From Owenweeksia hongkongensis DSM 17368 (GTDB taxonomy: Bacteria > Bacteroidota > Bacteroidia > Flavobacteriales > Schleiferiaceae): a DNA stretch of 64,000 bases. The position numbers and the translations under genes were made by a program. The DNA is taken from the NCBI RefSeq assembly GCF_000236705.1, contig NC_016599.1, positions 124,001 through 188,000 of the forward strand, in the 5' to 3' direction. The notes under the pieces were generated by a model that saw nothing but the letters and a program-made list of their open reading frames with translations, was not told where the DNA came from and searched no databases. Of this stretch, positions 1 through 64,000 are shown piece after piece. Position 1 is the stretch's first letter. Each line of letters begins with the position of its first letter.

Positions 1-2
1 AG

Positions 3-860
3 CTATTGGCTTTGGATAATCAACTGGATATCATAAACCAGAACATTACACTTCAAAGTAATGCGCTTGAAATTGTAAAAATGCAAAAGCAGGCAGCGCG
101 TGTTACTGAACTTGCCGTGCGTAAATTTGAAGCTGAGGTTTTTCACACCAAAAGTTTGCAATATGATGTTCAGCAGAAGATTGTGGAAACCGAAAATAGA
201 ATCAACTTTTTGGTTGGGCGTTTTCCGCAAAAGGTAGAAAGGAGTTCTGATGCTTTTGCCAATCTTATTCCTGACACAATTCATTCAGGCGTGCCTTCAC
301 AATTGCTCGAAAACCGTCCTGATGTTCGTCAGGCGGAGCTTGAATTGGCAGCAGCCAAGTTGGATGTAAAAGTGGCCAAAGCCAAGTTTTATCCTTCGGT
401 GGGAATTTCAGCAGGAGTGGGCTTTCAGGCTTTTAATCCTCAGTATTTAATAAAGACACCACAGTCTTTATTATTTTCCTTGGCAGGAGATATAGCTGCA
501 CCGCTCATTAACAGAGCAGCTATAAAGGCAACTTATAACAATGCAAATGCCAAGCAATTGCAGGCTATTTACAATTATGAGCAAACATTGCTAAACGCTT
601 ATATAGAGGTGGCTAACCAAATGGCTAAGATTAGCAACATGGAAAAGAGCTACGAATTGAAATCTAAGGAAGTAGATGCTCTTACAGAATCCATCAAAAT
701 TTCAAATGGTCTTTTCCGTTCGGCTAGAGCGGATTATATGGAAGTGTTGTTGACACAGCGCGATGCCCTTGAATCCAAATTTGAGTTGATCGAAACCAAG
801 CAGCAGCAAATGAATGCTTTTGTGAATATGTATAAAGCGCTGGGCGGTGGTTGGAAGTAA
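3..860 (+). CDS. TolC/OprM-type efflux outer membrane factor (5' end outside window)
   Basis: Outer membrane channel component of a tripartite efflux pump, probably of the RND type. The reading frame is open to the left edge, so the true start and any lipoprotein signal lie outside the window; about 285 C-terminal residues are present. The family hallmark is the stretch around residues 95-140, where LLENRPDVRQAELELAAA is followed by a KFYPSVGISAGVG segment, as in OprM/NodT proteins. The rest is long amphipathic helix typical of the periplasmic tunnel. Membrane fusion and pump genes would be expected upstream. A strong terminator follows directly, so this is the last gene of its operon. The family is clear; the substrate is not. 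Confidence 0.9.
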   Translation, partial: LLALDNQLDIINQNITLQSNALEIVKMQKQAARVTELAVRKFEAEVFHTKSLQYDVQQKIVETENRINFLVGRFPQKVERSSDAFANLIPDTIHSGVPSQLLENRPDVRQAELELAAAKLDVKVAKAKFYPSVGISAGVGFQAFNPQYLIKTPQSLLFSLAGDIAAPLINRAAIKATYNNANAKQLQAIYNYEQTLLNAYIEVANQMAKISNMEKSYELKSKEVDALTESIKISNGLFRSARADYMEVLLTQRDALESKFELIETKQQQMNAFVNMYKALGGGWK

Positions 861-896
861 AGTGATTTTAGAATAGTTGGTTGGTGGTTTAACAGA

Positions 897-935
897 GAAA
901 ACCCCGTTCTGCAGTAATGTAGAGCGGGGTTTTTG
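897..935 (+). terminator. Rho-independent terminator after the efflux gene
   Basis: A 10-bp stem (accccgttct at 901-910 with agagcggggt at 921-930, one G-T pair) encloses a 10-base loop and is followed by a T run. It lies 40 bases after the efflux gene stop and just before the 3' end of the convergent membrane protein gene. Confidence 0.85.
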
Positions 936-939
936 AGTT

Positions 940-1356
940 TTAACTAATCGCTTTCTTGTACCTATCATAAAAGTACATGGGCAAAAAGCCAAGGTTGAGA
1001 AGAGCTATGCCTGACACAAGCATTATGTTGGCTCCTGGCCAGTGCATCATTTTGAAAAGTAAACCGGTGGTGGCTAAAATAGCGGCCATGTAGCCCATGA
1101 TATACATTGATTTTTGCATGGTGATTTCACGTTTTAAGGTTAATAGAAAAAAAGTTTCGTCTTGAATTTTTTGAAGTCCATCTTCCCCAAAGGCTTTTAG
1201 GGCTTTGGCATAAGCGAGGCTAAAATTACCTTCAGTATCATTCTCAATGGAGCAGCAAATGTGATCCACCAAGCTTTCTGCAAGGTCATCCATGGCTATG
1301 CCTTTTTGATGAATGTCTTGCTGGATAAACTCAATATGTTGTTTTGTCAATTCCAC
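940..1356 (-). CDS. small membrane protein with GldL-like hydrophobic hairpin, PadR-coupled
   Basis: A 138-residue protein. The N-terminal 75 residues are soluble and helical, with a pattern (AESLVDHICCSIE) resembling the small domain often encoded next to PadR regulators. The C-terminal half holds two membrane segments. The second contains FKMMHWPGANIMLVSGIALL, very close in style to the KxxHWPGA motif at the start of the gliding protein GldL, but the long cytoplasmic part of GldL is absent. The start codon is GTG, and its G is the last base of the PadR stop codon (TAGTG), so translation is probably coupled. Function is unknown; it may be the target or sensor partner of the PadR regulator. 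Confidence 0.75.
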   Translation of the reverse strand: MELTKQHIEFIQQDIHQKGIAMDDLAESLVDHICCSIENDTEGNFSLAYAKALKAFGEDGLQKIQDETFFLLTLKREITMQKSMYIMGYMAAILATTGLLFKMMHWPGANIMLVSGIALLNLGFLPMYFYDRYKKAIS

Positions 1357-1691
1357 TATGCTTTGGCTTTTGAGTTAAGAATAAGTCCTATGGTTGACAT
1401 AAAATCGTTTAGTTCATTCACCTTTTGTGTTACCACAGAATTACCGGAAGTGGTGAGTGTATAGTATTTACGTACGCGTTTGCCGATATATTCCTTCTCT
1501 GTGGTAAGCACACCTTCCGCCTCCAGTTTGTGAAGGGTGGGGTAGAGCGCACCTTCCGTAATTTCAATTTTTCCATCGGTAAGCTCTTTTACCTTTTGGG
1601 TTATTTCATAACCATACATTCTTCCATTCTCTTCCAAGAGTTTGAGAAGGATGGGTTGCAGGGTACCTTTTATTAAATTCTTTGAATACAT
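1356..1691 (-). CDS. PadR family transcriptional regulator
   Basis: A 111-residue winged-helix repressor of the PadR family. The N-terminus (KGTLQPILLKLLEENGRMYGYEI) and the recognition region (EGALYPTLHKLEAEGVL, about residues 45-62) are the family signature, followed by the wing and a short dimerisation helix. PadR proteins usually repress the operon they head and respond to a small molecule or membrane stress. It is the first gene of a two-gene unit with the small membrane protein downstream. The region 1692-1760 between it and the divergent O-antigen-ligase-like gene would hold its operator. Confidence 0.92.
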   Translation of the reverse strand: MYSKNLIKGTLQPILLKLLEENGRMYGYEITQKVKELTDGKIEITEGALYPTLHKLEAEGVLTTEKEYIGKRVRKYYTLTTSGNSVVTQKVNELNDFMSTIGLILNSKAKA

Positions 1692-1760
1692 AACTCAAAT
1701 ATACATAAGTAAATTATGTGTTTGAAAAAATTTTAGATAAAATATTTCATATTTGTGGAT

Positions 1761-3773
1761 ATGCTCCAACCCGCCAAACAACGATTTGCTTCCATACCTC
1801 TATACATTCTTGTACTTGGCTTGGTATTGTTGCCTTTGGTTTTTTCCACTTCTACGTTAGATTCTACCCTTGCTCCGCGATTTACCTATTTGGGGGTATT
1901 GTTAGCACTGTTGGCGGTGAGCCAAATATTTTCTAAACCAAATAGTCTTTCCCTATTCCAATTCACTTGGCCATTTTTGGCATTCATAATCTTTGAAGGT
2001 CTGAGTCTTTTTAATGCAAATACGCCAAGTGAAGGTTTGGTGGTTTTACTGCGAGATTCAGGTCTTTTAATGTTTCTTGTTATGGTAATACACACTTGCC
2101 AAACAGAGGGTGCGATATCGGGTATTTCCAAAAGCATGGTGTTGGTAAATGCCGTAATAGGCAGTTTTGGGCTGTATCAGCTGGTTACCCTCAATGCCAT
2201 CGTTGATGAAACGAGACTTTATGAAGTAATATCTCTTTTAGGGCACCGCAACCTTTTTGCCTCTGCCTTGGTGCTCACTTTACCTTTTTTAGTTTTTACG
2301 GCTTGGCGCCAAAAGGGGCTTTGGCAATGGATAAGTCTAGTAATGTTGGCGCATACTACTTTTCTGATTTTTGTACTTGAATCACGCACGGCATGGCTGG
2401 CTTACTTTGTATTTATAGTGAGTTACCCGGTATGGATTCTTTTGGAAAAAATGGTTCAACATTTTAGTTTTCGATTTTGGCGAAACCTATTCGTGGTCTT
2501 GCTTTTAGCAGGTGTTTCAGCTTTTAGCTGGGTTTATTTTACAAACGAAAAAAGTGAGGGAAAGGGGCAGGTACTAAAGTCAGAAATGGGTTTTGATGGT
2601 TCAAATGAAAAGACCTTTACCATAGATGAGCGCATTATGTTGTGGAAGGGAACGCTGCGAATGGTTTGGAATGAGGACATTGGTGGAATAGGAGCTGGGA
2701 ACTGGAAAATCATGTTTCCAGCTTACGGTTCAGACATGTTTAGAGCAAGGCAGGGTATGGTTCAGTTTCAGCGGCCACACAATGATTACCTATGGATCTT
2801 GTCCGAAACAGGAGTTTTGGGATTGGTGGCTTATTTCTGTGGTTTTGCTTTAATCATGTTTTACGGCCTAAGGGCAGCTTCCAGTCATCGGTTGGACCAA
2901 AGCCAAAGAGTTTTGATTCGCTTATTACTATCCGGTGTTTTGGCCTACTTGCTCATAGCTTTTTTTAGCTTCCCAAGGGAACGGGTTTTCCATCAAGTGG
3001 TGTTGTACACTATGTTGGGGCTACTTATTTATTTAAGTAGGCCAGCTGTTTCTTCTAAATCTTTTGAACGGAATACTTTTAGTGTATTAGCCATTATCCT
3101 TGGCGGAATGATGATTTGGGTTGGGGCTAATTGGTGGCACGGGGAGAGGGTAACCAGAAAAATAAATGAAGCCCGCGCTATGGGAGATTGGGATGGATTG
3201 CTGGAGTACTATAACCAAGTGGAAGAAAATAGATTTTACAAAATAGATCCTGCATCTGTGCCTTTAAACTTTTATAGCGGTTTGGCTTATCTCAATCTAG
3301 AAAACTATCCAAAGTCACAAACTGAATTTGCCAATGCTTATAAGTTGCACCCCAACAACATTCATGTGATCAACAATATGGCAAACATTTATTTCCTTCA
3401 AGGGAATACGGACAGTGCTATAGTGTATTATAAAAAAGCTCTGGAAGTATCTCCAAAATACTTAGATGGAGCCTTAAATTTGATGGCAGTCTACTTTAAC
3501 ACTCAACAAACCGATGAAGCCTATAAATTGCTTCGAAAATATGAAGCCACTTTTGCCAAAGAAAGCCCAAATCACCCAACACTAAGTGCATACAGACAGG
3601 CCATACTAAAAGCCAAAAAAGCTGAAGTGCTAAAAGCTACAGCTAATGAATCTCTAAAAGCTCACCTAATTTCCATCGATGATGATGAACTTCAGTCACT
3701 ATATTTTGAGTCTTTAAATCAAGATATTACCTTGGCGGAGATTTTTGCTGAAAGCGCAAAAGGTAAATTTTAA
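1761..3773 (+). CDS. O-antigen ligase/polymerase-like membrane protein with C-terminal TPR
   Basis: A polytopic inner membrane protein of about 670 residues. Roughly a dozen hydrophobic segments fill residues 10-470. The central region carries the Wzy_C/WaaL-like pattern: ESRTAWLAY near residue 210 and a large loop ending in RPHNDYLWILSETGVLG near 337, where the His-Asn-Asp is typical. From about 490 to 600 there are TPR repeats (FYSGLAYLNLENYPKSQTEF, then MANIYFLQGNTDSAIVYYKKAL). The family transfers or polymerises lipid-linked glycans at the periplasmic face. ATG at 1761 is preferred to the GTG two codons upstream. No glycan genes are adjacent, so the substrate is open; the PglL-like alternative of protein O-glycosylation is possible. 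Confidence 0.82.
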   Translation: MLQPAKQRFASIPLYILVLGLVLLPLVFSTSTLDSTLAPRFTYLGVLLALLAVSQIFSKPNSLSLFQFTWPFLAFIIFEGLSLFNANTPSEGLVVLLRDSGLLMFLVMVIHTCQTEGAISGISKSMVLVNAVIGSFGLYQLVTLNAIVDETRLYEVISLLGHRNLFASALVLTLPFLVFTAWRQKGLWQWISLVMLAHTTFLIFVLESRTAWLAYFVFIVSYPVWILLEKMVQHFSFRFWRNLFVVLLLAGVSAFSWVYFTNEKSEGKGQVLKSEMGFDGSNEKTFTIDERIMLWKGTLRMVWNEDIGGIGAGNWKIMFPAYGSDMFRARQGMVQFQRPHNDYLWILSETGVLGLVAYFCGFALIMFYGLRAASSHRLDQSQRVLIRLLLSGVLAYLLIAFFSFPRERVFHQVVLYTMLGLLIYLSRPAVSSKSFERNTFSVLAIILGGMMIWVGANWWHGERVTRKINEARAMGDWDGLLEYYNQVEENRFYKIDPASVPLNFYSGLAYLNLENYPKSQTEFANAYKLHPNNIHVINNMANIYFLQGNTDSAIVYYKKALEVSPKYLDGALNLMAVYFNTQQTDEAYKLLRKYEATFAKESPNHPTLSAYRQAILKAKKAEVLKATANESLKAHLISIDDDELQSLYFESLNQDITLAEIFAESAKGKF

Positions 3774-3863
3774 CATAAAATGCTAGGTATAAACCAAACC
3801 GTTTTATCAAATTGATCGTCATCTTAGTACAACCAAAAACGTAAAAATCAAAAAACTCAAACT

Positions 3864-4799
3864 ATGACAAAAAAAATATTCACTCTAGCACTGGGGTTAG
3901 CACTTTCATCTGGGCTTATGGCACAGACCATTTCTGGAATCACCCCAGCTACAGGAAATCAAGGACAAACGCTTCCCATCATCGTATCTGGGCAAAACAC
4001 GGCTTTTACCCAAGGTAGCATGACCATGTTTTTATCACAGGGATCATACACCATCGGACAAGCAGGATCTGGAATAGCTAATATTTCAATTGTAAATAGC
4101 ACTACAATATCTGCAAATCTCAATGTTCCCGGGTCTGCGCCAGTCGGTTTTTATGATCTCTATATTATGGGTACTGGCTCATCTACCTTAAACAAAACTT
4201 CGGCATTTGAAGTGGCACAACCTTCAGGTGCCTCGGTAGCTGTTTCTCCAAATGGTGGCCAGCCCGGAAAAGCCTTCAGTGCAACTTTTACAGTAAGTGG
4301 TGCGAGCTTCAAAAGCTCTGCTCAGCAAACCATCGAAAAAGTATGGTTGAGTCTAAATGGAGAGGTGATTACGGATATCACCAATATTAGTGTGGTTAAT
4401 GCAACCACTTTTACAGCAGATGTAAATGTACCAGTGGGAACTACGCAAGGCATGTGGGATGTAAATGTGTACACGGATGATAATATGATGTACACCAGCA
4501 CCGCCTCTTTTGATATTGACAATACTTTTAGCCGTGCAGAATATAATAATGTAGATTTTAAAATCTATCCAAACCCGGTAACCACAGAGCTTACAGCTGT
4601 TTTTGAAACTCAATATTCAGATATGGATGTTCAGATTTTTGACCTTACAGGAAAGGCAGTTTCGCAGTATAGCTACAGTGTAGAAGTGCAGGAAAACCTG
4701 ATAAAAGTGAATACAGAAAATTTAGCTAAAGGAAGCTACACCATACAGTTTATCTCAAATGATGAAGTGGTTGCTGCCAAGAAGTTGGTGCGCCAATAG
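3864..4799 (+). CDS. secreted protein with T9SS type A sorting domain
   Basis: A 311-residue exported protein. A signal peptide covers residues 1-20 (KKIFTLALGLALSSGLMAQ). Two related beta-sandwich modules follow (about 22-118 and 122-215), each opening with a glycine/proline-rich segment such as ISGITPATGNQGQTLPI, reminiscent of IPT/TIG folds. From about residue 231 a type A T9SS sorting domain begins with FKIYPNPVTTELTAVF and ends in a KKLVRQ tail. It is therefore expected to cross the outer membrane through the T9SS and be anchored or released at the surface. It is a single-gene unit with its own terminator. Ligand or partner is unknown. Confidence 0.88.
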   Translation: MTKKIFTLALGLALSSGLMAQTISGITPATGNQGQTLPIIVSGQNTAFTQGSMTMFLSQGSYTIGQAGSGIANISIVNSTTISANLNVPGSAPVGFYDLYIMGTGSSTLNKTSAFEVAQPSGASVAVSPNGGQPGKAFSATFTVSGASFKSSAQQTIEKVWLSLNGEVITDITNISVVNATTFTADVNVPVGTTQGMWDVNVYTDDNMMYTSTASFDIDNTFSRAEYNNVDFKIYPNPVTTELTAVFETQYSDMDVQIFDLTGKAVSQYSYSVEVQENLIKVNTENLAKGSYTIQFISNDEVVAAKKLVRQ

Positions 4800-4821
4800 C
4801 ATTTGGTTGTTTTGTTAATTG

Positions 4822-4853
4822 AAAGCCCGGACTGTTGTTCGGGCTTTTTTTAG
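4822..4853 (+). terminator. Rho-independent terminator
   Basis: Stem aaagcccg (4822-4829) pairs with cgggcttt (4840-4847); the stem extends inward by three pairs and is followed by a run of T. It ends the T9SS cargo gene 25 bases upstream. Confidence 0.85.
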
Positions 4854-4925
4854 GCATACTATATGTTAACTGCTTTGAGCTCGAGAGCTCGGTTACAAAT
4901 CCTGGGCATCCGTTTTATTTAGTTC

Positions 4926-5321
4926 TTATTCCGGTTTGATTGGTGTACAAATCTCAATGAGAAATCCATTATTATCTTTTAAGTATCCTACTTTTTGCCC
5001 CCAAGGTTTTTCGGTAAGAGGTTCAAATTCTGTAGCTCCTGATTTTATGGCGTGTTGAAAATATGTTTCTATATTTTCGGTGGTAAAAGCTAATTCTACA
5101 CCAAATGGTTTTCCTGAATTTTTTATTTTTTCAAATCCTTTTTTGAAATTCGAGTTTCCCAATTCGGTGGAAGCAAATGCAATTGTCGTTTCTCCTGTAA
5201 TTAATTCTCCGTAATCGTTTTCAGGCGTTATAAATTTTCGACTAAACCCTAATGCTTTTTCATAGAATTCAATTGTCTCCGTCACATTTTCGACATAAAG
5301 TATCGTATATGTGTATTTCAT
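4926..5321 (-). CDS. VOC (glyoxalase/bleomycin-resistance fold) family protein
   Basis: A 131-residue single VOC domain with the usual two beta-alpha-beta-beta-beta halves. It opens KYTYTILYVENVTETIEFYEKALGF and closes with GYLKDNNGFLIEICTPIKPE, where the E before ICTP is a metal-ligand position in the superfamily. The reading frame is open upstream to 5480, but the extra residues look non-coding and cover an inverted repeat, so ATG at 5321 is chosen. Members bind or isomerise small molecules or confer resistance by sequestering a drug; the substrate cannot be read from sequence. It lies just outside the SDR-cupin-AraC module, on the same strand. Confidence 0.85.
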   Translation of the reverse strand: MKYTYTILYVENVTETIEFYEKALGFSRKFITPENDYGELITGETTIAFASTELGNSNFKKGFEKIKNSGKPFGVELAFTTENIETYFQHAIKSGATEFEPLTEKPWGQKVGYLKDNNGFLIEICTPIKPE

Positions 5322-5437
5322 ACTTTTTTGGTTATCAGTGCTTAATTTACTGTTCGCGACAAAGCCAAGAATAAGAACAGTAACGGATTTAAAAGCACTT
5401 TCCTTTCGGATAGCAAGATAATTTATTAAATGCCAAA

Positions 5438-5465
5438 AACGGTTTGAGTAAACACCCAAACCGTT
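5438..5465. repeat. short inverted repeat (hairpin)
   Basis: aacggtttg (5438-5446) and caaaccgtt (5457-5465) form a perfect 9-bp stem with a 10-base loop. It lies between the SDR gene 3' end and the VOC gene start, and may be a terminator for the upstream gene or part of a mobile-cassette boundary. The right-hand module boundary at 7581-7598 contains a near copy (aacggtctg). Confidence 0.6.
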
Positions 5466-5473
5466 ATTGATTT

Positions 5474-5489
5474 TATACAATGTTAGCGG
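5474..5489. repeat. left arm of imperfect inverted repeat bracketing the SDR-cupin-AraC module
   Basis: tataca (5474-5479) plus gttagcgg (5482-5489). The reverse complement of both blocks recurs in mirrored order at 7581-7598 (ccgctaac then tgtata), with spacer 2 versus 4 bases. Everything between the arms is one co-oriented gene set. Confidence 0.5.
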
Positions 5490-5497
5490 TCCGGGCT

Positions 5498-6097
5498 TTA
5501 TTCATCTACATAAACTGCTTTTCCGGTTTCTTTGCCATCCAAACCTCGTACATACGCACGGGCAACTTCTATTGCTGGTGGACAATTACTGCTGTCCATT
5601 CCCATAGCTTGGGCAGTCTCTTTGACAAATGGAGGATGTACCACAAGAATCCTACGTCCTTCTGTCAACTCCAAAGCAAGTGCTTTAACAAATCCTTCCA
5701 ATGCAGCATTTACCATAGCAATATTTGTTGTTTCAGGCCAAGGCTTATGAGCAAAAATACCTCCAGTAAGGATAATACCTCCATTTGGTTTTAATGCTTT
5801 CAACGCTTTTCGACAAATATTTATCTGACCCATCAACTTGCTATTTATTCCAACGTTAATTTGTTCGTCTGTGAGATTGGAAAATGCACCAAAACTGGCA
5901 TCTCCTGCCACACAAATTACAGCATCCACATCTTTTTTGTCAGCAAAAAATTTGTCTATAGATTCTTTATTCTCAATATCTAAGGTTGGGTTTGATTTTC
6001 TAGATGTTGCTATCACATCGTAACCTTTTTCAGTAAGCTGTTGATTAACAGCTTTTCCTATGGTGCCTGTGGCACCGATTACTACTGCTTTTTTCAT
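5498..6097 (-). CDS. short-chain dehydrogenase/reductase (SDR)
   Basis: A 199-residue NAD(P)-dependent oxidoreductase. The N-terminal Rossmann motif is VVIGATGTIGKAV (TGxxGxG type, residues 4-16). CVAGDASFG near residue 65 occupies the NAG-like position, and there is a small C-terminal half. It is shorter than classical 250-residue SDRs, and the usual YxxxK is replaced by a region reading TTNIAMVNAALEGFVKALALEL, so the catalytic tyrosine is not evident; it fits the small atypical SDRs. It is 10 bases downstream of the cupin gene on the same strand, so co-transcription is likely. Substrate unknown. Confidence 0.85.
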   Translation of the reverse strand: MKKAVVIGATGTIGKAVNQQLTEKGYDVIATSRKSNPTLDIENKESIDKFFADKKDVDAVICVAGDASFGAFSNLTDEQINVGINSKLMGQINICRKALKALKPNGGIILTGGIFAHKPWPETTNIAMVNAALEGFVKALALELTEGRRILVVHPPFVKETAQAMGMDSSNCPPAIEVARAYVRGLDGKETGKAVYVDE

Positions 6098-6107
6098 ACC
6101 TGTTTTG

Positions 6108-6659
6108 TTATTGTTTTAGAAACGATATTCCGTGGTTTCCGCATATTTTCGCCACCTTTTCAAAATCGGGTGGTCCGGGAGGTAACTTGGCTAATTCTTT
6201 AAACATTTCTTCAATCCCAGCGGGAAAAGCACTTGTAATCATTTTTGCTTTTTCCGTTCCTACCACATTCCAAGAATGGGGAATATTTTTGGGAGCAAAG
6301 GCTGTATCTCCGGCTTCTAAAACAGTAGTTTTTCCAGCTACCATTATTTCAATTTGCCCCTTGATTACCCTAAATATCTCATCTTCCTTGGTGTGGATGT
6401 GAGGAGGAATGCCAACTCCGGGTTCAACATCATCAACCCATTCAACGATTTGATTATCGGTTTCACCACCAATTAGCTTGTGAGTTTGTACATCTCCAAG
6501 AACGTTTAGAACTTCGCCCTCTTTATCTTTAATGATCTTTGGATTTAGCTTGCCCGCAAGCTCTGATTTTTCAAACAGTTGCTTGCTGTTAGCTATTCCA
6601 GGAATCAATGCAACCCCAAGACCCAATCCCGAAGTCTGAATGAATTTTTTTCTGTCCAT
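6108..6659 (-). CDS. cupin-domain protein with Tat-like signal
   Basis: A 183-residue protein. The N-terminus DRKKFIQTSGLGLGVALIPG looks like a twin-arginine-type export signal (with RK rather than RR). The cupin core carries PPHIHTKEDEIFRVIKGQIEIMV (about residues 81-103), giving the HxHxxxxE metal motif, and a second half GDTAFAPKNIPHSW with the second histidine. Such single-domain cupins are dioxygenases, isomerases or ligand sensors. With the SDR downstream and the AraC regulator upstream it probably forms a small inducible detoxification or catabolic unit. Confidence 0.85.
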   Translation of the reverse strand: MDRKKFIQTSGLGLGVALIPGIANSKQLFEKSELAGKLNPKIIKDKEGEVLNVLGDVQTHKLIGGETDNQIVEWVDDVEPGVGIPPHIHTKEDEIFRVIKGQIEIMVAGKTTVLEAGDTAFAPKNIPHSWNVVGTEKAKMITSAFPAGIEEMFKELAKLPPGPPDFEKVAKICGNHGISFLKQ

Positions 6660-6751
6660 AACGTATCGTTCTTTTGTTTGGACTAAAATAGAAGTAGCAT
6701 GCGTTTAGGATGTTGTGAAAAACTCGGCAATCCCCTAGAATTTCAGAAAAA

Positions 6752-7552
6752 TTAGTTTATCCGTAGCTGAGAAGGTGTAAACCCTGTCTGTTTTTTGAGA
6801 AAATAGCTGAAATAGTCAGGCGATGAAAAGCCTAACTCGTAGCCCACTTCCTTGATGGTCTTGTCGGTGAATTTCAAACTGTGACGGGAACGCATAACCA
6901 GTTGTTCGTCTATAAGGTGCTTGGCATTAACTCCCAAAACTTCCTTTACACATTCGTTGAGATATTTGTCCGACACATTGAGAGAGTTTGCATAATAGCC
7001 CACTTCGTGATGTTGGGAAATGTATCGGTCTATACTTTTTTTGAATTTATAGACCAAAGCCGATTTTGCATTGTTGTCTGTGATGACAGATTTGATGTTA
7101 CATTTTCCGTCACAGTAAACAAAAAAAGTGTTCAGCAGGGATAATATCGCTTCTTCTCGGTGTTTCAGTTTGGTGCTTATCAACTCATCAAGCATTTCAA
7201 GAATGGATTGTATTCGTGTTTCGATACCTGGAGAGAGATTTATTTTAGGAATTTCATTGGCACTAAAAAGACGAACTTCTGTAATGTGAAGGTTTTTGAA
7301 AGTTGGATGATTTAAAATTTGTCTTGGGATTAACAATACGTATCCCGATGATGTAGAAGTGTCTTTTTTAAAAATTTTCCAATTAAAGGTAGGGTTTAAG
7401 AAAAAGACTGCATTTGATATGTTCTTATAGAGGGTTTTATTTATTTCTATCCCCTCCACTTCATTTTGAATCCAGAAAACAGCATAACAATCATCGTTTT
7501 GCCGAGATGTCATTTTGCTGAGAATACTTGATATTTTTATTGTTTGTTCCAT
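6752..7552 (-). CDS. AraC family transcriptional regulator
   Basis: A 267-residue regulator. The N-terminal 150 residues form a cupin-like sensor domain of the short AraC type (residues include a FFLNPTFNW segment). The C-terminal 95 residues are the double helix-turn-helix: LNVSDKYLNECVKEVLG for the first and IKEVGYELGFSSPDYFSYFLKKQTGFTPSQLR for the second, the canonical AraC end. Start ATG at 7552 is chosen; the upstream open frame runs into the module boundary repeat. It lies 92 bases upstream of the cupin gene on the same strand, so it is probably the activator of the cupin-SDR pair. Confidence 0.92.
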   Translation of the reverse strand: MEQTIKISSILSKMTSRQNDDCYAVFWIQNEVEGIEINKTLYKNISNAVFFLNPTFNWKIFKKDTSTSSGYVLLIPRQILNHPTFKNLHITEVRLFSANEIPKINLSPGIETRIQSILEMLDELISTKLKHREEAILSLLNTFFVYCDGKCNIKSVITDNNAKSALVYKFKKSIDRYISQHHEVGYYANSLNVSDKYLNECVKEVLGVNAKHLIDEQLVMRSRHSLKFTDKTIKEVGYELGFSSPDYFSYFLKKQTGFTPSQLRIN

Positions 7553-7580
7553 ATTTCGTATGGTGTCATTTTTAACCTTA

Positions 7581-7598
7581 CCGCTAACGGTCTGTATA
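7581..7598. repeat. right arm of imperfect inverted repeat bracketing the SDR-cupin-AraC module
   Basis: ccgctaac (7581-7588) followed by tgtata (7593-7598), mirror image of 5474-5489. The arm also contains aacggtctg, close to the stem of the hairpin at 5438-5465. Confidence 0.5.
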
Positions 7599-7650
7599 TG
7601 GTGTCGTGGCTGACGATAGGAAGCCATGTACTATAGCCCCTATGTAAAAG

Positions 7651-7710
7651 CAGTGTCCTAAGTTTAGGTAAACTTTCAAAATACCTATACAATGCAAACT
7701 CAAGACACTG
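7651..7710 (+). repeat. long imperfect hairpin over the transposase start codon
   Basis: cagtgtcctaagttt (7651-7665) is complementary to aaactcaagacactg (7696-7710) at 13 of 15 positions, and taggta (7665-7670) pairs with taccta (7682-7687). The ATG of the IS110-like fragment (7692) lies inside the folded region. Hairpins of this kind in insertion sequences can limit translation of transposase from read-through transcripts. Confidence 0.6.
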
Positions 7711-7877
7711 CCGTATCAAAACTATTCATTGGGATCGACATCCACAAGAAGAGCTGGCGGATCAATACCGCCACAGATTTATTTAAGGGCAAAGGTTTTA
7801 CAATGCCTCTGGAACCAGAGGGCCTCAAGAACTATGTGCAGACGCACTTTAATGTCAGGCATGGGCACTCTCCGTGA
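7692..7877 (+). pseudogene. IS110-family transposase, N-terminal fragment
   Basis: Only 61 codons. The start FIGIDIHKKSWRINTATD is the beginning of the DEDD (RuvC-like) catalytic domain of IS110/IS1111 transposases, with the first catalytic aspartate in GIDIHK. A complete enzyme has about 300-400 residues, so over 80% is missing, including the other acidic residues and the C-terminal serine domain. The frame ends shortly after a plausible break near 7850, and the sequence to 7940 shows no further transposase. This is the debris of an insertion element at the edge of the accessory patch. Confidence 0.8.
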
Positions 7878-7940
7878 AAAAACTTCTCAACTATTATGAT
7901 CGGTTATGAAGGATTCGGCATATCCTAAAATTAGAGAATT

Positions 7941-8432
7941 TCACCTCGACAACTCCACTACCTTCAACTCAAAAATTCTATCCCCATCTATTTTAAAGCT
8001 CAGCATAGTGCGTACTTTATGAAAACCATGCTTACCAATAGCTCCCGGATTCATGTGGAGTAGGCCAAGCTTTTTGTCGTTCATCACTTTAAGAATATGG
8101 CTATGGCCGCAAATGAAAAGCTTGGGTGGAGCATTGTAGATTTCGGGTTTTACGTACGAGCTATATCTTCCCGGGTAACCACCAATATGCGTAATCCACA
8201 CATCCACACCTTCACACATAAAGCGTAGGTTTTCGGGCCAGGCGGCACGAATTGAAGTGTCATCGATATTTCCAAATACAGCACGCACCGGAGCTATGGT
8301 GGCCAGAGCATCCGTTACCGCCAAGGAGCCAATATCGCCCGCATGCCATATTTCATCACTGCCTTCGCAGAGCTCCAGTATTTTGGGACTGATATAGGAA
8401 TGGGTATCGCTTAATAGGGAAATCTTAATCAA
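7941..8432 (-). CDS. metallophosphoesterase (YfcE/MJ0936-like)
   Basis: A 163-residue calcineurin-fold phosphodiesterase. All metal-binding blocks are visible in order: SDTHSY (D-x-H, residues 8-13), HAGDIG, FGNID (GNxD), THIGGYPG and GHSH. Length and motif spacing match the YfcE/MJ0936 group of small phosphodiesterases acting on artificial aryl phosphodiesters or cyclic nucleotides; the natural substrate of that group is mostly unknown. It is transcribed divergently from truA with 51 bases between the starts. Confidence 0.9.
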   Translation of the reverse strand: MIKISLLSDTHSYISPKILELCEGSDEIWHAGDIGSLAVTDALATIAPVRAVFGNIDDTSIRAAWPENLRFMCEGVDVWITHIGGYPGRYSSYVKPEIYNAPPKLFICGHSHILKVMNDKKLGLLHMNPGAIGKHGFHKVRTMLSFKIDGDRIFELKVVELSR

Positions 8433-8483
8433 TGGTGTGGGCGTTTAAATTACCTTTGCGCAAGATTAAAAATTATCTTTCGA

Positions 8484-9230
8484 TTGCGATACTTTGTGCG
8501 GCTTTCCTACTTGGGTAAAAATTTTCATGGTTGGCAAATACAGCCCAATGCTACCTCGGTGCAGGAAACCCTAAACAAAACTTTTTCCACAATCTTTAAT
8601 GAAGAGGTAAATACGGTTGGTGCGGGCCGAACAGATACGGGTGTTCATGCTTCGGAAATGTGGGCACATTTTGATGTGCAAAATCCTATTCCTGAAAATG
8701 CTGCTCATAAGTGCAATCGCTTTTGCGGACCCGATATCGCTATTAAGCAATTTATAAAAGTAGAGGATGACGCTCATGCCCGATTTGATGCAGCAGCTCG
8801 TTCGTATGAATATCATATCCTAAAAGAGAAGAACCCATTTCTACAGGATTTAGGATGGTTTTGCCCGTATCCGCTTAACGTAGAAAAGATGAACGAGGCG
8901 GCTAAGTTTCTTTTTGATTTTGAGGATTTTACTTCTTTTTCAAAAAGTAAAACCCAAACTATGACCAACAATTGCAGGGTGATAGAAGCTCGCTGGGAAG
9001 AGCGCGAAGACAGGCTAGTATTTTACATTTCGGCAGATAGGTTTTTGCGAAATATGGTGCGTGCTATTGTAGGCACTTTGGTAAATATAGGCAGGGAGAG
9101 GCAGCCGATAGAAAGTTTGAAAGAGATAATAGAAGCAAAAGACCGTAGTTTAGCGGGAGAATCGGTACCGGCCCATGGCTTGTACCTTACACGTGTGGTT
9201 TATCCAAAAGAAGTATTGAATGGCAAGTAG
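8484..9230 (+). CDS. truA: tRNA pseudouridine(38-40) synthase TruA
   Basis: A 248-residue enzyme that converts uridines 38-40 in the anticodon arm of tRNAs to pseudouridine. The N-terminus RYFVRLSYLGKNFHGWQIQ and the catalytic block GAGRTDTGVHA (Asp51) are diagnostic; SFSKSKTQT and FLRNMVRAIVGTLV are further TruA blocks. The start is TTG; no in-frame ATG exists near the conserved N-terminus, and the Rossmann-like start RYF requires initiation here. It overlaps the following ABC gene by 11 bases. Confidence 0.95.
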   Translation: MRYFVRLSYLGKNFHGWQIQPNATSVQETLNKTFSTIFNEEVNTVGAGRTDTGVHASEMWAHFDVQNPIPENAAHKCNRFCGPDIAIKQFIKVEDDAHARFDAAARSYEYHILKEKNPFLQDLGWFCPYPLNVEKMNEAAKFLFDFEDFTSFSKSKTQTMTNNCRVIEARWEEREDRLVFYISADRFLRNMVRAIVGTLVNIGRERQPIESLKEIIEAKDRSLAGESVPAHGLYLTRVVYPKEVLNGK

Positions 9231-11061
9231 TGATGTAAGCGGTAAAGCTTTCGACCTAAAACTTTTACGTAAAATATTGACCTATGTGCGCCCGTACAAG
9301 GCTGTGTTTTATGGTGCAATGGTGCTTACGGTGGTTCTTTCGGCTTTGGGTACAGCTCGCCCTATTTTGATACAATATGTAATCGACAACTTTGTGATTA
9401 CACCTGATAGCGAAGGCCTTCTTAATTATACTTTGATTATTACAGGACTCCTGCTTTTAGAGTCTATTTTCCAGTTTTTCTTTACCTATGGAGCTAATTA
9501 TTTGGGGCAAAATATTATCCGTGATTTGCGGCTTCAGCTGTATGAACACATTCTTTCTTTTAAGCTTCAATACTTTGACCAAACGCCAATTGGCACACTG
9601 GTAACCCGTGCTGTATCGGATATTGAAACAATAGCCGATATTTTCGCGCAGGGTATTCTCACCATTTTTGGAGATATTTTCAAGATAGTGGTAATGATTG
9701 CCGCTATGTTCTACTTTTTTGACTTCAGGCTAGTATTGATTTCACTTTCAGTTGTTCCTGTTTTATTCTATGCCACACGTCTCTTTCAGCTTAAGATAAA
9801 GTCTGCATTTCAGGATGTCCGTACGCAGGTTTCTTCACTCAATGCTTTTGTACAAGAGCACCTTACGGGAATGAATATCGTTCAGATTTTTAATAGGGAG
9901 GAGGCTGAGATGGAAGAGTTTAAATCTATCAACGAAAAGCACAAGGCCGCAAATATTCGTTCTATTTGGTACTTCTCTATATTCCTTCCGGTAATAGAAA
10001 TCATGAGTGCCATAAGCATTGGCTTGGCGGTATGGTTTGGTGGACTAAAAGCTGCGCAGGAGGCAAGTAAAATTTCACTGGAGCTTTTACTTTACAGAGG
10101 AATGGGCTGGGATGTAGCTCCAGACATGACAATGATTACCCTGGGAGAAATAACGGCTGTTATCATTTTTATAAACATGCTTTTCCGCCCCCTGCGCCAA
10201 TTGGCTGATAGGTTCAATACCCTGCAGATGGGTATGGTAGCTTCGGAGCGTGTGTTCAAAATTTTAGAAACTAATTCCAGAATTGAAGATAAGGGAGACA
10301 TTGTGATGGATGATGTTCGTGGAGATATTGAGTTCCAAAATGTAAAGTTTGGCTACAAGTCTGATGAACTTATTTTGAAGGGAATTAGCTTTAAAGTAGA
10401 AGCCGGTCAAACCCTCGCCATTGTTGGTGCAACAGGAGCTGGTAAATCCACCATTGTAAACTTGCTAAGCCGTTTTTATGAAATCAATTCAGGGTCTATA
10501 AAAGTAGATGGGGTTGATATAAAAGATATGGACCTTGGTTCGCTTCGAGACCACTTGGCGGTGGTGCTTCAGGATGTGTTTTTGTTTTCGGATACCATCA
10601 TGAATAACATCACTTTGAGCAAGGATATTGAGCGCCATCAGGTAGAAGAAGCAGCGGCATTTATTGGTGTAGATGATTTTATTGAAAGCCTACCGGATAG
10701 TTATGATTACAATGTTCGTGAGCGTGGAAACATGATTTCGGTAGGGCAGAGGCAGCTACTGGCTTTTTTGCGTGCTTATGTTTCCGATCCTTCTGTTTTA
10801 ATTTTGGATGAAGCCACAAGTTCTATTGATACCCACAGCGAAAAGCTGATTCAAAAGGCTATTGATAAAATTACTGAGGGACGCACTTCTGTAATTATTG
10901 CTCACAGATTGGCTACCATCAAAAAAGCCGATAAAATATTGGTGATGGAGAAAGGTGAAATAGTAGAGGAAGGTACTCACTCTGAGCTGTTGGCCATGAA
11001 TGGCTATTACACCCGCCTTTATGAAATGCAGTTTAAAGCGGAGGAAGAAGATGTTACTTAA
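9220..11061 (+). CDS. ABC transporter, fused permease and ATPase (exporter type)
   Basis: A 613-residue half-transporter of the MsbA/multidrug exporter class. Six membrane segments lie in residues 25-350. Between segments 5 and 6 there is an insertion (AAQEASKISLELLLYRGMGWD), longer than in MsbA and frequent in Bacteroidota homologues. The nucleotide-binding domain has Walker A GATGAGKST (403-411), Walker B LILDEATSS and the H-loop IIAHRLATI. The signature is ISVGQRQ rather than LSGGQ, a variant seen in this subgroup. It probably works as a homodimer exporting lipid or drug. It overlaps truA and ends 8 bases into the convergent barrel gene. Confidence 0.93.
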   Translation: MASSDVSGKAFDLKLLRKILTYVRPYKAVFYGAMVLTVVLSALGTARPILIQYVIDNFVITPDSEGLLNYTLIITGLLLLESIFQFFFTYGANYLGQNIIRDLRLQLYEHILSFKLQYFDQTPIGTLVTRAVSDIETIADIFAQGILTIFGDIFKIVVMIAAMFYFFDFRLVLISLSVVPVLFYATRLFQLKIKSAFQDVRTQVSSLNAFVQEHLTGMNIVQIFNREEAEMEEFKSINEKHKAANIRSIWYFSIFLPVIEIMSAISIGLAVWFGGLKAAQEASKISLELLLYRGMGWDVAPDMTMITLGEITAVIIFINMLFRPLRQLADRFNTLQMGMVASERVFKILETNSRIEDKGDIVMDDVRGDIEFQNVKFGYKSDELILKGISFKVEAGQTLAIVGATGAGKSTIVNLLSRFYEINSGSIKVDGVDIKDMDLGSLRDHLAVVLQDVFLFSDTIMNNITLSKDIERHQVEEAAAFIGVDDFIESLPDSYDYNVRERGNMISVGQRQLLAFLRAYVSDPSVLILDEATSSIDTHSEKLIQKAIDKITEGRTSVIIAHRLATIKKADKILVMEKGEIVEEGTHSELLAMNGYYTRLYEMQFKAEEEDVT

Positions 11062-11713
11062 ACTCGTAAATTAAGCCAAGGCCTCCACGAATAAGCCAGT
11101 CTTTTCCATCTCCAATTCCAATTATGCCATCCCAGCCATCATTTCCTGCTGTGCGTGAAATAAAGTAACCTTCTAATAGCACTTGCTTAGTCAATCGTAT
11201 GGTAGCACCAGCTTCCAATTGAATCAATGCTTCGTATTTTGTCCCGTCATTTGTTTCGTAGCCCGGGGGTATATATTCAGGAGTATCGGATGAATTAATG
11301 GTTTGAGCAAATCCAAATCCAAATCCTACATAAGGTAAAAAGTCACCAGGTCTTGGTCTGCGTCTTCTCCGGCTTCTGCCTCTGCGTTTTTTTTCAAAAG
11401 GATTTGTTGAATATCGAAAACCAACTCCTAAATAAGTTTGATTAAACATGGTTTGAAATACGGTATCGGGCTCAAAGCTGTGCTCGATGTTTGCCGAACT
11501 GTGGGATACCTCTCCTACAAAAAGCCAGGGTGAATTTAGGAATAGATTGGTGTAAACAGCGCTAAAATCCACGCCATAGTTATCTTTAATACCGTCAGAG
11601 GTTTCACCACGTACATTGCAAAGGCCAGCGTGAAGGCTTAGGGCGGAAGTTTGTGCTGCTACATTTTTGACAAGAAATAATGAAATAAGTAATACTAAAA
11701 ATAAAATCCTCAT
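11054..11713 (-). CDS. outer membrane beta-barrel protein with Arg-rich loop
   Basis: A 219-residue protein with signal peptide (residues 1-20, cleavage after AAA) and alternating aromatic/polar strands of an OmpA/OmpW-size barrel, ending in a GGLGLIYEFK strand typical of outer membrane proteins. It resembles the 217-residue barrel encoded at 12684-13337 along its whole length, including the LHAGLCNVRGETSD / LRAGVATLQGETTSD start and the DGNDWLIHGGLGL-like end. A run of arginines at residues 109-121 (KRRGRSRRRRRPR) is absent from that paralogue and would lie in a turn or loop. Function unknown. It overlaps the ABC transporter gene tail to tail. Confidence 0.8.
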   Translation of the reverse strand: MRILFLVLLISLFLVKNVAAQTSALSLHAGLCNVRGETSDGIKDNYGVDFSAVYTNLFLNSPWLFVGEVSHSSANIEHSFEPDTVFQTMFNQTYLGVGFRYSTNPFEKKRRGRSRRRRRPRPGDFLPYVGFGFGFAQTINSSDTPEYIPPGYETNDGTKYEALIQLEAGATIRLTKQVLLEGYFISRTAGNDGWDGIIGIGDGKDWLIRGGLGLIYEFK

Positions 11714-11855
11714 TGGCTAGGTTGTTGGAAATTTGGCTAATTTAAATATAACCAAATCAGATAACTAGCAAATATCTACGGAAAATAAATGATAAAGGTT
11801 TTACAATGTCAGCAATGAGAAGAAATAATTAGGTGATAAAGTGGAAATATTTATC

Positions 11856-12653
11856 CTAACGTTTACTTTGATTCCCTGCTTTCATTTGACTATACTTAAG
11901 AATAGACACAAAGAATGCTCCACCAATTGTATTTCCAATAATGGCGAAAATCAAAAACTCGAGGTAATCGTAGAGGGTGATGCTATCACCAACAAGTAGT
12001 CCGCTCAGCACTTCTATGTTTCCTACAATGCAGTGATGCAGACCGCCCACACCAATTATTAAGGTTATAAAAATCACTATTACAATATGGCTTATTGATT
12101 CGCGTACCGAGCCAATAAGCCAACCCAAAAGTCCCATCATCCAGCCTGCAAGTACAGCGGAGCCTAGTGTTATTTGCCAGTTGGGCTCCACCATTACTTT
12201 GGCAATATGCTCAAATGACTCAGCCGGTATTCGGCCACTTTCTGGGCCTATCCAAGTGATGAAAAGCGCAAAAAGAAGCCCTCCAACAAGGTTTCCTAAA
12301 ATTACAAAGCCCCATAGTCTGAGTAACTCCCCAACACTGGCTTTGCCATTGAGAACAGGTAAAATAGCCAAAGCCGTTTGCTCTGTAAAGAGTTCTGAGC
12401 GACCGATTATCACGAATATAAAACCAAGCGGGTATCCCAATGAAATGATGAGGTGTAAAACTTCAGGGTCTACTTTTCCGCTAAACATAGCATGAAGAAT
12501 TCCCATAAGCATTACTGAAAAACCAATTTCTAAACCTGCCGTAAAGGCGCTCAGGCTAAGCCCAACACTGGAACGTTCATAATCTCGAAAACCTAGTTTT
12601 ATCTGGTCTTCTACAATTTCGTCATGCTCCTTGGGTTTGTCGTTTTCTGCCAT
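11856..12653 (-). CDS. formate/nitrite transporter (FNT) family channel
   Basis: A 265-residue inner membrane protein with six hydrophobic segments after a charged N-terminus of about 35 residues. The FNT pattern is seen in SAFTAGLEIGFSVMLMGIL, in GRSELFTEQTALAILPVLNG (the L-F-T-E loop), in a central GWMMGLLGWLIGS and in VGGLHHCIVGNIEVLSGLL, where the conserved pore histidine region lies. The family carries formate, nitrite, hydrosulfide or related monovalent acids as pentamers. The E in the LFTEQ loop and the long N-terminus resemble the YfdC-like branch, whose substrate is unclear. It is flanked by two paralogous outer membrane barrel genes on the same strand. Confidence 0.9.
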   Translation of the reverse strand: MAENDKPKEHDEIVEDQIKLGFRDYERSSVGLSLSAFTAGLEIGFSVMLMGILHAMFSGKVDPEVLHLIISLGYPLGFIFVIIGRSELFTEQTALAILPVLNGKASVGELLRLWGFVILGNLVGGLLFALFITWIGPESGRIPAESFEHIAKVMVEPNWQITLGSAVLAGWMMGLLGWLIGSVRESISHIVIVIFITLIIGVGGLHHCIVGNIEVLSGLLVGDSITLYDYLEFLIFAIIGNTIGGAFFVSILKYSQMKAGNQSKR

Positions 12654-12683
12654 GCAGAAAGAACCTCAAATAATCAGAAAAGT

Positions 12684-13337
12684 TTAAAAATGATATTGTA
12701 AACCTAATCCACCATGTATCAACCAGTCATTTCCATCACCGCTGCCGGAAAATCCATCCCAGCTGTCCGTGCCCCCAGTGCGTCCTCCTGTATAGGCATC
12801 AATGGCCCAGTGTTTTGACAGAACGATGATGAACCCAAATTCTGCGGAAGCGGTAAAATCCATTGTGCTTTCTTGGTGCAAAGTGTAGCCACCTAGTTTA
12901 TCAGTATCTAAATCTATGTCGTTACTGGTTTTTATAGCGCCAACACCAATTCCTATATAAGGTAAAAACTGACCCGCATAAGGCTTATACTCGTTGATTG
13001 AAGGATTCAAAATATGTCTGATTCCAACTCCAAAGTAGGTTTGAGCAACTTGTGTTTCCAAATTGGAAGAGGAGCCATCTCCTGTGAAATTCAGAGAGGC
13101 ATTTACAATGGAATGTGTAACCTCTGCTGTTGCGGCCCATTGCTCATTTTTCATAGAATAAGAATAGACTATACCAACTTCGGGACCTATACTTCCAAAC
13201 AAATTGTCTGAAGTAGTTTCTCCTTGAAGGGTGGCAACTCCTGCTCGGAGTGTAAGGGCTGATTTTGGTGATTGCTGCGAAAACGCAGATGTGGCACTGA
13301 CAATAAAGGCCAGTAGTAGAGAGCTCGAATGTTTCAT
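12684..13337 (-). CDS. outer membrane beta-barrel protein, paralogue of the 11054-11713 gene
   Basis: A 217-residue exported barrel: signal peptide to about residue 20 (SATSAFSQQ), then alternating strands with aromatic girdles and a terminal GGLGLQYHF strand ending in Phe, the outer membrane signature. Its DSWDGFSGSGDGNDWLIHGG end matches DGWDGIIGIGDGKDWLIRGG in the paralogue. It is 30 bases upstream of the FNT channel gene on the same strand, so the two are probably co-transcribed. Role unknown; co-location suggests an envelope function related to the channel. Confidence 0.8.
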   Translation of the reverse strand: MKHSSSLLLAFIVSATSAFSQQSPKSALTLRAGVATLQGETTSDNLFGSIGPEVGIVYSYSMKNEQWAATAEVTHSIVNASLNFTGDGSSSNLETQVAQTYFGVGIRHILNPSINEYKPYAGQFLPYIGIGVGAIKTSNDIDLDTDKLGGYTLHQESTMDFTASAEFGFIIVLSKHWAIDAYTGGRTGGTDSWDGFSGSGDGNDWLIHGGLGLQYHF

Positions 13338-13461
13338 AAAAGTAGAGATTTTTTCGAGCGAGCTTAGGCCAAAGGTATGTTAATACAATCCGTTTTACAA
13401 AACCAGTTTATTGTATTCAACTTTGTAAAAATATAAAACCAGAAGTGTGAAAAACCTTTCC

Positions 13462-13836
13462 TTAGGATTTGAAGCTGGCAATGTTTCCTTTTGGATAAAG
13501 GAAAAAACTGCTTAGGGCTAAGGCTACACCAACACCAAAAACCGAGTATATAATTGCGGGATTTATAAAAATGTTGTCAGAAGTATAAGTGTAAAAGAAT
13601 ACACTGGCAGTGATCAGGATAAGTGCGATGCCTACAATGGCCAATATCTTGGCAATTTTTTTTCGACTCAATGCCTTCAGGTACAGAGATTCTTTATATT
13701 CCACCTGACTTACAATTACATCTCTTTCCTCTTCCTCCATCATTTGCTGTTTCAAGCTCTGATGTATATCAGATGAAGGCATTCCTGCAATCTTGCGCTG
13801 AAAATAGTATTCTATAAGTCTGTCTGCCGAGTCCAT
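13462..13836 (-). CDS. small two-helix membrane protein, unknown function
   Basis: A 124-residue protein with an acidic, helical N-terminal part (about 65 residues, containing QQMMEEEERDVI) followed by two hydrophobic segments (about 64-84 and 93-112) separated by a short loop. I do not recognise a named family. It is a single gene with no close partner; the barrel gene ahead of it on the same strand lies about 120 bases downstream. Confidence 0.65.
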   Translation of the reverse strand: MDSADRLIEYYFQRKIAGMPSSDIHQSLKQQMMEEEERDVIVSQVEYKESLYLKALSRKKIAKILAIVGIALILITASVFFYTYTSDNIFINPAIIYSVFGVGVALALSSFFLYPKGNIASFKS

Positions 13837-14160
13837 TAATAGTGGTTAAAGAACAGGGCAAATTTAATAGCAATTGCCTTTATTAGGTATGTCTTCCACT
13901 AGTAATTTTTTCACATTTTAAACCTAATAAATAAGTGAATTCAATATCAGAGGCTTAGATTTTTGATAGAAAGTAGGCGGCCAAGAAAAATAAAGTGCGT
14001 GGACTACAACATTTTAATTTTCATAGAGTTAAATACTTAGAACACTTCGGAAGTTTACAGGAGCCTTGGTAGAGAATTTCTTTGCCGGGCTCTTTGTTTA
14101 TTAATGTATGCTTCCAAATGTGTGTAATAAACTGCCAATTTGTAATTTTCGCCTTCAAGG
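13837..14160. other. intergenic region, no gene seen
   Basis: 324 bases between the divergent small membrane protein gene and the DnaJ-like gene. It is AT-rich with stops in all frames. taattttc at 14143-14150 is one base off the TAnnTTTG -7 element, but no good TTG lies at the expected distance. No RNA gene or clear repeat was found. Confidence 0.6.
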
Positions 14161-15096
14161 ATGAGACGATATTACGATATACTCGGCCTGCAGGAGGGCG
14201 CTACCAAAAAAGAGATAAAGCAGGCTTATCGCAAAATGGCCATGCAGTATCATCCTGACCTTAATCCAGGAAAGGAATCCAAACAAAAGTTTATCGAAAT
14301 TCTAGAAGCCTATGAATACCTTATTGGTATTCGTCAGATGAACGAAGGCAAAGGGATGAGCTATGAGGATCTTCAGAAGTTTTATGAATTAATGAAGAAG
14401 GCTGCCGAAGAAAAAGCCAAGCGTGAGTACCGCGAAAAAGTAAGAGAGTTTAAAAAGGAAAAGGAGCGCAAGCAAGGGGAGGAGTACAAAAAAGCGATTT
14501 ACCTTTTGGTGGCTATTTGTATAGCGGCCATAGGGCTTTGGCAAGGGTATAAGTTTTACACCAACCTTATGATAAATGGTGATCGCCAAGTGGCCGAAGT
14601 TGAGGTAGTAGGTATTGGTATGAAGCGTTTGAAGTACGCCTTTCAGGTAGGAGATAGTCTTTATAAGGACGAGCAATACGTGAGTAATAATAAAATTGAA
14701 ATGATTTCTGGGAATGGGATGCCGCTAAAAACCGGAGATAGGTTTGAGGTGGAATTTTCACGAGGGGCACCTGCCTATCATCGTATAAATTTTGAAAGGG
14801 TATCCACCTCTACCATGCAGCGCTATTTTGCCATGGTTTCCTCCAAGCTTACCTATTTATTTTATGAAGAGTGGCAGCATCTCTCCAATGATGAAAAGAG
14901 GATAAGAGCGGCTTGTATCACCTCTATCGTGTTTAGTCGCCAAGGCTTTGAAGGCCTAAGCGACATTTACTATGCTGATGCCAATATACTCGACAACTTT
15001 TCACACAATAGCTGGACCTGGTACTTTATGAAAACCAGTGATGAGTTTGAGGAAATTCTAGCTGCTTGTCAGGTCATAGAAGAGGAGTTGCATTAA
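14161..15096 (+). CDS. membrane-anchored DnaJ-domain protein
   Basis: A 311-residue protein. Residues 1-60 are a J domain ([21 protein letters not shown], then the HPD motif in YHPDLNPG), expected to stimulate an Hsp70 ATPase. A very charged helix follows ([21 protein letters not shown]), then one membrane segment (about 117-135, [19 protein letters not shown]) and a 170-residue C-terminal domain with no recognised signature. The arrangement recalls J proteins tethered to the inner membrane with an extracytoplasmic tail. The client is unknown. It meets the convergent gmhA gene with a 4-base overlap. Confidence 0.85.
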
Positions 15097-15695
15097 CTCA
15101 CTCTATCATCATACACCTTACCCATACTTGGATTGTCGCCCATCAGGGTGGCTTGCATTTCCTTCTTTATGATGTTGAAAATAATCATGTGAATGTCTTC
15201 ACACACTTCCATATCCATGACATCAGCATGAACTGATATATCCGCAAGCCTGCTGATTTTGCCACCATTAAAACCTGAAAGAGCGAGGGTTTTTACACCT
15301 TGGTCTTTGGCGTAAGTCATAGCACGAACCACATTCTCAGAATTCCCGCTTCCGCTGATACCGATTACCAAATCGTCTTTACCAATGAAGTTTTTCAGGG
15401 GCTCAATAAAAATATCCTCGTAGCCAATATCATTGGCAATAGCCATCATGGAGGCAATATTGTCGTTCAGGCAAATCATTTTAAAACGCTTGTCCAAACC
15501 ATAACTCGCACCTTTTAGGAAGTCACCCGCTACGTGAGAAGCCGTAGCCCCGCTACCACCATTTCCAAACACATAAATGTTTCCACCTTTGTGGTAGGCA
15601 TCCAAAAATGCCTGAGCGGCCGCGTTTATTGCCGATTGATCTAGTTTGTCAATAGTTTGTTTTACAAGTCCTAAATATTCTTTTGCCTTATCCAT
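15093..15695 (-). CDS. gmhA: D-sedoheptulose 7-phosphate isomerase (SIS domain)
   Basis: A 200-residue SIS-fold enzyme that converts sedoheptulose 7-phosphate to D-glycero-D-manno-heptose 7-phosphate, the first step of heptose nucleotide synthesis. The phosphate-binding block [22 protein letters not shown] (residues 42-63) and the second block [14 protein letters not shown] (about 112-125) are GmhA-like, as is the ending with [13 protein letters not shown]. It overlaps the upstream hddA-type gene by 8 bases, so the two are translationally coupled. Confidence 0.94.
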
Positions 15696-16671
15696 TTCCG
15701 TAGTGTATTAGTTTGGAGCCTTCTTGTTCAAATTTAAAATCAAATCTACGCACTTTGTGTAGTGCTTCATCCAGCTTTTGCTGTTTTTCCTTTGGGCAGT
15801 AAAACAACATAAATCCTCCGCCACCAGCTCCCAAAAGTTTTCCGCCAAGCGCTCCGTTTTTCATGGCGGTTTCATATAATTCATTTATCAATGGACTTGT
15901 GATTCCTGAAGCCAGCTGTTGCTTCATCATCCAGTTTTCATGCATGATGTGGCCAAAAGAATCCAAATCTCCTTTCATCAAAACATCCCTCAATTCATAT
16001 ACCAGCTTCACCATATTTTGAAGCGTTTTGAATTTATCGGCCTGCGCTGTATTCTTTTTTTGCTCCGACAGGATGGAGGAAGCACTTCTTTGATTTCCGA
16101 TGTAATAAAGACAAAGATTGTCTTGTAATGTATTGTAATTATCTGCCGAAAGGTAAACGGGATTTACCGTTACCAATCCGTTTTTATGAAACTCAATTAC
16201 GTTAAGGCCACCATAAGCCGCAGCATATTGATCTTGCTTCCCGATGGGTTCTTTGAGGATGTCAATTTCTATTTCACAAGCTTCTTTGCCTAGGGTTTCC
16301 TTGCTGGCATATAAGTTTTGCGTAACGTGTAAATTATGCAAAAGCCCCACTGTAAAAGAAGAAGATGATCCCATACCGGTACCCCCGGGGATATCAGAAA
16401 TAGAGCTTATTTCAATACCTCCGCTGATGTTGAATTTCTCCAAAGCCGTTCTGAGAATCGGGTGCTTTAGCTCCGAGACAGCAGATACAGTCTCAGTTTG
16501 CGAGTACTTGGTGCGTATTTTATCTTCTTCAAAAAACTTGTGTGAAGAAATGTACATATACTTATTGATGGATGTGCTGAGCACAGCCCCCGTACTTTGC
16601 GAATAAAAAGCTTCCAAATCGGAGCCTCCGCCTACAAAGCTTATCCTAAAAGGGGTTTGGGTGATTATCAT
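15688..16671 (-). CDS. hddA: GHMP kinase, D-glycero-alpha-D-manno-heptose 7-phosphate kinase type
   Basis: A 327-residue GHMP-superfamily kinase. Motif 1 is TQTPFRISFVGGGSDLEAFY, typical of HddA-like kinases. Motif 2, the ATP phosphate loop, is PGGTGMGSSSSF (95-106). Motif 3 is LLGAGGGGFMLFYC (about 280-293). HddA phosphorylates heptose 7-phosphate at C1 to the alpha-1,7-bisphosphate, committing it to the GDP-heptose route rather than the ADP-heptose route. Context between gmhA and a gene with both GmhB and guanylyltransferase-like domains supports that assignment. Fucokinase-type kinases share the fold but the neighbours argue against this. Confidence 0.9.
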   Translation of the reverse strand: MIITQTPFRISFVGGGSDLEAFYSQSTGAVLSTSINKYMYISSHKFFEEDKIRTKYSQTETVSAVSELKHPILRTALEKFNISGGIEISSISDIPGGTGMGSSSSFTVGLLHNLHVTQNLYASKETLGKEACEIEIDILKEPIGKQDQYAAAYGGLNVIEFHKNGLVTVNPVYLSADNYNTLQDNLCLYYIGNQRSASSILSEQKKNTAQADKFKTLQNMVKLVYELRDVLMKGDLDSFGHIMHENWMMKQQLASGITSPLINELYETAMKNGALGGKLLGAGGGGFMLFYCPKEKQQKLDEALHKVRRFDFKFEQEGSKLIHYGNG

Positions 16672-16783
16672 ACGAGCAAAGGTGTTTGTTGCAAAGAAAG
16701 CAAGCTTTTCATAAAAATGCCATGGAAACTTATTTATCTATTAAAATTCGGAAAAGTTTGAAGTGTACTAAATCAAAAGACAG

Positions 16784-16881
16784 ATTCCGGTCTGTCTCGC
16801 AAAATTGCAGGGGTCTTCGTTTCTTCTTCGCCCGGAATGAAATGTAAGGCAAGTCTGATCATTCCGGCCTTGAGCCGGAAT
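16784..16881. repeat. intergenic element with nested ATTCCGG/CCGGAAT inverted repeats
   Basis: attccgg at 16784-16790 pairs with ccggaat at 16832-16838, and attccggc at 16861-16868 pairs with gccggaat at 16874-16881 (8-bp stem, 5-base loop). The block fills the gap between the three-domain heptose gene and the hddA-type gene and looks like a dispersed intergenic repeat rather than coding sequence. The second hairpin lies immediately after the three-domain gene stop and may process or attenuate its transcript. Confidence 0.55.
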
Positions 16882-16896
16882 CTTTACCTTACAATG

Positions 16897-18765
16897 CTAA
16901 ATCACCAAATCCGCAAACTCCTCATTTTGTGCAATCAGATCATACTCATTTGGCTTCCGTGTTTCCCACAAAACATGAATAGATTCTTCGCTATAGCCTT
17001 TCCAGTCATAATACGTGAACATTCGTTGCTTTAGCAAATCTTCACTTATGTTTTTAAAAATCTTAAAGTCACTTATTGTGCGAAGGCTCTCAGTAGCCAG
17101 AGCTACCACGCCTTCTATCAAAATTACTTTCTGTCCTTCCAGTTTGTAGGTCACATCTTCCACATCATAATCGGGGTGAGGGGTGTAACCTTTTAATTCT
17201 ATGGTTTCACCATTAATAATGGATTGCACGTCACTTTCCAGTTTGTCAATTTGAAAATTGTGAAACACTTCCTCTTTGCCGATTCGTTCGGATTTTGGCA
17301 AAATCCAATGATCCAAAGTTATCCTTAGGCAATCTATGCCGTCAGCCTTTAGCTGCTTTTGCAGATAAGTGGCAAGGGTGGATTTTCCGCTTCTCGTGTT
17401 TCCACCGATGTTGATTACCAAGGTTTCTTTTGAGCTGGTACTCACTAAATCTTTCACCTTGGCAGCTAAGTCTTTATAAGGCTCGTCAACTATAAAGTTG
17501 GCGGCTTCCTCCAAATTGGCAAACAAGTAATCGGGTTTGGTTTTGGCTTTTCTTAACCCAAAGCCAGTCATCACGCCAACCGTGGTACAGCCAGCAGCTT
17601 TTCCTGCACCCATATCACCTTCTGAGTCACCAATCATAAAAGATTGTAAGGGGTCGATGTTATAATCTCGGGAAGCATTATTTATCATTCCGGGCTTTGG
17701 CTTGCGGCAATCGCAGTCTATTTTGTAAGCCACATTTTCTTCTGGGTAACCTTTGTCAGGATGATGTGGACAATAATAAATGGCGTCCAGTTTTGCGCCA
17801 GCATCACCAAGCTCAGTTTCCATTTTTTTATGAATCTCTCCAAGTCCCTGTATGGTAGTAAGATTTCTGGCTACCACACTTTGGTTAGTGGTCACTACAG
17901 CTAAATAATCTGAAGTGTTGATTTTTGAAATAGCTCTAGCCGTAAAAGGGTAGAGGTGAAAATCTTCTGGTTTGTGGATGAGGTCAACATTCTCATTAAT
18001 CACACCATCCCTATCCAGAAAAATTGCCTTTTGACGATTTTCCAGATTTCTCTTTCTCACCTTGCCAGATTGCACATCATGCCCTACATGCTCCAGCCTG
18101 TCTGGGGTTCCCATGTCCTTTAGATATTCGGGCGTGTTGTAGCCATACATCTTTAGATCAGTAAAAACACGAGGGAAAATATCTTTTCCAAAATCTGCTT
18201 TTTTACCTTTTTCAAGGAAGGGGAAAATGGCTGGCGACAAAATATATACCGCTGCATTTACCATGTTGTGGTAGATCAAATCTGCAGAATGCGGCTTGGG
18301 GAGCACATTAACAATGAGTCCTTCTTCGTCCATTTCTACCAAATCGCTATCGTAAGGATGATCATTTGGATGCACTACCAAAGTAGCCTGGCTTCCTTTT
18401 TCATTGTGAAAATTTGCAAGACGTTTGAGGTCCATCTCCATCATCACATCTCCGTAAAGGACAAGAAAATCTTCGGTAAGTTCTGCTTCCAAATCCTTTA
18501 TTCCACCAACGGTGCCCAGGGGTTTTTCTTCTTGATAGTAACGGATTTTGATACCAAAATCGGCACCATCGCCAAAGTGGTCTTTTATAGGTTGGCTCAA
18601 GTGATTTACGATAAGTATAACCTCCGAAAAGCCATAGCGCACCAGTAATTCTATTTGGTATTGCAAAAGTGGTTTGCCCAAAAGGGGAACCATGGGCTTG
18701 GGAATATCTTTGGTAAGCTCGCCCAGACGGGTACCTCTACCGCCCGCAAGTATTACTACTTTCAT
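16897..18765 (-). CDS. three-domain heptose enzyme: nucleotidyltransferase + GmhB phosphatase + P-loop kinase-like
   Basis: A 622-residue fusion. Residues 1-235: sugar nucleotidyltransferase with VILAGGRGTRLGELTKDIPKPM (pyrophosphorylase loop, 4-25) and YGDVMME, most like HddC guanylyltransferase. Residues 245-425: HAD-IIIA phosphatase, GmhB type, with nucleophile block FLDRDGV (D251, D253), Zn ligands C332/H334 and C351/C353, and IGDSEGD (378-384). Residues 445-622: P-loop kinase-like domain with Walker A GGNTRSGKST (454-463), DHWILP near 485 and a VILIEGVVAL strand, resembling uridine kinase or phosphoribulokinase. Domains 1-2 supply the dephosphorylation and GDP-transfer steps; the third domain has no role in the known pathway. 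Confidence 0.9.
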   Translation of the reverse strand: MKVVILAGGRGTRLGELTKDIPKPMVPLLGKPLLQYQIELLVRYGFSEVILIVNHLSQPIKDHFGDGADFGIKIRYYQEEKPLGTVGGIKDLEAELTEDFLVLYGDVMMEMDLKRLANFHNEKGSQATLVVHPNDHPYDSDLVEMDEEGLIVNVLPKPHSADLIYHNMVNAAVYILSPAIFPFLEKGKKADFGKDIFPRVFTDLKMYGYNTPEYLKDMGTPDRLEHVGHDVQSGKVRKRNLENRQKAIFLDRDGVINENVDLIHKPEDFHLYPFTARAISKINTSDYLAVVTTNQSVVARNLTTIQGLGEIHKKMETELGDAGAKLDAIYYCPHHPDKGYPEENVAYKIDCDCRKPKPGMINNASRDYNIDPLQSFMIGDSEGDMGAGKAAGCTTVGVMTGFGLRKAKTKPDYLFANLEEAANFIVDEPYKDLAAKVKDLVSTSSKETLVINIGGNTRSGKSTLATYLQKQLKADGIDCLRITLDHWILPKSERIGKEEVFHNFQIDKLESDVQSIINGETIELKGYTPHPDYDVEDVTYKLEGQKVILIEGVVALATESLRTISDFKIFKNISEDLLKQRMFTYYDWKGYSEESIHVLWETRKPNEYDLIAQNEEFADLVI

Positions 18766-18926
18766 GAATGAAATTTGGCGTTAAAATTGCAAAATTGGTT
18801 TATGCGAAGATTGACAATAGTAATCGAAAATCTAAGATATAGGGGCTATTTTTGCCGCTCATTAAGTTTGTGCATCTTGCGTGCTTTGCAGCAAATTATA
18901 TAAAATACTGAAAAACTGACTTTTAG

Positions 18927-19652
18927 ATGAAACACTCTCTTCTGCTCGCCTTTGTGATTTTTTCATTTGGCGCTTTGGCGCAAGCCACCAACCAAACTGA
19001 TGCGCAGGGTAAGAAACATGGAGTATGGAAAAAATATCATGAAGATGGTAAACTTCGTTACGAAGGAACCTTTGATCACGGCAAGGAGGTAGGGGAGTTT
19101 ATCTTTTATTTCCCGAGTGGTGATATTAAAGCTATCAATAAGTTTAGAGGGAAGTCTGGCGTAGCCTATTCTTACCAATTTGGAGGCGATAGCATTTTAG
19201 CTGCCGAGGGAAAGTACATCAATTCAAAGCGTGATAGCGTTTGGACTTTTTACAACATAAAGGGTGAAGTTATTTCTCGGGAAGACTATAAAAACAATGA
19301 TCGAAACGGGCAGTCTATCACCTTTTTTCCTTCTGGCCGCAAGGCAGAGGTTACCACTTATGTGAATGGCAAAAAAGAAGGTGAATGGTTGCAGTTTTAC
19401 GAAACCGGCAAACCGAGAGCAAAAGGAGCTTACGTGGATAATAAGATACAGGGTGAGGTATTTTACTATGAGACAACTGGGCGAATTAGAGCCAAAGGGA
19501 AATATGTAAAAGGATTGATGGATGGCAATTGGTACTTTTTTGATGATGTCAATAAGGTGATAAAAACACAGGTGTGGGATAAGGGAACTTTGGTGAGCCA
19601 GGACCCACCGGAGGAGAAGGATGAATTTTTTGAAGAGGAAGAAAAAAAATAA
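18927..19652 (+). CDS. exported YwqK-like (MORN_2 repeat) protein
   Basis: A 241-residue protein with signal peptide (residues 1-18, ALAQATNQ after cleavage). At least six repeats follow of the form GKxHGxWKxYHEDGKLRYEGTF, GEFIFYFPSGDIKA, GQSITFFPSGRKAEV, GEWLQFYETGKPRAKG. These are the MORN_2 repeats of the YwqK family. It ends in an acidic tail (PPEEKDEFFEEEEKK). YwqK-like proteins were first noted as antitoxins in Bacillus, but in Bacteroidota they are mostly exported and of unknown role, so antitoxin function is not claimed. Its stop abuts the start codon of mnmA. Confidence 0.85.
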   Translation: MKHSLLLAFVIFSFGALAQATNQTDAQGKKHGVWKKYHEDGKLRYEGTFDHGKEVGEFIFYFPSGDIKAINKFRGKSGVAYSYQFGGDSILAAEGKYINSKRDSVWTFYNIKGEVISREDYKNNDRNGQSITFFPSGRKAEVTTYVNGKKEGEWLQFYETGKPRAKGAYVDNKIQGEVFYYETTGRIRAKGKYVKGLMDGNWYFFDDVNKVIKTQVWDKGTLVSQDPPEEKDEFFEEEEKK

Positions 19653-20834
19653 ATGGCACGCGTAGTAGTAGGATTAAGTGGAGGGGTAGATAGCAGTGTG
19701 GCAGCACATATTTTGCAGGAGCAAGGGCATGAGGTTATAGCACTATTTATGCGCAATTGGCATGATGATTCAGTAATTCTGGATGATGATTGCCCTTGGG
19801 TAGAAGATAGTAATGACGCGCTTTTGGTGGCCGATAAACTCAATATTCCTTTTCAGGTGATAGACCTGAGCGAGGAATATAAGGAGCGCATTGTGGATTA
19901 TATGTTTGCTGAATATGAATCGGGGAGAACACCTAACCCGGATGTGCTTTGCAATCGCGAAATAAAGTTTGACACTTTTCTAAAGGCTGCCATGGAGCTT
20001 GGCGCAGACTATGTAGCCACAGGGCATTATTGCAGAAAAGATACTATAGAAGTGGATGGGAAGCCCGTTCACCGATTATTGGCGGGTGTGGATAACACCA
20101 AGGATCAAAGCTATTTTTTGTGCCAGCTCAATCAGGAGCAGCTTTCTAAGGCTTTGTTTCCTATCGGACATTTACAAAAAAGTGAAGTTCGTAAAATTGC
20201 CATGGAGCTAAATTTGGTAACAGCCGAGAAGAAGGACTCACAAGGACTTTGCTTTATCGGGAAAGTGAGTTTGCCAACATTTTTGCAACAGCAATTAAAA
20301 CCCAAAAAAGGTAAAATTATAGAAGTGACCGATGCCGATGGAATGTGGGGTCAGGATGCTTCAAAGATTGAAAATGATCTGGATAAACTCGTTGCACCGT
20401 ATGTATTTTCACCCGAAAGGGGAAAGGTAGTAGGCGAGCATCAAGGTGCGCATTATTTTACAGTGGGCCAGCGAAAAGGCCTTGCTGTGGGAGGAACTCC
20501 AGAGCCACTTTTTGTGTTAGCAACGGATACTACGGAAAACCTGATTTATACAGGTCAAGGTGAGCATCATAGAGCTTTGAGCAAAAAAGGACTGTTTATT
20601 GCAGAAGATGATATTCACTGGGTGCGCCCGGATTTGGAATTGAAAGAAGGTGAAAGCTCTCCTTTTCTTTTACGCATTCGATACCGCCAGCAGCTAGTTG
20701 GGGGCACTTTGTACAGAGAAAACAAGGGCTTGTATATTATATTTGATGAGCCGATGAAGGCGATCACTCCGGGGCAATTTGCCGCTTGGTACCTCAAGGA
20801 CGAGTTGGTAGGTTCAGGCGTGATTAATTATTAA
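19653..20834 (+). CDS. mnmA: tRNA-specific 2-thiouridylase MnmA
   Basis: A 393-residue enzyme that forms 2-thiouridine at wobble position 34 of tRNA Lys, Glu and Gln. The PP-loop is [12 protein letters not shown] (residues 8-19). The first catalytic cysteine is in [12 protein letters not shown] (about 109) and the second in [10 protein letters not shown] (about 208). [13 protein letters not shown] and the C-terminal beta-barrel with [10 protein letters not shown] are family hallmarks. The start ATG follows the upstream stop with no gap. Confidence 0.96.
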
Positions 20835-20837
20835 AAA

Positions 20838-22418
20838 ATGAGGATGAAGAAATTTGTAGTACTGTTTACTCTATTAAGTTGTGTGGCGCAAGCCCAACTG
20901 TCGCGTGTGTATTTTACCGATAAGGGGGCTAATGCGGAAATGTTAAGCAATCCTTACTTATTTCTTTCTCCAAAAGCCATTGACAATAAAGAGAAGCGAA
21001 ATGTAGCAGTAGACATTCGGGATATTCCAGTTTCAAAATCACATTTACAAAGTCTTCATGATGCAGAGCTCGAAGTGAAAATGACTAGCCGCTGGTTTAA
21101 TTACGCCTTAGTAGATGGTGAAGATGTATTTCAAAAAGTGAAAGACCTTCCTTTTGTAAAAAGAGTGGAAACTCCAAATCGGTATAAAGTTTCTTTTGCA
21201 GAAATGCCGGAGGCATCTCAAGCTACAAATTTGACTTACGGTATTGCCGATAATCAAATTGAAATGGTAGAAGGAGAATATCTTCATGACCTTAATTACA
21301 GAGGAGCGGGAATGACGATTGCCGTAATTGATGGTGGTTTTCAGGGTACAAATACTTTAACCGGTTTAGATAGCCTTAGACAGCAAAATAGAATTTTGGG
21401 CACCTACAATTTTGTTCATAACGACACGGACATTTATAAGGATGGAAGTCATGGTACAAGTGTACTTTCCATTTTGGCTGGGTATATAGATTCAGCCTAT
21501 GCAGGCTCAGCTATTGATGCTAATTATTGGTTACTCAAATCAGAAAATGAGTCTGATGAGAACATCTCAGAAATGGATAATTGGCTGGCTGCCGCGGAAT
21601 TTGCGGATAGCGTAGGTGTTGATATTATTACCTCAAGTTTGGGTTACAACAATTTTGTAGGAGGTGTAGGCGATTTTGCCTATAATGATATGGACGGAAA
21701 TACTGCATTAGTTACCAAAGCAGCAGATATGGCTGCGGCCAAAGGAATTTTGGTAGTAGTAAGTGCAGGAAATGAAGGGAATAGTGGCTGGCAATATATT
21801 ACGGCTCCTGCAGATGGAGATAGTGTTATGGCCGTAGGTGGAGTAGATGCAAGTGGTGCTTACGTGAGTTTTAGTAGCACTGGCCCAACAGCAGATGGTA
21901 GGGTGAAACCGGATGTAGTAGCTGTAGCTGGAGGAACAGCTTTTATATCTCCGGCTGGCCCTACTTATGGAAACGGAACTTCTTTTAGCTGCCCTATTAT
22001 TTCTGGCATGGCAGCGTGTTTTTGGCAACAAAATCCATCCCTTAGTAATATGGAGCTATATGAAGCCATTATTGCTAGCTGCTCACAGCCTTTCACTCCT
22101 GATAACGCCATTGGTTTTGGAATTCCAAATTTTAGAATTGCCTCTTGGGAAGTTGGTGTTGAAGAATTGGAAATAGCTACACATATTAATGTATTCCCAA
22201 ACCCTATTGGTGATGAGTTTGAGGTAGAATCTGAGGATTTTGTTATCCAAAAAAATATTGAGATTAGCATTTTGGATATTAACGGTAAGCCCGTGTATGA
22301 GCATGAAGTAGAGGGTGGAAACTCTAAGTTGAAAATACAAACATCCCTTCCGGAAGGGATGTACCTTTTGAATATTCAATATGGAGGAAAATCACACCTC
22401 CGCAAAATCATTAAGTAA
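20838..22418 (+). CDS. secreted S8 (subtilisin-like) serine peptidase with T9SS type A sorting domain
   Basis: A 526-residue protease. A signal peptide covers residues 1-20 (CVAQAQ). A 120-residue propeptide-like region precedes the catalytic domain: Asp165 in IAVIDGGF, His205 in GSHGTSVLSILAG, oxyanion Asn312 in SAGNEGN and Ser382 in GNGTSFSCPI. All triad residues are intact. From about residue 447 a type A sorting domain starts (NVFPNPIGDEF) and ends with GKSHLRKIIK. It is expected to be exported by the T9SS as an extracellular or surface peptidase. It follows mnmA by 3 bases, though the functional link is unlikely. Confidence 0.93.
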   Translation: MRMKKFVVLFTLLSCVAQAQLSRVYFTDKGANAEMLSNPYLFLSPKAIDNKEKRNVAVDIRDIPVSKSHLQSLHDAELEVKMTSRWFNYALVDGEDVFQKVKDLPFVKRVETPNRYKVSFAEMPEASQATNLTYGIADNQIEMVEGEYLHDLNYRGAGMTIAVIDGGFQGTNTLTGLDSLRQQNRILGTYNFVHNDTDIYKDGSHGTSVLSILAGYIDSAYAGSAIDANYWLLKSENESDENISEMDNWLAAAEFADSVGVDIITSSLGYNNFVGGVGDFAYNDMDGNTALVTKAADMAAAKGILVVVSAGNEGNSGWQYITAPADGDSVMAVGGVDASGAYVSFSSTGPTADGRVKPDVVAVAGGTAFISPAGPTYGNGTSFSCPIISGMAACFWQQNPSLSNMELYEAIIASCSQPFTPDNAIGFGIPNFRIASWEVGVEELEIATHINVFPNPIGDEFEVESEDFVIQKNIEISILDINGKPVYEHEVEGGNSKLKIQTSLPEGMYLLNIQYGGKSHLRKIIK

Positions 22419-22419
22419 G

Positions 22420-23367
22420 ATGGAAAACCGCATTTGCGGACTGTTTGGCATCAAGTACCCACTAATACAGGCGGGTATGATTTGGTGCAGCGGTTGGGAA
22501 TTGGCATCGGCAGTGAGCAATGCCGGAGGGCTCGGAATTATTGGTTCAGGAAGCATGTATCCAGATGTGTTGCGAACACATATTCAAAAATGTAAAGCAG
22601 CAACAGACAAACCCTTTGCGGTAAATCTCCCGATGCTGTATCCACAGATTGAAGACCACATTAATATTATTATAGAAGAAGGGGTGAAGATCGTATTTAC
22701 CTCTGCTGGAAATCCTAAAACCTGGACGGCTCACCTTAAAAAACATGGCATTACCGTAGTTCATGTGGTGAGTAGTGTAAAGTTTGCCTTAAAGGCCGAG
22801 CAAGCTGGTGTAGACGCTGTAGTAGCCGAAGGCTTTGAAGCTGGTGGTCATAATGGTCGCGAAGAAACTACCACTTTTTGCCTTATCCCTATGGTGAAAG
22901 AAAAATTGAATGTCCCATTAATTGCAGCTGGTGGCATTGCTACCGGCAGACAAATGCTTGCAGCTATGATTTTGGGCGCTGATGCTGTACAGGTAGGTTC
23001 TCGATTTGTGGCCAGCGAAGAGAGTAGCGGTCACTTCAATTTTAAGAACAGGGTAGTGGAAGCAGGTGAAGGCGAAACACATCTTACCTTGAAGGAGCTT
23101 GCTCCCGTTCGTCTTATTCGTAATAAGTTTCATGCCGATGTAATGAATGCCTATGCTAATCACGCCACAGTGGATGATCTTAAAACTTTGCTCGGTAGAG
23201 CTCGTGCCAAACGTGGTATGTTTGAAGGAGACTTGGACGAAGGTGAGTTAGAGATTGGGCAAATTAGTGGTTTGATTGATAACATTAAGCCAGCAGCCGA
23301 AATTGTAGAAGAGATTATTTCTGAATTTAATTTACTACAAGCCAACTGGCCTTCCCAAGTTCTGTAA
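22420..23367 (+). CDS. nitronate monooxygenase-like FMN enzyme
   Basis: A 315-residue TIM-barrel flavoprotein. The start FGIKYPLIQAGMIWCSGWELASAVSNAGGLGIIG is the FMN-binding entry of the 2-nitropropane dioxygenase/NPD family. EGFEAGGHNGRE contains the catalytic-position histidine, and PLIAAGGIATGRQMLAAMILGADAVQVGSRF is the phosphate-binding block. Enoyl-ACP reductase FabK shares this fold, so a fatty-acid role cannot be excluded. ATG at 22420 is chosen because the frame upstream overlaps the protease 3' end and starts before the conserved fold; this leaves one base between the two genes. Confidence 0.9.
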   Translation: MENRICGLFGIKYPLIQAGMIWCSGWELASAVSNAGGLGIIGSGSMYPDVLRTHIQKCKAATDKPFAVNLPMLYPQIEDHINIIIEEGVKIVFTSAGNPKTWTAHLKKHGITVVHVVSSVKFALKAEQAGVDAVVAEGFEAGGHNGREETTTFCLIPMVKEKLNVPLIAAGGIATGRQMLAAMILGADAVQVGSRFVASEESSGHFNFKNRVVEAGEGETHLTLKELAPVRLIRNKFHADVMNAYANHATVDDLKTLLGRARAKRGMFEGDLDEGELEIGQISGLIDNIKPAAEIVEEIISEFNLLQANWPSQVL

Positions 23368-23392
23368 GCTTGTTCCTTCGGTTTGATAATGA

Positions 23393-23419
23393 TTGACTTA
23401 TCGTAGAATAATAGTTTTG
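23393..23419 (+). promoter_or_regulatory. candidate promoter of the first tandem giant gene
   Basis: TTG at 23393-23395, 16 bases, then TAGTTTTG at 23412-23419, which matches the Bacteroidota -7 consensus TAnnTTTG fully. The spacer is near the lower limit, and it would give a leader of about 135 bases. Confidence 0.35.
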
Positions 23420-23561
23420 CAGGATTATGCAAAGCGCGTTCTGCATTAGTTTTCGCTGTCCTTTTTTTCTTTGCTTGAACAAGCATTTAGCACTGGCATA
23501 AACTCATTGACCCTTTTAATGAGCTCCTTATCTGGATAGTTTTACAGAAAAATTAAGGAGC

Positions 23562-26500
23562 ATGAAAAATTTATTTAGAATACTGATAGTGACGATGATT
23601 AGCCTAATGGCTTTTCAGTCAAGAGCGTCACACTTGCTTGGTGGAGAGATTATTTGGGAGTGTACAGCAAATGGAAAGTACGACTTTACAATGATTGTTT
23701 ATAGAGAGTGTGGTGCAGGGGCTATACCGCTTCCAGGTAATCAAACTATCAATGGCCCGGTTAATATTCCCATGACAAGACAAAGTATAGTAGAGGTGTC
23801 TCCCGTTTGTCTTGGTGGAGGTAGTATTTCTTGTAATACATCACCTTCTGGTAAAGGTGCAGTTGAGAAACATACTTTTAAAAGTAATTCACCTGTTACA
23901 TTGAGTGGGGTGCCTCCTGCTGGGGGATGGATTTTTAGTTGGTTTCAGAGTGCTAGACCGGGTACGGTGGTTAATATTACTCCAGGAAACTATTTTCTAC
24001 GCGCCATTATGTACCCTTATCAACCAGTGGGAGCTACAGCTCCCCTGAACTCCAACCCTTGCTATGATAATAGTCCAAAATTTCAGGAGCTGGGTTCTAT
24101 TACCATTTGTACGGGAAGCCCATTTACATATAATCACTTGGTTGCTGATAAAGACTTAGATTCTTTGTTTGTAAGATTTGCGGAGCCTTGGACAGCGGCA
24201 AATACCCCGGTGAATTGGGATCCAGGCTATAGTTTTCAGTCACCGTATCCAAGCAATCTTACTAATCCGGCCAATGGTCCTGTGGTTTTGAATAGTAAAA
24301 CTGGAGAGATTTCTATGGATATACAGGTGGCGCAAGATGGAAGTTACGCCAGTTGTTATGAGGTAGAAGCTTGGAAATGTGGTGTGGATGGCAACGGAGT
24401 GATTAGACCTATAAAGGTGGCCTCAGTATTTAGAGATGTGGTTATAATAACAGCTAATGGTTGTGCTACCAATAACGAGCCCAGTGCTTTTATTGACACC
24501 TCTACCTACCGAAACATTAAACAACTAGGCCCTAAAACGTATAAAACAAGTGTGTACCCTGGTGACACGATTAACTTCAGATTATCAGCTACGGATACAG
24601 ATATCAACCCTTCTACTTTTTTGCCTCAAAAGATCACTTTTGATGCGGCTGGCCTTACAGTTTCAGGTCCGGGTAAGTCTTATGCTAGTGGAGTTGGTTG
24701 TGATGGAGGAGCACCTTGTGCTACGTTTACCCCCGTGGCACCCCAGGTAGGTTATGTAAAAGCTTTGAACAATAATATTGAGTTCTTTTGGGTACCGGAT
24801 TGTCAACACTTAAGTGTAGATGGTAACTTTTGTAACCCGATCAACACCTTCTTTTTCTCAATGCGTATGCAGGATGACGGCTGTCCGGCCCCGGAGATCG
24901 CCCTGACGACTTTTATAGTGGACGTACTTCCGGGAGACCCAAGCCCCTTGAACCTCACTTGCCTGAATGTAGACAGTGTAAGTGGCGATCGTAAGCTAGG
25001 TTGGGAAAAAGCTACCATAGATAGTGCTTTGGACTTTAACTACTACATGGTATTGGCCGGCCCTAATAGTACGGGCGGTTATGATACCATTCAAAAGATA
25101 TATGACATTGACTCTTTAGGAACTATAGTGAGCGGAAGTGGAGGGTACAATAATTTTTACATCATTAAGAGTACGGGTAAGTGCGACTTTTTGTCTTTAC
25201 CCTCCGATACCTTGACTGTGATGGACCTAACGATGAATGTGATAGTAACTCCACTGGGCGACTATGCGGACCTAAGCTGGACGAAGCTGAGCGACCCATT
25301 GCCATATACGAGCGAAGGCCTGTACCAGGTGTGGCAAGAAGTACCAGCGGGAAGCGGCAATTGGAAACAGGTGGGACAAACCAATGGTACCACCTATGTA
25401 GATACTGTGCAGGTTTGCGACTTGTTTGTAAACTATCAGGTTCGAGTAGCCGATACCACATTGCTGTACTGTGGCAGTGGTTCCAATTTGCAAAAAGGCC
25501 GCTTTAGCGATAAGAGCAATGACGACCCCTTGCAGCTGGATAGTGTAAGTGTAAATGCGAATGGCAACAGCATAATAAGCTGGAACGATACCAAGAATGG
25601 CGATGTAGTGGTGTACTACCTGTTTTTTAACGACCCCAAGCTGGGCTGGCAAATAGTAGACACGATACCCGAAGGCACCCCCATGCCCCATGAGTGGACG
25701 AACAGTGAGGCCGATACCCGCAGCGAAGAGTTTAGAATAATCTCAGCAGATAGCTGTGGCAACTTTTAGCGACAATCAGTTGGTAAAACCCCACGCTACC
25801 ATATATCTGCGCAATTATTTAAATAAATGCGAAGCCTACTCTCGCCTAAGCTGGAACACCTATGAAGGCTTTGGTAACCAGGGAGTAGCGGAGTATCGTA
25901 TATGGATACAAGAGATAGTAAATGGTACCCCCGGAGGCTGGAATATACTGGACACCCGTACCGGAGAAGATACCACCTACACGCAGTACAACTTGCAAAA
26001 TGGCTATGAATATTGCTACCGCATACAAGTTATAGATACGAGTGGAGCCAAGAGTTCTACCTCCAATGAGCTGTGTATACTGGCCGAAGTGCCCTCTAAA
26101 TCGAAGATTTTGTACGTAGCTCAGGTAACTAATAATACAAACCGGAATACGATGGAGCTGAACACGTATATAGATGCTCAGGCAGATGTACTAAGCTTTG
26201 ATATAGAGCGCGCCCTTACGCCTGAAGGTCCCTTTGAGCGAATAGCCACTATCCCTAAGCCCACCACATCCAATACCTTTAACTTTTTTGACTACGGAGC
26301 CAATCCGAAGAGCAACATCTACTACTACCGCGTATCGGCCACGGATAGCTGTGGAGGTAGGGACACGGTAACCGATCTGTCGAACAACGTATTGCTGAAT
26401 GTAGAAGCGCGAGGCGATGTAAGCAATATGCTGAGTTGGAATACCTATAAAAACTGGGCGGGAGATGTGGCCAGATATGATGTATACCGTCAGGCCGAAG

Positions 26501-26988
26501 ATGAAACCAGCTACAGCCTTATAGCACAGGTATCATCAGCCGATAGCACGTATCAGGATAATTTTGACAGAGCAGTGTATGGTGAAGGTGAAGGTAACTT
26601 TTGCTACTATGTGGTAGCTGTAGAAGGTCCGAATCCCTTGGTGCTGGTACAGCCCAACGGTGATCCTTATGATAGCCGAAGCAATACAGTGTGCATGAAT
26701 CAAAAAGCACGCGTGTTTATACCTACCGCCTTCAATCCCAATAGTGAGCAGGAGATAAACCGTAGCTTTGGCCCCTCGATGAAATTTACCGAAGTAAGCC
26801 AGTACTCATTTTATATAATGAACCGCTGGGGAGTGAAGGTATTTGAAACTACCAACCCCGAAGAGCGCTGGGATGGCACCTTTGATGGCACAGAAGCAGC
26901 CCAAGGCGTGTACATTTACTTTATCACCTATGCCACACCTGGCCAGGTAGCCACCGAAGAAAGAGGTAGTTTTACTTTGATAAGGTAG
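23562..26988 (+). pseudogene. frameshifted giant T9SS type B surface protein (copy 1 of tandem pair)
   Basis: Reads as 735 codons ending at a TAG (25767-25769) and continues in the next frame to 26988. Compared with the intact neighbour, the break is one extra T (four at 25764-25767, three in copy 2). Restored, it would have about 1143 residues: signal peptide ending near RAS, a conserved SHLLGGEIIWECTANGKYDF start, several fibronectin/PKD-like sandwich modules, and a C-terminal FIPTAFNPNSEQ...WDGTFDGTEAAQGVYIYFITY domain, the CHU_C/T9SS type B signal. The first part lacks the sorting domain, so it would not be placed at the surface normally. A homopolymer sequencing error or programmed slippage are alternatives. 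Copy 1 opens with its own AAGGAG one base before ATG. Confidence 0.85.
24831..26988 (+). repeat. direct repeat unit 1, 3' half of tandem giant genes
   Basis: About 2.16 kb nearly identical to 28518-30674 (offset 3687, then 3686 after the extra T). About 1.2 kb from roughly 24950 to 26165 shows only the T insertion as a difference by eye. A divergent island of about 110 bases lies near 26166-26275. Confidence 0.9.
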
Positions 26989-27023
26989 AAAACAAAAGAT
27001 TGATAAATCGAAAGATCATCATC

Positions 27024-27060
27024 AGCCCCGAGGACTAAAGCCTCGGGGCTGCTTTGTTTT
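27024..27060 (+). terminator. Rho-independent terminator between tandem genes
   Basis: A perfect 10-bp GC-rich stem (agccccgagg 27024-27033 with cctcggggct 27041-27050), 7-base loop, followed by a T-rich tail gctttgtttt. Confidence 0.85.
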
Positions 27061-27218
27061 GCTAATCCGTATTAACTACGCTTTAAAACAGGCAAAATCA
27101 TCATTCTCTAATTTGTACTTTCGTAGAATGTCAGGTCTTCATAGATTTAGGCCTTAGAACAAAAAGTGTTTTATCCATTATATTAGGAAACGATACTAAA
27201 CCACGAAACGATTAGCAC

Positions 27219-30200
27219 ATGAAAAAAGTCATTCAATTAATAGCATTTATAGGGATAATGCTTTTTACAGGCCACACGGCAAAGGCATCACACTTACTGG
27301 GTGGTGAGATTACCTGGGAGTGTACAGCTAATGGGAAGTATATATTTACCCTAGCGATATATAAGGAGTGCGGTGGTTCTACTGCCGGTTTAGGCTCAAC
27401 ACAAAATTTAAGTGGACCTAATGGAAGTATTCAGTTGAGTCAAATATCCGTTACAGAAGTTTCGCCAACCTGCTTGGGAGGAGGGTCTATTAGCTGCGCA
27501 ACCTCAGGGCCTGGTAATGGAGCGGTAGAACGTTATGTGTATACGAATGATGGGGTGGCTGGTAGGCCACAGCCAACAACTTTATCAGGTGTTCCAGGTG
27601 CCGGTGGATGGGTATTTAGTTGGTATAGCTGCTGTAGGCCAGCTGGGATTGCCAATATTACGAGCCCAACAAGTGCAGGGTATTTTCTTAGAGCGGTGAT
27701 GTATCCATATACTCCCGCTGGAGCTACCGCTCCTCTAAATGCAAATCCATGTTATGATAATAGCCCTAAATTTAATGAAACTGGTTCTTTAACTATTTGT
27801 GCAGGTTCTCCTTTTACTTATAACCACCTAGCTTCTGACAAAGACTTAGATTCATTATTTATCCGTTTCGGAGATGCTAAGATCAATTCTGCAGGAACCC
27901 AAAACGTTAATTGGGTATCAAATTATAGCAGAACATCCCCTTATCCCAGTAATTTGACTAATGCCGGCAATGGCCCTATTACTTTAGATGGTAGAACTGG
28001 GGAGGTTAGTATGGATATACAGACAGCAACTCAAGGTAGTTATGTGAGTTGTTATGAGGTGGAAGCCTGGAAATGTGGTGTGGATGCTAATGGTAATAGT
28101 AAAATGATAAAGGTAGCCTCAGTTTTTAGAGACGTGGCTATTGTGGTTATTAATAACTGCGTTAACAATAACGAGCCAAACGCTTTTATCGATACCTCTA
28201 CGTATAAGAATATAAAACAACTAGGGCCTAAAACGTATAAGACAAGTGTGTACCCTGGAGATACTGTTAACTTCAGATTATCAGCTACGGATACAGATAT
28301 CAATCCGTCTACTTTTCTTCCTCAACAAATTACCTTTCAGGCGGCAGGGCTAGAAGTATCAAGACCTATGGCTAGCGGTACAGGCTGTGATGGAGTGGCC
28401 CCTTGTGCACAATTTACTCCCGTGGCTCCTCAGGTAGGTTATGTAAAAGCTTTGAATAATAATATTGAGTTCTTTTGGGTGCCGGACTGCCAGCACTTGA
28501 ATGTGGAAGGAAGTTATTGTAACCCGATCAACACCTTCTTTTTCTCAATGCGTATGCAGGATGACGGCTGTCCGGCCCCGGAGATCGCTTTGACAACTTT
28601 TATAGTAGACGTACTTCCCGGAGACCCAAGCCCTCTGAACCTCACTTGCCTGAATGTAGACAGTGTAAGTGGCGATCGTAAGCTAGGTTGGGAAAAAGCT
28701 ACCATAGATAGTGCTTTGGACTTTAACTACTACATGGTATTGGCCGGCCCTAATAGTACGGGCGGTTATGATACCATTCAAAAGATATATGACATTGACT
28801 CTTTAGGAACTATAGTGAGCGGAAGTGGAGGGTACAATAATTTTTACATCATTAAGAGTACGGGTAAGTGCGACTTTTTGTCTTTACCCTCCGATACCTT
28901 GACTGTGATGGACCTAACGATGAATGTGATAGTAACTCCACTGGGCGACTATGCGGACCTAAGCTGGACGAAGCTGAGCGACCCATTGCCATATACGAGC
29001 GAAGGCCTGTACCAGGTGTGGCAAGAAGTACCAGCGGGAAGCGGCAATTGGAAACAGGTGGGACAAACCAATGGTACCACCTATGTAGATACTGTGCAGG
29101 TTTGCGACTTGTTTGTAAACTATCAGGTTCGAGTAGCCGATACCACATTGCTGTACTGTGGCAGTGGTTCCAATTTGCAAAAAGGCCGCTTTAGCGATAA
29201 GAGCAATGACGACCCCTTGCAGCTGGATAGTGTAAGTGTAAATGCGAATGGCAACAGCATAATAAGCTGGAACGATACCAAGAATGGCGATGTAGTGGTG
29301 TACTACCTGTTTTTTAACGACCCCAAGCTGGGCTGGCAAATAGTAGACACGATACCCGAAGGCACCCCCATGCCCCATGAGTGGACGAACAGTGAGGCCG
29401 ATACCCGCAGCGAAGAGTTTAGAATAATCTCAGCAGATAGCTGTGGCAACTTTAGCGACAATCAGTTGGTAAAACCCCACGCTACCATATATCTGCGCAA
29501 TTATTTAAATAAATGCGAAGCCTACTCTCGCCTAAGCTGGAACACCTATGAAGGCTTTGGTAACCAGGGAGTAGCGGAGTATCGTATATGGATACAAGAG
29601 ATAGTAAATGGTACCCCCGGAGGCTGGAATATACTGGACACCCGTACCGGAGAAGATACCACCTACACGCAGTACAACTTGCAAAATGGCTATGAATATT
29701 GCTACCGCATACAAGTTATAGATACGAGTGGAGCCAAGAGTTCTACCTCCAATGAGCTGTGTATACTGGCCGAAGTGCCCTCTAAATCGAAGATTTTGTA
29801 CGTAGCTCAGGTAACTAATAATACAAACCGGAATACGATGGAGCTGAACACCTATATAGATGCTCAGGCCGATGTACTAAACTTTGATATAGAACGAGCG
29901 CTTACGCCCGAAGGTCCTTTTGAGCGTATAGCTACTATCCCCAAACCTACTGTAGGGAATACCTTTAACTTTTTTGACTACGGAGCCAATCCTAAGAGCA
30001 ACATCTACTACTACCGCGTATCGGCCACGGATAGCTGTGGAGGTAGGGACACGGTAACCGATCTGTCGAACAATGTATTGCTGAATGTAGAAGCGCGAGG
30101 CGATGTAAGCAATATGCTGAGTTGGAATACCTATAAAAACTGGGCGGGAGATGTGGCCAGATATGATGTATACCGTCAGGCCGAAGATGAAACCAGCTAC

Positions 30201-30674
30201 AGCCTTATAGCACAGGTATCATCAGCCGATAGCACGTATCAGGATAATTTTGACAGAGCAGTGTATGGTGAAGGTGAAGGTAACTTTTGCTACTATGTGG
30301 TAGCTGTAGAAGGTCCGAATCCCTTGGTGCTGGTACAGCCCAACGGTGATCCTTATGATAGCCGAAGCAATACAGTGTGCATGAATCAAAAAGCACGCGT
30401 GTTTATACCTACCGCCTTCAATCCCAATAGTGAGCAGGAGATAAACCGTAGCTTTGGCCCCTCGATGAAATTTACCGAAGTAAGCCAGTACTCATTTTAT
30501 ATAATGAACCGCTGGGGAGTGAAGGTATTTGAAACTACCAACCCCGAAGAGCGCTGGGATGGCACCTTTGATGGCACAGAAGCAGCCCAAGGCGTGTACA
30601 TCTACTTTATCACCTACGCCACACCAGGTGAGGTGGCCACCGAAGAAAGAGGTAGTTTTACTTTGATTAGGTAG
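27219..30674 (+). CDS. giant T9SS type B surface protein (intact copy 2 of tandem pair)
   Basis: A 1151-residue exported protein. A signal peptide (residues 1-23, ending TAKA) precedes SHLLGGEITWECTANGKYIF, a start shared by many Bacteroidota gliding-associated surface proteins. The N-terminal 430 residues contain several paired cysteines (for example WYSCCRPAG) and differ from copy 1. Then come at least four beta-sandwich repeats with fibronectin-like strands (LSWNTYEGFGNQGVAEYRIWI and LSWNTYKNWAGDVARYDVY). The last 90 residues are the type B sorting domain with FIPTAFNPNSE, NRWGVKVFETT and WDGTFDGTEAAQGVYIY. It is probably an adhesin-like surface fibre; ligand unknown. It has its own terminator, and the copies are separately transcribed. 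Confidence 0.9.
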   Translation: MKKVIQLIAFIGIMLFTGHTAKASHLLGGEITWECTANGKYIFTLAIYKECGGSTAGLGSTQNLSGPNGSIQLSQISVTEVSPTCLGGGSISCATSGPGNGAVERYVYTNDGVAGRPQPTTLSGVPGAGGWVFSWYSCCRPAGIANITSPTSAGYFLRAVMYPYTPAGATAPLNANPCYDNSPKFNETGSLTICAGSPFTYNHLASDKDLDSLFIRFGDAKINSAGTQNVNWVSNYSRTSPYPSNLTNAGNGPITLDGRTGEVSMDIQTATQGSYVSCYEVEAWKCGVDANGNSKMIKVASVFRDVAIVVINNCVNNNEPNAFIDTSTYKNIKQLGPKTYKTSVYPGDTVNFRLSATDTDINPSTFLPQQITFQAAGLEVSRPMASGTGCDGVAPCAQFTPVAPQVGYVKALNNNIEFFWVPDCQHLNVEGSYCNPINTFFFSMRMQDDGCPAPEIALTTFIVDVLPGDPSPLNLTCLNVDSVSGDRKLGWEKATIDSALDFNYYMVLAGPNSTGGYDTIQKIYDIDSLGTIVSGSGGYNNFYIIKSTGKCDFLSLPSDTLTVMDLTMNVIVTPLGDYADLSWTKLSDPLPYTSEGLYQVWQEVPAGSGNWKQVGQTNGTTYVDTVQVCDLFVNYQVRVADTTLLYCGSGSNLQKGRFSDKSNDDPLQLDSVSVNANGNSIISWNDTKNGDVVVYYLFFNDPKLGWQIVDTIPEGTPMPHEWTNSEADTRSEEFRIISADSCGNFSDNQLVKPHATIYLRNYLNKCEAYSRLSWNTYEGFGNQGVAEYRIWIQEIVNGTPGGWNILDTRTGEDTTYTQYNLQNGYEYCYRIQVIDTSGAKSSTSNELCILAEVPSKSKILYVAQVTNNTNRNTMELNTYIDAQADVLNFDIERALTPEGPFERIATIPKPTVGNTFNFFDYGANPKSNIYYYRVSATDSCGGRDTVTDLSNNVLLNVEARGDVSNMLSWNTYKNWAGDVARYDVYRQAEDETSYSLIAQVSSADSTYQDNFDRAVYGEGEGNFCYYVVAVEGPNPLVLVQPNGDPYDSRSNTVCMNQKARVFIPTAFNPNSEQEINRSFGPSMKFTEVSQYSFYIMNRWGVKVFETTNPEERWDGTFDGTEAAQGVYIYFITYATPGEVATEERGSFTLIR
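28518..30674 (+). repeat. direct repeat unit 2, 3' half of tandem giant genes
   Basis: Partner of 24831-26988. The 5' halves of the two genes (before 24831 and 28518) are clearly related but diverged. Confidence 0.9.
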
Positions 30675-30699
30675 AAACTTTGAACTAGTAGATTTATAT

Positions 30700-30738
30700 A
30701 AAAACAGCCTCGCGGAGTTTCTCTCGGGGCTGTTTTTA
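30700..30738 (+). terminator. Rho-independent terminator after copy 2
   Basis: aaaacagcc (30701-30709) pairs with ggctgtttt (30728-30736); the interior is partially paired, and a T-rich tail follows. Confidence 0.75.
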
Positions 30739-30847
30739 TTATTTAGAGAACTATTTTTGAATTATAAATAAACCTTATCCCATTATCAGTGTATATCGTC
30801 TGTATTATTACTAAATTCGCACGCAATTTAATTCTAAGTTGCCATCC

Positions 30848-32323
30848 ATGTTATTGAATTCAGACAAAATTCTTGGTGAAGCTCTAACGTATGACGATGT
30901 ACTCCTCATACCTGCATATTCAGAGGTTTTACCACGGGAAGTAGATCTTACTTCCAACTTTACAAGAAATATTAGCCTTAAAACTCCAATTGTCTCTGCG
31001 GCAATGGATACTATTACCGAATCTACTATGGCTATTGCTGTAGCTCAGGATGGCGGAATAGGTGTGCTTCACAAAAACATGACTATCGAGCAGCAAGCTG
31101 TAGAGGTAAGAAATGTGAAGCGTGCAGAGAGTGGGATGATTTTGGATCCGGTAACCTTGCGTGAAAATGCACAGGTATCAGACGCCAAAAAGATGATGGC
31201 TGATTTTAAAATTGGAGGTATTCCAATTGTAGATGGTAACAAGAAGCTTATTGGTATCATTACCAATAGAGATCTGCGTTTTGAAAAAAATGATGATCGA
31301 ATGCTTCATGAGATTATGACTAAGGATAATCTTATCACAACTCATGAAAATACAAGTCTTGCAGAAGCAGAAGTGATTTTGCAACAGCATAAGATTGAAA
31401 AACTCCCTGTGGTAAAGAAAGATAATACCCTTATTGGCCTTATTACTTATCGTGATATTACCAAACTAAAGATTAAGCCAAACGCATGTAAAGATGCATA
31501 CGGACGCTTGAGAGTAGCTGCCGCTGTTGGTGTAACAGGCGATGTGTTGGAAAGAGTTACAGCTTTAGTTGGTTCTAATGTGGATGCGGTAATTATTGAT
31601 ACAGCTCATGGACATACCCGTGGAGTAGTAGATGCACTTAAGCAGGTAAAGGGAAAATTCCCAAGCCTGGATGTGGTAGTAGGAAATATTGCGACAGCTG
31701 AAGCTGCAAAGTATTTGGTGCATGCTGGTGCTGACGCAGTAAAAGTAGGTATCGGCCCAGGCTCTATCTGTACTACACGTGTAGTTGCAGGTGTGGGTGT
31801 GCCACAATTGTCTGCTATTATGGATGTAAAAAGAGGAATGGAAGGTAGCGGAGTTCCTTTAATTGCTGATGGTGGAATTCGTTTTACTGGAGATATTGTA
31901 AAAGCGGTAGCAGCGGGAGCTGATAGTGTAATGCTGGGTTCATTATTGGCGGGAACCAAGGAAGCTCCAGGAGAAACAATCATATACGAAGGAAGAAAGT
32001 ATAAAACTTACCGTGGAATGGGGTCTATTGAAGCTATGCAAAAAGGCAGCAGCGACAGATATTTCCAGGATATGGAAGCGGATATTAAAAAATTAGTGCC
32101 CGAAGGTATTACCGGAAGAGTGGCTTATAAAGGCGAAGTAAGCGAAGTGATGTACCAGTTTATTGGAGGGCTTAGAGCCGGAATGGGATATTGCGGAGCA
32201 CCTACAATAAAGGATATGCAGGAAAATGCAAAGTTTGTGAAAATGACCGCAGCTGGTATTCACGAAAGCCACCCACACGATGTGCATGTAACTCGTGAGG
32301 CTCCAAATTACAGTAGAAAATAA
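30848..32323 (+). CDS. guaB: inosine-5'-monophosphate dehydrogenase
   Basis: A 491-residue enzyme oxidising IMP to XMP with NAD+, the rate-limiting step in GMP synthesis. The barrel opens with [24 protein letters not shown]. Two CBS domains are inserted at about residues 97-205 and likely mediate nucleotide regulation. The catalytic cysteine is Cys308 in GPGSICTTR, and the mobile flap region reads [22 protein letters not shown] start three codons upstream is possible, but ATG at 30848 gives the usual length. It is the first gene of a run with three periplasmic PPIase genes. Confidence 0.96.
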
Positions 32324-32370
32324 TTTTTAGTTGATTTGCAATCTTGTCTAACTAAAATTAATAATTATTT

Positions 32371-34338
32371 ATGAATAAAATCATTGCATCCTGCCTGTTG
32401 GCATTAAGTGGATCTGTACTCTTTGCACAAGAGTCTTTTGACGACAAAACCTTGTTTACAGTGGCAGAGGATACAGTAACTGCCGGTGAATACATTGCTG
32501 TGTACAACAAGAACCGAAATTTAGGAGAGGACATAGATCCTAAAACCCCTACTGAGTATTTGGATATGTACATCAACTTTAAGCTGAAAGTGCATGAAGC
32601 TAAGGAATTGGGTATGGATACTATGCCAGGTTTTACTAGCGAGTACGGTAGTTATCGTGATCAATTGGCCAAGCCATATCTTACAGATAAAGATGTAACG
32701 GAGGAGCTGGTAGAGCAGGCCTATGATAGAATGCAGTATGACGTTCGTGCTTCACATATTATGGTAGCTATTCCCAGAGGGGCCTCTCCAGAAGATACAG
32801 CTAAAGCCTATGGTGAAATTATGAGCATTAAGAGTAAGATAAAGAAAGGTGCAAGCTTTTCTGAAATGGCTAAGCAGTTTTCTGCTGATACATACTCTGC
32901 AAAAAGAGGTGGTGATTTAGGTTACTTTACAGTTTTCAATATGGTATATCCTTTTGAAGAGGCTGTATATACTGCAGATGTAGGTCAATTAGTTGGACCC
33001 GTTAAAACACGTTTTGGATATCACTTGATAAAGAAAACGGATGAGCGCCAAGCAAGAGGAGAGATTATGGTAAACCACATTCTTATCATCGCAAACGAAA
33101 AGTCTACATTAGAGCAAAAAGAAGCGGCTGAAAAGAAGATAAGCGAAATATATGGCGAACTTGAGTCGGGGTCAGACTTTGAAACTCTAGCTAAACAGTA
33201 TAGTGAAGATAAATCTACAGCTAAGAACGGTGGAAGAATGTTTCCTTTTGGAATCAACAAAATGTATATCGAGTTTGAAGACGCTGCATTCGGTTTAAAA
33301 AATCCAGGAGATTATACTGAGCCTGTGCAAACCGAAGTGGGCTGGCACATTATTCAGTTGGTAAAGCATACTGGGGTTGCTGACAAAGAAGTGGCTATTG
33401 CAGATATTAAGGCTAAAGTAGATAGGGACGAGCGCTCTCAACAAAGTCGCATGAGCATCATCAAAAAATTGAAAAAGGAGTATAATTTTAGAGAGTATCC
33501 CAAAGTTATGAAAACAGCCTTTAGCCAAATTGATGAGTCATTTCTAAAAGGAGAGTACATGCCAGGGAAAATAAAAAACGGCAGTAAGGTAGTTTTTGAA
33601 TTTGCCAATAAAAAGTATACTGTAGAAGATGTAATAACTACACTTTCTAAAAAGCAAGGTTCGGGTAATGGAGCCTCATTGTCTACTGCATTGAGCGGAA
33701 ATTATAAAGCCTATGCCGAGGAAGAGCTTGTTAATTACGAGAAAGGTATGTTAGTTAAAAAATACCCGGAATTTAAATTGCTAAGCCGTGAGTATTACGA
33801 AGGAATTCTTTTGTTTGACTTAACAGAAGAAAAGGTGTGGAGAAAATCTGTTTCTGACACTACAGGCCTCAAAGAATATTACGCTTCTCATACGGATAAA
33901 TATCAGTGGAAAGATAGATACCAAGCTTATGTTATTGATGCTGCATCAGCAAAGGAGGCAAAGAAAGCTGCAAAAATGCTGAAAAAAGGTACTGCCATGA
34001 ACGAGGTGCAAAAAGCTCTAAATGCAGAGTCTGAACTAAACGTGAAGATAGACAGTAGCATATATGAGGCTGGTACAAATAAAATAGTGGACGGAGTAGA
34101 GAAAACTGTTGGCTACACTAAACCGATGGAAGTTGAGGGACGTTTCTTTGTGTTGGGAATTATAAAAATAGTTCCGGCAGGAGGAAAAACCTATGAAGAA
34201 GCTCGTGGTTTGGTAATTAGTGATTATCAAAATTATCTGGAAGAACAGTGGATAAAAGATTTGAAATCCAGATATGAGGTGAAGATAAATGATTCGGTAC
34301 TCGAAAAAGTGGTTGAAAAGCTTGAGTCAGATAGCTAA
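32371..34338 (+). CDS. periplasmic parvulin-type peptidyl-prolyl isomerase with two rotamase domains
   Basis: A 655-residue exported protein (signal peptide 1-20, SVLFAQ). A helical chaperone segment at 40-115 (DPKTPTEYLDMYINFKLKVHEAKELG) is followed by two parvulin domains. The first (about 124-222) begins VRASHIMVAIPRGAS and ends FGYHLIKKTDERQ. The second (about 233-335) begins VNHILIIANEK and ends VGWHIIQLVKHTG. The C-terminal 300 residues are helical with a further folding-like region. Probably assists outer membrane or T9SS cargo folding, like SurA or PpiD. It overlaps the next gene by 50 bases. Confidence 0.88.
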   Translation: MNKIIASCLLALSGSVLFAQESFDDKTLFTVAEDTVTAGEYIAVYNKNRNLGEDIDPKTPTEYLDMYINFKLKVHEAKELGMDTMPGFTSEYGSYRDQLAKPYLTDKDVTEELVEQAYDRMQYDVRASHIMVAIPRGASPEDTAKAYGEIMSIKSKIKKGASFSEMAKQFSADTYSAKRGGDLGYFTVFNMVYPFEEAVYTADVGQLVGPVKTRFGYHLIKKTDERQARGEIMVNHILIIANEKSTLEQKEAAEKKISEIYGELESGSDFETLAKQYSEDKSTAKNGGRMFPFGINKMYIEFEDAAFGLKNPGDYTEPVQTEVGWHIIQLVKHTGVADKEVAIADIKAKVDRDERSQQSRMSIIKKLKKEYNFREYPKVMKTAFSQIDESFLKGEYMPGKIKNGSKVVFEFANKKYTVEDVITTLSKKQGSGNGASLSTALSGNYKAYAEEELVNYEKGMLVKKYPEFKLLSREYYEGILLFDLTEEKVWRKSVSDTTGLKEYYASHTDKYQWKDRYQAYVIDAASAKEAKKAAKMLKKGTAMNEVQKALNAESELNVKIDSSIYEAGTNKIVDGVEKTVGYTKPMEVEGRFFVLGIIKIVPAGGKTYEEARGLVISDYQNYLEEQWIKDLKSRYEVKINDSVLEKVVEKLESDS

Positions 34339-35200
34339 AAAAATATCAAGAGTTTTATTCTTGACAGGAGGGATCTTTTGGGTTTCCTCCTGTCAGCTTT
34401 TTAATACAAGCGGTTCGGAAGAAGAAACCAAACCGGTTGTAGCTAGGGTATATGATCGCTACTTGTACAAGGAAGACGTTGAGGGCTTAATGCCGAATGA
34501 CTTGACCGAAGCTGATAGCTTAGCATTTTTGCAGAATTACATTAATGTATGGGCCAAAGACCAACTGATGATTTTGAAGGCTGAATACAACCTTACAGAA
34601 AGCCAGAAAAATTTTGAAAAGCAAATAGAAGAGTATAGAAATGACCTTCTGAAATTTGCCTATCGCCAACAGTACATTTCTCAAACATTAGATACCAATA
34701 TTTCAGCTAATGCTATAAAAAGTAGCTATAAAGGTGGGAGTAATGATTTTGTACTGAAAGAAAATATCTTACGAGTAGATTATGCAGCCATTAACTTGGA
34801 AGCGCCAAACTTGGAGAAAGCCATAAAGTGGTTTTACTCTAAAAAAGAAAAAGACGAAAGCAGTTTTTATGATTATGCTTTGAAGTATTCCTACAAGTTT
34901 TCGGTAAGGGATAGTACCTGGATTTCTTATGAGCAGTTGCGAAAGCAAATCCCTTTGCCAAATGAAGACATCGAGAATTTTATAAAAAGTACGAGTTTTA
35001 CACAATTTAAAGACTCCACCAATGTTTACTTGTTGGAAATAAAGGACTACAGGCTTCGTGGAGATAAAGCACCCTTGCCTTATTCTAGGGAGATTATTAA
35101 GAATATCTTGATCAACAAGCGAAAGCTTAATATCATTAATAGTTTAGAGCAGAATTTATTGGAAGACGCTCTCGACAAGAAGGAATTTGAAGTTTATTAA
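34289..35200 (+). CDS. lipoprotein, SurA/PPIase-like helical chaperone
   Basis: A 303-residue predicted lipoprotein: basic N-region, hydrophobic stretch ISRVLFLTGGIFWVSSC with the lipobox cysteine near residue 36. The mature part starts with a short strand (PVVARVYDRYLYKEDV) and helix DSLAFLQNYINVWAKDQLMILKAEYNL, as in the N-terminal chaperone domain of SurA-like proteins, then a 120-residue domain without clear catalytic features. It has no intact parvulin motif, so it may be a non-catalytic holdase. It starts inside the preceding PPIase gene and abuts the surA-like gene. A TTG start at 34313 is possible. Confidence 0.75.
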   Translation: MIRYSKKWLKSLSQIAKKISRVLFLTGGIFWVSSCQLFNTSGSEEETKPVVARVYDRYLYKEDVEGLMPNDLTEADSLAFLQNYINVWAKDQLMILKAEYNLTESQKNFEKQIEEYRNDLLKFAYRQQYISQTLDTNISANAIKSSYKGGSNDFVLKENILRVDYAAINLEAPNLEKAIKWFYSKKEKDESSFYDYALKYSYKFSVRDSTWISYEQLRKQIPLPNEDIENFIKSTSFTQFKDSTNVYLLEIKDYRLRGDKAPLPYSREIIKNILINKRKLNIINSLEQNLLEDALDKKEFEVY

Positions 35201-36556
35201 ATGAAGAAGTTTTTTGCAATTTTAGTTTTGGCAATAGCCGGACAAGCCTATGCACAGCCACAATTGATTGATGGAGTGGTTGCTGTGGTAGGTAAAAATA
35301 TTGTGTTGAAATCTGATGTGGATCAGCAAGTAGCCAGTATGAAAAGCCAACAAGGAGTGGAACCAAAGGATCTTGACCCTTGTAACATTTTTGAAGACCT
35401 TCTTTTTGAAAAACTTCTTTTACATCAAGCAGAAGTAGATAGTGTACTGGTTACTGAAGACGAGATAAATGCTACTATCGATCGAAGGATAGAGGTATTT
35501 GTTCAGCAAATTGGCAGCCGTCAAAAGCTTGAGCAGTACTACGATAAAACTATTGTTGAAATAAAAGAGGAGATGTACCCCTTTGTGGAGAATCAAATGA
35601 TAGCTCAGCGTATGCTTGGGCAAATCACTGCCGAAGTAGAAATCACTCCAACGGAGGTAAGAAATTTTTATAAAAAAATACCTCACGATAGCTTGCCGCT
35701 CATAAACTCGGAAGTAGAATATGCGCAGATTGTGAAGTATCCATTAGCTGGCCCAGAAGCCGTTGAAGCAGCAATCACTCGACTTAACGAAATAAAGCAA
35801 CGAGTAGAAGATGGCTCATCTTTTAGCACAATGGCTGTGCTGTATTCAGAAGATCCGGGATCGGCTAAAAATGGTGGTAAGTATGAAGGTATTAAACGCG
35901 GACAGTTTGTAAAAGAATTTGAAGCAGTGGCGTTTAACTTGACTGAAGGAGAGATATCAAAACCCTTCAAGACGGAGTATGGTTATCACATTGTACAGCT
36001 ATTAAAGAGAAGAGGGGAAGAGCTTGATCTTCGTCACATTTTGATAAAACCAAAGATTTCGGCTGAAAATCTGGACAAGACCAAAAGCTTCCTCGATAGT
36101 GTTCGTACCGCTATTTTGGACAAGAAGGTGACTTTTGGGGATGCGGCAGAAGCTGTATCTGATGATGAAGACTCTAAACAAAACGGTGGGATTGCCATTA
36201 ATGCCCAATACACGGGTGACTCTAAGTGGGAAGTTGGCCAGCTTGATAAAGCTGTATTTTATGCCATAGAAAATATGGATAAAGGACGAATTTCAGAACC
36301 GTCATTCTTTAGAACACCTGATGATAAGGAAGGATATCGTCTTATTCAATTGAATAATAAAACGGAACCTCACCGCGCAGATTTGAAAACCGATTATCAA
36401 AGAATACAGATGATTGCGCTTCAGGATAAGAAAAATAAGATTACGCAAAAGTGGATTGAAGAAAAGCTGAAAACTACTTACGTAAGAGTTAACAATGATT
36501 ATCTTGACTGCGAGTTTCAGCGCAACTGGATAAAACAGTCTCAATATGTCGAATAA
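35201..36556 (+). CDS. surA: SurA-like periplasmic peptidyl-prolyl isomerase/chaperone
   Basis: A 451-residue protein with signal peptide 1-18 (GQAYAQ). The N-terminal domain opens LIDGVVAVVGKNIVLKSDVDQQV, the classic SurA_N start, with helices to about residue 165. Two parvulin domains follow: about 172-270 (YAQIVKYPLAG to FGYHIVQLLKRRGE-type ending) and about 276-385 (LRHILIKPKI to GYRLIQLNNKTEP). The usual SurA function is escorting unfolded outer membrane proteins to the BAM complex. It abuts the lipoprotein gene and overlaps moxR by 11 bases. Confidence 0.92.
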   Translation: MKKFFAILVLAIAGQAYAQPQLIDGVVAVVGKNIVLKSDVDQQVASMKSQQGVEPKDLDPCNIFEDLLFEKLLLHQAEVDSVLVTEDEINATIDRRIEVFVQQIGSRQKLEQYYDKTIVEIKEEMYPFVENQMIAQRMLGQITAEVEITPTEVRNFYKKIPHDSLPLINSEVEYAQIVKYPLAGPEAVEAAITRLNEIKQRVEDGSSFSTMAVLYSEDPGSAKNGGKYEGIKRGQFVKEFEAVAFNLTEGEISKPFKTEYGYHIVQLLKRRGEELDLRHILIKPKISAENLDKTKSFLDSVRTAILDKKVTFGDAAEAVSDDEDSKQNGGIAINAQYTGDSKWEVGQLDKAVFYAIENMDKGRISEPSFFRTPDDKEGYRLIQLNNKTEPHRADLKTDYQRIQMIALQDKKNKITQKWIEEKLKTTYVRVNNDYLDCEFQRNWIKQSQYVE

Positions 36557-37511
36557 CATGAATGATGCCCAAGCAGTAGATTTTTTGGGTAAAAAATATA
36601 ACGAACTCAAGCAGGAAATAGGAAAAGTAATAGTTGGTCAACAAGAAGTGGTTGATCTGCTTATACTATCTATTTTCAGCAAGGGTCACTCTCTTTTAGT
36701 GGGAGTTCCAGGTTTGGCCAAAACCCTTTTGGTAAATACCACCGCGCAAGCTTTGGGATTAAGTTTTAATAGAATTCAGTTTACCCCAGATCTTATGCCT
36801 TCTGATATTGTTGGAGCAGAGATTTTGGATGAGAATAGAAATTTCAAATTTGTAAAAGGTCCTTTGTTTTCCAATATTGTTTTGGCAGATGAGATAAACC
36901 GTACACCTCCAAAAACTCAGTCTGCACTTTTGGAAGCCATGCAGGAGCGCTCGGTTACGGCAGCAGGACAAACCTATCCCATGGCTGATCCATTTTTTGT
37001 TTTAGCTACCCAAAACCCTATTGAGCAGGAGGGGACTTACCCTTTGCCAGAAGCTCAGTTGGACCGTTTTATGTTTAACATAGAAGTAGGCTATCCTACT
37101 TTTGACGAAGAACTTCAAATTGTAAAAGCTACCACAAGCGGGCTGGATACTACTGTGAATAAAGTGCTTAGTCAGCAGGAGATTATTGATTTTCAAAAGT
37201 TGATAAGGAGAATTCCTGTTACCGATAGTGTGTATGAATATGCTGTGGAGTTGAGTAGTTCCTCTCGTCCTAATGGCGAAAAAGCTAAAAACATCACAAA
37301 TGAATACATAGCTTGGGGAGCTGGCCCACGTGCCTCTCAGTATCTTATTTTGGGAGCTAAGTGCCATGCGGCCTTAAAGGGGAAATATTCGCCTGACAAG
37401 GAAGATGTAATTGCTGTGGCTAAACCTGTTCTCCGCCACCGTATGGTAAAGAATTACAAAGCGGAAGCAGAGGGCGTTCAGATTGAAGATATCATCAACG
37501 AGCTGATTTAA
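36546..37511 (+). CDS. MoxR family AAA+ ATPase
   Basis: A 321-residue AAA+ protein. Walker A is in LLVGVPGLAKTLLVN (about residues 55-69). The sensor/Walker B segment is FSNIVLADEINRTPPKTQSALLEAMQE and the arginine-rich segment is LPEAQLDRFMFN. Family members act as chaperones for von Willebrand A or other proteins in metal and cofactor assembly and stress response; the usual BatA-like partner is not in view downstream. It is at the end of a chaperone run, overlapping surA. Confidence 0.93.
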   Translation: MSNNMNDAQAVDFLGKKYNELKQEIGKVIVGQQEVVDLLILSIFSKGHSLLVGVPGLAKTLLVNTTAQALGLSFNRIQFTPDLMPSDIVGAEILDENRNFKFVKGPLFSNIVLADEINRTPPKTQSALLEAMQERSVTAAGQTYPMADPFFVLATQNPIEQEGTYPLPEAQLDRFMFNIEVGYPTFDEELQIVKATTSGLDTTVNKVLSQQEIIDFQKLIRRIPVTDSVYEYAVELSSSSRPNGEKAKNITNEYIAWGAGPRASQYLILGAKCHAALKGKYSPDKEDVIAVAKPVLRHRMVKNYKAEAEGVQIEDIINELI

Positions 37512-37595
37512 ACAGTCTTAGTACTAGTGACGGTTTTGTGTTAAAAACAGCAAAACTCAAATCTGGAATTACCACCTTTTTAGGGCTTTTATGCT

Positions 37596-37603
37596 TAGCT
37601 TTG
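37596..37603 (+). promoter_or_regulatory. candidate -7 promoter element of pyrG
   Basis: TAGCTTTG matches TAnnTTTG fully, 34 bases upstream of the pyrG ATG. No good TTG lies at the usual distance upstream, so this is tentative. Confidence 0.35.
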
Positions 37604-37634
37604 CCCCGTTTTTTGCAAACCCGGGACAAAGTAA

Positions 37635-39251
<1,617 letters not shown>

Positions 39252-39253
39252 GC

Positions 39254-41041
39254 ATGGAAAATAAAGGAATGGATCGCAACACGATTATTGGGATGTTGCT
39301 AATTGGAGGTATTTTCCTCTTTTTCTACTTTTTTAATAAGCCAAATGCTGAGTTGGAACAAACTCCAAACAAAGTGGATTCTACAGAAATTGTAGAAGAA
39401 ACCAAGCAGCTTGAAGAAGTAAACAACAATCAGCTGGACTCGGTGGTGGTTGATAGCAATCAACTCTTTGCCCCGGCAACGGCAGCAAGCGAGGAGCTTT
39501 TTACCTTAGAAAATAAGTTTCTAGAAGTTGTAATCTCTAGCAATGGTGGGCAGATTGTTCAGGCACGCCTTAAAAAATATCAGACGTATGATTCTTTGCC
39601 GCTTTACTTAATTAATAAGAATGCGGATTTCAACATTGCCATAAATGGTGATAGACCAATGAACACCGCTGACCTTGTTTTTGCTGGTGTGCAAAACTCT
39701 GACAACAAAGTTACCATGACTTTGGATGCAGGAAGTGGTAAATCATTAACCTACGTTTATACCATTGAGCCAGACAATTATATGCTGGGTTGGGATGTAG
39801 TTTCTTCCGGAATGGGAAATATGCTTCCTCAGGATGGAGGCCTACAGTGGGAAATGAAAACCCTTCGTCAGGAGAAAAATATTGAGACGGAAAATACTGT
39901 TACCGAGTTAGAGTATAGGTTCGCTAACGAGGACGATATGGACAATCTTTCTGGATCTGGAGATGATAGCGAAGAAGTTCAAAATATTAAGTGGCTGGCC
40001 TATAAGCAGCAGTTCTTTTCATCTATCCTTATCAATAAGAATGCGGATTTTGGAAAGGCAGGTTTAGCTTCAAAAACTATTGAAGGTTCAGAAGAGTTTA
40101 CCAAACTTTTGGTTTCAAAAGTTAGCTTAAACTCTACAGCAGGAGATGTAAATAGTTCTTTTGGTTTATATCTTGGGCCAAATAAATACGAGGTTTTAGA
40201 ATCTTATGAGCAAGGTTTTGAGGAACTTATTCCACTAGGATGGGGAATCTTAGGTTGGATAAACCGTGGTATTGTAATCAACCTTTTCAACTGGCTTGAG
40301 GGGTATGGATTAAACTATGGTTTGATTATTCTAGCGATTGCTTTACTTATCAAGATAATCCTTTTCCCATTTACTTACGCTTCTTATCGCTCTATGGCCA
40401 AAATGCGTGTGCTTAAGCCAGAGATTGATGAGCTTAACGAGAAGTATAAGGATAAAGACCCAATGAAGAAGCAGCAGGCTACTATGGAGCTTTATCGAAA
40501 AGCTGGGGTGAATCCGCTGGGAGGCTGCATACCTATGCTGTTCCAAATGCCGATTCTGATAGCTTTGTTTAGATTCTTTCCAGCTTCTATCGAATTGAGG
40601 CAGCAACCCTTCCTTTGGGCGCATGACCTTTCTACTTATGATTCTATTTATGATCTGCCATTCAACATTCCATTTTATGGTGATCACGTGAGTTTGTTTA
40701 CATTATTGATGACCGTTTCTACGCTTATCTACACCTACATGAATCAACAGCTTACAGGTAGCAATAATCAAATGCCACAGCTTAAGTATATGATGTACTT
40801 GATGCCTGTTGTATTCCTTGGAGTATTCAACAACTACGCGGCAGGTTTGAGCTATTATTACTTTGTAGCCAACGTGATTACTTTTGGACAGCAGTTTGCC
40901 ATCCGTGCATTTTTAGATGATGATAAAATTCACGCTAAGATTCAGGAAAAGAAGGCGCAGCCGAAAAAGGAAAATCGCTTTATGCGAAGAATGCGCGAAG
41001 TGCAGGAGGAGCAAAATAGACAAGCGAGAAGGAAGAAGTAA
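39254..41041 (+). CDS. yidC: membrane protein insertase YidC
   Basis: A 595-residue insertase. The first membrane helix is at residues 10-28, followed by a periplasmic beta-sandwich of about 300 residues typical of Gram-negative YidC. The core starts near residue 352 (NYGLIILAIALLIKIILFPF) and contains the cytoplasmic coiled hairpin VLKPEIDELNEKYKDKDPMKKQQATMELYRKAGVNPLGGCIPM. Two late helices follow, then a basic tail rich in K and R, as in species whose YidC binds ribosomes. It inserts membrane proteins together with or without SecYEG. Confidence 0.95.
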   Translation: MENKGMDRNTIIGMLLIGGIFLFFYFFNKPNAELEQTPNKVDSTEIVEETKQLEEVNNNQLDSVVVDSNQLFAPATAASEELFTLENKFLEVVISSNGGQIVQARLKKYQTYDSLPLYLINKNADFNIAINGDRPMNTADLVFAGVQNSDNKVTMTLDAGSGKSLTYVYTIEPDNYMLGWDVVSSGMGNMLPQDGGLQWEMKTLRQEKNIETENTVTELEYRFANEDDMDNLSGSGDDSEEVQNIKWLAYKQQFFSSILINKNADFGKAGLASKTIEGSEEFTKLLVSKVSLNSTAGDVNSSFGLYLGPNKYEVLESYEQGFEELIPLGWGILGWINRGIVINLFNWLEGYGLNYGLIILAIALLIKIILFPFTYASYRSMAKMRVLKPEIDELNEKYKDKDPMKKQQATMELYRKAGVNPLGGCIPMLFQMPILIALFRFFPASIELRQQPFLWAHDLSTYDSIYDLPFNIPFYGDHVSLFTLLMTVSTLIYTYMNQQLTGSNNQMPQLKYMMYLMPVVFLGVFNNYAAGLSYYYFVANVITFGQQFAIRAFLDDDKIHAKIQEKKAQPKKENRFMRRMREVQEEQNRQARRKK

Positions 41042-41073
41042 AAGTTCGCCTTTGCGCTTTAAATATTTTTTAT

Positions 41074-41108
41074 GAAGCCGTCTCAAAGTCATTTGGGATG
41101 GCTTTTTT
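41074..41108 (+). terminator. Rho-independent terminator after yidC
   Basis: aagccgtctcaaa (41075-41087) pairs with tttgggatggctt (41092-41104) with G-T pairs, loop gtca, then T run. Confidence 0.85.
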
Positions 41109-41116
41109 ATGGGGTA

Positions 41117-41605
41117 TCAATCAATGAATGCGTTTGTGCTATCGGGTTTTATTTCTAGTGGAAAGAAATGCATCTTACCAAATAGTGGCAGGTCAAAAAG
41201 TAAGGTTGTGTCGTTTAGAATTTTCGCATTATACCTGTAGGATGGGTATTTTAAACTACCGGTGCTAAGCCATTTTTCTACGGTTAGGCTATCGCCAGTT
41301 ACATTATAAACTCCCCAGATATAGGGCAAATCTTTATATCTGTCAAAATCTCCGTTGTTAATACTTTCTATCAGATCTTCTAAACCCGCGCTATTTCCCC
41401 AAAAACCAAAACAGACACCATTTTGATAAGGGATAAAAAATTTTGTGTTTATTCCGTCTTCATCACGGTAGGTTCGGTAATACAGCCCGTCAGTCCTGAA
41501 CAGTGTAGTTCCACTGCTACTCTTTTCCAATTTTAATGGAACTCTGCTATAGGGGTTGCAACTAGAAGATGCGACAACAAGTATTAAAATATAGACGGAT
41601 TTCAA
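41117..41605 (-). CDS. predicted lipoprotein, unknown function
   Basis: A 162-residue protein starting with a short signal and lipobox (LILVVASSSC, cysteine at residue 16). The mature part has alternating strands, for example GLYYRTYRDEDGINTKFFIPYQNGVCFGFWGN, and a closing YNAKILNDTTLLFDLPLFGKMHFF, which suggests a lipocalin-like or similar small beta fold. I recognise no named family. It stands alone, convergent with yidC. Confidence 0.7.
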   Translation of the reverse strand: MKSVYILILVVASSSCNPYSRVPLKLEKSSSGTTLFRTDGLYYRTYRDEDGINTKFFIPYQNGVCFGFWGNSAGLEDLIESINNGDFDRYKDLPYIWGVYNVTGDSLTVEKWLSTGSLKYPSYRYNAKILNDTTLLFDLPLFGKMHFFPLEIKPDSTNAFID

Positions 41606-41672
41606 GCTTTACATTAGTTTTATGAGGAGCATCTAATTTCAGACAAATATTTTTAGCTATAAACAAATCAAA

Positions 41673-41702
41673 AAAAGTTGCTCCATTACTGAAGCAACTT
41701 TA
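41673..41702 (-). terminator. Rho-independent terminator of the 41727-42704 lipoprotein gene
   Basis: Read on the minus strand, aaagttgct (41701-41693) pairs with agcaacttt (41682-41674) and is followed by a run of T into 41671. Confidence 0.8.
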
Positions 41703-41726
41703 ATTATATCAAAAAAATGGATTGGG

Positions 41727-42704
41727 TTATTTTACTGTAAAAGTAGCACTGTTTATATAGCTGTTTGCATGAACAAAAGAACCTGTAAGTGGATCGCGAA
41801 CCCAAACGATAGACATAAAAGTATACTTGGTGCTCGATACATAATCAGGGGAAGCGGCATTTTTGCTCTTGAATTTTCTAATATATTGACGGATGGGTGT
41901 ATCACCCGTTCCAATAATATCACCTTTATAATATTCACCACCAAACGGCCAATAGTCACCAAGAGGATAGCCCCAGGTTCCTGTACTGTCAAATTTGGCT
42001 AGAAACTGGTTTTCATAGAAAAATGTAGTTCCTTTTTTCACAAGTACCCTTTTTTCATTTTCAGTTAATACATCCTTATCCCATTGAGATTCATGAGGAA
42101 GAGGTAGTGGTGGGTGTTTGATTAAATCCTGGCTAGCCGCCATTCTTAGATCTAAAGTCATTCCAGGAATTTCAGTAGTATATGATCTTGCTTTGCTCTT
42201 ACCAAGCATGTAGGTATCAATATAAATATCACTGGTTAAGGTGTCCATAAAGAACTTTACTTTATGATCAATTATCCAGGCTGTATCGTTTTGGCTAACC
42301 TGATTGGTAACCGCAAGTAGGGGCTTTTTACGAAGTGCAAACTTGGTTTTATTTACTAGATCAGCAGAGAATACCTCTTCGTCATCGAGCACAAAAAACG
42401 GTGCTGTAGGAGATTGAAAATTCATCATAATAGAATCACCATCCGGTTCGTAAAGCCCACCAACTGCTGTGCTTACCATATGCAGGGTATTTATACTGCC
42501 ACTATATTCATCCAAAGCTTGTATACGAGCTTCTTCATATACTGCTGATCCCGGATTCTGAATATCAGATCCCATCATTAATAGCACATTGTACTTTTCT
42601 TGAGGGGTTGCTGGGCCAGAGTCTACAGTCGGTATGGGGTCTTCTTCTCCACAAGAACTTAAGATGGCGATGAGCGCACTAAAAAGCAGAATTTTTTTCA
42701 TCAT
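41727..42704 (-). CDS. predicted lipoprotein, unknown function
   Basis: A protein of about 325 residues. The N-terminus MKKILLFSALIAILSSCGEEDP is a clear lipoprotein signal with cysteine near residue 18; the ATG at 42704 or 42701 fits better than one seven codons upstream. The mature part has no membrane segment and no catalytic signature I can name. Segments such as TWGYPLGDYWPFGGEYYKGD are rich in Tyr, Trp and Gly. It lies alone, with a terminator directly after it. Confidence 0.75.
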   Translation of the reverse strand: MMKKILLFSALIAILSSCGEEDPIPTVDSGPATPQEKYNVLLMMGSDIQNPGSAVYEEARIQALDEYSGSINTLHMVSTAVGGLYEPDGDSIMMNFQSPTAPFFVLDDEEVFSADLVNKTKFALRKKPLLAVTNQVSQNDTAWIIDHKVKFFMDTLTSDIYIDTYMLGKSKARSYTTEIPGMTLDLRMAASQDLIKHPPLPLPHESQWDKDVLTENEKRVLVKKGTTFFYENQFLAKFDSTGTWGYPLGDYWPFGGEYYKGDIIGTGDTPIRQYIRKFKSKNAASPDYVSSTKYTFMSIVWVRDPLTGSFVHANSYINSATFTVK

Positions 42705-42867
42705 ATATGTTTTGATAGATCGCAAAAATATTAAAATTAAAGCTGGTGAAAATGCAAACTATTTGCTGAAAACGCAACATGCAAGCATTGTATTGCTGAT
42801 ATAGATGTGTAAACGATTCATATTAGTAATCGAAGGAAATAGAGCAAAGGTTGGGTTAGATGCATAT

Positions 42868-43911
42868 TTACTTAAAGATCAGATCAACATACACTGGCAA
42901 ATGGTCACTAAATCCACCCTGATACTTATACCCTAAAAATGTCCTAAAAGGAACAGAGCCAGGATATTTATCATCTGTGGTGAGCAGAAATCCATGAGTT
43001 GTAACCTTTGCTGTATTGTCTTTTATTGATATTGCCTCATTGCTCAAAAGACTGGAACTCACAATTATTTGGTCTAAATAACTCCAAGTACCTCGGTACC
43101 TATGTGAGCCTTGTGTAGGAGGTAAAGTAGCCATTAAGTTGATTAAACTTTTTCCATGCAGCATTGTGTCAAGCGGTTGTGCCTTGAGGGTATCATGTAA
43201 ACTTATGTTTGTCCATTCATCATTAAAGTCGCCAGCAGCTATCACGTAAGTAGGGTAAGGGAGCATATTAAGCGAATCCGTAATATGCTTTAACGTCAGG
43301 GCTGCTTGAATCCTTTTAGGTTCAGATCTTGCCTGTCCACCATAGCGGCTGGGCCAGTGACAAAATAGAAGGTGTACCGTATCTTTTTTATTAAAAATAC
43401 CCTTACAGTATAAAATATCACGTGTTACAAAATTTGGGTCATTATGCATTTTTACAGGAATAGGACGGCTTGCAATTGGGGTAAATTCGTCCTTCCTATA
43501 AAGCATACCAACGTCAATACCGCGCCTATCGGGTGATTCAAAATGAATGATACCATAGTTGAATTTGCGTAATACCTCCGTGCTAATCAGGTCTTCTAAA
43601 GCCTGTTTATTTTCAACCTCGGCAACACCAACAATCGTAGGAGGCAGCCATTCACCAATACTCAATATGGCTTTTGCCATATGATTTAGTTTTTCATGAT
43701 AGCGGTAGATACTCCAATTGCGTTTTCCTTCCGGAGTGTATTCATCATCATTTTTTAAAGAATCATTTTCCGGGTGAAAAAGATTTTCAAGATTGTAAAA
43801 GGCAATACGTTGACTTTCGCTTTTTTGTGCATTTAGCTTTACACAAAGTAAAAGCAATACCAGAAAGAAGCTATGAGCTAAAGTTTGACAAGAGATAGTT
43901 AGAAATTTCAT
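42868..43911 (-). CDS. secreted endonuclease/exonuclease/phosphatase (EEP) family protein
   Basis: A 347-residue exported enzyme with signal peptide (FFLVLLLLCVKLNAQ). The EEP fold reads in order: FYNLENLFHP (Asn metal region), VVGVAEVENKQALEDL (catalytic Glu), RRGIDVGMLYRKDEF, LLFCHWPSRYGG (His), VIAAGDFNDEWTN (the D-x-N pair) and GGFSDHLPVYVDLIF (terminal Asp-His). All catalytic blocks are intact. Members cut DNA or RNA or act as phospholipases or phosphatases; the segment resembles the exported Bacteroidota group. It begins 41 bases inside the CheB-like gene, so the two are co-translated. Confidence 0.88.
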   Translation of the reverse strand: MKFLTISCQTLAHSFFLVLLLLCVKLNAQKSESQRIAFYNLENLFHPENDSLKNDDEYTPEGKRNWSIYRYHEKLNHMAKAILSIGEWLPPTIVGVAEVENKQALEDLISTEVLRKFNYGIIHFESPDRRGIDVGMLYRKDEFTPIASRPIPVKMHNDPNFVTRDILYCKGIFNKKDTVHLLFCHWPSRYGGQARSEPKRIQAALTLKHITDSLNMLPYPTYVIAAGDFNDEWTNISLHDTLKAQPLDTMLHGKSLINLMATLPPTQGSHRYRGTWSYLDQIIVSSSLLSNEAISIKDNTAKVTTHGFLLTTDDKYPGSVPFRTFLGYKYQGGFSDHLPVYVDLIFK

Positions 43912-44464
43912 GCAGCGTCAGTTGTTTCGAGTCAGGAGCCATTTTTAATGCAGCTTCCGGCATTACCGAAATCTGTGCTTCCTGGGGTTTTTGAACGATA
44001 GTTTTTCCTCCTGCACTCGCAATAGCTCCAAGTCCAAAGGCGCCATCTTCGTTAGCTCCGGTAAGGATAATGCCTGTTACACGATTGCCAAATTGTTTTA
44101 CCACATTGTAAAAAGTAACATCTATTGAGGGTCGGCTAAAGTTTACCCGGTCACTCAAACTTAGTGAAAGTGTGCCGTCATTCTCAACTAATAAATGATA
44201 ATTGCTGGCGGCAAGATAAATTATACCATCCAGCATTGGCTCCTGATTGGAGGCCTCCTTTATAGTTAGATTTGAAGAATAGCCAAGTACCTCGTCTAAC
44301 TTGTGGCTGCCTTGTTTAGGTCTGTGAATAACGACAAGTACAGGACAATTTAAAGGCTTTTTAATTTGCCCAAAAATGGTCTTTAGTGCAATGATTCCGC
44401 CAGCACTGGCACCAATCACCACGATGTTATTTGACTTTTTTATAAATGCTGCTTTCTGGTTCAA
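43871..44464 (-). CDS. cheB: CheB-type methylesterase catalytic domain, no receiver domain
   Basis: A 197-residue protein that is only the esterase domain: Ser20 in VIGASAGGI, His47 in VVIHRP and Asp140 in ILTGANEDGAFG form the expected triad. The usual N-terminal response-regulator domain is missing, so it is not regulated by CheA in the ordinary way. CheB removes methyl groups from receptor glutamates. It starts 38 bases inside the cheR gene and overlaps the EEP gene by 41 bases. No receptor, CheA or CheW gene is visible in the window. Confidence 0.88.
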   Translation of the reverse strand: MNQKAAFIKKSNNIVVIGASAGGIIALKTIFGQIKKPLNCPVLVVIHRPKQGSHKLDEVLGYSSNLTIKEASNQEPMLDGIIYLAASNYHLLVENDGTLSLSLSDRVNFSRPSIDVTFYNVVKQFGNRVTGIILTGANEDGAFGLGAIASAGGKTIVQKPQEAQISVMPEAALKMAPDSKQLTLHEISNYLLSNFSS

Positions 44465-45275
44465 TTTCTACAAATGCATTTCTATCTTCAAAGAAGATAA
44501 TAGATTCTTTGGAGCCAAGTATTAGATGACCACCATCATTTAGGCAAGTACAAAACTTTCCTAATATCGAATTTTGTAGTTGAGGGTTGAAATAGATGAG
44601 CACATTTCTACAGATGATTATGTCAAAATCTGATGCCGGAGGAGTAGTCATCAAATCATTTTCCATAAAAGAAATAGAATGGTAAAGATCGTCATGAAAA
44701 ATCACATTTTCACCATCCTGTGAATAATATTTTTCCAGACTAAATTTCCCTCCTGCTTCCTTATAAGATTCTTCATAGTTAGCTATATGACGATGCTTGT
44801 ATGTCTTGGATTTGGCCAAATCCAGAATAGCTGCGGAAAGGTCTGTTCCCAAAATACTTGCTTTATGCAGAAGGTTATTTTCCTTCAGCAGGATGGCTAG
44901 CGAGAGGATTTCCTCGCCAGAACTGCAGCCAGCAGACCATATTTTTATGTGATCTTTTTCACTAGCGAGTTGCTGAATCAAGCGGCCAAAGCATGAATAA
45001 AAAAAAGGGTCACGAAACATTTCCGTAACGTTTACCGTAAATTTTTCAATGAAAACCTCGCGTGGGTTAGGCTGTTGATCAAGGTATTTAATGTATTCCT
45101 CAACATCCGAGAACTTGAGCTCCATTAGGATTTTAGAGATTCTTCGCCTCACAGAAGATTCCGAATATTGACTAAAATCTATTTCCAATTTATCATTCAA
45201 GTAAGAAAGCAATTGATCTTTTTGCTCCACACTTATACTATTTTTATTAGGATGATAGGCCACAGGCTCGTTCAT
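44427..45275 (-). CDS. cheR: CheR-type protein-glutamate methyltransferase
   Basis: A 282-residue SAM-dependent methyltransferase. The N-terminal helical domain (about 20-80) reads SVRRRISKILMELKFSDVEEYIKYLDQQ. The catalytic domain has a SAM-binding block IKIWSAGCSSGEEILSLAILL (about 112-132) and FDIIICRNVLIYFNPQLQNSILGKFCTCL. CheR adds methyl groups to chemoreceptors. In this phylum such orphan CheR/CheB pairs often occur with sensor kinases instead, which are not adjacent here. It is divergent from the PAP2 gene. Confidence 0.9.
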   Translation of the reverse strand: MNEPVAYHPNKNSISVEQKDQLLSYLNDKLEIDFSQYSESSVRRRISKILMELKFSDVEEYIKYLDQQPNPREVFIEKFTVNVTEMFRDPFFYSCFGRLIQQLASEKDHIKIWSAGCSSGEEILSLAILLKENNLLHKASILGTDLSAAILDLAKSKTYKHRHIANYEESYKEAGGKFSLEKYYSQDGENVIFHDDLYHSISFMENDLMTTPPASDFDIIICRNVLIYFNPQLQNSILGKFCTCLNDGGHLILGSKESIIFFEDRNAFVEIEPESSIYKKVK

Positions 45276-45314
45276 TGCTTAGTTTTGGAGCCGTTAAATT
45301 AGAGCTATTTTCAA

Positions 45315-46142
45315 TTGATTAACTATTTTCAAAAATGTTTTTTACTCACCATTCTCTTACTTTTTGGGTGGTCAAAAACCGCTATATCCCAGTCTGAAAG
45401 CAGTATTGAGTCTCAAAAATCATATCTGGAATTACCGGTAGAAACCTTTAATGATACTAAGCGAATACTATTAAGTCCAGCCAAATGGAAAGGTAAAGAC
45501 TGGGCATTAGCTGCTGGTGCTGTTTCACTCACAGCCTTGTCATTTACAGTAGATGATGAAATACAGGAGTGGAGCCAACAGAGTTTTAGTACTACAGGTG
45601 ATGCTGTTGCAAAATACATTGGTGAACCTTTTGGAAACCCCATTATAGTAGTAGGTGGATCTTTTGTGATTTATACTGTTGCAAAAATCAGTCATCATCC
45701 AGAAATTTCAGACCCTACACTTACAGCATTTAAAGCAACCTTGATAGCTGGTGGAGCAACCGGCTTGATTAAGATTTTAGCACACCGAGCCAGACCAGAT
45801 GAAAACATCCCTCCTGATTCTTGGGACTGGGGAGGACCATCTTTTTCTATGGATAACCTTTCGTTTGTGTCAGGGCATTCAGCTACCGCTTTTGCACTGG
45901 CAGCAAGTATGAGCACCTATTATAAAGATCATCGATGGGTGACTTGGGTAACTTATCCGTTGGCTACGGTTACTGCTTTATCACGGGTGTATGACAATCG
46001 CCACTGGTTTTCTGATGTGGTGGGCGGTGCCGTATTGGGGATTTTTATTGGAAAAACTGTGGCAATGCCTGATAAGTATAAATGGGGCATTGCTCCCAAT
46101 TCAAAGGGAGGAACTTCAATGTCTTTTACTTATTCTTTTTAG
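45315..46142 (+). CDS. PAP2-superfamily phosphatase, exported
   Basis: A 275-residue protein with signal peptide (FLLTILLLFGWSKTAIS). All three acid phosphatase motifs are present: KILAHRARP (KX6RP), SFVSGHSATAF (SGH) and SRVYDNRHWFSDVVGG (SRX5HX3D). Hydrophobic segments between them fit a PgpB/type-2 lipid phosphatase. The likely substrate is undecaprenyl diphosphate or phosphatidic acid derivatives. The only usable start is TTG at 45315. It converges with the propeller protein gene with a 17-base overlap. Confidence 0.88.
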   Translation: MINYFQKCFLLTILLLFGWSKTAISQSESSIESQKSYLELPVETFNDTKRILLSPAKWKGKDWALAAGAVSLTALSFTVDDEIQEWSQQSFSTTGDAVAKYIGEPFGNPIIVVGGSFVIYTVAKISHHPEISDPTLTAFKATLIAGGATGLIKILAHRARPDENIPPDSWDWGGPSFSMDNLSFVSGHSATAFALAASMSTYYKDHRWVTWVTYPLATVTALSRVYDNRHWFSDVVGGAVLGIFIGKTVAMPDKYKWGIAPNSKGGTSMSFTYSF

Positions 46143-47253
46143 CATATAGCTTTTTCAGCTTTATAGCCTGAAGCGGCTTCCCATCAATTAAAATACTCAG
46201 TACATATCCCCCTGCGGAAATATCTCTAGTATCTATGGTGAAGGATCTTGCATGTTCGGGAATTATGCCAAATGTGGTTCGCATCCCTTTGGTATCTAGT
46301 AGCTCATATTGTAATTTAGGGTGTTTGCTACTGTTTATTGAGATTTTAATTTGTTCGTCAAATTGCGGTTTCTCAACGGAGATCTTCACCTTATCATCAA
46401 ATTTGAAATAAGCAGTATATACAAAGCCACCGCCAAGCTCATTTTGCTCATCTGTAATTAGTAGCGATTCTTTATCCGTAAAGGTGATGGACTCTTTTTG
46501 AGAAACCCCACGGAAGGCATAGGTTTCCTGGTTTCCACCAAAGAAATCTGCGCCCTTAAAATCAGTAAACACCCACATTTTATCATATCCCAAAAGGACA
46601 AGTTTATCCTTTGATGGACTCAAAGCAGCACCGGCCACCCAAAATAGCGACTTGTCGCCATGCCCGGTTTTGAAGCTATCCAATCGCGAAATAGAATAGT
46701 TCCCGGCTTTGGTAGGCATTCCGTATAAATAAGTGTATCCTGTAAAGGGCTTTGTTCTATTTTTAGTAAAAACATAAATAGAATCACCTAAGTGCACCAT
46801 GGATTCACAATCAAAATTGCGGCTCTGTTTGGGCTCTGGAAACTCTTGTTGCTCCTTAAAATTAAATTTTATTTCCTCCAAATTATACAAAGAGTCCGCG
46901 GTGGATACCTGATATTTTAAGATGCACAAATCAGTGCGTTTATTCTTGTTGTTGCCAAAATCACCAATGTAAAGATAACCTTGGTCGTACTCCAGTTCCT
47001 CCCAGTCTGTGTTTACAACATTAGGTAGGGGTATGGTTTTGAGTAATTTACCTTCATTATTAGTGATAAAAATTTCAGGCTCATTACCGCTGTCATTTAT
47101 CATAGCAAAGTTGCCGCTTGGTAACATGGCTATTCCGCTGCATTCACTCACTTCTTCAGGTATTTCGCCAACTTTGTTTAAGGGCATTTGTTGCCCAAAA
47201 CTGGCGAAGTACAAAAAGCTAAATACCTGATAGAAGATGTTTTTTAGCATCAT
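46126..47253 (-). CDS. secreted beta-propeller-like protein with T9SS-like C-terminus
   Basis: A 375-residue exported protein with signal peptide 1-20 (YFASFGQQ). Repeated strand-turn units such as GIAMLPSGNFAMINDSGNEPEIF, GYLYIGDFGNNKNKRTDLCIL and SMVHLGDSIYVFTKN look like propeller blades. The last 80 residues (KISVEKPQFDEQIKISI to PLQAIKLKKLY) resemble a type A sorting domain, though the usual YPNP motif is not visible. The first four bases overlap the queA stop (ATGA), so it is probably co-transcribed with queA. Function unknown. Confidence 0.7.
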   Translation of the reverse strand: MMLKNIFYQVFSFLYFASFGQQMPLNKVGEIPEEVSECSGIAMLPSGNFAMINDSGNEPEIFITNNEGKLLKTIPLPNVVNTDWEELEYDQGYLYIGDFGNNKNKRTDLCILKYQVSTADSLYNLEEIKFNFKEQQEFPEPKQSRNFDCESMVHLGDSIYVFTKNRTKPFTGYTYLYGMPTKAGNYSISRLDSFKTGHGDKSLFWVAGAALSPSKDKLVLLGYDKMWVFTDFKGADFFGGNQETYAFRGVSQKESITFTDKESLLITDEQNELGGGFVYTAYFKFDDKVKISVEKPQFDEQIKISINSSKHPKLQYELLDTKGMRTTFGIIPEHARSFTIDTRDISAGGYVLSILIDGKPLQAIKLKKLYAKKNK

Positions 47254-48467
47254 TTTTTTGGTTTTAAAATAAGACAGCCATCACCATAGCTCAAAAATCT
47301 AAAGTCATGATCTAGAGCATAATTATAAATATCCTTCCATTTTGGGCCAACAAAAGAGGACACCAAAAGTAGGAGGGTACTTTTGGGCTGATGAAAGTTG
47401 GTAAGCAGTCCACTGCAAATTTGATGCTCATAGCCAGGCGCTATAATAAGCTGGGTTTTGGCAGTAAGTATTTCCAGGTTTTTGATGGACATTTCATAGG
47501 CCACTGCTTGCAAAGCTTCTAAGGGGCTAGGTAGTTTTTCACCCGAATAAGGTTCCCACTGAGTAATCACATAACTGTCATCCGGTATTCCTGATTTTAG
47601 AATTTTTACGCCTAGCCAATAAATACTTTCCAAAGCGCGCAGGGAGGTTGTTCCTACTGGAATAATAGGACGATCGAGATTATCCAATAATGAATCCATG
47701 AGCTTTTTATCAATAAAAAACTCCTCGTAATGCATATCATGCTCGGCCACGGTTTCGGTGGAAACGGGCCTAAAAGTTCCTGCGCCAACATGAAGTGTAA
47801 TAAAAGCTTCTTCAACGCCACAGTCCTTTAGCTCCTGAAGCAAGGCTTCGGTAAAATGAAGACCGGCAGTAGGAGCAGCTACAGAACCATTTTGCTTGGC
47901 AAATAAAGTTTGGTACGTGCTTTTATCCGCATCTTCAGCATCGCGATTGAGGTAGGGTGGAAGCGGGGTTTTTCCGGCTTTTTCTAAAATATCAGCAAAA
48001 TGGCAATCACTATCCCAAGAGAATTCGATGATAAATGAGCCATTATCGCGGTCAATCTTTTCTGCATAAAGCGCAGTTCCATCTTCTAGTTCAATAGACA
48101 ATTTTCCAGTTTTCCACTTGCGGGCACCGCCTACGAGGCATTTATACCTCAATGGAGATTTGGCTTGCATGGCCTGCTGGATGTCCATTCGCTCGGCTGG
48201 CTCCAAACAGAAAACCTCTATGGTAGTGGTCTCATTTTTAGGAAATTTAAGCCTGGCCTGAACTACCCGGGTTTGATTAAAAAGCAAAAAACTATCTCTT
48301 GGCAAATATTTCAGAAGATGCTTGTACTGATCTTCCCTGATATTTCCATCCTCATAAATTAGAAGCTTGGAAGTATCTCTGGGTGATACAGGGTATTTGG
48401 CAATTCGTTCATCAGGGAGCGGATAGTTGTACTCCTCTATTCGGATATTTTTTACGTCTTGTTCCAA
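47250..48467 (-). CDS. queA: S-adenosylmethionine:tRNA ribosyltransferase-isomerase
   Basis: A protein of about 405 residues, QueA, which transfers and isomerises the ribosyl moiety of SAM to the 7-aminomethyl-7-deazaguanine of tRNA during queuosine synthesis. Recognisable blocks are YNYPLPDERIAKYPVSPRDTSKLL, FNQTRVVQARL, YQTLFAKQNGSVAAPTAGLHFTEALL and THLHVGAGTFRPV-type TLHVGAGTFRPVSTE. The end, GLLTNFHQPKSTLLLLVSSFVG, is diagnostic. The start is read as TTG at 48467; the frame extends further upstream but into the divergent glycosyltransferase gene. Confidence 0.93.
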   Translation of the reverse strand: MEQDVKNIRIEEYNYPLPDERIAKYPVSPRDTSKLLIYEDGNIREDQYKHLLKYLPRDSFLLFNQTRVVQARLKFPKNETTTIEVFCLEPAERMDIQQAMQAKSPLRYKCLVGGARKWKTGKLSIELEDGTALYAEKIDRDNGSFIIEFSWDSDCHFADILEKAGKTPLPPYLNRDAEDADKSTYQTLFAKQNGSVAAPTAGLHFTEALLQELKDCGVEEAFITLHVGAGTFRPVSTETVAEHDMHYEEFFIDKKLMDSLLDNLDRPIIPVGTTSLRALESIYWLGVKILKSGIPDDSYVITQWEPYSGEKLPSPLEALQAVAYEMSIKNLEILTAKTQLIIAPGYEHQICSGLLTNFHQPKSTLLLLVSSFVGPKWKDIYNYALDHDFRFLSYGDGCLILKPKK

Positions 48468-48496
48468 AAATGGCTTTTCTTTGAGGCCGCAAAAGT

Positions 48497-49624
48497 ATGA
48501 AGAAGGCCGTAGTAAGCGTAACAAATGACCTGGTAACTGACCAGCGCGTGATGCGCACCAATGAGGTGCTGCTCCAAATGGGGATTGAACCCACATTTGT
48601 AGGCCGAAAGCTGCCTGAAAGTCTGGAATATAAAAAGCCATATCCTCATCGTAGGTTCAAACTTTGGTTTAGAAAAGGCTTTCTTTTTTATGCCAACTAC
48701 AATTTCAGGCTGTTTTGGTACCTGCTTTTCCATCGTTTTGATCTTTACATAAGTAATGATTTAGACACCTTGTTGCCAAACTATCTAGTGTCTTCGCTCA
48801 AGCGGAAACCCTTGATTTACGATTCACATGAGTATTTTACCGGTGTGCCCGAAATTCAAAATAGACCTTTAGTAAAAAAGGTGTGGACAAGCTTGGAGCA
48901 ATTTATTTTTCCAAAGCTCAAAACGGTAATTACGGTAAATGATAGTATTGCTGCGCTGTATGAGGATGAATACGGAAAGCCGATCCATGTGGTACGGAAT
49001 ATTTCGGATTCCAGTTTACCTGAAAAGGTGAAAAGCAGGGAAGAGCTTAGTTTGCCCAAAGATGCATTTATCATTATCAACCAAGGGGCGGGTATCAATG
49101 TAGATCGCGGAATGGAAGAGGCGATTGAAGCGCTTGAATTACTTCCCACGGAAGTGGTGCTGCTAATAGTAGGAAATGGTGATGCTGTACCAGGGCTCAA
49201 AAAAATGACGGCCGAAAAAGGAATTAGTGAGCGAGTGATCTTTAAACCAAAGCAGCCCTATTTGGAAATGCTGCAATACACGCTTAACGCTGATTGTGGA
49301 TTATCACTGGACAAGCCTCTAAGTCCAAATTATCAATTTAGTTTGCCCAACAAGCTTTTTGATTTTATAAAAAGTGGAATACCCATGGTAGTTTCCAGCG
49401 TGGTGGAAGTGCGAAAAGTAGTAGAGCAATATAAGATTGGTGAAGTGTGCATGGATCACCATCCACAGACTTTGGCCACGGCTATTTTAAAGGTAAAAGC
49501 AAATGGCAAAGCCTATTATTCTGCCAACTTAAAACAAGCGGCAGCAGAAAATAACTGGGAAACTGAACAGCTTATATGGAGGCAGATTCTCGAGCCTTAC
49601 GCAGCAGAAAACTCAGGTAGCTAA
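48497..49624 (+). CDS. glycosyltransferase family 4-like protein
   Basis: A 375-residue GT-B enzyme. The N-terminal Rossmann half starts KKAVVSVTNDLVTDQRVMRTNEVLLQMG and contains DLYISNDLDTLLPNYLV. The C-terminal nucleotide-binding half has INQGAGINVDRGMEEAIEALEL and the E-x7-E region near FDFIKSGIPMVVSSVVEV. Sequence is typical of Bacteroidota GT4 transferases using a nucleotide-activated sugar. It is divergent from queA with 29 bases between starts, and its 3' end overlaps the opposite GT2 gene by 53 bases. Acceptor unknown. Confidence 0.9.
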   Translation: MKKAVVSVTNDLVTDQRVMRTNEVLLQMGIEPTFVGRKLPESLEYKKPYPHRRFKLWFRKGFLFYANYNFRLFWYLLFHRFDLYISNDLDTLLPNYLVSSLKRKPLIYDSHEYFTGVPEIQNRPLVKKVWTSLEQFIFPKLKTVITVNDSIAALYEDEYGKPIHVVRNISDSSLPEKVKSREELSLPKDAFIIINQGAGINVDRGMEEAIEALELLPTEVVLLIVGNGDAVPGLKKMTAEKGISERVIFKPKQPYLEMLQYTLNADCGLSLDKPLSPNYQFSLPNKLFDFIKSGIPMVVSSVVEVRKVVEQYKIGEVCMDHHPQTLATAILKVKANGKAYYSANLKQAAAENNWETEQLIWRQILEPYAAENSGS

Positions 49625-50537
49625 GCTTGTAAAAACTGAACAATCTAAGTGATGGCCTTTTTGCTGTGATTAATTTTTCCTCCCACTTTTCATGATTCTT
49701 GGCAAAAACTTTAGCCACAAACTTGCTGAGTTTTATTTTAGAAATAAAATCAAAAGTGCGCATGAGGGTTACACTTGCGTTGAAATCACCATTGCCTCGG
49801 AGGTACAGGTATTTTAGGTTTTGAATGGCAAGGCGTGTTTTGTGTAAAAACATTTCATTGCTCTCCAAATCACCATGAATTACTTCATTGTCAATGTGCA
49901 AAATAGGGTAGCCTTGGCGCGAAAGCTCATAGCCTAGCAAGGTATCTTCGTGGCCGTATTGCTTTAGGTTTTCATCAAAAGGAACTTCTTTCCATATTTC
50001 TTTTGGAATAAGGAAATTGTTGGAATGAAATGCTTCATTTGGCCTTTTGTTGCGATGAGCGGCATCCTTACTTTCCATGCGTGAGCCATATGTCCAGTGC
50101 AGACGGTGCTCTTCATCAGGGCAGTCTTCAGTATATTTTCTACCACCGCAGATTACTGTTTTGCCATCATTGTGCTTTAGGTAGTTTTTAATGAAATCGG
50201 GATTGTCAATCAAGCTGTCGTCATCCAAAAACAAGACAGCTTCCCCTTCCGCAGAAGCGGCCAGGCGATTTCTAATAGCGGCACGCCCTACATTTTGGCC
50301 AAGTTCTACATACTTTACATTGGGATCATTGTGCAACCAATGGTTGGTTTCGCGGCACTTTTGGGATGAACCATCATCATAAAATAGAATTTCCACACCA
50401 CGGATTTTCTCCTTTTGCGAAAGCAGGGATTGGGCTAAAGGCCGTATATCCTGCTCATAGATGGGTATGCAGATACTTATTTGAGTCAAGCGAGCTGTTT
50501 TAATTTCGTGGTTCAACGTTAAGGAATTTTTAAACAA
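49572..50537 (-). CDS. glycosyltransferase family 2
   Basis: A 321-residue GT-A enzyme. ISICIPIYEQDIRPLAQSLLSQ is the GT2 start and VEILFYDDGSSQK holds the first aspartates. AVLFLDDDSLIDNPDF is the DxD metal site. The HGDLESNEMFLHKTRLAIQNLKYL tail is Bacteroidota-like. It probably adds a sugar to a lipid-linked or protein-linked glycan. Together with the converging GT4 gene it suggests a surface glycan, although the genes face each other and share 53 bases. Confidence 0.9.
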   Translation of the reverse strand: MFKNSLTLNHEIKTARLTQISICIPIYEQDIRPLAQSLLSQKEKIRGVEILFYDDGSSQKCRETNHWLHNDPNVKYVELGQNVGRAAIRNRLAASAEGEAVLFLDDDSLIDNPDFIKNYLKHNDGKTVICGGRKYTEDCPDEEHRLHWTYGSRMESKDAAHRNKRPNEAFHSNNFLIPKEIWKEVPFDENLKQYGHEDTLLGYELSRQGYPILHIDNEVIHGDLESNEMFLHKTRLAIQNLKYLYLRGNGDFNASVTLMRTFDFISKIKLSKFVAKVFAKNHEKWEEKLITAKRPSLRLFSFYKLSYLSFLLRKARESASI

Positions 50538-50589
50538 TTCTTACGGCATCTCCTTAGATTTGCCGATACTAACAAAATAACATTCTAAT

Positions 50590-51048
50590 ATGAAACGATT
50601 GACATCCATAGTTATGGCAGTGATGCTCACATTTATTGTGACTTCGTGCAATGACTGTAGCCTGGTGCAGGATGCAGGAAACCCTGACCGACAGTTTAGA
50701 TTGCTGGACGCCCAAGGTAACGACCTGTGGTTTGGTGACAGTGCCACTTATGACCCTAATGCAGCCGTGTTTGAGCATGAAACGAAGGGAGTACTTACGT
50801 CAAATGTAAACGCAAGTAACCGCAGCGTAGGGGTAATGATTCCCTTGACTAATAATGACGAAGAGAAGATTTTCGTACATCTGGATTCAGCGGGTACCGA
50901 GGTATTGCGCTATGTATCTTTTGTTTACGAAAGGAAGTGTGAGGTAGAATATGAGCTTAGCTACATGTTTCAAAATGATGTGAAAGTCTGTTCGCTTTGC
51001 GGTTCTACAGAACTTGGAGGGAGTATTTACATCAATCTAGTAAAGTAA
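50590..51048 (+). CDS. predicted lipoprotein, unknown function
   Basis: A 152-residue protein with a lipoprotein signal (MAVMLTFIVTSC, cysteine at residue 20). The mature part is short and beta-rich, with two CxxC-like cysteines near the end (VCSLCGSTEL) and no family I recognise. It lies alone between the divergent GT2 gene and the T9SS propeller protein gene. Confidence 0.65.
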   Translation: MKRLTSIVMAVMLTFIVTSCNDCSLVQDAGNPDRQFRLLDAQGNDLWFGDSATYDPNAAVFEHETKGVLTSNVNASNRSVGVMIPLTNNDEEKIFVHLDSAGTEVLRYVSFVYERKCEVEYELSYMFQNDVKVCSLCGSTELGGSIYINLVK

Positions 51049-51087
51049 AATTCCCCCGGCTCAACTCGAACGCTAATTTCTACTTTA

Positions 51088-51136
51088 GACTACAGACTAC
51101 AGACTACAGACTACAGACTACAGACTACAGACTACA
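51088..51136 (+). repeat. seven tandem copies of GACTACA
   Basis: Seven perfect copies of a 7-bp unit fill 51088-51136 upstream of the T9SS propeller protein gene (ATG at 51227) and after the lipoprotein gene. Such perfect short repeats in a promoter region can change copy number by slippage. Confidence 0.85.
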
Positions 51137-51175
51137 AACCATTAACCAGTTTCCAACCAACTTTAACATTTCCCC

Positions 51176-51208
51176 TTGTTCTTAGTATTTTGACATTCTT
51201 TACTTTAG
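51176..51208 (+). promoter_or_regulatory. candidate promoter of the 51227-53227 gene
   Basis: TTG at 51176-51178, 22 bases, then TACTTTAG at 51201-51208 (7 of 8 to TAnnTTTG). It lies just downstream of the 7-bp repeat tract. Confidence 0.4.
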
Positions 51209-51226
51209 TGACTCAACTAAAGTGCT

Positions 51227-53227
51227 ATGCTCAAAAAACTACTCTTTCTCACGATCACCTTTTTACTTATTTCTCCTACTATTGTCGCTCAATGGCAGTG
51301 GGCAATTAGAGGAGGGTCTGTGAATACAATGGATAGGACTACAGATTACAATAACATCAATAGAATAATTACGGATCAGTCGGGAAACATTTATATACTA
51401 GGACAGGTTGGTGGAGCAAGCCTAAAAGTTGCCGAAGTCCCACTCAATGCCTATTCTGATTTTGGTACTTCAAATTCTTTAGATATCGTTATTAGTAGCT
51501 TTAAATCTGATGGTAGCCATAGGTGGTCCAAAGTAATTGGTGGACGGGGAGATGATTATGCATACGATATCAAGTATGATGGAGGAAACGGAATTCTTGT
51601 TACTGGTAGGGTCTTTAATCCTGCTGTAGACCTTAATCCCTCATACCAACCCGTACATTTTGATATGGACACTATACTTCCACAGTGGACTTACTTAAAT
51701 CCTGATACGCTCCGAAAACAAATGTTTCTAATAAAGTATGATACATTGGGGTCCTTTCAGTGGTTGCATATGCCTGAGCCTGATACAGTAACTAACGTAA
51801 ATGGGTTAGTTAATAATAGTTTTCCTATCCGTCTGGATGTTAGCTCAAGTGGAGAAATTTTTTGGTTATGTCACTTGAGATCGGGGGTGTTTGGCTGGGG
51901 AAATAACAATACCATAACACAAGCAGGCAATTACATTTTAAAATATGATTTGCAAGGTCAGGTAAGTAATGTGACTCGATTGGAAATAAACGTTGGAAGG
52001 GGAATAGATTTAACTTCTCTTTGGGGAGGAATTACTCATTTTTCTCGAAACCCTTTAAATGGCAATTACTATATCTCCGGTACAAATAAGGCAAAACAGT
52101 ACACTTACCTGTCATTAGGGGGAGATACTGTAAGCTCAAATATGTATTTAGCTGCCTTTTCTCCAAATGGTCAACTGTTATGGAAAAAGGAAAGTGGAGG
52201 CACTGATGTGGGGCAAATCCTTGATATGGATTTAGATGACAATGGAGATGTATATTTAACAGGAGATGTTTGGCCAGGTACCGAATTCGGAGGCCATACT
52301 TTTACCTCCCCAAGTGGTAAAGGAGCTCCTTACATTTCAGTTTTTGATTCCTCTGGAAATAACAAATGGTCTTTAATGGGTATATCGCGCCAAGCCAGCA
52401 CTGAAGGAAGTGGTATTGCTGTGAGTGACACGGAGGTGGCTATAACTGGATATACAGGAATTCTAAATTGGCCTAATGAAACGGATACGGTTACAGGAGT
52501 TGCTAACCAAGGCTTTGATGCCTTTCTTGCCCGTTTCAACAAAAGCAATGGTGAGTTGATTACTATGGAGCGCACCGAAACACCTTTTGGTGGCGCAAGC
52601 TATGGTAATGCCATAGCAGCCGGCTCACAAAACACCTATTACCTTGGAGGTAACTTTAGCATGTCCATGTTTTTAGGCCAAGACACTTTGTACAAAGTAG
52701 GTAGCCAGCGGAGCTTTTTCCTCACCAAATATGAATGTGATGTACCGGAGGCCAGCATGAGTGTGAGCGGTATAAATGCTACGAATACTATAAATCTTGT
52801 ATACACTGGTGATCCGGCAGATAGTGTAAAGTGGTATTTGGGTGATGGCACCCAGGTATGGGGAGATAGCATTCAGCATAGCTATGCTGCTAAAGGGAAA
52901 TACAGAGTTTGTGCTATGGCCTACTTTGAGTGTACAGAAGTTACCGTTTGTGACAGCTTAGTAGCCGGAGAAATTAGCCTAAGTGAAGAAGGTTTTGTCG
53001 GTGTAGCGATTTATCCAAACCCTACCAATGGTGTTTTGAACTTAGAGAATTTGCCGAAACATAGCTCCGTAAAACTTTATAACCTTAATGGAAAGCTGCT
53101 TTTGCAAGAAGCTTTTAATGATGAAAAGGCTTCCTTAGATTTAAGTCAATTTAGCAAAGGAGTCTATCTGCTGGAACTACAGAATAATAGAGGGGAGAGT
53201 GGTTTTAGGAAAATCGTAAAGGAATAA
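51227..53227 (+). CDS. secreted beta-propeller/PKD protein with T9SS type A sorting domain
   Basis: A 666-residue exported protein with signal peptide 1-21 (LISPTIVAQ). Residues 25-500 contain repeated blade-like units: SGNIYILGQVGG, GILVTGRVFNPAVDLNPS, GNYYISGTNKAK, GDVYLTGDVWPGTEFGG, which resemble SBBP-type propellers. A PKD-like domain (VKWYLGDGTQVWGDSIQHSYAAKGKYRVC) follows at about 535-580. The type A sorting domain starts near 590 (VAIYPNPTNGVLNLENL) and ends GFRKIVKE. It is probably surface-anchored or released. No partner gene is evident. Confidence 0.9.
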   Translation: MLKKLLFLTITFLLISPTIVAQWQWAIRGGSVNTMDRTTDYNNINRIITDQSGNIYILGQVGGASLKVAEVPLNAYSDFGTSNSLDIVISSFKSDGSHRWSKVIGGRGDDYAYDIKYDGGNGILVTGRVFNPAVDLNPSYQPVHFDMDTILPQWTYLNPDTLRKQMFLIKYDTLGSFQWLHMPEPDTVTNVNGLVNNSFPIRLDVSSSGEIFWLCHLRSGVFGWGNNNTITQAGNYILKYDLQGQVSNVTRLEINVGRGIDLTSLWGGITHFSRNPLNGNYYISGTNKAKQYTYLSLGGDTVSSNMYLAAFSPNGQLLWKKESGGTDVGQILDMDLDDNGDVYLTGDVWPGTEFGGHTFTSPSGKGAPYISVFDSSGNNKWSLMGISRQASTEGSGIAVSDTEVAITGYTGILNWPNETDTVTGVANQGFDAFLARFNKSNGELITMERTETPFGGASYGNAIAAGSQNTYYLGGNFSMSMFLGQDTLYKVGSQRSFFLTKYECDVPEASMSVSGINATNTINLVYTGDPADSVKWYLGDGTQVWGDSIQHSYAAKGKYRVCAMAYFECTEVTVCDSLVAGEISLSEEGFVGVAIYPNPTNGVLNLENLPKHSSVKLYNLNGKLLLQEAFNDEKASLDLSQFSKGVYLLELQNNRGESGFRKIVKE

Positions 53228-53657
53228 CTTTTGCTCAAGCCGCAGGGCTCATACTTTTTCATTGCCAAAAAGTATGCAAAAGTCTAGAGCATTTTAAGGA
53301 ACTTTTGCTCCGCAAAGCTTCGCAAACCACGGACAAATTCCGGCTTCATGCTTGTTCTTTTTCAAAGAACGCAATTGCGCCTTATTTGCCGCTAGTTCTG
53401 AAAAATGCTCATGGGCCATCCGATATGTTTATTTTTAGGACTGGCCTATTTCTATTTTGGTAGAAAACAAGCAGCTTCTTTTCGCTTTAGGAGAAATCCT
53501 GAAGCAAAGCGGCTTGGATTTCGGAAGAAAAGGAGCTGTGTAGTTTTCAAGAAAAGAGAAATCAGCCTAGACTTTTTGGTTCGTTTTGGGGCGATGCCAA
53601 AATGAACATTTATAAAATAGAAGGTTAAGACAAATCGTAAATCCTCGTAAAACAAAA
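53228..53657. other. non-coding spacer with hairpins, likely dispersed repeat
   Basis: 430 bases between the propeller protein gene and ftsE. A 10-bp stem, catacttttt (53250-53259) with aaaaagtatg (53267-53276), follows the gene closely, and a smaller gttcttt/aaagaac stem lies near 53353-53370. The 67-codon open frame at 53405-53605 has a composition unlike the neighbours and no recognisable motif. I see no credible gene here. Confidence 0.55.
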
Positions 53658-54344
53658 TTAAAGACTACTCTGCACCGCCATAAACACCTTCCCATCTTCA
53701 CATTTCAGCGTTTGGTTTGGGAATTTCAAAATCAATGAATAATCATGGGTAGCCATCAAAATGGCGCGACCATTTTCACTAATCTGCTTTAGCAAAATCA
53801 TAATCTCTTCAGAAGTACCGGGGTCAAGGTTTCCGGTTGGCTCATCGGCCAAAATAAGTTCGGGGTCATTAAGCAAGGCACGGGCAATAGCCACACGCTG
53901 CTGCTCACCGCCCGAAAGTTGATAAGGCATCTTAAAACCTTTGGTGGCCATTCCTACTTTTTCTAAAACTTCATTAATCTTAGCTTCCATCTTTTTCTTG
54001 TCTTTCCAGCCAGTAGCCTTTAGTACAAAAAGAAGATTATCAGAAACAGTTCTATCGGTAAGCAGCTGAAAATCCTGAAACACGATACCCATTTTTCGTC
54101 TCAAAAAAGGAATATCCTTGTCTTTAAGGCTTTTTAAATCATGGCCACAAATATTTCCAACACCAGATTTTAGGGGCAAATCACCATAAAGTGTTTTTAG
54201 CAAGCTCGATTTTCCGCTTCCTGTTTGCCCAATAAGGTACACAAACTGGCCGTGATATATTTCCACATTTACATCAGAGAGCACCAAATGCTCCCTCTGA
54301 AAGATAGACGCTTCCTGCAATTGTAAGATGGGGGTGTTGCTCAT
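53658..54344 (-). CDS. ftsE: FtsE-type ABC ATPase
   Basis: A 228-residue nucleotide-binding protein. Walker A is LIGQTGSGKSSLLKTLYG (about residues 33-50), the signature is PYQLSGGEQQRVAIARALL, Walker B is ELILADEPTGNLD and the H-loop is ATHDYSLILKF. FtsE works with FtsX in divisome activation of peptidoglycan hydrolases. The ATG at 54344 fits the family start; a longer frame exists upstream. No ftsX gene is next to it. Confidence 0.88.
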   Translation of the reverse strand: MSNTPILQLQEASIFQREHLVLSDVNVEIYHGQFVYLIGQTGSGKSSLLKTLYGDLPLKSGVGNICGHDLKSLKDKDIPFLRRKMGIVFQDFQLLTDRTVSDNLLFVLKATGWKDKKKMEAKINEVLEKVGMATKGFKMPYQLSGGEQQRVAIARALLNDPELILADEPTGNLDPGTSEEIMILLKQISENGRAILMATHDYSLILKFPNQTLKCEDGKVFMAVQSSL

Positions 54345-54472
54345 AATGATTGGGTAAGTAAAAAGTAGAGCCAAAACTAATTGAATTATGGCATTTTAAA
54401 AGTCTTTTTTGAAAGGAGTACTAAATAATAATTAACAGAATTCGTTTGAAAAATCATCACACCACAAAATCA

Positions 54473-54499
54473 TTGCCCCTGTTTAAAGGTCTACTTTTA
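54473..54499 (+). promoter_or_regulatory. candidate promoter of the TPR-barrel operon
   Basis: TTG at 54473-54475, 16 bases, then TACTTTTA at 54492-54499 (7 of 8 to TAnnTTTG), about 28 bases before the ATG. Confidence 0.35.
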
Positions 54500-54526
54500 A
54501 TCTCTCAAAATCTGTAAAACTGTACT

Positions 54527-57500
54527 ATGGTGAACCATCGTATGAAAGCCCTGGGGCTTAGTGTGTTGATGATGTGCGCAATGTGGAGTACCGGCCAAAC
54601 TTCGGCTGCGGCTCAGGATATAGGTGCACAATATGAAAATGGTCTTGAACTTTTCCGAAAAGGACAGTATGGAAATGCGCAACGACTGCTGGATGATGTG
54701 GCCGAGGAAGAATATTATAATGACCGCGAAACGCGCGCTTCTGCCGCTTACTATGCCGCCATTTGTGCCATGAAGCTTTACAATAGTGATGCTGAGTCAC
54801 GAGTGGATGCCTTTGCCAGGGAATTTGAATTGAGCCCACTTTCCAATAGATTGTACTTTGAATACGCCAATGCCCGCTTTAGCTTAAAGCGATACAGGGA
54901 TGCAGCGGAGTACTTCGAAAAAGTAGATAAGTACCGACTTTCCAAAAAGCAGCTCAATGAATATTATTTCAAGAAGGGTTATTCGCTTTTGGAAACAGAA
55001 CAGATAAAGCAAGCTAAGAGTTTGTTTTTTGAACTGAAGGACAAAGATTCCAAATACGCCAGCTCTGCAAAGTATTACTACGCGCACTTACTTTACACGG
55101 ATAGTAACTACACTGAGGCTTTGGCCAACTTCTTACCCTTGCAAGGTGACCAGTCTTTTGGACCATTGGTACCCTATTATTTAGCGCATATTTATTATGA
55201 GCTCAAAGACTTTGACAAATTGCTGGAAGTGGGTGAGGAGCTTATTGAAAATGCGACACCTACCCGTGCACCGGAAATCGCCAAGCTTATGGGGGATGCT
55301 TTTTATACCAGAGAGGATTATGAAAATGCAGCCAAATACTTAGAGATTTTTAAAGAAAAGGGCGGAAGAATGCGCCAGCGTGATCATTTTGAATTGGGCT
55401 ATGCGCAGTACAAAATGAAAAAGTATCCTGAAGCCATAAATTCATTTAACAAGATAACCGGAGGCGATGAGGCTTTACAGCAAAATGCCTATTACCATTT
55501 GGGCGATTGCTATTTGAAAGTTGGAAATAAGCAGAGTGCTATTACGGCTTTTAAAGCGGCATCAGAAATTACGGCTTCACCTACCATTCGTGAGGATGCA
55601 TATTTTAATTATGCCAAGTTAGTGTACGAAAATTCAGACCCCTACACAGATGCCATCAGTGTATTGAATGGCTTCATGGACGAGTTTCCAAACTCGCCTT
55701 ATATAAAAGAAGGTAACAGGTATTTGGCCAATCTATACATTACTACCAAAGATTATGAGCGTGCCTTGCAAGCCATTTCCCGCACAGGTATGGATTCACC
55801 TGCTATGCGCGAGGCTTACCAAAAAATAGCCTTTTACCGTGGTTCGGAATTGTTTGGTGCACTGAAATATACAGCTGCCCTCAATAAATATAATGAGTCG
55901 CTAGAGTACCCAATCAATCAAACGATAACGGCACTTAGCAAATATTGGAAAGGAGAAACCTATTACAGACTAGCCGAGTATGACAAGGCTTTGGACCAGT
56001 TTGAAAGTTTTAGAGGTACAGCAGGTTCATTTAACATGAGTGAGTACAATTTAAGTCTATACCAAACAGGATATTGCTACTACAAGAAATTTGACTTTCA
56101 AAAGGCGGCAACCAATTTTAGAACCTACACGAAGGAAGCAAAGAAAAATGACCCTCGCTTGCCTGATGCTTACCTCCGTATGGCAGATAGCTACTTGCTT
56201 ACGGGAGGTTATTTGGTAGCATCAGAGTTTTATCAGAGTGCCCTTAAAGCAGGAACTAAAGAAGCAGATTATGCCTTGTTTCAGCGAGCCGAATGCCTTG
56301 GACTTGCCAGAAAGAAAGATGAAAAAATTGCACAGTTGCAGCAGCTGTTGAACAAGTACCCAAGCTCCATTTATGCTGAAAATGCACAATATGAGATTGC
56401 GGTTACAGAGCTTCAAATGGAAAATTATGATAAGGCTTTAGCGAGTTTAAATGGTTTTATAAATGAGAAGCCACAGTCTAATTTGGTGCCAAAGGCTTAT
56501 TTGCAAAAAGGTTTGGCTTACAGCAACACGGATAGAAATAACGAAGCCATTGGAGTGTACAAAAAGGTGGTAAGCGATTATCCTGGTAGTGAGGAGTCTA
56601 TCGAAGCGGTAGGTTTAGCTCGCTTGGTGTATGCCCGTCAAAATGATATTGACGGTTATCTTGACTGGGTGAGTGATTTAGACTTTGTGAACTTCAGTCA
56701 ATCTGCTTTAGACTCCACAGCCTATAGTGCCGCCTTTGATCAGTATTCTGCAGGAAACTGCACCGGAGCAATTTCAGCCTTGAGCAATTATGTAAATCGT
56801 TTTCCAAAAGGACTATTTAGCCTAAAGGCAAACTATTACCTGGCGGATTGTGCTGATAGAAATAACAACACCCAGCAAGCTGCCGAAGCCTATGAGCGAA
56901 TTGTGGCCATGGGTAGAAGTGAATACACTCCGGAAGCTGTTCATTATTTGGCCAACAAGGCTTTTACCGAAAAGGATTACCCGGAAGCATTGAAGCTTTT
57001 TGATCAATTGGCACAGGTTTCTGATAGCCGAGCGCTTACTACTCAAGCACAGGCAGGAACCATGCGTTCGGCATTTGCGCTGGGAGATTATAACAAAGCT
57101 GCTGTATATGCAGAACTTATTTTAGAGAATGAAACGCAAAACGCGGAACTGGTGCAGGTAGCCAGACGAATAGCTGCTTTGGGCAAAGTGGAAAATGAGC
57201 AGTGGGAAGAGGCCCGCCCACTTTTACGAGAGTTAATAGCTTCTAGCGGAGGTGAAGTAAAAGCGGAGGCATTTTATAATCTGGCATTGGTAAACACTAA
57301 ACAAAAGAACTACGAAACCTCAAAAACCCTGGTGTATCAACTCATTGAGGAGCTTCCAGATTACAAGGAATGGAAGATGAAAGGATTGATATTGCTGGCC
57401 GAAAACTTTTGGTATCAGGATGATATTTTTCAGGCTAATTACACTTTAGATTTTGTGATAAGCCAAGCTTACAGTGCAGAGGTTACAAATGAAGCACAAA

Positions 57501-57646
57501 GCATGAAAGACAAAATTGCTTTGATGGAAAGACAGGCTGTAGAAGAGAAAAAAGCGGAGTTGCAGAAACAGAGCGACTCTTTGATGTTGGATGATGGCCT
57601 GATGATAATTGATGAATCGCAAGAACCGGCTGATAGCCTTCGCTAA
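54527..57646 (+). CDS. large periplasmic TPR protein
   Basis: A 1039-residue exported protein; a signal peptide ends near SAAAQ (about residue 29). Nearly the whole length is tetratricopeptide-type helical repeat, for example LFRKGQYGNAQRLLDDV, YRDAAEYFEKVDKY, YALFQRAECLGLARKKDEKI, YLADCADRNNNTQQAAEAYERI. It ends in a short acidic coil (EKKAELQKQSDSLM). Such scaffold proteins organise outer membrane assembly or polysaccharide machines. The barrel gene starts 3 bases after its stop, so the two almost certainly form a pair. Start may be ATG at 54527 or 54542. Confidence 0.85.
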   Translation: MVNHRMKALGLSVLMMCAMWSTGQTSAAAQDIGAQYENGLELFRKGQYGNAQRLLDDVAEEEYYNDRETRASAAYYAAICAMKLYNSDAESRVDAFAREFELSPLSNRLYFEYANARFSLKRYRDAAEYFEKVDKYRLSKKQLNEYYFKKGYSLLETEQIKQAKSLFFELKDKDSKYASSAKYYYAHLLYTDSNYTEALANFLPLQGDQSFGPLVPYYLAHIYYELKDFDKLLEVGEELIENATPTRAPEIAKLMGDAFYTREDYENAAKYLEIFKEKGGRMRQRDHFELGYAQYKMKKYPEAINSFNKITGGDEALQQNAYYHLGDCYLKVGNKQSAITAFKAASEITASPTIREDAYFNYAKLVYENSDPYTDAISVLNGFMDEFPNSPYIKEGNRYLANLYITTKDYERALQAISRTGMDSPAMREAYQKIAFYRGSELFGALKYTAALNKYNESLEYPINQTITALSKYWKGETYYRLAEYDKALDQFESFRGTAGSFNMSEYNLSLYQTGYCYYKKFDFQKAATNFRTYTKEAKKNDPRLPDAYLRMADSYLLTGGYLVASEFYQSALKAGTKEADYALFQRAECLGLARKKDEKIAQLQQLLNKYPSSIYAENAQYEIAVTELQMENYDKALASLNGFINEKPQSNLVPKAYLQKGLAYSNTDRNNEAIGVYKKVVSDYPGSEESIEAVGLARLVYARQNDIDGYLDWVSDLDFVNFSQSALDSTAYSAAFDQYSAGNCTGAISALSNYVNRFPKGLFSLKANYYLADCADRNNNTQQAAEAYERIVAMGRSEYTPEAVHYLANKAFTEKDYPEALKLFDQLAQVSDSRALTTQAQAGTMRSAFALGDYNKAAVYAELILENETQNAELVQVARRIAALGKVENEQWEEARPLLRELIASSGGEVKAEAFYNLALVNTKQKNYETSKTLVYQLIEELPDYKEWKMKGLILLAENFWYQDDIFQANYTLDFVISQAYSAEVTNEAQSMKDKIALMERQAVEEKKAELQKQSDSLMLDDGLMIIDESQEPADSLR

Positions 57647-57649
57647 AAA

Positions 57650-59374
57650 ATGATGACTAAGATGAAGACCATACAGAATATAATTTTACTGGCCTTTTTG
57701 ACGATAAGCGGTTTTGCCTATGCACAGCCAGGAGGAAATTTAGGCCAACTAGAACTGAGCGTTACGGATAAGTACAAAGCCAAAGTGGGGGAGGCAGTAA
57801 AGTTTACCGATTTTCCAAAATTTGAGGACACCACGACCAGTAAGCTTCAGGTAAATTATAAAATCACGAGCCAACCTATAGAGGTGCATTACCAACCAGA
57901 TCCTATAAGCCATGCCCGTGTGGCAAAGGTTCCTGTAGACGAATTGTACAACGGAATGGTAAAAGTGGGCTTTGGGCTCTACGGTACCCCATTGGTGGAA
58001 GGTTACTGGAATAGCAAACGCTCATCAAAGCAGAGTTATGGATTTTGGGGAAAGCACTTTTCTACGCATAGTGGAGTGAAGCAAACCATATTTGCCGACA
58101 ATGGCTTGAGCAATAACCAGCTTGGAGCGTACTACAATCACTTTTATAAAGACCTAACCTGGAGTACGCAGGCTTTTGGCAAATGGGATAAGTACAGTTA
58201 TTATGGAATAGATGAATACCCTACTGCTTATGGTGACTCACTGGATGATATCAAGAAACCGGACCCAAAGGAAAATTGGTTTCGCCAGTATGAAATCAAC
58301 ACGAGTATCACCGAAAAGAAAGCTAACGACTTGGGAATGGTAGAGAAAGTAGATTTTCGCTACTACAACTTTTCAGATGCGATGGGAGCTAAAGAAAACT
58401 TTACCCGATTGGGCTCTGACTGGGAGCTTCCTGCCGGTGATATTGGCTTGGATTTAGGTTTGAACTTTACGTATTTCAAAACAGGTTTTGATACTATTCT
58501 TGCTGGTGACCAAGCTTACTTTACGGTTCAGGCGTACCCGAGTGTTTCTGTTGCCTTGGGCGAAATAGTGTTTGATTTTGGTCTTAATATTTATGCCAAC
58601 AGCTACCAAGCAATTACTCCAGCAGACGATAAGTTTACCATGCGCTTTTTCCCGAAAATCAATATTGAGTATCCATTTGTGGAAGACGTACTTTCCATTT
58701 ATGGTGGGGTGAAAGGTCAACAGCAGCACAATACTTACAGAACTTTTACCACGGACAACTCCTATGTGATACCAGCTATGAATTTGCGCCCCACGCGAAC
58801 TACAGATATCTATATCGGATTGCAGGGTTTATTGAGTTCCACTACTTCCTTCAATATTTCGGGAGGTACTCTTGTTCAGAATGATTTGGCACTTTATTAC
58901 CGTGACCCATTTTACCGATACGATAGTACATTCAATGCGCTGGAAGTATTGTATGACAATTCACAAACTTTTTATGCACGTGGTGAATTGGGTGTAAACG
59001 TTAACAATAACCTTCAGCTTGGTTTATCTGGCGAACTGAGAAGCTATAATACTCAAGGTGAGGAGGAGGCTTGGCATAGACCAGGTTTTCTAGCCCAGCT
59101 TGACGCGGATTATACACTTAAAGAAAAAATAAAGCTAGGTGCCGATTTGAACTATGTGGGCAAGAGACAGGCTTTTGAGCAAAGTATGAACCCGGAAGTG
59201 GAGAGTACATTGCCAGCTTACTTATTTGCCAACCTTCAAGTAGAGTATTTGTATAATTCTCGTCTTTCGGCTTACGTAAATGTGCTAAACATTACCAACT
59301 CAAAGTATGATATGTACTTAGGCTACAAAGCACAAAGCATAAATTTCTTGATGGGATTTACGTATAAATTGTAG
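57650..59374 (+). CDS. outer membrane beta-barrel protein, TPR partner
   Basis: A 574-residue exported protein with signal peptide ending at YAQPG (about residue 28). After an N-terminal region of about 90 residues (LQVNYKITSQPIEVHYQPD) the rest is a long series of amphipathic strands with aromatic turns, for example QLGAYYNHFYKDLTWSTQAFGKW and VNVLNITNSKYDMYLGYKAQSINFLMGFTYKL. The last strand matches the TonB-dependent-receptor barrel end, but no plug domain or TonB box is visible. It is translated right behind the large TPR protein. Confidence 0.82.
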   Translation: MMTKMKTIQNIILLAFLTISGFAYAQPGGNLGQLELSVTDKYKAKVGEAVKFTDFPKFEDTTTSKLQVNYKITSQPIEVHYQPDPISHARVAKVPVDELYNGMVKVGFGLYGTPLVEGYWNSKRSSKQSYGFWGKHFSTHSGVKQTIFADNGLSNNQLGAYYNHFYKDLTWSTQAFGKWDKYSYYGIDEYPTAYGDSLDDIKKPDPKENWFRQYEINTSITEKKANDLGMVEKVDFRYYNFSDAMGAKENFTRLGSDWELPAGDIGLDLGLNFTYFKTGFDTILAGDQAYFTVQAYPSVSVALGEIVFDFGLNIYANSYQAITPADDKFTMRFFPKINIEYPFVEDVLSIYGGVKGQQQHNTYRTFTTDNSYVIPAMNLRPTRTTDIYIGLQGLLSSTTSFNISGGTLVQNDLALYYRDPFYRYDSTFNALEVLYDNSQTFYARGELGVNVNNNLQLGLSGELRSYNTQGEEEAWHRPGFLAQLDADYTLKEKIKLGADLNYVGKRQAFEQSMNPEVESTLPAYLFANLQVEYLYNSRLSAYVNVLNITNSKYDMYLGYKAQSINFLMGFTYKL

Positions 59375-59503
59375 GCTTCAGATTCTCAGACTTTTGATGT
59401 TAGACTTTTCTATTTTGAGGTCTAAAGTCTTATATCTCAATTCTAACGTCTGATTTGTTAGCAAAATGTGGAAAACCCTTGATTTTGCTGGTGGTTTGGT
59501 GTG

Positions 59504-59532
59504 TTGAATTATAGCTAATAAGGGTATATTTG
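59504..59532 (+). promoter_or_regulatory. gyrB promoter
   Basis: TTG at 59504-59506, an 18-base spacer, then TATATTTG at 59525-59532, a full match to the Bacteroidota TTG/TAnnTTTG promoter. The ATG of gyrB follows at 59566, so the leader would be short. Confidence 0.65.
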
Positions 59533-59550
59533 TAAGATTTCAAAATTTGA

Positions 59551-61509
<1,959 letters not shown>

Positions 61510-61542
61510 TAAATTTTAAGATTTTGTTTTTAAATTCTGAAG

Positions 61543-61575
61543 ACCCGTTGCTGTAAAAGGTGACGGGTTTTTTTG
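61543..61575 (+). terminator. Rho-independent terminator after gyrB
   Basis: acccgt (61543-61548) pairs with acgggt (61563-61568) and is followed by a T run of seven. Confidence 0.8.
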
Positions 61576-61595
61576 TGGGAAATTGTTCTCTCGTT

Positions 61596-62441
61596 TCAGT
61601 CAATACTTTTTTCAGCATTTATAGTGGGCCGCTGATACTTCTGAAAAGGCTGCGTCAGTAAATTCCCTATTTTACCATTGGCCACTTCATCTGGAAACAC
61701 ATCCACACCATACACCACTTTTTCACGGTCAAGGTTCATATAGGTGCCAAACAATCTATCCCAAATAGAAAAGATATTTCCATAGTTAGAGTCTGTGTAG
61801 GGCAGTACATAATGGTGGTGAATCTTATGCATATCAGGCGATACAAAGATGTAGCTCATAATTTTATCCAGCTTGCGAGGCATCCTGATATTGGCGTGGG
61901 TAAGCTGTGTAAAAACCACCGATAAGGATTGATAAATCATCACAATGGCGATGGGGGTGCCTACAATAAACACTCCAACAAGCGTGAAGATAAAACGTAC
62001 TAGACTTTCCAAAGGGTGATGTCTGTTTCCAGTGGTTATGTCTACATTATGATCGGTATGATGCACCAAGTGCACCATCCAGAGTGGTTTGATTTTATGC
62101 TCTGTGTAATGAGCCAGGTAGGCGCCAAAGAAATCAAGAAGCATTACGCCAAGAATCACATAAAGCCATAGCGGCATTTCAGGCAACCAGTTTATTATTC
62201 CAAAGTTATTGTCGCGCACCCAGTCTGCTGACATCAGCAATAGAAAGGCTAAGGCAAAATTGATAACTATAGTAGTAAGGGTAAAAAAGATATTTGGAAC
62301 TGCGTGCTTCCATTTGTGGTATTTAAACCTAAAGAGTGGGAGAGCCCCTTCAAGTATCCAAAAGAGGGTAATACCTCCAACCAAAATCAAACTGCGGTGC
62401 AGCGAGGGGATGGTTTCAAAATAAGTGAGAATAGCTTCCAT
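61596..62441 (-). CDS. sterol desaturase/fatty acid hydroxylase family membrane protein
   Basis: A 281-residue membrane enzyme with four or so hydrophobic segments. The di-iron histidine clusters are HYTEHK (about 118-123), VHLVHHTDHN (about 130-139), HH in GNRHHPLES and HKIHHHYVLPY (about 205-215). The family uses a di-iron centre and O2 to hydroxylate or desaturate lipids; many Bacteroidota members act on fatty acids or carotenoids. The substrate cannot be stated. It has no clear partner gene. Confidence 0.9.
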   Translation of the reverse strand: MEAILTYFETIPSLHRSLILVGGITLFWILEGALPLFRFKYHKWKHAVPNIFFTLTTIVINFALAFLLLMSADWVRDNNFGIINWLPEMPLWLYVILGVMLLDFFGAYLAHYTEHKIKPLWMVHLVHHTDHNVDITTGNRHHPLESLVRFIFTLVGVFIVGTPIAIVMIYQSLSVVFTQLTHANIRMPRKLDKIMSYIFVSPDMHKIHHHYVLPYTDSNYGNIFSIWDRLFGTYMNLDREKVVYGVDVFPDEVANGKIGNLLTQPFQKYQRPTINAEKSID

Positions 62442-62496
62442 AGCCTAAATATACAAATGTGACGCACTGTATACAAAGCTTTAAATACGAGGGATG

Positions 62497-63510
62497 CTAT
62501 TTTATAAGAATCACATTTTTGCCTTTGCTTCGGCCGCTTTGTTGCATTTCAAAAGCTTCAACAACTTGGTCAAAAGAGTAGGTGTGATTGATGACAGTTT
62601 TTATATAGCCTGTTTCCAATGCTTTTTTGAGCTTGGTAAGCCTTTCCATATTGGGCTCATTTAGTATAAACTTGTAGCTGGCATCATACTTTTTACAAAG
62701 CTTTTTGATGGGGCGCAATTGTAGTTTCATAAACCATTTAAAAAGCCAGTTGAGTCCATATTGCTCGGCTGTTTCTTCATCTAGCCTTCGTCCGGCAATA
62801 CTCACCACGCGCCCTCCAGGGCTCAAAAGTGGAAAAGCATCGGTGGTAAAATCCCCGCCAAGGGTATCATACACCACATCCAGCTGAGGTACTTCTTTGC
62901 GATAGTCCTCTTTTTTGTAGTCGATTACTTTTGCGCCAAGCTCCTCTACCCAATCCACATTGCTAGTGCTCGTGGTGGTGAATACTTCTGCGCCAAGCTG
63001 CCGGGCATACTGTATGGCAAAACTCCCAATTCCGCCCGAACCTGCGTGTATCAATATTTTTTCTCCCGCTTTTAAGTTCACCACTTCCATGCAACTTATG
63101 GTGGTGAGGCCTACCATCGCAAAACCAGCAGCTTCTGCATAACTTAAGTTTTTAGGTTTTTGCGTTACCACGTCTGCCTTTACGGTAACAAACTCAGCCA
63201 ACACCCCGGGACTATCGGTAGGAGTGGTGCAAAAAACTTCATCACCCACTTTTAGGTGCTTCACGTTTTTGCCAACTTCTGCAACCACACCACTACAGTC
63301 AAAGGCCAATCCGGCAGGCATTTTCTGTTTGTAAAATAATTTGAGCTGCCCTTCCGCAATTTTGTAATCCACAGGATTGAGCGCTGCGGCATGGCATTCT
63401 ATCAACACTTCATCATCGGCAGGAGTGGGCTTGTCCACCTCCAATATTTCCATGCCGGCCTTAAAATCTTTGCCGTACTTGATGAGTTTCCACGCTTTCA
63501 TTTTGCTCAT
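62497..63510 (-). CDS. NAD(P)-dependent MDR-family oxidoreductase (quinone reductase-like)
   Basis: A 337-residue medium-chain dehydrogenase/reductase. The Rossmann motif is LIHAGSGGIGSFAIQYARQLGA (about 152-173), the catalytic half contains GDEVFCTTPTDSPGVLAEFV, and the closing is QVVEAFEMQQSGRSKGKNVILIK. The structural zinc cysteines are absent, so it is a zinc-free quinone oxidoreductase-like member. It overlaps the upstream T9SS gene stop by four bases (ATGA), which supports the ATG at 63510. Confidence 0.88.
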   Translation of the reverse strand: MSKMKAWKLIKYGKDFKAGMEILEVDKPTPADDEVLIECHAAALNPVDYKIAEGQLKLFYKQKMPAGLAFDCSGVVAEVGKNVKHLKVGDEVFCTTPTDSPGVLAEFVTVKADVVTQKPKNLSYAEAAGFAMVGLTTISCMEVVNLKAGEKILIHAGSGGIGSFAIQYARQLGAEVFTTTSTSNVDWVEELGAKVIDYKKEDYRKEVPQLDVVYDTLGGDFTTDAFPLLSPGGRVVSIAGRRLDEETAEQYGLNWLFKWFMKLQLRPIKKLCKKYDASYKFILNEPNMERLTKLKKALETGYIKTVINHTYSFDQVVEAFEMQQSGRSKGKNVILIK

Positions 63511-64000
63511 TCTTTTACAAAAGTTTGTGAATACAAATCTCCATATTTTGTGATAAACTGTACGGAATAAGTGCCTTTCGGCAAAGAAGAAATGTCAATG
63601 GAATTGGGTATGTCATCTATATAGGTCAATATCGTTTTGCCTTGAATATCTACCACCTTTATCTGTGTAATATCCCATTTGTCAAGATTCTCAAGATTGA
63701 GCATATCATGAGCAGGGTTGGGATAAATCAAGTTTGGTTTTTGGGCAGAAAGTTCATTTAAGCCAATTGTGCAGGGAAAAATAGTTATGGTTGTATCATG
63801 AGTTTGACCACATTGACTAACTAATAGAGTTACATCATAAGCTCCACCAGCAGAATAAGTATGTACGATATTCATACCATTAGTAGTAACGCCATCACCA
63901 GTATCCCATGAGTAAGAACTGTCATTAAGACTACATGTAGGATCAAAACTGACTGTGCATCCTTGTATAAAATAAGTAAAACAAGCCACAGGCTTAAACT
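63507..64000 (-). CDS. T9SS cargo protein with PKD domain (3' part only)
   Basis: The frame is open to the right edge, so the N-terminus and signal are outside the window; about 164 residues are visible. A PKD-like domain (SYSWDTGDGVTTNGMNIVHTYSAGGAYDVTLLV) is followed by a type A sorting domain that starts LIYPNPAHDMLNLENL and ends SQTFVKE. It is therefore expected to be secreted by the T9SS. The stop overlaps the oxidoreductase start by four bases. Confidence 0.85.
   Translation of the reverse strand, partial: FKPVACFTYFIQGCTVSFDPTCSLNDSSYSWDTGDGVTTNGMNIVHTYSAGGAYDVTLLVSQCGQTHDTTITIFPCTIGLNELSAQKPNLIYPNPAHDMLNLENLDKWDITQIKVVDIQGKTILTYIDDIPNSIDISSLPKGTYSVQFITKYGDLYSQTFVKE

Follow-up and report, generated by a model that had tools for sequence, protein, structure and literature searches.

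A PRK/UDK-fold kinase domain fused to HddC-like and GmhB-like domains in Owenweeksia hongkongensis: a distinct family with a possible accessory role in the GDP-heptose route

We describe a gene of Owenweeksia hongkongensis that joins three domains in a single polypeptide: a sugar nucleotidyltransferase, a GmhB-like phosphatase and a kinase-like domain of the phosphoribulokinase/uridine kinase (PRK/UDK) type. We observed that the three-domain architecture is widespread and recurs in Bacteroidota and on plasmids of Rhizobium and Methylovirgula, that the fused kinase domains form a separate family, and that this domain is under purifying selection. The Owenweeksia protein probably makes GDP-heptose, with two enzymes of that route joined in it to an intact-looking kinase domain. 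Our best explanation of the third domain, to which we assign a probability of about 0.4, is that it may be an accessory kinase whose substrate is a phosphorylated seven-carbon (C7) intermediate in the GDP-heptose route.

The window, that is the whole stretch of 64,000 nucleotides that was analysed, covers bases 124001-188000 of a source genome consisting of a single contig of 4,000,057 bases. The same genome size, 4,000,057 bp, is published for the O. hongkongensis type strain (PMC3570807). The three-domain gene lies at 16897..18765 on the minus strand and encodes 622 aa from an ATG start. In this protein Pfam identified NTP_transferase at residues 2-231 (5.8e-39), HAD hydrolase families within residues 339-421 and PRK at residues 450-622 (3.2e-11, 43.9 bits, cut-off 22). 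The full-length model had a pLDDT of 94.0 and a pTM of 0.92. An earlier sequence-only reading had placed three domains in this one gene, and Pfam, the GmhB models and the fold matches agreed with it. The frame did not arise by chance, because it was present in 16 of the 40 genomes searched, its own included; in these 16 the kinase domain lay in a frame of 626-651 aa, and six weak matches were found in frames of 204-226 aa.

The first domain, residues 1-240 (18046..18765, minus strand), is a sugar-1-phosphate nucleotidyltransferase domain (PF00483, 5.8e-39). Its residues G8, G9, G11, R13, K23, D106 and D217 were invariant across 16 aligned rows. The full-length model matched the HddC structure 5xhw from Yersinia pseudotuberculosis (TM 0.86 of target). 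Since the score with the HddC equivalog NF049965 was below the cut-off (98.6 bits vs 300), we label the domain HddC-like only, on the basis of the 5xhw fold match and of the gene neighbours. The second domain, residues 244-428 (17482..18036, minus strand), resembles the heptose-1,7-bisphosphate 7-phosphatase GmhB. GmhB models spanned residues 245-426 and all remained below their cut-offs (NF006506, 166.8 bits vs 178; TIGR00213, 121.6 vs 149.6; NF050049, 96.9 vs 250), therefore this domain is called GmhB-like only. The full-length model matched the E. coli GmhB structure 3l8e with a TM of 0.91 of target. A putative Zn-binding loop, C332-x-H334 ... C351-x-C353, is located at 17707..17772 on the minus strand. 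Its four residues, together with the HAD residues D251 and D253, were invariant in 16/16 three-domain rows and in 23/23 two- and three-domain rows (the window included in both), in line with the intact Zn ligands described previously. The Zn-ligand roles of C332, H334, C351 and C353 are presumed by analogy with E. coli GmhB.

Downstream of the three-domain gene and on the same strand we found an hddA-like gene, followed by a gmhA-like gene. The hddA-like gene (15688..16671, minus strand, 327 aa) encodes a GHMP kinase, a candidate heptose-7-phosphate 1-kinase; the HddA model NF049969 was its best match, at 167.8 bits and thus below the cut-off of 600. The gmhA-like gene (15093..15695, minus strand, 200 aa) encodes an SIS isomerase, a candidate sedoheptulose-7-phosphate isomerase, with TIGR00441 gmhA as the best model (106 bits, below the cut-off of 209). 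A four-step GDP-D-glycero-D-manno-heptose route involving HddC, GmhB, HddA and GmhA is described for C. jejuni (PMC10680097). All four activities of that route have homologues here in three adjacent genes, but one protein combines two of the steps and bears, in addition, a kinase domain that is absent from the route as described. All four known steps therefore appear to be covered by candidates other than the kinase domain, with both neighbours scoring below the HddA and GmhA cut-offs.

Homologues of HddA and GmhA were detected in 25 and 26, respectively, of the 30 family genomes tested. All 18 three-domain genomes of this set had GmhA, and 17 of them HddA, the exception being a 70%-complete genome; the seven two-domain genomes all had both. 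Four of the five genomes that did not match the fused gene had neither homologue; the fifth, G003, a genome of the same genus (92% complete, 360 contigs), had both. With homologues of HddA and GmhA at hand, the kinase domain takes the place of none of the known steps. The idea that it substitutes for HddA was ruled out, since HddA-like and GmhA-like genes adjoin it or sit elsewhere in the genome. On the same grounds we dropped the argument from the order of steps, by which a C-terminal kinase would act just ahead of the phosphatase in the pathway, where HddA acts. A defence role was also considered, and PADLOC gave no match at E 0.01.

We surveyed the spread of the fusion in several collections. 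Among 88 genomes of the family, 63 matched the nucleotidyltransferase-phosphatase part at E 1e-30. In 21 of these 63, belonging to 11 genera, the frames were 619-653 aa long and the kinase domain was present in every one. The other 42 had frames of at most 496 aa, some of them contig fragments, and 41 of the 42 belong to two genera (g5 and g11) with genomes of 1.3-2.5 Mb. Relatives among the two-domain family members (L064 and L071) are labelled Cryomorphaceae or Schleiferiaceae. The genome_contigs scan gave 584 confirmed places. Among the best 80 of them, all three domains were found in seven, a frame that joins nucleotidyltransferase and phosphatase but lacks the kinase in 65, and no such two-domain frame in eight; an HddA-like or GmhA-like gene was in the fetched stretch of 67 of these 80. 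The seven three-domain loci (L058-L062, L099 and L100) come from Bacteroidales and Flavobacteriales MAGs, Polyangium and Nitrospirillum. In the Polyangium copy the acceptor segment is missing, and the kinase domain is nevertheless fused.

On plasmids (72,556 records), 435 records matched and 54 covered at least 80% of the query. The best 25 matches listed were from Rhizobium (24) and Methylovirgula (1). In three annotated plasmid loci that were read, two of Rhizobium and one of Methylovirgula, the gene is labelled 'HAD-IIIA family hydrolase', and a GHMP kinase, an SIS protein and an epimerase-like protein are encoded nearby. A survey for the same domain order had been proposed in the sequence-only reading, and by these counts the order is not a one-off. 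Three long frames with weak matches proved to be a uridine-kinase-like protein behind a seemingly spurious upstream frame (L153), a fusion of a membrane protein with PRK (L154), and another PRK-domain protein (L155).

The kinase domain occupies residues 446-622 (16900..17430, minus strand). Taken alone it matched PF00485 at 8.1e-13 (49.1 bits, cut-off 22), and modelled alone it had a pLDDT of 94. The Walker A motif GGNTRSGKST is at residues 454-463 (17377..17406, minus strand), as had been read before, and its G455, G460 and K461 were invariant in 47/47 fused kinases. D485 (17311..17313, minus strand), a candidate catalytic base, was kept in 47/47 fused and 34/34 stand-alone kinases. The domain thus has the Walker A motif, the catalytic Asp and the fold of the PRK/uridine kinase superfamily. 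The best Z scores in the fold search were 19.6-20.1 to uridine kinase, PRK and PanK, or 19.6-20.4 with a putative fructose-transport kinase included, so that among the matches listed these families were about equally close and the fold does not pick a substrate. The score over the PF00485 cut-off and the fold matches upheld the P-loop kinase likeness claimed in the sequence-only reading.

Models of single enzymes were less close. The nearest named models were those of uridine kinases, and their equivalog cut-offs were missed widely (TIGR00235, 53.9 bits vs 220.3; NF004018, 55.4 vs 180); the phosphoribulokinase model NF005655 was also below its cut-off (44.1 vs 236). The best match of a single-sequence PDB search was phosphoribulokinase, whereas with the family profile of the domain the best matches were uridine kinases and not PRK. 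With uridine kinase (Udk/UCK) the fused domain shares the P-loop, the catalytic Asp, a conserved Tyr, an E/D-G on the Walker B side and the overall fold; it differs in having W487 for Y, R494, W588 for E, R603, and E607 for H. With phosphoribulokinase it shares the fold and an Arg at the position of R603, but the C-terminal part of PRK is missing here, and alignments to the three best chains end at PRK residue 182-184 of 333-343. A genome-wide search of the source genome gave no second PF00485 match beyond the fused kinase domain.

We compared 47 fused kinase rows, drawn from Bacteroidota and Alphaproteobacteria, with 34 stand-alone uridine-kinase-like rows from Bacteroidota only; the degenerate row of L099 was left out of the tree. 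The two sets were placed on opposite sides of one branch with a support of 100. The P-loop G, G and K, D485, Y527 and G552 were common to all rows of both sets. Other positions separated them. W487 was found in 47/47 fused rows, while stand-alone rows had Y (33/34) or F (1/34). R494 was likewise present in 47/47, with no Arg and one Lys among the 34 stand-alone rows, and R603 in 47/47, with Arg in 0/34. E607 was kept in all 47 (H in 28/34 stand-alone) and W588 in 45 (E in 30/34). At the position of P529, F or Y was found in 34/34 stand-alone rows; fused rows had R in 18, F in one and other residues in the rest (n = 47). The aromatic that follows the conserved Tyr, which we take to stack on the base in uridine kinase structures, is therefore lost in 46/47 fused kinases, the window included. 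R603 fell on the phosphoribulokinase Arg in both printed alignments; the R494 loop shifts between the two and is placed less surely.

A class survey was performed on 395 genomes drawn from a larger group, with at most eight candidates scored per genome and a threshold of E 1e-19, and 47 kinase-domain matches passed. The 16 strong matches (at least 99.4 bits) all lay in frames of 624-684 aa, and each of the 15 besides the window contained all three domains. The 31 weaker matches (at most 88.4 bits) were in frames of 203-287 aa and were judged stand-alone by frame length. No stand-alone member of the fused-kinase subfamily, which was sought as a clue to the substrate, was present among the strong matches. 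The kinase domain is tied to the pathway in that strong survey matches occur only in fused form and HddA and GmhA homologues co-occur.

Three pairs, with Ks of 0.44-1.52, gave Ka/Ks values of 0.062, 0.118 and 0.125 for the kinase domain; the corresponding values of the phosphatase domain were 0.059, 0.081 and 0.069. Each of the remaining three pairs showed saturation of Ks in two or in all three domains. The kinase domain was also the fastest to diverge, with a mean pairwise identity of 0.37 vs 0.53 and 0.61 for its partner domains. With its catalytic residues invariant and Ka/Ks low, we infer that it is catalytically competent.

The two-domain nucleotidyltransferase-HAD proteins share the same first ~428 residues (46-61% identical in two-domain family members) but have no kinase domain; in plasmid records they too are named 'HAD-IIIA family hydrolase'. 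In a quick tree, the two-domain proteins of the two small-genome genera nested among three-domain Bacteroidota rows with supports of 88 and 98, which we read as two losses of the kinase domain. These two lineages thus appear to have lost it while retaining the other genes of the route. In the 14 family loci fetched as two-domain examples, the two-domain genes had no kinase domain next to them. In 13 two-domain genomes, PF00485 gave no match in 11 and matched in part, within a frame of 609 aa, in two; these absences are uncertain, because G434, a three-domain genome whose fused domain is known, was also missed by this search. The nucleotidyltransferase-phosphatase tree, made by the quick method, required seven changes of label, five of them forced by well-supported branches, and the kinase tree shows a single split against the uridine-kinase-like proteins. 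These trees would fit either one origin with losses or transfer of the domain. A domain kept by selection and yet dispensable for the known steps would suit an accessory activity.

In the mechanism that we propose, the gmhA-like and hddA-like neighbours would supply the first two steps, the GmhB-like domain would take off the 7-phosphate and the HddC-like domain would transfer GMP to give GDP-D-glycero-D-manno-heptose. The kinase domain would phosphorylate, at the expense of ATP, a phosphorylated C7 intermediate at a primary hydroxyl. Kinases of the PRK/UDK fold are known to act on primary hydroxyls, such as uridine O5', ribulose-5-phosphate O1, pantothenate O4', nicotinamide riboside O5' and glycerate O3. 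An aldoheptose has a single primary hydroxyl, O7; sedoheptulose has two, O1 and O7. As R494 and R603 are private to the fused set and R603 falls on the PRK Arg, the residue pattern suggests an anionic acceptor, and this, taken together with the primary-hydroxyl chemistry, would point to a kinase for a phosphorylated C7 intermediate. Among possible acceptors we put O7 of heptose 1-phosphate or of GDP-heptose first, as these are products of the same polypeptide, and O1 of sedoheptulose 7-phosphate next. We propose a pathway sugar as the acceptor, and O7 of heptose 1-phosphate or GDP-heptose is our leading guess, and a tentative one. A kinase acting on the product of a phosphatase in its own chain could form a futile cycle, which counts against this explanation, as do the fast divergence, the Polyangium copy, G003, the transporter in Rhizobium described below, the near-equal fold closeness and the unsure R494 loop.

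The second acceptor corresponds to a PRK-like sedoheptulose-7-phosphate 1-kinase, which would make sedoheptulose 1,7-bisphosphate and so divert or gate the precursor. We count it inside our best explanation and consider it doubtful. Sedoheptulose 7-phosphate is the C7 analogue of ribulose 5-phosphate, and both the alignment of R603 with the PRK Arg and the single-sequence PDB match are in its favour, but the family-profile matches are not, and such an enzyme would drain its own pathway. Salvage is a rather unlikely but serious alternative to the accessory kinase. Here free sedoheptulose or D,D-heptose would be phosphorylated at O7 and would feed GmhA or HddA. This would account for both the dispensability of the domain and its fusion to the pathway, and there is a precedent in FKP, the L-fucokinase/GDP-fucose pyrophosphorylase, where a sugar kinase is fused to a GDP-sugar pyrophosphorylase. 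FKP resembles the protein here in that a single polypeptide combines, for a GDP-sugar, a nucleotidyltransferase with a sugar kinase; its kinase is of the GHMP fold, whereas the present one is of the P-loop type and is separated from the nucleotidyltransferase by a phosphatase. Each of the two Rhizobium loci that were read has a carbohydrate ABC transporter ~1-6 kb upstream of its SIS gene and on the same strand; it consists of a binding protein, two permeases and a UgpC-type ATPase (three L180 proteins were rechecked). This transporter may fit salvage of a free sugar better, or may be unrelated. No comparable one is annotated in the Methylovirgula stretch, and in other loci some of the neighbours are annotated. 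The two invariant arginines would suit an anionic acceptor rather than a free sugar, and a feeder of the first step would more naturally be joined to GmhA. Among ten annotated neighbour proteins of three-domain loci, two groups of family-2 glycosyltransferases recurred (8/29 and 6/29 loci), and these ten otherwise contained nothing specific as a substrate clue.

Two roles suggested in the sequence-only reading fared less well. The domain would be a nucleoside or nucleotide kinase if, for example, it supplied GTP to the guanylyltransferase. We regard this as improbable: uridine kinases are the nearest named models and the genome holds no other PF00485 match, but their equivalog cut-offs were missed and the base-pocket aromatic, present in 34/34 stand-alone kinases, is kept in 1/47 fused ones, so that phosphorylation of nucleosides such as uridine is disfavoured. 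Nor would 11 of the 13 two-domain genomes, with no PF00485 match in a search that is not fully sensitive (it missed G434), be expected on this basis. Equally improbable, in our estimate, is a domain that binds ATP without catalysis and serves as a sensor of energy status or as a scaffold for its two partners. Its absence from two lineages that keep the route, its rate of evolution and the missing acceptor segment in Polyangium would agree with such a regulatory use. The catalytic Asp, the Walker Lys and the acceptor-side residues are, however, invariant in 47/47, which exceeds the needs of ATP binding alone, and because of this and of the low Ka/Ks a purely regulatory use is disfavoured. Overall, the domains, the kinase similarity and the lack of a known step for the third domain, for which the four steps have other candidates, stood from that reading; the nucleoside and regulatory roles are disfavoured, and the hddA-like and gmhA-like neighbours had gone unmentioned.

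Among the open-access papers listed we recognised none on the three-domain fusion, in agreement with the earlier reading, which knew of no characterised enzyme with this domain order. PMC8305728 and PMC1963479 treat gmhB and fusions in passages that mention no such three-domain protein. Public databases already contain the fusion, but its name on plasmids, 'HAD-IIIA family hydrolase', is uninformative and conceals the nucleotidyltransferase as well as the kinase.

In summary, a conserved kinase domain fused to the last two enzymes of the route implies either that a metabolite is missing from the scheme, be it a phosphorylated heptose or an input from salvage, or that there is a control point. 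The kinase domain is found in Bacteroidota and in alphaproteobacteria, many Rhizobium plasmids included. It is unlikely, though worth stating, that this undescribed kinase family acts on O7 of heptose 1-phosphate or GDP-heptose and that surface glycans are built from a 7-phosphoheptose donor. If the O7-kinase reading were true, the domain would add a fifth enzymatic step to a pathway thought to be complete.

We searched the whole Owenweeksia hongkongensis genome for matches to PF00485, the family of the kinase domain in the three-domain gene (16897-18765, minus strand). The fused kinase domain was the sole match, and the search detected no uridine kinase of this family apart from it in that genome. 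The gene is parted from hddA, the hddA-like GHMP kinase gene (15688-16671, minus strand), by 225 bp (16672-16896) that contain repeat-like palindromic DNA with the motif 'ATTCCGG'. In several relatives the two genes overlap or lie at most about 50 bases apart. A 146-bp query taken from this spacer gave five further partial matches in the same genome. Elsewhere in the window, a putative membrane transporter gene (11856-12653) stands between two small proteins (11054-11713 and 12684-13337), which are alike by eye and may be outer-membrane barrels.

Between the three-domain genes of two close relatives, L145:9767-11644 and L161:4353-6230, Ks was 0.12, 0.62 and 1.52 by domain, from the N- to the C-terminus. 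Since these values are strongly unequal, they suggest intragenic recombination in this pair. The Polyangium three-domain protein (L099:10001-11779) has a kinase domain with the P-loop and without the acceptor-binding segment. A diverged three-domain protein (L152:8311-10239) comes from an 80%-complete genome of the phylum to which Owenweeksia belongs. In the tree it was placed among alphaproteobacterial and Hydrogenedentota rows, and therefore contamination or transfer is possible.

Other fusions were also met. A GmhB-type HAD domain is joined to a GmhA-type SIS domain in a Euryarchaeota MAG (L123:5976-7070), a further heptose-route fusion, and an NAD-dependent epimerase/dehydratase is joined to a GmhA-type SIS domain in one protein of Candidatus Daviesbacteria (L111:1234-2874). 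The 698-aa frame L154:7459-9555 joins a PRK-family kinase domain to a stretch of about 400 residues that, by eye, resembles a membrane protein.

One rival reading is salvage, in which the fused kinase would phosphorylate free sedoheptulose or D,D-heptose at O7. In both Rhizobium loci read, carbohydrate ABC transporter genes (L179:1-3886 and L180:997-5085) lie upstream of the SIS gene on the same strand. These transporter genes may be linked to sugar salvage.
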